Shown: positions 1 through 64,000 of the stretch, piece after piece
How positions within the stretch are numbered: position 1 is the first letter of the stretch
How the letters are laid out: the number at the start of each line of letters is the position of its first letter
Assembly: GCF_030463535.1 (NCBI RefSeq)
Contig: NC_132894.1
Span: forward strand, 28,416,625 to 28,480,624
Source: Salminus brasiliensis
Taxonomy: Eukaryota; Chordata; Actinopteri; Characiformes; Bryconidae
DNA: 64,000 nucleotides
Direction: 5' to 3'
Made by a program: the position numbers and the translations under genes
The notes under the pieces: model-generated
Databases searched by the model: none
The model's input: only the letters and a program-made list of their open reading frames with translations
What the model was told of the DNA's origin: nothing

Positions 1-3000
1 ACTTACATTTGTCTGGCCAGCAGCCTGTCAGTTAATGTTTTGATTCACGGCTCTGTTCTCATAACGCCAAGCAGGTTGCTTGTTATGTTACTACTCAATT
101 AATCTTGATAGTACACTCTTACAAATTAGGGTTCCTAAATGATCGTCAGCTTTGGTGTATCGTTATGAAAAACGTTATGTCTAGAAAAAACAAACTTTAT
201 TCGTTATGGAACCTTCACATTCTTTTACACTTTAAGAAGGTTCTAGCATATCTGTACACTGGTGTTTCTAATAAGATGGTCAATGAGTGTGTCAACGTTC
301 ACACACATACGCACACAACTGTGTGTTGTGTTTGTAAGGTGGTAATACGATTCGGACGTGACAACAACCTTAGTGTGAAAGAAGTAGTTGAATTTGCATG
401 TGTATCGTAACACGCTGGGTCTACAGGTCATAGGGGTCTACCAGCAGTGGCAGAAATCCCAGTCTACAGTCCCACTCTTGACTTTCACGGTTTTGCTTCC
501 AGGCAAGAATTGCTTCTAGAAGCTAACACAGGGTTCCAATGCAACCAATTTCTGAAAGAACACTCCACAAGGAACTGCATACAACGAGAAGAGTGGTACT
601 CAAGAGGCCTTTGCTTACTTCAGCTTAAGAATTATGAGAACTTCCACTTGCAGTTGCCACTGCTGGTAGACCCATATGACCGTACACTTCTATACGCCTG
701 CAGATTCAGCTACTTCCTTCACACTACGGCCTTTGGCACGCCCAAATCTCAACCTATGAATCCTGTATCCTGTATAAATACCTTGCAAAGGTATTGCAAA
801 AAGAACAGTCCACATCTGTACCCTTAAGTGGTTCTTCAGTGGTTCTTTCAATGGGTCTTTGTAGTATATAGATTCATGACAACATAAATAAGCTCCAAAA
901 GGATTCATCCTTGAACCCTTTCCAGACTCAAACCTACAAAAGAAACCATTATTGACATATAATTCCGAAAAGAGCCAGAATTTACTTGAATTTCCAAAGG
1001 GAACCATTCTTAACACACACTTCCGAAAGACACTATCATTGACATGAAATTCCGAGACCATAATTAGCATGGCATTCTGAAAGAAACTGTCTTTAACAGC
1101 TGAACAGTTCCTTAAGGAATCTTACATATGCTAATAAAAACCACTTCTTTGTAATGCTGCCCCTTCTGCCCTGTGCCGCAGTTCTTCTATCCAGTCTGGC
1201 CTGGAGTGCATCTGCAAAACCCAATTACCTGAACCCTATTGATCACTAGAACATCCTTATTACACTGAGATTAGATACCAAAGTTATGTTCTAAGTACAG
1301 CCGGCAGTATTAAGGAGAGCTCTGAAATATTGATCAGATTTCCAAAGAGAAAAATCATGGAGGAAGTAAATTACTCCCAAAGGACATGTGTGAAATTAAA
1401 CATGCAGTGCAGCTTGGCTCAGCTCCATAGACTGAGTGGTTTGGACAGTTTTTGTTGTTTTGGCTCCCTGTTTCACAACACAGTTTGAGTTTAGTTTGAG
1501 GGTTACATCTATATTAACACAGTATATCCATATAATTTGTCAATGCTTCAAAATCTGTGCTGCTGCTGTTGGCAGTTCCATGATCATTAAATACAAGCTG
1601 ATGTGGTGATTCACTTTCAATTATCAGCAGTTCCACAATGTTCTCCACATGTTCCTTATTCTATTATTCTGATACAGATTCATCTTCTTCTCACCTCTCT
1701 CCATCTCCAAAAGACTGATAAACCCAGAACTCTACTGTGAACGGCAAACCGTGATGGTCTTGCTGGCATTGTTTTCTCTGTATGATGGTTCTCTGTATGA
1801 TAGCATTTGACACATCTACATCTTTTACAGCTTTCTTTATTTATTTGGCTTTTCCTCTGCTAATTGTTCCTGTCAGGACATTACCTTGTATCTCCAACAG
1901 TATTTTATCAACAGTAGCTTTACTTTGGAGTAATAGAAACACTCATTAAATACCTGGAATCAAATAGTATTACAATTATTTCCAGAAAATAGTGTTTTTT
2001 TCTGTTTTTCAGGCTTCTGATGGCCTTCTTTACCTGATGGCTTGCCATTGTAACTACGTTGGACTTCAGACAGCATAAGTCAAATGCAAATTCACATCTG
2101 TACCCTTAAAATTGGTTCTTCAAGCGTTCTTTGGCAAAACGAAAGGTTATATTATACAGAGCCATCACAACATTAATAACTGTCTGAATGTTTAAATGTT
2201 TCTTTGCTTAAATACAGGTTCTTGTTACTAGTCCTTTGTGTTACAAGAACCTTGCCTTAATGGACTAGTAATACATTGACACAGCTGGCCTTCAAACTAA
2301 CGTCTCTTAACCGGTTCTTTCATTGCACATATGGTTCTAAAGGGAAAAATCTAAAGGTTCTTCACAGATGAACCTGTACTCCTGATTCCTTCATAGCTCA
2401 CTTGATTTAGTTGAACACGCACTTGATTTAGATTTGACAGTCTGCATAGGCATGGATTCATTTCACACCCAGTGTACTGAGTACAGAGTGAATAAAACTG
2501 TTGCTGTCCAGTTATTTATGGACTTACTGTACTCGCTATGTGTATGGAGCTAAAGTGACCTCTTTTGGATCTATATAAGAATTGCAACCCTCTTCTCTTT
2601 TTATCGTATCTAATGCTGTTACGCCCCCACTTCTTTAAAAAAGAGTCGGTGCAGTTATTGATAAAGTTATTGATAGAGTGGTTGAAACAAGACAGATCAC
2701 ACAGTCAGTGATATGACACTTTCCAAAAAGTGCTTTAACAACAGTGGAAGTGTAACAGTATGTCCAGAAAAGCGAAAATTCATACAGGTTACAATTTACA
2801 ATTCAACCCTAATTATTCAGTTAGCTTAAAGCATGCTATTAACTGATTACTGTGCATGATTTTGTACCTGCTGTGAAACTAATATGTAAGTTACGTGTTT
2901 ATGAAGTGTGGAATTGTATAGGTTTGCTTTCAAACCTTTAGGGGCATTTTTATATAAATATATAAATATATTTTCTCAACTAAAAAAAGTATCAAGTCAA

Positions 3001-3240
3001 ATTCTTTCCATGTATTAAGTTATATTAATTCAAATAGTCAATTTCTGACCATCTGAATATCTAAACATTCAATGGAGCATATAACAAATTAAACATAACA
3101 GTGTAGTTCAAACCAACTGTCAAACCTGCAAATGTAGCCTTTACTGCATTTATATTAGTTAAACCCCCTGCAAGTGTCTTCTCTTTCAGTAATTAAGCTA
3201 ATGATTTACAGTTCTAGAACTATAAGTGTTATCAGATTTT
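1..3240. other. Intergenic, AT-rich, degenerate repeats, no gene seen
   Basis: No convincing coding exon is visible; the short open frames lack recognisable domains. About 245-300 resembles the end of a common fish repeat (the phrase taataagatggtcaatgagtg) next to a short CA-rich stretch. About 800-1090 and 2098-2370 share wording such as 'tgtaccctta', 'ggttcttcaa' and 'ggttcttt', so they look like diverged copies of one small non-autonomous element. Inside 900-1090 a unit of roughly 50 bases ('gaaccatt...attgacat...aattccgaaa') recurs in degenerate form. The rest looks like unique intergenic DNA. Confidence 0.5.
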
Positions 3241-3279
3241 CTATTGTAAAGGGACCTAATTGTTTTCTGACTTGATAAT

Positions 3280-3570
3280 ATTTGTGCTCAGGTCTTGGTC
3301 TTGGTCTCGTTGCTATTTGTACTCGCACCTGTCTTAGACTCATTTGTATTTGTGCTCAGGCTTGTCTTGGTCTTATTGGCATTTCCAACTGGGAGTTATT
3401 ATTTGCACTTGGATGCATTGGCATTTGTTCTCTGTCTTCGACCTTGTAAATGTCTGAACTTGGACCTGATTCAGACTCTTTATTATTTGTTCTCAGACTT
3501 GTATTGGACTCATTAATGTTTGTACTTAGACTGATGTTGGATTTATTGGTATTTATATTCAGACTTTAAC
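3280..3570. repeat. Degenerate minisatellite, about 33-bp unit
   Basis: A unit close to 'atttgt.ctcagacttgtcttggactcattggt' recurs with many substitutions: atttgtgctcagg, atttgtactcgca, atttgtgctcagg, atttgttctcaga, tttgtacttaga, atttatattcaga. The open frame on the + strand here (3295-3516) is low complexity and follows from the repeat. Weaker traces continue to about 3740. Confidence 0.65.
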
Positions 3571-3740
3571 TTGATAGTATTTGTACCTACATATCTTTGT
3601 ACATAGCTGTGAATGATTAGTGTTTGCATGTGTTCTGGAGTTGTTAGTATTTGACGTATCTTGCACCCAGTAGTATTTTTTTCAATTTTGGAATTGTAGG
3701 CATGTGTACTCTTGTCTTGGAATTGCTACTATTTGTACAC

Positions 3741-5690
3741 TACATTTTCTTTATTTTAGTCTCTAAAATAAAGTCTCCAACCACCATTACAAATATGTAA
3801 CAAATATATAAAATCTGATTATTTTTGTTTAATGATTAGCACTTTATTAAACTATTAAAATCAGTTCAATATCATTTCAATATGTTACACACAGGTAAAA
3901 CAAACTGTAAAACACAACATAAACAAGAATAGCTAATTCAATAAATACATATTTCAGGGAGTAAAAACAAAATATATACAAAATATTATAAGTGTATTGT
4001 CTTCTTATTAACTGCCAGCAGTGCAACTCAAAAACAAAGCATTGCGTCTGATTTGTTTGATTTAGTTCATGACAATTAAATTGGGCATTGATTGGATTCA
4101 TTCTGAGGGGCTCTGAATGCCAATACACTTGCGATCTGAGAACTACATCCACACAAATAGACTTCTGAAGCCATATTCTAAACCAGTGGTTAAAACCACA
4201 ACCATCTCCAGGAGAGCCTGTACTTTCCTGCAGGTTTCAAATCCAACCTAAATCTAACAAACCCCATTAAGCCAATGAAGAACCTCTAAAGGCAGTAATT
4301 AATTGGTAATTAGGGTTGGATCCAAAGCTCTCCAGGAACAAGGTGAGACTGTTCTTCTAAACCGGTGGTTTCCAACCCTGGTCTTGGAGGACCACGTGCC
4401 CTGCATATGTTAGTATATACCCTGCTCCCAACACCCCTGGTCCAGCTAATCATCTAATTAACAAGCCATTCCTGAGTTGAAGATTATGTGTAAGAGCAGG
4501 AAGCCACCAAAATGTGCATGTGCTAGGACCAGGGTTCTGAAATTTGAATCCATATCACTTCTGTCTTCAGTTCTTCTTTATTTGTGTTGTCTTAAGTGAA
4601 TTTATATAGGGATACAGCTCACTTCTGGCAGCAAACAATTCGACAAGGGAGTGGGAGCAGATAAGGCCCTCTTCACTTGATCTTGACTAGTCCTTGTAAC
4701 TGCCTGTAAAACTGAAAAGTAAATGAGGTTATTGAAATGTGGACAGCATGTGAACCCTTGGTGGTACATCTACAGCATATAACACTGGGGTATTTGTATT
4801 TGTATATTGACTCTGTGTTCCACCATGTGTAGTGGGTGTAGAGGTGGGTAAGCACCACCTCTTATGCTAGCATGCTAATTCCACCAAGCTGTTGTACAGT
4901 GGAGGAATTCTCATTAGCACCCACTCAGTGCTGTCAGGGCTGCTTGAGTAGGTGGTGTTCCAGCTGCACAATGAATAAAATTCACAAGTTCTTCACCTTG
5001 GAAGAACAAGAAGGTGTGAAAACAGATTTGGAAAGCTTGACGGTATTCTTTAAATATTCGTAAAACACCGTTCTTGCAAATGGAAAGGGTTCTTGCTTTT
5101 CCACATTTTTATGAGAAATCGCTCTGGATCTGACTTCAAGAACTCCACTGGGTGGTACTACAGATTACTGAGAAACATCATCATCAGAAAAAAATCTAGG
5201 CTTATTACATCACACTTACAAGGCTCAGAGAGGCACAAAGTGGCGGTGCTGGGGCCTCCGGAGGGAAGATGAAGGGTTATGTGGTGTGCAGATCTCAGTT
5301 GTTTTTCCAGCAGCACAGGCGGATCCTGCCTTATTTGTATTTACAACAGCAGGAGGGTGGAGAGGGAGTCATTAGGTTGGAGAGCAAGGCACTGCTTCTC
5401 TGTCTCCAGGTGGCAGATTGCTACCATCAATATGTCTACTCAGGCAAAGAAGCCTGGCCTCCATAGAGAGACCCTTTAGGCTGGAGAGAGAGAGTCCGTT
5501 TTCAATCCTTCTTTTAGTTTGTGCCAGTTGAGGGAATTCCTTGATAAGCAAGACAACTTTTAAAGGACTGCTTGTTTTTGCAGTACACACACACACACTA
5601 CCTTATATTCACTATGTGTACTGTATAAGTATTTGGGTACTCTTATGTCTTAATCATTAAATTCTGGGCTTTTATTCAGACTCATTGCCA
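3741..5690. other. Intergenic with hAT-like MITE pieces
   Basis: Around 4175-4320 and 4360-4540 are two adjacent pieces of a common fish non-autonomous DNA element. They are recognised by phrases such as 'accagtggtt', 'gctctccagga', 'ccaaccctggtcttggagga' and 'aattaacaagcc'. A related degenerate piece lies at about 24435-24560. The rest (4560-5690) contains only short frames without recognisable domains. Confidence 0.5.
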
Positions 5691-5694
5691 CAGC

Positions 5695-5765
5695 ATCTAG
5701 CCAGGCAGTCTGCCTTTACAAACACTGAATTCCAGCCTGGTGCTGTAACAGGATGCCATTGTTAG
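5695..5765 (+). mobile_element. Tc1-like transposon fragment
   Basis: The string 'gcatctagcc...gcagtctgcctttacaaacac.tgaattcc...tggtgctgtaa' parallels the 5' part of the larger Tc1-like element at 9455-9540, so this is a short relic of the same family. Flanking sequence to 6060 may also belong to it. Confidence 0.5.
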
Positions 5766-6082
5766 GCCCGTCACAATAATTATGTTATTGACTGATCGAA
5801 CAAAATATGGACATGACCTTAATAGATTTCCCTGAGCTCGATATTGCCCATTGTGTTTATTTGCATGTATTTTAGTATTGACATTGCTTTTAGCCCATTG
5901 CACTCTGTCGGCGGTGAGGGCAGGTCTGTGAGTGTGACTCAGTGTTTTCCTACATCTGATGTTTAGGAAAAAAGTGCAGTCATACAGTGACCAATGCGTC
6001 AATAGCAACCTCAACCAGATGAGTATCAACTGTTCCCTACCCCAAAACACCTAATCCAATTCCTAAAGGGCTTGCTATGCTT

Positions 6083-6296
6083 GGGGCAGTGGTGGCTTAG
6101 CAGTTAGAGCTCTGGGCTATTGATGACAGGGTTGTGGGTTCAACACCTATGCTCTGCAAGCTGCCACTGTTGGGCCCTTGAGCAAGGCCCTTTAACGTCA
6201 CTGCTCACCGCTCTGGGTGTGTGTTTGCTACCACAGATGGGTCAAATGCAGAGGACACATTTTGCTATACACAGTACAGTGACAAATATATGCACC
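6083..6296 (+). mobile_element. tRNA-derived SINE (family A)
   Basis: The head has a Pol III A-box-like stretch (tggcttagcagttagagct) and a B-box-like ggttgtgggttcaac. The body then runs 'ctgccactgttgggcccttgagcaaggccc', and the 3' part ends in 'gacaaatatatgcacc'. Four other copies of this family lie in the window, on both strands, which supports mobility. Confidence 0.8.
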
Positions 6297-6528
6297 AATA
6301 CTTTATGACAAGAGGTCTAATAGTTATGTACAACTGATATTGTGTTCATGCAGATTTATTTAATGAAAGGCTTATATGGGTGTCGTGTAACCTTATGAAC
6401 ACTGGCATTTAGTGTGTTACCTAAAGAGGGAACTAGACATTTATATTTACCTAGAAATCTTTATCTAAATATTTACCCGGCAGAATCTAGAATATTAATT
6501 TTATACATTCGAAAACTGTCTGTTAGTT

Positions 6529-7183
6529 TTGTCAGGCCCTCATTATCGCGCCCTCCCCCGGGGCGTTCTCGAGCCGCCACCCACAGGCCCGAATTGTGTT
6601 CATTGCTGTTTATTTGTGTTCACTCACGGTTTATTGTTTGCTCATGTGTTTCACCTGGGACTGGGAGTACTTAAGGGGCTCTACTCTTACCATTTGTTGC
6701 CGTGAATTGAATCTTGAGGAATCTCCTTTATGCTCTGCGATTCCTCACATGTTGATGGTGTGTTCAGGTTGGCGAGAGTTCTGTTCGTAGGAGGATTTGT
6801 AGTGTAATTCTAGAGGCAAGCGAGGTACGTTCACTTCCTGTTCATGTTACTAGGCAACCTCAGTTCTAGGCAGTTTCGACTAGTTCAGGTTAGGTTGGCC
6901 TCGTTTTCTAGTCAGGCAGCTGACTCCCCAGCTACCTCAGTTGGTACAGAGAGCTCGGCTCTGCCCTCAGTTTATATCTGCCCTTTCTGCCCAAGCCAGG
7001 CTTGTGGCTTTATGTTGAGTCCCCTCTTTAGTTCTCCCCCTCATTAATCACCTGTTCAGCTCCCTGCTCCTCCCAGTCCCTGGTCCGTTGTGTTCGCCCT
7101 TTTTGTTTACCACTCCTTAAACTATCTAGCTTTGATTCCATCTCTGCAAGTGTTCATCCCTTCTTGTCTGGCCGGACACACCA
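6529..7183 (+). mobile_element. Probable solo LTR (Gypsy-like), uncertain
   Basis: The segment opens with TGTCAGGCCC, has a C-rich early part and a promoter-like 'gggagtacttaaggggct', and closes around 'tctggccggacaca', giving TG...CA ends as in retroviral-type LTRs. No gag or pol coding sequence follows, so a solo LTR is the simplest reading. I could not identify a clean target-site duplication, and the limits are approximate. Confidence 0.45.
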
Positions 7184-9360
7184 TGACCAAGTATTTTTAG
7201 TTTTTTCAGTTCTCATTAAGTGTTGCATCTCTATATAAGTTTAGAAATTTATATTCAAGTTTTTACAATAAAATTTGCATATTTGTTGCTGTTTTTAAGC
7301 AGTTGTGTAGCACCTGAACACCCACAGTGTTAAAATTGCAATGTATTTTCTTTATCCTGGTCCCCACAAATTACATATCCACATGTACACTCACAGTTAT
7401 GTCTATATTTGATGAAGCTCTTCCTTGTTTCCATTACATTGAGTTTGTATTTTAGTTTTTGAGGGTGTTTGGCTGTGCGACCATCTCAATGTCCCCACAA
7501 TGTCACATTTTTACTTTTCCATCAACTTGCAACATGTTTGGTCCCCGCAAGGAGCTAAATACCTGGGCACACACATACACACACTTACAATTAAGCCTGT
7601 GTAGATGTTTTAATCATGAAGTTCTTCCTGTTTAATATTTTATTGAAGACAGTGCAGCATTATCACAGCTGTAGTGAGTTTAACTTCTCCTGACAGCACT
7701 CAGACGTCAGCAGTCTCGCCGATCTTGTAATCACTAGTGGCAGGTGACACGTCACTGATCTGTCCACACCTTTCATCCTATGGCAGCTCTGATGAGCCGG
7801 AGCAGGAACAAGCGAGAGGGATTTTGTTCTTTAAAAACGTGCCCCAGGCTACTGTCTCCAGCTCTAACACATCTTCATAAGGTCGTGCCCATCTGTCTCA
7901 GAAGTTATCGTCCCGGACACTTTAATCCTGCAGTGCAGAAACTGCCCTCATTTCTCTCAAACTGTGCGCATTAAAGGACCCAGTTCACCATGTTGGTGTT
8001 TTTCTCCTGAAGTGTACCTGTATCGTCGACTGTATATCATCACTTTCATGCAAAATAAATCATCTCCAAAATATCAACTTTTCAGCAAAAGGGAAAATAA
8101 AACTTCACTACTAGTCAGTGTACGAGTTATTTTAGAATTTCTATTGGTCCAGTCATCATGAAATCTTGACACACTGTAAAGATTATGCCAAAAATGGAGA
8201 TACAAGGTTTCTACCTCTCTTCATTCTGTAGGATTGAAGGTCACGACTACAACGATTCATTCAAAAGAGACTCTTGTAGCAGGTCAGTTTCCGTGTATGG
8301 GTTTTATGGGCTGGAGAATAAATGGTACTTTGGGTATAATGTATGCATAATAGGGGTGTAACAGTATGTGTATTTGTACACACAACCAGACCTTTTCACA
8401 CACTCACATATAAGGTAAATGTAGCATAGCCTATTCACCTACCATGTGTGATTTGGGAAAGTGAAAGGAAACTGGAGCACCCAGAGGAAAAACACCACAA
8501 GTCCTCACAGACAGAGACCTGAGCGAGGATCAGACCCACAAACCTCAGGCCTCAGGTACCCTAAAATGTCAGTAATTTTGAAAAGTTGAATGTACTTTAT
8601 TGAGCGTAACAACTCATATTAACTACTATTTAAAAAAAAATGGGAGGGCTAAAAAGTCTTAATTCATTAAAACATTAATGGCTCACGCATTGTAGTATCA
8701 CATTTCAGAGCCCCTTCCCAGCTACACCAATGTTTTTGGGACGTGAGGTGTCTAGCTTGCTGCTAGTCACACTTCAGCTACTGGCTATTATAGCAAGTAC
8801 AGCATGAGCACCACACTTAAAATCTCTTAAAATAATTTCTGCCAAACTCTAAAGAACACTAAGGAAACACCTGATTGTCCATGTTCTGAGCTCCAAATGC
8901 CTGTGTACATCTTTTCAAATCTGCACGAATCCTATACAGTGCCTTTTGAATTGATTGCAGTGGTGGAAATCAAACTAAGTGATGCGGATGCTGAAAATAA
9001 AACCGTGTACTGCTGTTTATCCTTTGAACGCGTGGGAGGGCTTAGCCCCCCTCACCCATTAATACCAGCCAACCCTGAAAAACAAATACAATACAAAACA
9101 ACCTTTGTGTACTCAGACTTAAATAAATGGAGTACATACAGTCCTTAATATAACTGTGTCATTGAGTTTGCCTCAAATAAATTATCCTGAAGGTCAGTTC
9201 TGTACCTCCAAAGGAAACTGGTGAGCATTATTAGGCAAAAAAAAGACTTGGCATTTCAGAGGATTTTTGACTGCCTCATGCATCACTGACCACTGCAATC
9301 ACTCAACAAAATTGTTTGTGTTATGTTGCACTGATGGAGGTTAACAAATAAATGTAATAC
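7184..9360. other. Intergenic, no gene seen
   Basis: About 7310-7580 carries the phrases 'ggtccccaca', 'tgtccccacaatgtcaca' and 'gctaaatacctggg' of a common fish interspersed repeat. The remainder (7600-9360) looks single-copy. Frames there are short and carry no domain I recognise. Confidence 0.45.
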
Positions 9361-9829
9361 ACTACATGCGCAAAAGTATTAGGACATATCTTTTAATCAT
9401 CAAATTCAAGTGTTTGTGTGACCCATTCTCACAGGTCTAAAAAATCAAGCATCTAGCCATGAAGTCTACCTTTACACACATTATTGAATTAGTGTTTCTA
9501 AAGGACTTACTGAATTCCGGTGTGGTTCTGTAATGGGAGCCAACAAGTCAACCGGTGAAATGTCTTCCCTCCTAGATATTTCACCAACAGCTGTGAGTGC
9601 TATAATTGAAAAGTGGAAGCATTTAGGAACCACAGCAACTCAGCCACGGCATGACAGACCACGTAAAGTTACAGAGCAGGGTGGCGGAGTGCTGAGGTGC
9701 ATAGTGTATAAAAGTCACCAACGCTCTGCTGACGCAATAACTGCAGATTTGTGCTTGGTGATGTAAAGCTTGTGTACAGCTGCTCAGCCATGCAAACCCA
9801 TGCCATGAAGCTGTGGTTGTGTACTGTGG

Positions 9830-10056
9830 TTGGTGTGGCGCAACAGATAACACCGCTACCCGCTGCTGAGCTACCACACCATGTGGGAGACTGGGGTTCG
9901 ATTCCAAGGCTGGGTGGCTGTGCTGCGCTACACCAATAAGAGTCCTTGGGCAAGACTCCTAACACTATGCTGACCCACATCTGTAATACGAGTTACCTTG
10001 TAAGTTGCTCTGAATAAGAGCCTCTGCTAAATGCCATAAATGTAAATGTAAATGCA
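9830..10056 (+). mobile_element. tRNA-derived SINE (family B) nested in Tc1
   Basis: It has an A-box-like tggcgcaacagataacaccg and a B-box-like ggttcgattcc. The tail is 'gagcctctgctaaatgcc' followed by aaatgtaaatg repeats, a typical fish SINE ending shared with LINE 3' ends. It interrupts the Tc1-like element and is flanked by a 61-bp inverted pair of host-element sequence (9754-9814 and 10091-10152). Confidence 0.75.
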
Positions 10057-10365
10057 AACCATTAACATCAGCACAGAAACTGTTCCCTAGGAGCTTCATG
10101 GCATGGGTTTGCATGGCTGAGCAGCTGTACACACAGTTTACATCACCAAGCATTGGATGGAGTGATATAAAGTATACTGCTAAAAAAAAAAGTGTGAAAG
10201 CGTGTTCTGTGGAGAGGCAAATTCAAGCTTCTCTATCTGGCAGTCTGATGGGTGAGTCTGGATTTGGTAAATGCCAGGAGAACGTTACCTGCCTGACTGT
10301 AAAGTTTGGTGGATGGGGGATAATGCTATGGCGTTGTTTTTCAGAGCTTTCTTTTCACTGAGTTC

Positions 10366-10784
10366 CAGCAGCCGTTTGGAAAAAGAGGCGCTGGCTGGCT
10401 GGCTGGCTGGCTGTACACATATCTTAGGAGGCATGCGTCGGTCTTCACCAGTTTAGTGTTGAAAGTATTGCATATGATATGGGAAAAATATATGTGTGGG
10501 TTGGGAATTGGCGACACTGCAACAGGCTTTGCAAGTAAGGATCTGTAATATAATGGAAGGAATTTATACTTAGGGTGTTTTTACACCTGCACTTTTTAAT
10601 CCGGTTAGGATTACAGTAATTGCACTCGGATGCAGACCAAAACAATTGAGTGCATAAAAGTTAAGAGGCTCCTGACAAAAGGTGGTCTTGGTGCCTGAGA
10701 AATGTAGAAAAGTAGATCTCAATATTTGTTTTTTTTTTTCTGAATATTTACCTATTTTCTCCCCATGATACATGATACATGATA
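10366..10784 (+). mobile_element. Long SINE-like element, 5'-truncated copy (family C)
   Basis: This copy is nearly identical, in the opposite orientation, to 11763-12172. Shared landmarks are 'aaaaagaggcgctggctggc', 'aggcatgcgtcggtcttcac', 'gggttgggaattggcgacac' and the tail 'ttttctccccatgatacatg'. It lacks the tRNA-like head that the second copy has. It is inserted in the transposase region of the Tc1-like element. Confidence 0.7.
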
Positions 10785-11242
10785 CAACATGTCCAGCACA
10801 CCAAGACATGTTGGACAGTTGTACGCTTCCAACTTTACGGAAACAGTTTGGAGTAAGCCCATTTCTGTTCCAGCATAGATGTACCCCAGCGCACAAAGCA
10901 AGATCCATGAAGGCATAGTTAGGTGAGTTTGGTGTGAAAGAACATCTAGGACTTGCCTGAACCTCATCCCCATCAAACACCTTTGGGATGAACTACATTG
11001 CGGCTTGTAAGGCAGGCCCTCTCGTCCGACATCAATGACTGACCTCACAAAAGCTCCTCTGGATGAATGGCCAAATTTCCCACAGGTAGACTCCAGCATA
11101 TTACAGAAAGCATTCCCAGAAGAGTGGAACCTGTTAGAGATGCATTAATATATTAATACCTATGGATTTAGAAAGGGATGTCATAAAATATCTTGTACGT
11201 GTAGTGTGTAGGTGTCCCAAAACTTTCGTCCATATAGTGTAG

Positions 11243-11762
11243 ATGTACATGAGTTTGCCCAGGCTGAATTTCTTACCTCATACCGCTTACTGTGGAAGTT
11301 TAAGCTAATTATCATTGCTAACGGCCTTGCTTTAATTATTAGAAAGTTAATGGATTTTAAATGGCCTCTATCTGTTGAATTTTTAATTTGGAACTGGAAT
11401 TTCTATTAGCTCAAGCAGAGAAAAACAGACGTTTAAGAAAACCTTCCATGCTGTTTCTGCACACGTGGGGTGCTTATCAGAATTCAGCCAGTACAGGAGA
11501 CTGTGCTCGCTGTGGATCAACCCTCTATCTAATCTAAGTCTAAACAAAGGACCCATTTTTCTTGTATTTCATTGTTTTTTTATAAGGTCCAATTGAGGTG
11601 ATAAGTATGTAGATTTATTTACTAAAAATAGCCATTAGATAAATAGCCTTATTATCAACCTGTCTTTGTCCCTTAGAATTAAACAGACTGTTTTTGCTAC
11701 TGTGCCTTTAAGACTAATGTAAGATATGTAAATGAGCTCCTTTCTGATTGGTTGCCATACCT
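11243..11762. other. Intergenic, no gene seen
   Basis: AT-rich sequence between the end of the Tc1-like element and the second family C SINE. I see no gene or repeat that I can name. Confidence 0.4.
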
Positions 11763-12114
11763 CATGTATCATGGGGAGAAAATATTCAGAAAAAAAATAT
11801 ATATATTGATATCTACTTTTCTACATTTCTAAGGCACCAAGACCACCTTTTGTCAGGAGCCTCTTAACTTTTATGCACTCAATTGTTTTGGTCTGCATCC
11901 GAGTGCGATTACTGTAATCCTAACCGGATTAAAAAGTGCAGGTGTAAAAACAACCTAAGTATAAATTCCTTCCATCACATTACAGATCCTTACTTGCAAA
12001 GCCTGTTGTAGTGTCGCCAATTCCCAACCCACACATATATTTTTCCCATATCATATGCAATACTCTCAACACTAAACTGGTGAAGACCGACGCACGCCTC
12101 CTAAGATATGTGCA

Positions 12115-12147
<33 letters not shown>

Positions 12148-12372
12148 CCTCTTTTTCCAAATGGCTGCTGATGCACCATGAAGATGCAAACAACATGCTC
12201 GGAGGAAGTTGCTATGTACCCGACTCTGATGCGTTGGGCATGAATACGCCAGTTGTGCATCCTCTCTGGGCCCTGGTTGGCGATGGCTAGCAGCATGACC
12301 AGGATTCGAACTAGCAATCTATATGGACATGGTGACAGCGCCATATTGCGCTGGATCACTCGCATGCCCCAG
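11763..12372 (-). mobile_element. Long tRNA-derived SINE, full-length-looking copy (family C)
   Basis: Read on the - strand, the head (about 12372-12290) carries a tRNA-like A-box region (tggcgctgtcacc) and the B-box-like agttcgaatcc. The body then includes a short run of (ctgg) repeats, and the tail ends near 'ttttctccccatgatacatg'. Its last 410 bases match the + strand copy at 10366-10784. A more diverged relative lies at 58966-59262. Confidence 0.65.
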
Positions 12373-12697
12373 CAGACTTCCATATTGTTCCACTGGTTCC
12401 TGAAAGCTTTCGTCTAAACTGCTCCGTTAGGAGGAAAAAGGAGAGCAACATCAGCGCTTAACTGTGAGGGGTTTTGAACACAAATGAGAAAAGCATGAGG
12501 TCTCCTTCTGCTCTGATAGACAGCTCACAGATCTCTGAGATGTAGAAGAGAGCTTTATACTAAATGAGGAGATCTTACCCCTGTCTAATATAAATCTTAC
12601 TCAGCTGAGACAGGCGAGATCAGTCCGACCAGAAAGAGATTAAATCACCTGTAAGTTATTTGGAGCACAGGGAGAAAACCCAAGGGTTGAATTACTC

Positions 12698-13409
12698 GAC
12701 GCAAATGCCAGCGTCTGGCCAACGCTCTGCAAACACACACACTGCTGTACAAACTCAACATGCATTATCACATTACTGTGGACGATAAACACTCAGAGGG
12801 GGTGGTGGGGGGCTTGGGTGATAGAGGGCAAATCCAAATCAGACCTGGTCTGAAAGGACTGGAAAAAAGCACACTGGCTGTAGCACCCCTTGTGGCAACG
12901 CTCAGAATGCAGCTTTCTTTTGCATTGCGGTGTAAAATGCGTCATGACACGTGTTTGAACGCAAATATACGCAAAACCCAGTCTGCGTAACTCGCAGTGT
13001 CTGCCTTTGCGTCCTTGTGTAAAGTAAGTGTCGGGCCTAAGTTTTACATTGGTCTCTAACAGGGCTTAACTGGGTCTAGGAGAAATGATGAGACTAAGCA
13101 GGGATCTTAACTTGAGTATTTCTTTCCTCTGTGGCAAGAACGCAAACGCAGACACTTTCAGCTACGCAGACTGTATTGAGCATGTAGTTGCATTCTGAGC
13201 GTTGCCACAAGGGGCGCTACAGCAACAGCCAAGTTGTCTTGTATCGCTGATTTGCTTTTTTCCAGTTAACTGTCATGGCAGACCAGTTTGATGAGTCTCT
13301 CTTTCTCTGTCGGCCCCCTGGGTACTGAGTGTTTAACCAGCTCAGTAATATAAGAATGCTGGTTGAGTGCAGTTGCAGAGCTTTGGCCGGACGTTGGCAT
13401 TTGCGTCCG
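12698..13409. repeat. Large imperfect palindrome (foldback element), about 712 bp
   Basis: Three nested pairs of inverted segments share one centre near 13053. The outer pair is 12698-12733 with 13373-13409 (gacgcaaatgcca on the left against its complement on the right). The middle pair is about 12871-12911 with 13191-13231 (agcaccccttgtggcaacgc and complement). The inner pair is about 12978-13018 with 13134-13174 (cagtctgcgtaact and complement). No transposase is present, so this behaves like a foldback or MITE-type element. Confidence 0.75.
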
Positions 13410-14373
13410 CAACCTTGCGTAAAGTTCGTTTCGGGCCTAAGATTTGTTGAGAGGATGGGTGTTCTCACAGGAGCTGAAACACTCGAGAACTAGTGTTGTT
13501 TTTACACTCACTCTGTGCACCTGTGTTGGATTCCAGCGACAGTGCGCTGCTATTGTTTGTCAGATGGCTTTATTAATTTCCGTGTGATAATTAAACAGGA
13601 AGATCATGACAAATCCGAATGGATTTATACACAGGATGTAATTAACGCAGAGAGATAATAAGCCTGCCTTCTGATGGCAGGACACACATACACACACTCA
13701 CACACACACATAAAAATGCAGCTCTTCAGATGCAATTAAACAAGCTTTTCCTGCCTGCAGCTAGCATTATACAAAATACATTAAATACAGGTCTCGGGGG
13801 GATTTGCACACACAAGGCATGGCAGTTGTATTCCTCCTGCATTGTCGTTACAGCTCTGAGTGTTACTTGGTGGCGTCTGTTCCTCTGTAATTTAATTACA
13901 GTGCTTGGAATGTGGATTTTCTCTGGAAGAGCGCGGCAGTGTGCCTCGATGTGCAGGGAATAGAGAGCAGAGCATTAGGATGGAGCTCTGCGTCCTCTGA
14001 GGAGCACACCAGGGTGTGTGTGTGTGTTCAGCCTTGTTGGTGTGGTTGTTTTCTTTCGTTGGAGGAGTGGACGGGGCGTCACGGCCTTGTTCCACTGCCC
14101 TAGGCATGTTTGATACCCCACGCATGGATGGAGTCCAGCAGTGTGGAGCAGAACAGGTCAGCTCGAGTGTCCAGAGAGACCAAACACAAACTTTCTGATT
14201 CACAACCTGACAGACTGCTGCATTTCAGGAGGATGTTTGGCCACAGGTCTTTCCTGCTGTTTCCTAAAAACCATCAAAAACATGAGCGCTCTTATATTTA
14301 GTCTTGCTTAACGCTAAAGCTCTTAGCATTAGCTTCAGGGACCAGACACTAGCTAAAAGGTAAAGGTAAAAAA
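13410..14373. other. Intergenic, single-copy-looking stretch
   Basis: No gene is recognised. 13530-13970 lacks known repeats apart from a short CA run at 13684-13712, and it carries a near-palindromic homeodomain-like site (ctgtaatttaattacag, 13885-13901). It could be a conserved non-coding element. Frames at 13892-14203 are short and lack recognisable domains. Confidence 0.35.
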
Positions 14374-14435
14374 GGTGCAGGTATTTGTCACTGTACAGTG
14401 AAATGTGCCCTCTGCATTTAACCCATCTGGTAGTG

Positions 14436-14490
<55 letters not shown>

Positions 14491-14639
14491 GTTGGCAGCC
14501 AACTCCAGCACCAGGGAGCAGAGAGGGTAACGGGCCTTGCTCAAGGGCCCAACGGTGGCAGCTTGCCGAGCCTGGGAATCAAACCCACAACCCTGTTATC
14601 GATATCCTGACGCTCTAACTGCTGAGCCACCACTGCCCC
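14374..14639 (-). mobile_element. tRNA-derived SINE (family A) with (CA)n expansion
   Basis: On the - strand it starts ggggcagtggtggctcagc, with the B-box near 'ggttgtgggtttgattc', and ends 'gacaaatacctgcacc'. The internal CA tract of the family is expanded to a perfect (CA)26-type microsatellite at about 14437-14489. Confidence 0.8.
14437..14489. repeat. (CA)n microsatellite
   Basis: An uninterrupted dinucleotide tract of about 53 bases inside a SINE. It makes the open frames on both strands here (poly Thr-His or poly Cys-Val) artefacts. Confidence 0.95.
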
Positions 14640-15390
14640 GCTAATATTTCAAAGCTTTAACTTATATATAATAAATAAATAATAATAAAAAAAACCTTTG
14701 AAACGGAAGTATTGTCCTCAGTCGGACGCAGCCAGATGTATCCATAACTTCATGATCATATTATTTATCATTCTGGAGACATTTTGCACTAGCATAATTT
14801 AGACATTTAGAAAACTAAAAAGAGCTTCTTTCTCTCATTCTCAGCCACACAAAGACACAGATATTGTTTTCTCTTTATTTATGTTAAAATATTGTTATGA
14901 TCATAACCATGTACTTTACATGTCACACATTCTGCATTAGGATGAATGCCTTCATTAAACAGGAGTCTGGTGAGTCCCTGATTGAATACAGCGCTCTGCT
15001 GCCTCCTTGTGGATACACTAAAAACACTAATGTTGAATTCCAATTACGGTAGTGCTTCACTGCGACACAAAACCATGGAATGATGAAATTGCAACAGGGA
15101 TTTCTGAGGAGGACTTGAAGGCATCATTTCAATCAATTTCATCAGGGGGAGGAGGTGTATTAATATTTATCCAATCAGATTAAACATATTGATCAGCCAA
15201 AGACTGCCCAAAAAGCAATTAGGGGCTTGTTGCCTTGCTCAAGGGCACCTAAACTGTATAGTAAATAATTATACCCAAATAATGGCACTACTATTAATAC
15301 TAGGAACTCAGAGTGTCAACTTCCAAGTTGGGGACCTGGCAATACAAGATGGTGACCACTGATACCCATTGATTAGATCACATGCCCACA
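14640..15390. other. Intergenic, no gene seen
   Basis: AT-rich sequence without a recognisable gene. About 15110-15250 repeats wording found again at 15489-15540 ('aggacttgaaggca'), and a short 'ccttgctcaagggcacct' near 15233 is a SINE or V-SINE-like core relic. Confidence 0.4.
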
Positions 15391-15684
15391 TGAGTATGAG
15401 CTCAATTTCTGGAATTTTCTGAATCCACTAAAGGAACACCCATTCCCATCACTTGATGCCAGGCCTGCTAGCTCATTCATTAGAAGGATTAGGAGGACTT
15501 GAAGGCAGCATTAAAAATATCAGGGTGAGAAAGTTCATTTATATCCAGCCAGATATTATCAAGCCAGATATATCAAGTCCTCCTAATCCTTCCAATGAAT
15601 GAGCTAGCAGGCCTGGCGTCAAGTGATGGGAATGGGTGTTCCTTTAGTGGATTCAGAAAATTCCAGAAATTGAGCTCATACTCA
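15391..15684. repeat. Inverted repeat: two 112-bp arms, 70-bp loop
   Basis: The arm 15391-15502 (starting tgagtatgagctcaatttct) is almost exactly complementary to 15573-15684 (ending agaaattgagctcatactca). The two arms differ at only a few bases. A family A SINE starts two bases after the right arm. Confidence 0.9.
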
Positions 15685-15686
15685 AT

Positions 15687-15951
15687 GGGGCAGTGGTGGC
15701 TCAGCGGTTAGAGCGCCGGGATATCAATAACAAGGTTGTGGGTTTGATTCCCGCGTTCGGCAAGCTGCCACTGTTGGGTCCTTGAGCAAGGCCCTTTACC
15801 CTCTCTGCTCCCCGGGTGCTGGAGTTGGCTGCCCACCGCTCTGGGTGTGTGTGTGTACTCACTGCCCCTAACACATGTGAGTGTGTGTTCACTACCAGAT
15901 GGGTTAAATGTGGAGGACACATTTCGCTGTACAATGACAAATATGTGCACC
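15687..15951 (+). mobile_element. tRNA-derived SINE (family A), well preserved
   Basis: It starts ggggcagtggtggctcagcg, with a clear A box (tggctcagcggttagagcg) and B box (ggttgtgggtttgattcc). It ends 'gacaaatatgtgcacc' followed by a T run. It is among the best preserved copies in the window and abuts the 112-bp inverted repeat. Confidence 0.85.
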
Positions 15952-16952
15952 TTTTTTTTTTTATATGAATCAGCCAAAGATTAAACACTTAAATAGCTAC
16001 AAGAGACACAACTTCAACCTCAAGATATTCAATATTAGAAATAATTTAGTCCTGCAGCTTCAGTAAAGGTATCATGGCTATTTCTGATATTCAATACCTT
16101 TAAAGTTTTGTTATGAGATCTCACCAAAAAGTCATACATTTATTTCCATTTTTTTAAATTATTATTTTAAAATTAAGATTTTTAAATGTTATGTCATCTT
16201 CATTAGCAAAACAGCTCTTACTGTGCTGGCAGATCATTTGACTTGCCTAAAATGTAAATTTTTGAAAGAAGAATAATGTGGCGTTTTCATTTCACCTGAT
16301 CAGTTATTGAAAGAAAAGTCAGAGTAGGTTATTAGATATAATATCATTTTACTTGCTGAAATGTATTTTTTGAGGTGGTGGTGTTCCTTTATCTGTCACC
16401 CTGAGAAGACTGAAATTTTGCCTGGGCTGGTTCGTAATGTGCTGCTGCCATCATAGACCTTAAAACTCTAAAATGAAAAATAACAGCTAATGGACTGAAC
16501 AGAGGTTTGTGTACAACTAAACAGAAGAGGCCTGCACATGCAGATGCTTGGCACAAACTGCACTGCCTTTAATAAACCCGTTTAATAAATCAGGGTGTCT
16601 GCAGGCCTCAGGTTCCACCCACCAAGTTTCTTTTTAGAAGACCAAGTATGCTGTGATGATGTGGGCTGTAACAGTACACAGGCATTGTGATTTGGTTCAC
16701 ACCACGGTTCGGACTGCAGTGCAAGTTACAGTGTGTTCCACCTAGTGTTGCACAACCTCCCTGAGTACAGCATGTAAAAGTAAACAGTGAACGTACACTC
16801 TCACACTGCTCATATTTTTATGGAAGGCTGATGAAACAAAAGGCAAATAAAATAATTACAATAAACCAGTAGATTAAGAGACATGTTTCAGTTCTCAGCA
16901 CCTTTCTTCACGGAATCAGGCAGATCTTCTGGCTCCTGCGTGTCATTTGCGG
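15952..16952. other. Intergenic, no gene seen
   Basis: AT-rich sequence. About 16660-16750 includes 'gtgatttggttcacaccacggttcgg', wording typical of an ABC/hAT-type fish repeat relic. No coding potential is recognised. Confidence 0.35.
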
Positions 16953-17125
16953 CCCATACTGTGACCGTTCAGGGCAGATACAAGTATCGTTACACCACCA
17001 ATGTGTATGCTGGCTCCACAGCAGGTAACACTGTACCATGATGTCCATACTGTGACCGTTTGGGATAAATACAAGTACCCTTACACCATAAATGTGTATG
17101 CTAACTCCACATCAGGTAACACTGG
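16953..17125 (+). repeat. Two-copy tandem duplication, 92-bp unit
   Basis: 'ccatactgtgaccgtt' occurs at 16953 and again at 17045. Each is followed by 'atacaagta.c.ttacacca..aatgtgtatgct' and 'tccaca.caggtaacact'. The copies have diverged moderately. Confidence 0.75.
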
Positions 17126-19189
17126 TTTAAGGCAGACCCCTGCTATTAAATGTGTGTGATTTAATGTTAAATGCCTTTAACAATACCTGCCTTCATCCTT
17201 ACATCTAAGACCTTATACATTTCAGTTTAATACCATGTAATAACGATTAAAACCTTTCATTTGTAAAACTGTAGAACTCACAGATCCTGCTGTGTTAAAA
17301 ACAACAACTGATCAATAACTGTAAAATCTTATAAAGAGAAATGTATCAGATATTTAAATCAATTAGAAATTAAAATCACAGCTCAGTTGCTTCATCATTT
17401 TTGTGAAGAAGTCAGCAAAATATTTAATGTCATTTAGTAATCTTCCAAAATAATTCCTAAAAATGACACTCAAAATACTTTTCATTTTCTCTGTCAGCTT
17501 TTCTCATTTTATGCATGGTTATATATTAATCCCCACATTTTGACTGTCATCTCCTTCATTAAGCCAAACAGTCCAGTCCAGTTCCATTTCAGATATCATC
17601 CAAAATTGCACACACAAGACTGGCTGAGAACACAAACTAGGGATGAGCTTGTTTATTAAAATATGTAAACAGGCTTTAAACCATGCTAACCATTATTTAA
17701 CAAGCACAGCAGAGTGCTTACAGGCGAATTCGGTCATATTACGCTAACAAACACAGGGAAATCCATATAGGTGTTAATGGAAGTTAGCACTATGCCAGCA
17801 GTGTTGAAGTGAGGGCTGCCACCTGTCATTCATTGGCTGCAAGACTCACACATTGGCTCTCATCTCACACCACACGTCTCATTTCTCACATTTCTAATGA
17901 CCCCTAATTTCCCTTCAGAACAACCTCTGGATACATTTGACTGCTGCTAAAGTTTCCTACAGCTGCTGCTTCAGAATGCACTGATTTTGAACACTCTGGG
18001 CTCGAAAGCCAGCCTACAGACATTACTTCTACTCTCTGTATGCCCCCTGCTATTCCAAAAAGGGTAAAAATTGTTTCTTAGTCAGCAACTTTGACTGAGA
18101 AAAACAACATTTTGGACTGGGCCTTTAAATAACATTGTGGGCCCCCTGGTGGCTCAGATGCAATAAGCAACTGCTTATATCATTTCTAGCAAGAAACAGC
18201 CCTGACTGTATCTTTGCATGCAGCATTGGCACAGACTTTAACTTCCAGGCCTCAGGGAGGTCCAGTACAATCATGTTTAATCTCCACTCATGCATTGTTA
18301 ATATCTTGCAAAAAACTGTTCAACTGTGTGAGAGGCTGCTTCTCACTGTGCATTCTTCACATTCTCACACATTAAAATAGTGCTTCCTTTACTGATATTA
18401 AAAGCACACACCAAAAACAGCACTGGCTTAACCAAAAAGGTTATATTTAGACTTATTTTCTTTACCTCTACCTCATCGTTCCAAATTTAGAGGGAAACCT
18501 GCTTGATTTTAATGCAGCGTTGCTGGCATTGCAGCATGGTGGGGTGACCCCCAGTTAATGGTTTGTAAGCAATTCTTCACCTTAATCCCTGCCAAGTTCC
18601 TCTGCACACTGCAGCAGCAACATGCCATTAGTGGGATGACAAGCATTGTACCCGCATGAGGTAATGAGAACAGCTTGGGCTGGGGTTGACTCCACGTGTG
18701 CCGCAGGCCGCGATGCAGAGTGGATTTCTCCAGTGCAAGGACAGCTTTGGGTGTGAGGACAGAGCTGTTTACATGTGAAATCTGCATTCCATGCTAAAGC
18801 TCTTGTAGTCACTGCCATGTTCAGTTGAAGGGCAAAGAATAAACACATCACTCCTCACATTAAAAGAAAGCTGAGGGAAGATCGATTAGCTTGCATAACA
18901 TCACATTTCTAGATATTTGGGGGACATATTGAGTTATTGAGTCTATTTGTTGGCAAATATTTAGCTTGTTAGAGGCATGAATTCAAATGCCTTAAAACAA
19001 GTAGCACCACAAATATAAGTAATTTAAATAATCTCAAGAAATGTTTAAATAATCTTAAGAAACCCAATGATATATATATATATATATGGACTAGGGTTAC
19101 AATCGTATGCAAAAATTCCATATTCTACATTTTACTAAGAATTTCTGCATTTAAACAAGAATAGTGTATTGTTTTGATTTAGTACAATT
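17126..19189. other. Intergenic; possible regulatory block near 18520-18850
   Basis: No gene is recognised. 17126-18500 is AT-rich and unremarkable. 18520-18850 is GC-balanced, without repeats I can name, and has no sustained coding frame, so it is a possible conserved non-coding element upstream of pth1. A (TA)n run lies at 19071-19087. Confidence 0.35.
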
Positions 19190-19720
19190 TTAGAGTGAAA
19201 ATGATGGAAGGATTTTGCAACGTTTTGGGCACTCCAAAAGATTTGACCTTCAGGACGATTTGGCAGACTCTGGAGAGGTGGTGCACTGTTCTACTGTGCA
19301 GTGACACCTGCATTCATATGGCCTGTCGACTAAGTTTAAATAGATATTTTGGCCACAGTGAAAGGGTATGTCTGGAGAAAAAAGAGAGAGGAATTTTATG
19401 AAAAGAACACCTCTCCAACCATTAAGCTATTTGGGGGGATGGGGTTATGTGAGACGGCTTCTACAGCAGGATAAAGTTCCTAAACACACCAAAAATCACA
19501 CCAAAATCCTCAATGCACTACCTCAAGAGGTGCAAACTCTCCAGTCCCCCGACTTGAACATCATCAAAAATCTGTGGATATACCTCAGACCCCACTCTAT
19601 CTCAGTGTAAATTTTTGTGACATCTGATATTACTCACAGGCCCAAAGCTAGTGCCATTGCACTACTGTTGTACTCTCACTTTTTTGGCAGTGAAATCTGC
19701 TTTGGTCTAAAGAAATAATA
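19190..19720 (+). pseudogene. Degenerate Tc1-type transposase remnant
   Basis: The frame around 19488-19600 reads KHTKNHTKILNALP and then QSPDLNIIKNLWIYL, a decayed form of the Tc1-family catalytic motif (SPDLNPIENLW), whose acidic residue should complete the DDE triad. Here the usual glutamate of 'IENLW' is lysine and the frame is broken. It is an inactive relic. The N-terminal half is too degraded to place. Confidence 0.7.
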
Positions 19721-20840
19721 GAAATGTTTAAAAAAGACGACCACCACAACGTCATGCTGACCGCACATGAGATAAGCTGCTATTATTACTGGACGCGAGG
19801 CATCCACTGACACCTACCACGATGCTTCTGCATGACACGCATCACACAAATCAACCTTTGCCCTTTGCAAAAGAGATCCTGAGCATTGTCCGAACGATTC
19901 CAGCCTATGCGCTATGTCATGTGGTCTCGGTGGGTGGAGTCCTCTCGACCTCAATAAGTAGACTCTCCTTCACTGATTTAGGAAATACCCGGTCAAAAAA
20001 AACGTTAATGGGCAGAAACGGAACATGCACTATTGTGAAAGCGGAGACCCACACCACGGCCTCCCGACCTAAGATAGAAGACTTTCATTACTACAGGAGA
20101 GATTTGTTGCACTGCACATCGTTTCGAATTCTTTCTAGGACTTACTACTTGTGTCATGACATAGCCATTCCTCTGCCGCATTTAGAAAACTTCTCTCATG
20201 GTTACTCAATGTGTCCCTTGCGAGTATGACAAGGTTGTCCACTTCTCATAGATCATCATAGATCATGCAAGCATCAGGTAGGCCTTGTTTTGTACAGCGG
20301 CCTGGAGCAAAGAGCAGAGGCGATTTTATCTCTATGACCTGGGTTGCCGTGAGAATAAAAAATGAATTTCAGGTATGGCAAGAGACAGTAGAGAGACAGT
20401 AAACACTTTTTAGTGCATGGTGGTCTACATAATAAAGAGCACCAGCAGATCGGGAGTGATGGGGCTTTCCTTAGTAAGTCTTCTCCCATAGACGGTAGAG
20501 ATTATACTGTACAAAAAGTGGACAAATGCAGCTGGCCAGTTCTTTCATGGGCTGCTTCATTTGTACTGTGCTTCTCCCAAACCTCAGTTTGTAAAGATGG
20601 CAAAGCCAAGCTGTAACGAAAATCAAAGACAACATCCAGTCATCAAGCCTTCATCTTCAACCCCAACTTTTATTTCTCACACTCAATAATTCAGATCACT
20701 CCTTTCTCGGTTTCCCAGAGACACTCTGCTGGGTTCCAGAAAATGAGACCTTGAGACTATGCGACTTTGCACAGCCGCCCATACATGACATAAGTTCACC
20801 AACGGTTTGATCACAAGAAATCTTGGCCGAGGTGTTGAAA
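19721..20840. other. Intergenic upstream of pth1
   Basis: An open frame on the + strand at 19822-20229 (135 codons) shows no recognisable domain and no splice context. I do not call it a gene. The rest has no features I can name. Confidence 0.35.
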
Positions 20841-20844
20841 ACAG

Positions 20845-20997
20845 AAGTGGTGGGGTTGGTGGGGGGTGGGGGTGGGGGGTTTACTGGAGGTGTCGCCATG
20901 TACATGCCTGTCCTCATCAAAGCACAGGGTGACATCACCATCAAATATCGGGATTGCTCATCAATGGCAGAGGGGAGGGCACTCAGGCATAAAAAGA
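20845..20997 (+). promoter_or_regulatory. pth1 promoter: G-rich block, CRE-like site, TATA-like box
   Basis: A G-rich run (about 20849-20880) could bind Sp1/KLF factors. TGACATCA at 20930-20937 differs by one base from the consensus cAMP response element TGACGTCA. A TATA-like cataaaaaga lies at 20988-20997, about 90 bases before the exon 1 donor. Mammalian PTH promoters are known to combine TATA, CRE and Sp1 sites; assigning these specific bases to that role is inference. Confidence 0.5.
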
Positions 20998-21019
20998 GAG
21001 GGACAGTGGCCACTAGCAC

Positions 21020-21088
21020 GAACACAACGCTGACCAACACATGGAGCTTTTCTGTAAATTGCCGCTACAAAACACGACCCACAGCTTT
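21020..21088 (+). other. pth1: pth1 probable 5' non-coding exon
   Basis: The exon is inferred between the TATA-like box (20988-20997) and a good donor, CTTT followed by GTAAGTTTT at 21089. The next acceptor (ttacag) is just before 21171, leaving an intron of about 80 bp. A non-coding first exon before the signal-peptide exon matches the known PTH gene structure. The transcription start is an estimate. Confidence 0.5.
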
Positions 21089-21177
21089 GTAAGTTTTTTC
21101 TTTTAACATCAGTTTCAACTTTGATTTTCTGACGTTTTCTCATTCTAAGCAATATTCTTTATATTACAGCTGATACA

Positions 21178-21266
21178 ATGTCTTCTATATGCATCATGCA
21201 CAAAACTGCACTAATGGTTTTACTCTGGAGCCTGTGTCTGCTACATTTGGAAGGATCACCAATCAG
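21178..21266 (+). CDS. pth1: pth1 coding exon 1 (signal peptide)
   Basis: The acceptor ttacag ends at 21170, eight bases before the ATG. The donor is AG|GTAAGG after 21266. The exon encodes the signal peptide and the start of the pro-segment. Confidence 0.9.
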
Positions 21267-21578
21267 GTAAGGGACAAAACCATATGTATTTTGCTAGCTT
21301 CTGTCAAAGCACTGTTATTTTTTGCTTGGTACTGGTTGAGTTGCTGTGTGAATGACCACTGCTAATCTTTCCACAGCAAGAGGTCCATCAGCGAAGTCCA
21401 GCTTATGCACAATGTGGGTGAACGCAAGCAAGTGCTAGAAAGACAGGACTGGCTCCAGGTGAAGCTGAAGTCGATCCTCATCCCCTCCGTCAACGACTTG
21501 CAAAAAGGACAAAAGGGAAAAGTCAGGACTATTGTTCCAGATATTTCAACATCTGGGAAAATCCAGTCGGGATCTTGA
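21178..21578 (+). CDS. pth1: Parathyroid hormone precursor (two coding exons)
   Basis: This gene encodes preproparathyroid hormone, a secreted peptide that acts on the class B receptors PTH1R and related receptors to control calcium and phosphate. The coding exons are 21178-21266 and 21377-21578, joined in phase (AG|C gives Ser), for 96 residues. Residues 1 to about 26 form a signal peptide with a hydrophobic core (ALMVLLWSLCLLHLEG). A short pro-segment ends in the dibasic Lys-Arg site, and the mature hormone starts SISEVQLMHN, followed by a helical receptor-binding part ending ERQDWLQVKLKSI. The Ser-x-Ser-Glu-x-Gln-Leu-Met-His-Asn N-terminus is the hallmark of PTH. The C-terminal half is basic and shorter than in mammals (115-residue precursor), as is usual in fish. 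An alternative start is Met7. Teleosts have two copies (pth1a and pth1b), and I cannot tell which this is. The position beside btbd10 and bmal1 matches human 11p15. Confidence 0.93.
21377..21578 (+). CDS. pth1: pth1 coding exon 2 (mature hormone, stop TGA)
   Basis: The acceptor ccacag is at 21371-21376. The exon encodes the Lys-Arg cleavage site and the whole mature hormone, and ends in TGA at 21576-21578. Confidence 0.93.
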
Positions 21579-22369
21579 GGCGTCTTCGTGTTTGGTCTTA
21601 CATATGAGACAAAGTGAACTTTAAAAGAAGTGTTTTCACTCTAAATGTTTAATGTCCTCACAGAGATTCAACACATTGCCCTGTCTCTGTGCAGGCATAA
21701 AACTGTCTTCTTTGCTGACGTGCACTGATTTGCAATTATTTTTATTTATTTTTAATATGTTAATTTATTGGAGTATGTGAATGTTAGATATAAATGAATC
21801 TATGTAGAATTATTTGTTGAAATGACTTGGTTTAAGGTTCAAACCGGTTAGGACATGTGAAGGACACAGCTCAGCTTCAACTTCAGCTTTGTGTCGCTGT
21901 ATAGGAGTGTATTCGACATTTTCCATTTGTCGTGCATCACTGTTGTAGCCAACTCTAGACGGAAAATAAGGCTGTTAAAATTCTTATTTATTATTATTAT
22001 TTTTTTTTTTTACATTTAACAATTCAAAAAAGAAAAAAAAACAACCTGAACCAATCAAATCTGCTCTGGTTATTTACATGAGACATGACATGGGCAGTGC
22101 CCCCCATTGTGACGTAAGTAAAACGTCACAATACTAAGAAACAAGGCCCACAACATCAACACCAGGGAGGTTTTCCACCGCGTAGCATTTCTCCCAAAGT
22201 CCGGCAAAGTTCGCTTAAAGAAAAGACTTCTGGCACTTTGAGAAACCCTGTAGTTTCAGCAACAACACCACCATCAACAACACGAGGTTTAGCGAGCGTT
22301 TAGAGTAATGAAAAAGCACAGCCGGACTTCACAAACGGAGAAGAACCCAACTGCCGAGGCGGACTTGCG

Positions 22370-22415
22370 GTGCGTTCTCGCGAGACTACGCTACTAGTGT
22401 CCGTTCTCGCGACAC
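22370..22415 (+). promoter_or_regulatory. btbd10 core promoter with TCTCGCGAGA motif
   Basis: The perfect palindrome TCTCGCGAGA lies at 22376-22385, and a second, near-match TCTCGCGACA follows at about 22405-22414. This motif marks many vertebrate CpG-island promoters and is bound by BANP (and reported for ZBTB33). It sits about 170-200 bases before the exon 1 donor of btbd10 in a CpG-rich stretch, so it probably drives that gene. The exact start site is not visible. Confidence 0.65.
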
Positions 22416-22419
22416 TTGG

Positions 22420-22584
22420 CTGTGTTGTTCTCTGGCTGTGCTCCTGCGGCGGCGCAGGAACGATTTCGCTTTTTTGGAAAATGCGGAGACATCTCTGGAA
22501 TTTCGCCTAATTCCTGTGCCTCGGTGCTCTAAATCTTGCAGAACAGTGCTCTTTGCCAACAGCAGTCCTTATGACGGCGTAGAG
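22420..22584 (+). other. btbd10: btbd10 probable 5' non-coding exon 1
   Basis: A GC-rich exon ends with GTAGAG followed by the donor GTAAGG at 22585. Joining it to the next exon (26053) in the frame used by the protein meets in-frame stop codons, so it is best read as 5' untranslated. The 5' edge is estimated from the promoter motif. Confidence 0.55.
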
Positions 22585-31056
<8,472 letters not shown>

Positions 31057-31800
31057 AAGCAGACTCTTCCCTCCCTCCTCTCCCCCTGCTCCCCCTCCAC
31101 AGCATGCTGCAGCATGGAGCGAGAGTGACACCATAACCGGATTGCCTTCTGCACCTCCTTCGCAGCCTTAGAGCCTCAACTATCTAGTCTACTGTAAAAC
31201 AGAAGGGAAAAAAAAGAAGAAAGAATTAAGAAAAGAAAAAGAAAAACACAACAACGTACAGGTGAGGGACTCGGGATACTGGCATGGGCAGTGCTCTCCT
31301 GTTTTCTCTTTTTTTACTTGACCAAAGGAAATTTATTTTTTTGTTAGCTGTTTAAAATGAAATTAGCAAACCTCACTTATTTTGTAATTGGGCCTATTTT
31401 ATTGTTATTATTAATTATTATTATTACTATTCATTTTCCATTTCCATTATATTATTATCGCTATGGTTTAATATCAGATTTTCTTATTTGATAAGTTTGG
31501 GATGTGTTCTGGGTAGTGCCACTGTGTTTATTATTATTAATAATAATAATAATATTATTATTTTTATTTGTATTTTTTTGTTTTGTTTAACTTGGAAAGC
31601 TCTCCCACAATCCCGGTTTGAAAATTCCCCTCAAAGCTCCTTTGCAGCACATAACCAAAGGAGTTGTATTTGCCTGGTGAATGAATGCAGTGTTACTTTC
31701 TGTTTTCTCCATGGCAGGACATACATTCATGTGGTCCCTCTGTTCAGAGCTTGAGAATCATTGTATAAATAAAGACATAAAACACAGATTTACATGGTAT
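31057..31800 (+). other. btbd10: btbd10 3' untranslated region
   Basis: The 3' part of the last exon is AT-rich, with (TTA)n/(AAT)n runs near 31390-31565. A canonical AATAAA at 31768-31773 ends the transcript a few tens of bases later. Confidence 0.75.
31768..31773 (+). terminator. btbd10 poly(A) signal AATAAA
   Basis: A canonical hexamer about 710 bases after the stop codon, followed by A/T-rich and T-run sequence (31827-31844). Confidence 0.65.
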
Positions 31801-31939
31801 TGTGTGCAGAATAATGGGGGTACTTTTTTTTTTTTTTTTTTACTTTTTAGCACAAGGCCACAACATAACTGAACGTGGAAAAAGGGTCTATAAACATACG
31901 TAATTATACATACATACACACAGGCCTAGAAAGAAGTAT

Positions 31940-31945
31940 TTTATT
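31940..31945 (-). terminator. bmal1 candidate poly(A) signal
   Basis: TTTATT on the + strand (AATAAA on the gene strand), about 515 bases beyond the bmal1 stop codon. Another hexamer near 32256 would give a shorter 3' UTR. Confidence 0.45.
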
Positions 31946-32459
31946 TTAAAAAGGTCACTGCCCATACAATACACTTAATACCATATATATATTTTGAGAA
32001 ACAACAACCTGTACGTTAGAGAGCTCTGCATATAAGTACAACAAAAATACAGGAAAGAACAGAAGTGCCATGTACAGAGAAGTGGGTGGATTCCAGTGTG
32101 ACTTACATGAATATACACCGAATACACCTGCAAGTCCAAAAATCTTTTGTGTGCTTTGTGTTGTTCAACATGAGGCTTGTTTTAGCTGTAGTGGCTGCTG
32201 TTGTCTGTTCATGCTTTTTTTTCTGGCCTGCGATCCCGAAAAGCTCTGCAGCGTAACTTTTATTCTATGGTAATAACACGTGGAGGAAAAAAAAACAACA
32301 CTTTCCCAATACGGTGATCATTAGGCTGTGATGCTTTTGGAAAAAACCTGGCCCAGATGATGCAGACACACGGTGGAAACAGAAGTCCCGTTTTACGCCT
32401 GCTGCGTCTGTTCCCTCGTTCCTTCCAGTCTTGGATAGAAGGAAAAAGTCAGGCTGATT

Positions 32460-42922
<10,463 letters not shown>

Positions 42923-43276
42923 TAGATTGTCTGTGGGGGGGAATAAAAAAAAAAATTACTATTTTCTCAAACCCATTGGTCTCTACAGTCGTAGGCAAAC
43001 ATTTTGGCAACCCCAGACGATTTACATGTTTTGCTGCTTATGAATAGGTTAAAATCTTTGAGAGAACATGCTTCTGCCATTTGAATGCTATTTTAATATC
43101 ATTTCTGTTTATTTGCTTAATTTGCCGCAGTGGAAACACATTTATGACAAATATTATTTAGCATGACAAATAGACTAATAGCAATGCTCCAAATTGTCTT
43201 GGAATACAATCTTTTTACACTGACTCCTATTGAAAGTCAAGACATTTTTTTCCAACTATTTCCAAATATTTCAAAA

Positions 43277-43600
43277 AGTACACTAAAGAACAAAAATATT
43301 AGGACACCTGTTCATTCACTGTTTCTTTCAAAATCAAGGGTATTAAAATTGTCCTGCTTTTGTTGGCATAACTGTCTCTACTGTGCAGGGAAAAGGCTTT
43401 CAACTAGACTCAATCTAGACTTTAGAGCTTTGCTGTGATGATTTGAACACACGTATATACACATACATATATATATACACATACATATCAGTATTGGAAA
43501 ACACAAACTGGTATTGTGCCACTCTTGGAGTGGACGTTCTAACAATGGAACGTTCTGCGTAAATCTGCGTTTACAAGTAGTCTCCAGGAACACAGCAGAA
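43277..43600. repeat. Possible Tc1-related remnant in bmal1 intron
   Basis: 'actaaagaacaaaaatatta' followed by ggacacctgt resembles the Tc1-like terminus at 9361. The rest is degraded. Confidence 0.35.
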
Positions 43601-43723
43601 CTTGGCTTTTCTAACGAGCTGCTGGTCTTATGACAATCTTGAATCGGGGTTTAGAAATAAAAACTTAAAACTAAAAGAAAGAAAATAAGCTGAACCATAA
43701 GAACAAGGGCTTTCAGCACTTAC

Positions 43724-43816
43724 CACAGAGATTCATGAGGATTGATATTGTCAGACCATCTCATGAAGAATTATCCCAAGGATTTTGGTGGGCAATGTAA
43801 GGACACTCGAGTGAGG
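43724..43816 (-). other. bmal1: bmal1 probable 5' non-coding exon
   Basis: It is bounded on the gene strand by acceptor cgcccacag and a strong donor GTAAGTGC. It lies about 800 bp upstream of the start-codon exon. Confidence 0.6.
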
Positions 43817-45729
43817 CTGTGGGCGGGACAAGTTAAGACAAGAATTAACATAACTCATAACTTTGAGATCCTGCTGGTGATAATGATGATGGAAGGATTT
43901 ACGTGAAGATACAGAAGCAGCACATATGTGCCAATTAACATCGCCTCAAATGACAGTAAACGCATAATTTGTGATGACCTGACACCACCCAGAACAGTCT
44001 GTTGCATATGGGATGGAACAACTGTGCAGTAAGAAAGACCAGGAGCTGTATATCACCAAACTCAATAATGCACATTGATATTCCTCACCTTCTTTCATAG
44101 ACTTTTAGAAGCTAATTCTGTTACGGAAGGCCTGTTTCCCTAGGCTGTGAACGTCTCTATTTAACGGCTTATGCTTTTCACTATCGGATTGAAGGTTTAA
44201 AAAAAGGTGTGTGAAGAGCAGAAGACCTCAGGTTACATTCGGTTGTCAGAATCAGACCAGCACTAATGCTCTCCAGCAGCCGCCAGTCGCCTTGTAATTA
44301 GATTCTCCAGTGACCTATTTTTCCCCTTACTACATTGCTACCTTGCAGCCCATCCAGATGACTCTAGAGTTTCAGGGTGTCAGAACGCTGAATCAGACAC
44401 GCCGCGTAACACTCTCAGCCTCCTCGCGGTTCACCACGGGTCTAAAAGGAGCATGTTCTACACACACACACCTCTTGTCTGGGAATCATTTTTGAAGAGC
44501 TCAAAGCAGCTGGCCTAATTTTGCCATTGCAACCCATTTTAAGGAGCTTCAGAAGCTTCAGAGCATTTTTTACAAATGCTTAAATGCTTTTCTTTACTAA
44601 AAATGATTAACATAAAATCCAACAGTTTATGTTTTTTACATCATTTGAAAATCCTTACTGTGGCCTTACTTTTATGAGGACCATTTGTTAGATGGACCAA
44701 CAGAAATGTTCCAAAAATGACTTTAAAATCTGAATATGAGAAAGTAGTTTGAGTTGTTAGGCAACAAAGTATTTGCTTTAAAGGTGACCAGGGTATTTAT
44801 ATTGCTTTGTTTGATAATTTGTTAAGTTCCTGTTGCTTCCCATAAGCAGAGCTTTCAGAGTAGAGATTTCCCATTCCGAGGCGAAATAACAGGGTTGTAA
44901 ACAGGCTTGTTAAACAGCATCTGAGCATCCACTGGACTATCAGACGACACACAGTGCTTTCCAAAAGGCATTTCTAATTCTGGGCCTACTGAGAAAATGA
45001 GCAGATGGAGAATAAAAGGAGGAAGACGGAGAGGATGTGTGGGTCAAATTATCCATCATTACATCCCTGCTAGCAGATGACACAAAGACAAAGTAGGCTG
45101 GTTCCATTAGCAGCCAGCCAGGGTGAATTTCAGTCAAAATGGAAGAAGGCAAAAAGCAAGGGCTCTATTAAAAGAAGAAAAGAAAAAAAGAAAAGAGGGC
45201 TGGGTGAATGTAGGTCATCTGGATAAGCCTGTTAACACACCGTGCTTAAATGAGTCAGCAATGCTTTAACCACCTTCTCTTGTCTTTTCTCTCAGTGGCC
45301 TCAAGGACCAACCAGTTCAGCTGACCAGACTAAACAAGCTGGTACTGTAGACTAAAAAAAACCCACGGAAACACACGACAGTCCTATTTCATGTTCTGTA
45401 TATTATTTTCTATTTATTGGCACCCCTGCTATAGCTATACACTGAAAGAGAAGAAGGTAGTACAATTTATATCTACTCCCTTGTGAGTGCCTTGAGGTGT
45501 GTGTCCAATGATTTACACTGGTAAATGAATATACTGTACACCAGCAAAGTCAATAATATTATTCAATAATTACAGCAGGGTCCAAAAGTGTTAAATCGAA
45601 AAACATTTATCCTATGGTCAACATTAACATTGTGCTCATGGCCACTTTAAACACATAATCGTTAACCTAAGCTGTTGACTATGGGCTACATTTGTGGGAG
45701 ATACGCATTGTGTTGCCAAGGGTACATAC
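43817..45729 (-). other. bmal1 5' intron, no other exon seen
   Basis: Mostly single-copy-looking. There is a GC-balanced block near 44230-44480, and a pyrimidine/purine-biased AG stretch near 45170-45195. Confidence 0.4.
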
Positions 45730-45798
45730 CTTAGTGGGGACCAGAGTCCAGTTCTCGGTGACAGACTTTACCTCCAGACACGTGGGCAGGCACTACAC
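45730..45798 (-). other. bmal1: bmal1 candidate 5' non-coding exon with E-box CACGTG
   Basis: On the gene strand, the acceptor tctgtag is followed by 69 bases ending CCCCACTAAG and a donor GTATGTACC. The canonical E-box CACGTG lies inside, at about 45779-45784. Use in the transcript is inferred. Confidence 0.45.
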
Positions 45799-46739
45799 CT
45801 ACAGACAAAAAGAGCATGGACAAAGTCATGACCAGTCCAGGGTGGAGTAAATAATGACTAAACTATGAACTGTCACAGCCACTCATATGAACTCTTAGTG
45901 AGGGCATTAGAAAGTCACTGCCATTCATATGAGGACTTCATACTGAGTGCATTTGTAACAGTCATAGCTAGGCCTGTCAGGATAACTATTTTATTGGGAT
46001 GATATACTGTATTGTCCCAGAAATAATACAAAAATAAATACATATAAAATATTGCCACAAATTTATAAGAATTTATGCCACTGATATAATGGATATATAA
46101 TAGCACAATAATGCAAATGACACCCTTTTAAAAAGCAATGAAATAGAAGTGCATTATCACCGGTCACAGCCATTAATAGGAGTGCTTCATAGTGAGTGCC
46201 GGATATTATTATTCCGTCAGAGCCATTCATACATATGAACAGTCATAGGTGCTGATAAAGGCATGTCTTGCTGATCGCATTATGAACAGTAATGGCCACT
46301 CATGTGGTCTTCATTCTAATCACATTATGAACCGTCATGACCACTCCAACATGACTCAGTGACTGCATGATCAGTAGTGCAGTACATGTTAGCAGCTGGG
46401 GCTGTAAGGTCACCAATAAGCAACTTGTTGTGATGAATAAGGCAGGATGGGTGACAGATGGGTGATGTGCAGATGGTGTGCTGCAACAAGAAGATTGTGG
46501 GAGGCCACAGATCCTCAGCCAAAGCTCAAAGACTGCCACAATATGGCAAGCTGTTTACCCATCCTGATACTACTGCATCCGCTCTCCTGCACGCTTCCTC
46601 TCTAGTGATGCTCGAGATCATTATTGCTATGGGCACACAAAGTCACGGCAGCTGATAAGTCTGCTGACGATCCATTTGTATTAGAGGTCTGATAATTATG
46701 TCTGATGTGTCAAATGATAAAATATCAGCTTTATTAATA

Positions 46740-47170
46740 CCATGTATACAGTCAAGGTATCCAGTTCTAGAGCAGCAAAACAACCCAAAAACATCTTTGA
46801 ACCTCCATCATGTTTGGCTGTAGGGGCTGTGTTCTGTGCAATGATGCTCTTTACCAACAAGCTCTTTTTTGGTCACATCTGTCTGCAGAATGTTCTTCCA
46901 GAAGGACTGAGGCTTGATCAGATACGGTTTGGCTTTTTTTATGTCTCTATGAGCAGTGGACTCCTCCTGGGTCTCAGATAATGTGAGCTTACACTGTTGT
47001 ACCTGTACTGTTGTTCTGCAGGTCACCTTAAATTAGTAAAAAAAAAACAATTTGACTGAAGTAATTTAGCCACCATTAGAAAAATCCTTCATTGCAATCT
47101 TCCATTAATTTCTCTCTTCTGTCCACGTCCAGGAAGGTTGGCTGCAGTGCCATGGCCTGTTAAATTCTTA
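46740..47170. mobile_element. Tc1-like fragment, non-coding, in bmal1 5' intron
   Basis: 'agcagcaaaacaacccaaaa', 'cctccatcatgtttggctgt' and 'cagaatgttcttccagaagg' are phrases of a fish Tc1/mariner-type transposase region. No frame survives. Confidence 0.5.
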
Positions 47171-47274
47171 ATGACACTGCGCACAGATCTCTAAAGATGG
47201 ACTTGTAGCCTTGGGAACCACTAATTTTACAGGTATTTGTACAATCAAGACAAACTGCAATCATAATGTGTAGT

Positions 47275-47510
47275 TACACCAATCAGCCATAACATTAGAA
47301 CCACCGACAGGTGAAGTGAAAAACATTGATTCATCTACAGTGACATCTGTCAAGGGGTAGGATATAACAGGCAGCAAGTAAACAGTCAGTTTTTGAAGAT
47401 GATAAAGGTGTTAAAAGCAGGGGGGAAAATGGGCAAGCGTAAGAATCTGAGCCACTTTGACAAGAACCAGATTGGGGGTCTAGCTAGTGGCTGAGAATTG
47501 GATATGATTA
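47275..47510 (+). repeat. Common teleost interspersed repeat
   Basis: It is recognised by 'accaatcagccataacatta', 'gaaccaccgacaggtgaagt' and 'ttgacaagaaccagattggg'. I know it as a widespread fish repeat but cannot assign its class securely. Confidence 0.55.
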
Positions 47511-47548
47511 AAAATTAGAGTGCAATTTGCTTTCTTTGGACAGAAATT

Positions 47549-47592
47549 AGTAAGTAAGTAAGTAAAGTAAAGTAAAGTAAAGTAAAGTAAAG
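47549..47592. repeat. (AAGTA)n microsatellite
   Basis: Begins as taag tetramers and turns into agtaa pentamers. Confidence 0.9.
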
Positions 47593-48739
47593 CAGTGAGA
47601 AACCTCCCTTAGGGATTCTGAATCTTAGGTTCAACCAAGGTTGAAGTTTCTCAGCAAAACACAAGGATACTAATGCTTTGGATAAACCAATAAAGCAATA
47701 AAAAAGGCAACAGCAATAACAGATTGATAAAGGCCTCGGTGAAGGACTGTTTCCTCTTCCTAAATTCACACCTGTGATAATAGCCCTTGTTTGCCTTATG
47801 GAAAGCGTTTTCCTTCAAAAGCTTCAGAGCAAATATTAGCCTGTAGTCGGCCGTTTTGGAACACGGACAGGAATGACAGTAATGACCACTCCTTTCCACT
47901 CTACTTGAGTCACAATACACTTGGCTTTAATTTAAAGAGCCCAGCGCCCAACCATACAAACTCTCCTGGGTGACTGACTTGTGGTAGCAGACCTAAACAC
48001 GGGCGAGGGTTGTTTTCCCAGAGAAATCCTCTTTCCTGTTCCTCTTTGCCCGCAGGCTGCTCTTATGGATCTATCTCAGAGCAGTCGGTAAACAAGTAAG
48101 ACTTCCTCTTACGTGGGCTGAAAACACATGCTGAGCCTTCTGTCCTCAGGAGCACGCGCAACAACACCATTATCATCCACTGCGTCAACAAACACTGTGC
48201 TTAATGCGTCGGCAAGGAAATGAGCGAAGAGGAAAAAGGTCAAAAACACAGATGAGACTCGTCTGAAAGGAACACAAATACACACAGAAAGGCCCAGAGC
48301 TTTGTAGGGATGCACAATGATACTGGAATGATGCCAGTATTGGTGCTATTAATCAGAATCAGACAGATGTTTAGATTTTATCAATAATTGTGGTTGCACA
48401 TTGCAAAGCAATTATTAATACTGATTTATTACGCTGCTCCGACTCCAAAACCTTGTAAGTCGAAGTAAAGATTTCAGAACTCATTTTGAAGCATTTCTGT
48501 TGGTCCAAGAATATTTTGAAACGATATAAATAACCACTTTCAGATTTAAATTATGGTAAAAATCAATGATCTTTTTTTGTTATGATGATTACATCATGGA
48601 CTGGCTGTACAACATATGGACATGACCTCAGTAATTTTTGCTGACCTCAATATTGCTCATGTGTTTATTTAACAAACATGTAGAGTTACCCAGAACCTTT
48701 CCAGACGTTAACCGGAGGAGCCGAATCATGGAGGAGGAG

Positions 48740-49075
48740 CCGAATCCGAATCATTCGTCCAGGCTTTTTTCTGTCCTGCACCAAAGAAGTGGGACAAACT
48801 TCCCCTGGGTGCCCGACGGCAGAGTCGCTCGCTGTCTTCAACCGCTGACTGAAGACCCGGCTCTTCCGAGAGTACTTGGGCGAAGTGTAGTGTGGAGTAT
48901 TATGGTCTCCATACTGGCTTCTGTATTCAGTAGTATCTTAGCTTAGAGGGATCTTTTGGATCCTAGTCTATACAAACTAGTTAAGGGTATTTTCTGAGTA
49001 AACAGTGAAGCACTTGTTTAAGTCGCTCTGGATCAGAGCGTCTGCTCAATGCCTCAATGTAAATGAAATGGAAAT
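48740..49075 (+). mobile_element. LINE 3' end fragment
   Basis: One frame reads 'SLAVFNRRLKTRLFREYLG'-like text near 48825-48885, followed by a 3' UTR ending 'ctctggatcagagcgtctgc' and then a tail of aatgtaaatg type, as in fish non-LTR retrotransposons of the CR1/L2 class. It is strongly 5'-truncated. Confidence 0.5.
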
Positions 49076-49929
49076 GTACCGGACATTACCCAGACTTTAT
49101 CCTGCCGGGTAGGATAAAGTACAACATCATGACGTAACTACACTGCATGTGCTACACAGGTGCCGCCCCTTGCCTAAACCGCAAGGGACATTTTCTGCAG
49201 TGAGGACACATCTGACATGGAAAATCTCCAGCTGTACGCTAGATGTGTGAAAGGGCAACTGCGTAAAATACCTGGACCAGATTCTCTGGACATTTTCTGG
49301 AGTTCGTAAGTGAAAATGGCTAAGGCGAGCCTGTTAACGTGAATATTCTTAAAATTCCAATGTCTGAATATTCTTAAAATTAAATGTTCATTGCTCTTTA
49401 AAAAGCTGAAACTACATCATTATGTTATTATATTATAATTATATCAGCGGCATAAAACTGTCCTAAAATCACAATAATATTGTTCATTGCAATTAATTAT
49501 GGGACAACATATCGTCCAATAAAAATTGTTATCGTCACATGCCTGGAGAGCATAAAGAATTACCGAAATATTTGAGATATCATCGTCATTCAAACTCCAG
49601 GCTGTTCAGTCTGACTGTGTGATTCGGGCTATTCTACAACTTTTTGATTAGACGTACAGTTTCCACACAGCAACAGCAACATTTCTGTCAGATAGAGGTC
49701 ACTACAAGAAGACAGCGGGAACGACTGAACAAAGCAATCGGATTTGGACAGTAAATCAGATCTGGGCCATTTTCACCTGCTGTGTGAACGTAGCCTTAAA
49801 CCTGAATAATCTCCAGCAACTTCCAACAGACTCAGATCAACAAGCTGAGGTACTGAAGTCAAACTGAAGCACTCAAGCTTACTCAAACACGTCCTTCTGC
49901 CCTGTCTGTCTCCTTCAGCTTCTTTTACA

Positions 49930-50090
49930 TGTAACCCATCCATTTCAGTAAACACACACACACACACACAAATCGATGGGCAGCCACCTAAGTGCGCTGG
50001 GAGTACTTGGGGGTTAAGTGCCTTGCTCAAAGGCACCTCAGCCGTGACGGTCCAGGGGATTGAACAGTGGACCTTCCGAGCCCCCATGCG
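49930..50090 (-). mobile_element. SINE fragment with CA tract
   Basis: 'ggggttaagtgccttgctca' and 'aaggcacctcagc' form a V-SINE-like core. A short CA run lies at 49953-49970. The orientation is inferred from the CA and tail order seen in the other copies. Confidence 0.45.
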
Positions 50091-50158
50091 TATGATAAAA
50101 TACTACATGCTGGAAAGGGTACAGGTGTACATGTTGCACACATTGCATTCACTTTAGG

Positions 50159-50191
50159 ATTATCATCATCATCATCATCATCATCATCATC
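50159..50191. repeat. (ATC)n microsatellite
   Basis: About ten uninterrupted trinucleotides. Confidence 0.95.
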
Positions 50192-51099
50192 TCTTAGCCC
50201 TCACCAGTCTACTGAGGGCATTAATCTTGCTCCCAGTCCTGCTTCTCTTCACTCAGCGCAGGCCTGTGCTTTTACCCTACCCCTCAGGCCCACTTGAGGA
50301 GGATGTGTGAGCTAAGAAGGCTGATGTATGTGAGGATACATCACAGGCTGCTCTCTCAGAGGTATCCAGCACTTCCCTGGAAGCACTGCATGACACACTG
50401 CTGTGTAGAAGGGGGGCAAATGAGGGGAGCAGGGGATGAGGACTGACCTCTTAAAGCCACCACAACGAGCCTTAAGGCCACCAAGCCTGAAGGGCTGTGT
50501 ATTAGCCTACTGCACCACTACGTGTCGTGCATACACACATAGCTACACACATGCATCCAGCCAATATCGCTGTATTATTATTATTATTTTTTTTTTTACC
50601 AAATACAGATCGATTTCAAGGCATTCTCGTACGTTTCATTACATTAGACAGGATGAAATACCACGCAACAGATCACACGAAGGACTTCAGATAGGGGCGA
50701 CACACCGTCTGCTGTTGTGCTCAGTGTAGTCCAATGGCTGCCTGTGCTCAACACAGAGACAACGCTGCGAACCCCTGTGCGCTTTATATGATGCTTGGAC
50801 TCAATAAGCGTAGAAATGAATGAGTAGCAGTCGTGCTGTGAGTACAGACCCGTTACAGTCATACATTACAGTGCCGTTTCATTCAAACCAGGTCTCAAGG
50901 CAAGTTAGCCAGGTCCCACTGTTTCCACTGAAGGGCTTTAAAAGTTATGCAGTAACGCAGTCAGGTTACGAGCCTGGCGCTACTCCTCTCCGCCCCGCTG
51001 ACTACAAAACAAGACATTAGGCTAAATTGGGCTAATGTAGCTAAATACGCCACAGCCAGACAGTGCTCAACACCTAGGAGCCTAAAAGGTCGTACTTAC

Positions 51100-51165
51100 T
51101 TGAAGAAGGCAGGGAAGCACATGCACGCTCACGCTAACATGGACGGCGCGGCGACTGTACATATT
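51100..51165 (-). other. bmal1: bmal1 probable first exon (non-coding)
   Basis: On the gene strand a strong donor, CTTCAA|GTAAGTACG, ends the exon at 51100. The 5' edge is assumed to lie just below the twin RORE sites. No coding frame is expected, because the ATG exon is far downstream. Confidence 0.55.
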
Positions 51166-51345
51166 TACACTGACCCACTTTCCCTCTCCGCTGCTAATAA
51201 GCAGCGCGCCACTAACCTACTTATCGGACCAATGGCGTTCGACCGAACCGGCGGCGTTGCCGTTTGCAGCCAATCGCAGCCACGCCTCATCTGCGCGACA
51301 GCCAATGGCAAGGCGAGGAGCCCATAAGGCGACCAATGGAATTAC
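51166..51345 (-). promoter_or_regulatory. bmal1 promoter: two ROREs and four CCAAT boxes
   Basis: On the gene strand TAAGTAGGTTA (51223-51213) and AAAGTGGGTCA (51181-51171) lie 31 bases apart. Both fit the ROR/REV-ERB response element (A/T)A(A/T)NT(A/G)GGT(C/T)A, the well-known pair that makes mammalian Bmal1 oscillate. Four CCAAT boxes (+ strand 51229, 51270, 51302, 51333), read as ATTGG on the gene strand, suggest NF-Y. The block is GC-rich with many CpGs, unlike its surroundings. Confidence 0.8.
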
Positions 51346-53320
51346 GGAAGATTGTTATTGCTTCCTAAACACAAACAGATCAGTCAGTGAAGGAGCTATT
51401 AGCGCAATATCAGACTGACAAGCGTTGCTCTTATGCTCTTCTGACCCTGGACATATCGACAAACAGAGAGCAGTGGGTTCACTACACAACATCATTAGGG
51501 GGAAATCTTACAGTGTGACTTAGGGAGGGCAGTGTTTCACTTACTGGACAGGTTAGATTTGCCTGGTTTAATTGAGAAACCCAGCTTTGTGAAATGCCCC
51601 CTGGTTTGGACATGGGCCTACCGAGTAGTTACACCGGCCTGTGATCTACAGTGCAGACAGAAGCAGGTTTTGGGGGAAATGGGAGTCTACAATCAGACTG
51701 TCATATTTAATTATTGATTATTGTACTATAACATGCATACCTGGCCTGATTTTCCTGCTGTGTACTACCCACTTCCCATTTACCTATGTACCTATATTTT
51801 TTCGGGTATTATCTCTGCCCCAGAGTAGAAGCTGAATAGTGCATGTATTGATATAATAATATCATAATTGGCACAAGCCTATATTTGTATAATGACAATA
51901 ACGTTATTTTATTGATATAAATGTAAGTAATTATAACAATTCGGCTTTTTTTGTATGTGCGTTTGGATTTAATTTAATATAATTATTTTATAATCATTTA
52001 AATAATTGTATTGTAAAATTAAATACGTTAAAAAAGAATAATAGAGTGAAAATAAGTTATTTACACATACTTTGATTGGGGAACTCAAATTATTAAGGCA
52101 CAGAAGTACTTAAAAGTATAGTTTTTAAAATATTACTGGAGAACACGTCATGATCCTCTTGTATTTTCCGTTGTCTTCTGCATTTTCACCACTAGGGGTC
52201 AACAAAGTAACATGTAAAGTACATCCAATAACTTTATCATCATTCACTGAAGCAGACATAGCTTACAAATTTCATAGATAATAAACAACAAATGAATAAG
52301 TTACAAATCAAAAATTCTAATGCCATTCTGCGGTAAACTTTAAATACTGTGCATTTCAGAGAATATGCTGATTCCTGTTTTGTTTTTTTTTGTTTTTTTT
52401 TACCACATATTACCAAACTGTAGGCCAAAGCACAAGAGTAGGAATAAAGCCATGCCAAGACAGGCTTAATAGAAATGCTGGAGTCAGTTGTATAACATGG
52501 ACCTCGAATCCTCTTGCCTGAACTCATTTCCACAGCGGCCCTGAGCGCCGGATCTCCTACTGCGCCGCACACGAGGGATAAGCATCCAGTCATCCATTGG
52601 CGAGCAGAGCAGCTAAATGAAAGGATTCCGCTCAGACAGGAGAGTAAAGCCAGGATCTCAGCGGCTGTCACATTACTGCCTATCTCCTAGTGCAGGGAAA
52701 AGACAAGGTCATCTGACTTACTTAAGCCCTTTTTTTCCAAGAAACAAAGTGCCAAGAGAATAAAACAGCATGGAGATCAGAGAGAGGATGGAGAGAATGA
52801 ACAGAGTGAAAGGTGAAAAGGTGAAAGAGTGGCATTTGTGCTCTTAGTTAGATATCAGAGATTCTAAGCCTCAGAAACAACAACATTTCTCAAACCTATA
52901 TGGAAAAATACACCATAACAATACTTGAAATCCTTTACACAATATGCAAAAGGGTCACATTTCTGAGGTTTTTGAACAAAAAAAACCCTCAATGATTTAA
53001 GAAGAAATACCACAGTAACACAGTAAAACTTAAAATTGAGTTTAGGTTTAGTTTAATTTCCTGTGATAAACAAAAGTGTTTCAATCCCGGGTATTATTTT
53101 CTCCTTAAAGCCTCTGCTGGAATGGTCTTTATGAGCGAATTTCACTACATGTAAGCTGACACTGCTTTGCGCTGAACTGACATCATAAGACTGTCAACCT
53201 CAACAAAAACCCCAAACAACCATAAATAGTTAACTTTCTTAGAGCACAATCTGAATAGCTGGTGTTCTTACATAATAGTACAGAGCCCATAAAACTGATA
53301 TTGTGATTGTTTTTAATTAA
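51346..53320. other. Upstream of bmal1; no gene seen
   Basis: AT-rich. A - strand frame at 52671-52240 (143 codons, several hydrophobic stretches) has no domain or splice context that I recognise. 52495-52680 is less AT-rich than its surroundings and may be a conserved element. Confidence 0.35.
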
Positions 53321-53324
53321 AGGT

Positions 53325-54418
53325 GTCCAGAAGACAATATATTAAGGCCATCAGATAATATATTGAGGACACAAAATAATATATTGAAGCCACCAGATAA
53401 TATATTGAGGCCACAAGATAATATGTTGAGGCCACCAGATAATATATTGAGGACCCAAAATTATATATTAAGGTTATAAGATAATATATTGAGATCTCCA
53501 GACAGTATATTGAGGATACAAAATAATATGTTGAGGTTACAAAATAATATATTGAAGCCACCAGATAATATATTGAGGCCACCAGATAATATATTGAGGA
53601 CCTAAAATTATATATTAAGGTTATAAGGTAATATATTGAGGCCACCAGATAATATATTGAGGACCCAAAATTATATATTAAGATTATAAGGTAATATATT
53701 GAGGCCACCAGATAATATATTGAGGACCCAAAATTATATATTAAGATTATAAGGTAATATATTGAGGCCACCAGATAATATATTGAGGACCCAAAATTAT
53801 ATATTAAGGTTATAAGGTAATATATTGAGGCCACCAGATAATATATTGAGGACCCAAAATTATATATTAAGATTATAAGGTAATATATTGAGGCCACCAG
53901 ATAATATATTGAGTACCCAAAATTATATATTAAGGTTATAAGATAATATGTTGAGGCCACCAGATAATATATTGAGGACCCAAAATTATATATTAAGTTT
54001 ATAAGATAATATGTTGAGGCCACCAGATAATATATTGAGGACCTAAAATTATATATTAAGTTTATAAGATAATATATTGAGGACACAAGATAATACAATG
54101 AGGTTGCAAAATAATATATTGAAGCCACCAGATAATATATTGAGGCCACAAGATAATATATTAAAGCCACCAGATAATATCTTGAAGCCACCAGATAATA
54201 TATTGAGGACTCAAAATGATACATTAAGGTTACAAAATAATATCTTGAGGTCACCAGATAATATATTGAGGACACAAGATAATACAATGAGGTTGCAAAA
54301 TAATATATTAAAGCCACCAGATAATATATTGAGGCCACCAGATAATATATTGAGGACCCAAAATGATATATTAAGGTTACAAGATAATATTTTGAGACCA
54401 CCAGATAATATATTGAGC
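53325..54418. repeat. Minisatellite, 21-bp unit with 63-bp higher-order pattern
   Basis: Monomers such as aggccaccagataatatattg, aggacccaaaattatatatta and aggttataaggtaatatattg follow one another. The 21-bp length (7 codons) keeps both strands open, so a 362-codon - strand frame and a 123-codon + strand frame arise without being genes. Confidence 0.93.
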
Positions 54419-54721
54419 CCTAATCCACAGCTATCCCTTTACCACTAGGTTTTGATGAGCTGTTGGATGTGTGAAATTCACATTATTGAAAAGCATAATA
54501 AGATCTGGAGCCTTTGGTCTCTCTGTGGTCATAGAAAGGCCATCACACCCTCAGGAGCGTGGGCTCTTTAAATCAGCTCTTAAAAATGTTTAGAGTCTAT
54601 CTGATGTTTATGTCCTCCAGCTCTGTTGTGTCCCATGATTATACACGTCACATGGAGGTGTCAGCTCTGAAGGTATGAGGTGCTAGCGGTCAATGCTGTT
54701 CTCTCTTTCCCTAGAGAACAC

Positions 54722-54834
54722 TAGGGGGCACTCAAGCGCCCTTTTGCCTTCTCCAGTTATTCTTTGAGCCTGGGTATTGAACCCACAACCCTGTCATCAA
54801 TAGTCCGGTGCTCTAACTGCTGACCCACCACTGC
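54722..54834 (-). mobile_element. tRNA-derived SINE (family A), head fragment
   Basis: On the - strand it starts 'agcagtggtgggtcagcagt' with the B-box near 'ggttgtgggttcaatac'. The body is lost after about 110 bases. Confidence 0.65.
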
Positions 54835-55540
54835 TTTGTGCTACACCCATTAGGCTTTGTGCTTTGCAACTGATTGTAACCGTTTTTATGGCTTAAATCC
54901 CATATATTTACTGTATGGACTGTTTATAATTAGAAAGTGATGCAAAATATTTAACTCTTTTACTTGAAAAAAGGGGTAAATAGAACACTTTTTTTTCATC
55001 TTGTATTTTTTGTTTTCTTACTCACATATGGAAATCTGATATATGATATATATATCAAATATATGGCATACATAAGAACACATGGAATCCAACATAAATC
55101 AGGTTGAATCCAAAATATATGTGTAATGTACTGAATTACATATTGCCTGCATACTGCATATCGCTGCCGTCCAATGTAAATCATGTTTCTCAGTTTTTGT
55201 CCATTTTAAGTTTGAACCCTGTAGCTGCTCTGTACACAGTGCACATAATTCTGGATGAACAAATTGACCAATAGAAATGCTCTATAGTCAAACCATATAT
55301 ACATTGACTTCTATTCAACGTTAAGAAAATGTTTGCCTTTTCCTGTAAGGTCACCATTCTGGAGATACATGTTTTTCACTGGGCAGAGACGATATGCTAA
55401 TGTATTTGAAATATGGGATTAGCCATATGTCAACTCATACAACAATATATGTCTAATGCATATATTTAACCATATACAGCATATATTTGACATATGTTTA
55501 CAGTGTGTATCATAATTGACATTGACTGCAAGATATATGG
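54835..55540. other. AT-rich intergenic, no gene seen
   Basis: Many ATATAT words occur around 55030-55120 and 55430-55500, but no ordered repeat or frame. Confidence 0.4.
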
Positions 55541-55542
55541 AG

Positions 55543-55905
55543 ATGAGTCATTCTCAACACTGCAGTGACACTGACTGACATGATGGTGGTGGGTTGGTGT
55601 GTCCTGTGCTGGTACAAGCCACTGCTGGACTGAGGACAGTCCACCAACCAGAAATATCCAGCCAACAGAGTCCTGTCAGCAGCGTCCTGTGACCACCGAT
55701 GAAGGACTAAAAGCTGACCAACACTGAGGCTGTGCAGCAACAGGACTAACTAGGTAGGGGTGTCTAATTGAGTGGACAGAGAAAGTGGTCACAGCGTTTA
55801 AACACTCCAGCAGCACTGCTGTGTCTGATCCACTTGTACCAGCACAACACACACTAACAAGTTACCACCATGTCAGGGTAACTGCAGTGTTGAGGATGAC
55901 CCACC
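55543..55905. mobile_element. MITE with 23-bp terminal inverted repeats
   Basis: The left end tgagtcattctcaacactgc and the right end, on the other strand, tgggtcatcctcaacactgc match closely. The interior phrases 'ccaaccagaaatatccagcc' and 'gcagcgtcctgtgaccac' belong to a common otophysan-type fish repeat. No transposase is encoded. Confidence 0.7.
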
Positions 55906-56629
55906 ACTGAGATTATGGTTCATTCCAATCCAGGGGTGGTCAATATATATATTCTTTAAAATGTATTTATATATATTCTTTAAAAACTTTAAAAATGGAA
56001 ATAAAAAATGTGAGTGTGTTTCTGTACATCCCTGTATGATATATATCCATGGTCATATAGCAGATTTTCGTGTTTCTATCTGGTTTTTATGACTGAGTGG
56101 ACGTTGTAGATGTTGGTTGTGTAGAACTGCTATATATAAGTTTAATGGGGGTTGCAGACAGTTTGTGTCACTCACTGGGATTGATGCTTCACTCTGTTGG
56201 TGAGGTGCTGCTTGTTTTGTTGTTTGGCTCGGCGAGTGATGACCGAGTGACAGCTCCTTTTAGTGCCACAGAAAAGAAAACTGATTGGAGCACAAACAGA
56301 GGCCTTTTTCCACTCTCTGGAAAAAGGCAAAGGCCTGTGTCTGACAAACACATGCCTGAATGGACCAAAGGATCTGAAGAGGGGCCGTCGGTGGAACACA
56401 CACGAGCAACTGAGCGCACATACTGACTCATGAAGAAACCAATAAAGCAAAGCAAGCAATTGTTGGGTAACATGCCAAACTTTACCTTTACAACTGTGGC
56501 CTCTTCAGAGGAGATGCAATCTGTGTGGATCAGAGTATGCGCATGAGAACTGAGGGCAGAGCTAGTCTTCTTCATCTGACCACTACACCTCAGTGCTGGG
56601 GGTAGGATTGCCAGCTGTGACTGCTTAGT

Positions 56630-57770
56630 TTGTCAAGTCAAGTCAAGTCAGATTTATTTGTGTAGCGCTTTTTACAACTGTTGTCGTCACAAAGCAGCTT
56701 TACATAATTAGTACTTAATAAAGGACAGAGACAGAGAAGAAAGAAGAAATAGCGTGAAGGATCAAAGACCCCCTGTGAGCAAGCCAAACGGCAACAGTGG
56801 CAAGGAAAAACTCCCTCAAAGCTGGAGGAAGAAACCTTGGGAGGAACCAAGACTCACAAGGGGGACCCATCATCATCTGGTCAGAACTATTTAAACATTA
56901 ATGATAAAAATTACCAAACCAGATACAACAGAAAGTTAATAGTGGTGATATTAATATTGGCAGACAGCCACAAGTCCATCTAGGTTTCAACACGGCCACC
57001 AAACAGGCAGCAGCGGCAGGCGGGGGTGCCGCCGGTCCGCCATGGGTGGTGGCGGGTGGGGGTGCCCGCTGGCCGGACTGGTAGGTGGCAACTGGTTTGA
57101 CGCAGGTAGAGGGGCTCTCAGCATCCGCATCAGAGTGTGTCTGACGACTCCGGCAGGTCTGATTATAACAGCCTAATTAAAAGGAGAGAGCTAGAAGGTA
57201 ACACGGACACGGGAGCACCCTGAAAACACCAGCATCTATCTGCTCCACCGTCAACAAACCTGAGTGATCGCGTGTAGACAGCGAGACGACAGCTCCAGCA
57301 TCTCAGTGTACTACAATTCCCTGGGTCCGCGAACCCCTGGACCTGCAACCCTCATCTAAGAAACATTAATTACCAAAAGCTAAACTGAACATATAAGTTT
57401 TCAGCTTAGATTTAAAGATTGAGACTGTGTCTGAGTCCCGAACATTATCTGGAAGGTTATTCCAGAGTTGGGGGCCTTATAGGAAAAGGCTCTTCCCCCT
57501 GCTGAGGTTTTCTGAATTTTGGGAACGAGTAAGAGGCCAGCACCCTGAGATCTAAGTAGTCTTGATGCTTCGTAGTATACAATAAGATCCCACAGGTACT
57601 CAGGAGCGAGGCCATGTAGGGCCTTCTATGTTAATAGAAGAATTTAACTGGGAGCCAATGAAGTGCTGATAGAACTGGACTGATATGGTCAAATGTTCTA
57701 GTTTTAGTAAGGACCCTGGCTGCAGCATTTTGCACCAGCTGAAGTTTATTGAGGTTTCCGCTGGAACAAC
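56630..57770 (+). repeat. Composite interspersed repeat
   Basis: It begins with gtcaa pentamers and runs through 'gatttatttgtgtagcgctt', 'tttacaactgttgtcgtcac', 'gggaggaaccaagactcaca', 'ggttattccagagttggggg' and 'tgcagcattttgcaccagct'. This text recurs throughout teleost genomes. I cannot assign the class, and no intact frame is present. Confidence 0.6.
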
Positions 57771-57907
57771 CTGACTGTAGTGCATTAGGCCTGACAGTAG
57801 TGCATTAAACCTGACTGTAGTGCATTAAACCTGACAGTATTGCATTAAACCTGACTGTAGTGCATTACCTGACAGTAGTGCATTAAACCTGACAGTAGTG
57901 CAGTAAT
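57769..57907. repeat. Minisatellite, about 21-bp unit (cctgacagtagtgcattaaa)
   Basis: About six to seven copies alternating 'gactgtag' and 'gacagtag'. Confidence 0.9.
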
Positions 57908-58232
57908 CAATTGTGATTGGTTGGATTGTGATTGGTTAGCCTGGGATTTGTTAGCTTGTGATTGGTTGGATTGTGATAAATTAATCTGGGATTTGTTATC
58001 TTGTGATTGGTTGGTTTGTGATGGGTTAGCCTGAGATGTGTTAGCTTGTGATTGGTGGATTGTGATGGGTTAGCCTGGGATTTGTTAGCTTGCGATTGGT
58101 TGGATTGTGATAAATTAATCTGGGATTTGTTATCTTGTGATTGGTTGGATTGTGATAAATTAATCTGGGATTTGTTATCTTGTGATTGGTTGGTTTGTGA
58201 TAGGTTATCCTGAGATTTGTTAGCTTGTGATA
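57908..58232. repeat. Minisatellite, about 51-bp unit (ttgtgattggttgg...)
   Basis: The half-units 'ttgtgattggttggattgtg' and 'taatctgggatttgttatct' alternate. The - strand frame of 17-residue repeats is a consequence of the unit length. Confidence 0.88.
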
Positions 58233-58965
58233 CCTTGTATCTCCATATTTTCTTGCTTCTCCTGTAAAGTTGCCAAGGTTTTTACTAGACACTTTAATAG
58301 ACACTTGTGAGTCTGCTGGCTGACACACAACATTTTCTATGCTTATGTTGTTGAGTTGTTGTAATCCAGTTTAATCCAGCATGCCCACTAAAGCAGAGCG
58401 ACTGGAATCTGAAGGGTCCTCTCGTGCAAATTCCTCCCTGGCTGTTTTAATGAGTCTGTCTCTATGTCGCGGCAGTAATGAGAGAACCACATGCGTGGGC
58501 ATCTCCTAATCACTGTCCCACCACAGAGACACTTAGACAGGAACAATACAAACATGGGATGTCTGTTTGTGTTATAGTACGATTTTCTTTAGTTAGTACT
58601 GAATAAATAGAGCATAGGTCAGCGGGTATGTTCTAATCAGTGGTTAAACCACAGGTAGGTTCCTGTGTGAGAATGCCCACTTAGGAGACAAGTTAGAAAG
58701 TAACTACTTTGATTACAGTATTTGAGTACATTTTCTATGTAATGCCACTTCTTTTGATGTATTAAAATCATAGTAATTGTGCTTTTACTCCACTAATCTC
58801 TAAAGGATGGCTATTAAATTTGCATTATTTATTTTCCACAACTCAGCATACAACCCGAGGCAGCAATTAGCTGGCTAGCTAGCTCATCTTTGTTCACTTT
58901 TTATTTTAGTATTTTAGTATAACAAGCGTGACAGATCTTTATTAAACCCAGTCATGCAGCCGGGG
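58233..58965. other. Intergenic; possible conserved block 58380-58560
   Basis: No gene is recognised. 58380-58560 is GC-balanced and not obviously repetitive. Confidence 0.35.
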
Positions 58966-59262
58966 CCCAGAGAGAGAGCAATTGGCCTTGCTCTCTCCAG
59001 GGTGGGTAGATGGCGCTTTCTCCCCACATCACTCCAGTGCAATGCATCAGAGCCGGGTCTACGGCTCTTTCCTCTGAGCACGTTGGTTTCCTGTTGATGG
59101 TGGTTTACAGTTCTGAAAAAGAGGCGGTAGCTGACTGCATGGGTGTTGGAGGAGGTGTGTGTCGATCTTCACCCTCCCAGTGTCGGGAGCATTGCCTGTG
59201 ATAGGGGGAGAATATATAAGGGTTGGGTAATTGATGATTCCAATTGGTGAGAAAATGGATAA
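58966..59262 (+). mobile_element. Diverged family C SINE
   Basis: It shares with 11763-12372 the words 'aaaaagaggcg', 'ggaggtgtgtgtcgatcttc', 'acc', 'agcattgcctgtgatagggg' and 'gggttgggtaattg', in the same order. It is followed by an A-rich tail. Confidence 0.55.
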
Positions 59263-61825
59263 AAAAAAATAGAAAAATAAAAACAACATAATGAGTCCAG
59301 AAATCCAGCAGAACTTTAGTAAGGCAAATACTAACTTACAGCAGTAGATGGACCATGACCATGAAGGTCTGCAGATAGGGTCTACATGTAAAAACTCCAC
59401 ATCTACAATACAAAACAGATGGAGCTGATGAATAGTTCATTCCAAACCAGGGGTTGTCATAATATTCGGATATGACTATGTATATATGCCTACTCAGCCT
59501 GCGGTAATTTAGCCCCGCCCATTGATGCTGAAATTATAAGTGTTTAAGCTTAAACTTTTTGCTTTTTGAATGAGGCACAAATCAGCACTCCTTAACTTCT
59601 TAACACTCCAAGGTGTATTACTCAGTAACAACAGGGACGTCTGTACAAACTGGTGGGAGAATTCTTTGATAATAGAAGTTGGTAAAAAAAAAAGCACTTT
59701 CGGCCTGCCAGAAGGCCATAGGCTGTTTAAGGGGTTAACATATCTGCCTTAAATCAACAATGTGAAAACTTAGAGATAGAAAGAAGCTGCAAAATCCTGT
59801 TTGAATAAATGATTGATTTTTAGGTGAACCTGAGGGGAGAAAAATGCAAGATAAACATAGGATATCAGGAGATGACACCCCCTTAATTCTTATGCATACA
59901 TAATAAATTGGGGGATTGGGGTTGGGGCATAGAGGTCCCCAAGTAGGACGTTGCTTAGGGACCTAAACAGTCAGAAACACTGCTAACTTAATAAGGAATT
60001 TTCAGCACTCATTCCCTTCCTTGAGAAAGAGTGTGCTTTGGGTCTAACTTGTCATTACAATAGCTAAAAGTCCCACAGAGGTTCCCAGAAAAAAGCTAAA
60101 TGTCATTATGCCACAGCTGTGAGAACCGATCTCATTCATAAGGTTTGGGTGTTTGAGTGTGGAAAAGGAGCCACTTTTAGCAGGACTTTAAGTTGTGATT
60201 CTCTGCGCAACTCAGCGTCTCTTCGTATGTCAGGTAAGATCAGTTCTTTCCTGGTAGCGTAACCTTTCACCCTCCTCTAATCCCTGGAATGTGTCACTTT
60301 GTGTCGCTGTGTCCTGTTGTGCCCCGCTGCTGCTGGCTTGCTAATGAAGGCAGGGTCTAGAATCTGGCTTTCATTAAAAACTCGCTAAAGCCACCAAAGT
60401 CCTACGGGGTGCCAATCAGCCCTGGCAATAGAGGCTGATCCACTCAAGTGCACTTCACCCAAATCAGCAGCTTTAATGGGGGCACGGGGCCTCGGGGGAC
60501 GCATTCCCTAAGCGGAGAGACTGGGGGAGCAGTAAAATGTCTGCTGGAATTAAGCAGGGCTCCACCTCATTAGAGCTCATTCTGTAAGAGCTCTACAGGT
60601 GTGTTGATCGGGGGGCCCCAGAGTGGACTTTGATCCTGTTCACGGGCAGGGGTGTGTCGCAGTGTCCGCCACAGGAGATTTCCACCTGGCTTCAAGGAGG
60701 CCCCCGGAAGGCCCCTTATCCTGAGAAACATTAAGATATGAGAGTGGAGTGTGGTGCGCCCAGAATGATGAACTGAGCTGTAGACGGTTCCCAAAGTACT
60801 GATAATGCTGTAGAACATCAATCATTTGTTGCTGTGATGCCACTAAGGACTATTTACACAGACCTGCCTATTCACCTTATTTTTCATGACCACTATGAGG
60901 TGGCCATCTTTGTTTACTTAGTTTTGTGGAGCCCCTTATAACCTTATTATAGCTTGCCTTAAAGGTTAATGGTTAAAGGCACTAAATTATAAACATCCAC
61001 CCACATCCATACATCTGCTCTTACCATTTGGTGGAGGGGAAACAAGCACCAGAACATCCTTACCCAGAGAAGCGGATGCGTCAGGTGCTTGTGAGGCTCT
61101 TAGGATAGCTCTTAGGCTAAGAACAGACGTATGGACATATGAGGCCCTATCTGACACCCTGTGCAAGGCACCTTGCAATGCTCACCTTGCAATCTTGCAC
61201 CCCGCCAACAGTCTTTCCGCCTGTGTTGTTTAAATAGCAACAGTGCTTACAAATATATTATTGGCAATGGCCGTGGTGGTCGGGAAATGAGGTGTATTCT
61301 GGTCAATTTCTGGTGTATTTCTATCTTGCCAGTGACATGCACATGCCCAACACGCACATCCCCACTGTGCGCCATTGAAATAGCAATCCACCAAAGTCAG
61401 ACCGCACCTGGCTCTTAAAGGGAATTCCAAGTGCCTCACTGATTGGTTTATTATATGTAACACCCATGATTAATTAAGAGACTTAGTACAAACCTTTTGC
61501 ATGTTTTGAGCTATGAAAGGTGTACTCTTCTCATTGTTACGATAGCCAAGACACACTGAAACGCACTACATCAAGCTGCGTGGTGCGTGGTTGACGGCTC
61601 ACCTAAAGATAAAAGCTAAAATTGGGCCCACGTCTTAAATTTAGCATCTTGACCATAGACACAGGTTCTCAACATTGGGAGGTGCCTCCCAGCAGTGAGG
61701 AAAAGCTAGTTAGCTCTGCTCTACATAGCTCTTAATAATGCTAAATAACCTGTTGGAATGTTGGGTTAGCATAGCTAGCTACATTCTGCTCAGTGTCCAC
61801 AGCTGTAGTCTACTTCAGACTGTTC
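59263..61825. other. Intergenic; possible conserved block 60200-60840
   Basis: No gene is recognised. 60200-60840 is GC-balanced and free of repeats that I know, unlike its flanks. Confidence 0.35.
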
Positions 61826-61830
61826 TCTTG

Positions 61831-62215
61831 GATACAAAAGTAACCATCAAGAAACACTACTGCAACCACATAAGAACTTAATAGTAATCTCTGGGTATAC
61901 ACAAGCAACCACATAGCAACTCATAGCAACCCCATGGCAATCACTTAGCAACTACCTAGCAACCCCACAGCAACCATCTGGGGTACAAAAGCAACCATCA
62001 AGCAACACCATAGCAACTACCTAGCAACCCTGGAGTAAAACACCTGGTATACAATAAAAAACACCTAGAAACACAACACCCAGCAACCATCAAGCAACAC
62101 CATAGCAACTACCTAGCAACCCTGGAGTGAAACACCTGGTATACAATAAGAAACACCTAGAAACACAACACCCAGCAACCACTTGGCAATTACCTAACAA
62201 TCCCATAGCAACCAC
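61831..62215. repeat. Minisatellite of 'agcaacca/tagcaacta' words, block 1
   Basis: 'catagcaaccacctagcaac'-type words of about 10-11 bp recur dozens of times. A longer repeated sub-block ('accatcaagcaacaccatag', then 'caactacctagcaaccctgg') occurs twice at about 61990 and 62085. Confidence 0.85.
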
Positions 62216-63514
62216 TTTGGATAAAATCTTTCAAAACATAATTTGAATCTGGCAGTCGTTCTTTAGATTGTATCAAATTGCCATGAATGCCATGATCATC
62301 ATTTTGCGCGAGAGTGGCAATATATAAGTCTTAAAAACACAGTAACAAAAAAGCAGTGTAATTGTCATAAACCCCACAAAGGGTGAAATTAGTCATATAA
62401 AAATAAATTTTGACTAACTGATACAGTCATAAATGGATTTCAGAGAAAATAAAAGTCAAGAAAAGGGTGAGATATTGTTTCTTTAAACTTCTTGTTATTG
62501 CCAATATATTGAAGTGTTCAGTGGATCATCTGAAAAGAACTTTTAACATCTAGCTTAAGATATTCAAAACTGTTACTGAATAACAGTAGTTACTCTGGGT
62601 TATGAAGGTTAAATGTGGCCTCTGAAAGACCTCTCTCCCTGAGGACCATTACTGCGAAACCAAAGAGGTGGTATCATAAAACATAGTTCATGTGACAGAG
62701 TGACTACACTGCCTATCAAGAGATGATTCTGAAGCTTGTAAACAGTCAGGGTCTCCATATCTGCTGAAGGGTTGAACAGATAATTAAAGCCTGTGTCAGT
62801 AAGAGATCCAGAAAGCTGCAGCTGCATCGTACAACACACCCTGTCCTACAGAGAGAGACCTTCAGTGGTGGAGGGGCTTCAGTCAACTTAATCTGCTTTG
62901 ATAAGTAAAAGTTTCTTATATCCAGAATATTATTACGTATTTATTGCCTTAGCAGGCTCTTCCACCGGAGGCAGCATTTGAAATGCAACATTGCTCATTT
63001 ACATAATTGCTAGTCAAACTGAATAATTCCAGCAGAGCTCCGTGCCTGGAGGACATCTCCCCCCGAGTTAGTGAGTCAGTGGCCCACTTTGGGTACTCGG
63101 AGTAACTTATGCTCACAAGTTTTATCGCATCTCACTACCAAGATGCCAATTACAGGGGTGTTTTCGGGGGTCTGACCTTATAATTAAGACTCTTCAACCC
63201 CCTGAAGGAAGTAAATAACAAAGGTTGGGTGGGTCGACAAAATGACAAGCAATGAATCATGTTAATAGTAAACAGTGAAAGATGTTTCCCAAGGTGTTTG
63301 TGAGAAACACACAGCATGATTGTGAACACCCCTACAGTGGACTTTACCACTCATTACACAGCGCACAGGTCAGTGTGTAGGTAAAGCTGTTTGCGTATAA
63401 GGTATTTAGCTAAACAGTGGAATTATGCTAAATTTAGCATAAAGTCATTGAGCTAACTAGCAACTAAGTTGCTAGCTACCTCTAAAGCATGGGGTGCCCA
63501 AAGTGCAATCAGGT
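62216..63514. other. Intergenic; possible conserved block 62930-63130
   Basis: No gene is recognised. 62930-63130 looks single-copy and contains octamer/homeodomain-like words such as atttacataattgc. Confidence 0.35.
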
Positions 63515-64000
63515 CTTTAAAACATCACAACAACCATCTAGGACACAAAAGCAACCATCAAGCAACCCAATAGCAACCACCTAGGAATCCCTATAGTGAA
63601 CATACATTAGCAACCACCTTGTAACTACATAGTAACCCCATAGCAACCACTTAGCAACTATTGAGTAACCCCATAGCAACTAATTGTGGGATACAAAAGC
63701 AACCATCAAGCAATACTATAGCAATCACATAGAAACCCAAAGCAAACACCTGGTGTACAGTAGCAACTACATAGTAACCTCATAGCAACCACCTAGCAAA
63801 ACCATAGCAAGCACTTAGCAACAACCTAGCAACCACCTGGTCATACTATTGCAACCATCTAGCACCCTTATAAACATCTGGGATACCACCTAGAAACCCC
63901 ATAGCAAACCTGTGGTATACAATAGCTACCCCTTAGAAATTACCTAGCAACCATCTAGCAGCGCAATGGCAACCACATAAGAACCCCTCAGCAATACGTG
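63515..64000. repeat. Minisatellite of 'agcaacca' words, block 2, runs off the window
   Basis: Same wording as 61831-62215, separated from it by 1.3 kb of ordinary DNA. It continues to the last base. Confidence 0.85.

Follow-up and report, generated by a model that had tools for sequence, protein, structure and literature searches.

A mammal-like RORE pair at the candidate bmal1b promoter of a characiform fish

The block around 51 kb of the analysed stretch of DNA (64 kb, hereafter the window) is very probably the proximal promoter of the bmal1b gene of a characiform fish, in which the RORE pair of vertebrate Bmal1 genes would have been retained by descent. This reading is based on the identity of the gene, the exact matches at both sites, a run of 14 bases identical to mouse, an order of sites known from goat and an 11-mer known from medaka, and likewise on a splice acceptor, a donor unique on its strand and a CpG-dense block, which together suggest an upstream exon. 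Counted against it are the flanks of the downstream site, which do not exceed chance level, the main text of the medaka study, in which GGTTA does not appear, and a total identity of 18/23 to a mouse primer, which also arises in shuffled windows. ROR and REV-ERB would be expected to bind and compete at the pair and to confer a rhythm through it. The pair is a familiar kind of control element, from a clock loop that is already known, in one more fish gene. The sequence-only reading that had singled out the region is supported in its facts and largely in its interpretation.

Tblastn, a homologue search and a tree all identified the gene as the bmal1b of a characiform fish. With human BMAL1 as the query, tblastn placed its coding exons on the minus strand (the bmal1 strand in what follows), from 42922 to 32463. 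The exon borders were fitted to this human sequence, and the exon model is poor near 33.47-33.62 kb; once joined, the exons encode a product with 81% identity to the human query. The closest relatives in the database were the arntl1b proteins of the characiforms Colossoma macropomum (98%), Pygocentrus nattereri (97%) and Astyanax mexicanus (97%), and BMAL1 chains headed the PDB matches. The tree, of 26 proteins, paired the window protein with Astyanax 1b (support 97/92), and it split the proteins labelled 1a from those labelled 1b with moderate support (80/89). The earlier naming of the gene as bmal1 was borne out, with the correction that it is the 1b duplicate.

A gene with a BTB_3 domain lies at 26.9-28.8 kb on the plus strand, opposite to bmal1b, with BTB_3 matches in the open frames 26873-27181 and 28521-28835. 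It fits BTBD10, the neighbour of BMAL1 in human, which adds to the case for the reading given above. The region 22141-22980, which includes the most CpG-dense 300 bp of the window (from 22321), is possibly the promoter of this plus-strand gene. The features of bmal1b and of the 51-kb block are collected in Table 1.

Table 1. Features of bmal1b and its candidate promoter, in positions of the window
Feature	Position	Strand	Basis or remark
bmal1b coding exons	32460..42922	-	ATG at 42922, stop codon ending 32460
Candidate non-coding exon 1	51100..51170	-	donor CAA/GTAAGT, ~70 bp past RORE2
CpG-dense promoter block (candidate)	51121..51420	.	25 CpG in 300 bp, o/e 1.19
RORE2 AAAGTGGGTCA	51171..51181	-	exact sequence match; fits published consensus [AT]A[AT]NT[AG]GGTCA
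Spacer, 31 bp, RORE1 to RORE2	51182..51212	-	read directly from sequence
RORE1 3' flank GTGGCGCGCT	51203..51212	-	7/10 identical to mouse GTGGTGCGAC
RORE1 TAAGTAGGTTA, GGTTA variant	51213..51223	-	exact sequence match; 14-nt run common to mouse primer
Four CCAAT boxes	51229..51337 (starts 51229, 51270, 51302, 51333)	+	ATTGG on bmal1 strand; candidate NF-Y sites

The two RORE-type sites that had been reported on the bmal1 strand, 31 bases apart, were both found as 11-mers exactly where they had been placed. They share the strand, with 42 bp from start to start, and on the bmal1 strand the GGTTA site lies upstream and the GGTCA site downstream. Each of them occurs once in the 64-kb window, where shuffling predicts 0.09 copies of AAAGTGGGTCA and 0.02 copies of TAAGTAGGTTA. 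The core of RORE1 falls outside the strict GGTCA consensus, as do those of the upstream sites of goat and mouse. The spacer holds a small inverted repeat, GCTGCT-TATT-AGCAGC (51190-51205, minus strand). An extra half-site on the bmal1 strand, TCCAGGGTCA (51442-51451), resembles the RORE-like element of medaka, TCCACGGGTCA, minus one base, and may be due to chance. Two other matches to the RORE consensus, AAAATAGGTCA (44311-44321, minus strand) and AATGTAGGTCA (45207-45217, plus strand), are located downstream of candidate exon 1 and upstream of the exon with the ATG; the number of such matches in the window does not exceed chance.

The sequence immediately before the ATG, CCCACAG/ACAATCTAATG, is by its appearance a splice acceptor, so that transcription probably starts in an upstream exon; this suggests that bmal1b has an upstream non-coding exon. 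A donor, CAAGTAAGT, starts at 51102 on the minus strand, where the window contains no second copy of it; this would place the end of a candidate exon 1 at 51100. The first-exon donor claimed earlier beside the sites, CAA/GTAAGT, proved to be a plausible candidate in a CpG-dense block. With overlapping neighbours merged, this block ranked second among 3185 sliding windows, after 22321-22620 (26 CpG). The donor and the CpG-dense block together mark a candidate promoter. By goat and mouse numbering, the transcription start would be expected at ~51.17-51.25 kb, and the candidate exon may have its 5' end inside the RORE sites or farther upstream.

All four CCAAT boxes are located just upstream of RORE1. 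A link of NF-Y to Bmal1 has been published; none was recognised among the literature matches listed. The cluster was not adopted as strong evidence, since 37 of 400 simulated windows also contained at least four same-strand CCAAT boxes in 120 bp. Neither strand of 51050-51450 contained an E-box (CACGT[GT]), D-box, TATA, GC-box or CRE pattern, and the loose E-box CANNTG occurred there at two places. The search against Rfam gave zero matches in the window at gathering scores. A minisatellite with a 63-bp unit in 16.9 copies (53355-54417) starts ~2 kb upstream of the promoter and is crossed by an open frame of 368 aa (53313-54419, minus strand) without a Pfam match, which is probably spurious. 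Further upstream there are more tandem arrays (57768-58231 and 61900-63836), one of them with a 45-bp unit that includes ATTGG.

The closest known system is the RRE/RORE pair in the 5'-UTR of mammalian Bmal1, described in mouse, human, goat and reindeer. The mouse 5' UTR carries two RREs that are highly conserved among mammals (Abe et al., PMC9399252). Deletion or mutation of the mammalian pair abolished the reporter rhythm (PMC9399252, PMC2265523) or led to its profound loss (PMC11613641), and mutants without the two RREs lacked rhythmic Bmal1 transcription, yet had apparently normal rhythms (PMC9399252). In goat BMAL1, AAGTAGGTTA spans +25 to +34 and AAGTAGGTCA spans +61 to +70, and a third site has been proposed at -451 (PMC9035992). 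The order, the orientation and the pattern of GGTTA followed by GGTCA are equal to those of bmal1b, which agrees with the mammal-like arrangement, GGTTA variant included, proposed earlier from the sequence; the goat sites are 36 bp apart from start to start versus 42 bp in bmal1b, i.e., the spacing is 6 bp longer here.

Homology beyond the core was judged on short published oligos. Within this scope, the likeness to mouse extended to the flank of RORE1, and the flanks of RORE2 matched human at chance level. The mouse sequence used was a ChIP primer labelled Bmal1 -53 (PMC6164026), in which the GGTTA site and its 3' flank are like those of bmal1b. The 14 contiguous bases AAGTAGGTTAGTGG (51222-51209) are identical to this primer; no run of such length was found in 300 simulated windows, where the longest run was 13, in four of them. 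The 7/10 identity of the 3' flank was equalled at 270 of 127980 window positions (0.0021). When the entire 23-nt primer was placed without gaps, RORE1 was its best place in the window (18/23), and this total was rejected as decisive since two of 40 shuffled windows equalled it; for this reason, the evidential weight is carried by the contiguous run and its location. Taken together, these comparisons give good support to a common descent of the upstream site.

At the downstream site, homology would rest on the core, the order and the place. The human Bmal1 probe has the core AAAGTAGGTCA versus AAAGTGGGTCA in bmal1b, with unrelated flanks: the flanks of RORE2 matched it at 6/15 positions, a value equalled at 11% of window positions, and the whole probe reached 16/26 at RORE2 versus 17/26 at its best place, 16405. 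RORE2 was likewise absent from the four best window places listed for the chicken primer and for the human CLOCK oligo. The RevRE in intron 1 of human CLOCK, which reportedly made a reporter responsive to REV-ERB, has a core, AAAGTGGGTCA, identical to RORE2; it differs in being a single site in the intron of another gene, with longer flanks unlike those of RORE2 (PMC3066191). The same core AAAGTGGGTCA is also used in an EMSA oligo for RORbeta (PMC13419597). In a chicken study, GAAAGTAGGTCAGGGACGGG served as a BMAL1 RT-PCR primer (PMC10816401), which suggests that the chicken RORE2 is transcribed.

Control of fish bmal1 by ROR/REV-ERB is already in print (PMC5553892, PMC3585402). The medaka bmal1a promoter carries a RORE whose 11-mer is identical to RORE2 of bmal1b, and its second element is the RORE-like sequence mentioned above; the medaka gene is labelled as the other duplicate, 1a (PMC5553892). 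Should the label 1a be correct, both teleost duplicates would have the RORE2 11-mer. In zebrafish, arntl1a and arntl1b, which belong to the same gene family, both have circadian phases, and a network analysis put arntl under the control of nr1d1 and rorab through the RRE, as predicted by genome-wide promoter analysis (PMC3585402). Among the matches listed, titles and the beginnings of abstracts did not name a twin-RORE pair in a characin. Conservation of the feedback loop, which had been read directly from the arrangement of the sites, is something we infer here, and the medaka reporter and the zebrafish network point the same way.

The medaka data also bear on the possibility that only RORE2 works and has been kept by selection, the GGTTA site of fishes being a relic or a weak auxiliary element. 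We consider this rather unlikely. In its favour, medaka bmal1a has the identical RORE2, which agrees with the strict consensus, RORE1 deviates from GGTCA, and the main text of the medaka bmal1a paper has zero occurrences of GGTTA (PMC5553892). However, it is RORE1 and not RORE2 that has the mouse-like flank and the 14-base run, and their preservation is unexpected for a decaying site.

Alternatively, the sites may be real and also serve other half-site receptors, e.g., RORd1, an ROR that teleosts have retained and mammals lack and that has retinoid-metabolite ligands, so that the input in fish may exceed the mammalian ROR/REV-ERB loop. RORd1 raised the activity of the medaka bmal1a promoter-reporter in HEK293 cells, and in medaka eyes the peaks of rord1 and bmal1a both fall at ZT7 (PMC5553892). 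Such input is compatible with control by REV-ERB and does not exclude it, while the zebrafish network names nr1d1 and rorab as regulators acting through the RRE (PMC3585402); we regard this extension of the loop as improbable.

Matches to the motif were rejected as sufficient proof of a function, as WAWNTRGGTYA was found four times in the window versus 3.80 expected, and at least four matches occurred in 49 of 100 shuffles. That the GC-rich promoter matches a short, degenerate motif by chance at both sites, with no role for ROR/REV-ERB, is nevertheless highly improbable: this count, a same-strand pair within 60 bp in six of 600 simulated windows (first-order Markov) and the chance-level flanks of RORE2 would agree with it, but the sites are located at the expected promoter, their order is that of goat, the mouse-identical run did not arise in simulation and medaka bmal1a has the identical 11-mer.

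Retention of the vertebrate pair by descent at the bmal1b promoter is thus the reading that we prefer, and it can be extended to the inequality of the two sites. Although it departs from the consensus, the GGTTA site has the better conserved surroundings of the two, as far as short oligos were compared. We hold it possible, as a tentative proposal, that the unequal pair (GGTTA with the GTGGNGCG tail, then GGTCA) would be an ancestral module of bony vertebrates kept through the teleost genome duplication, in which the weak GGTTA site would be under constraint and would adjust the balance between ROR and REV-ERB, instead of being a degraded copy. If the unequal pair has indeed survived since ray-finned fish and tetrapods split, this would point to some importance of the weak site; otherwise, the bmal1b pair confirms the expected conservation. 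With the pair, the secondary clock loop of fish can be set against that of mammals in a comparison that is short and open to testing.
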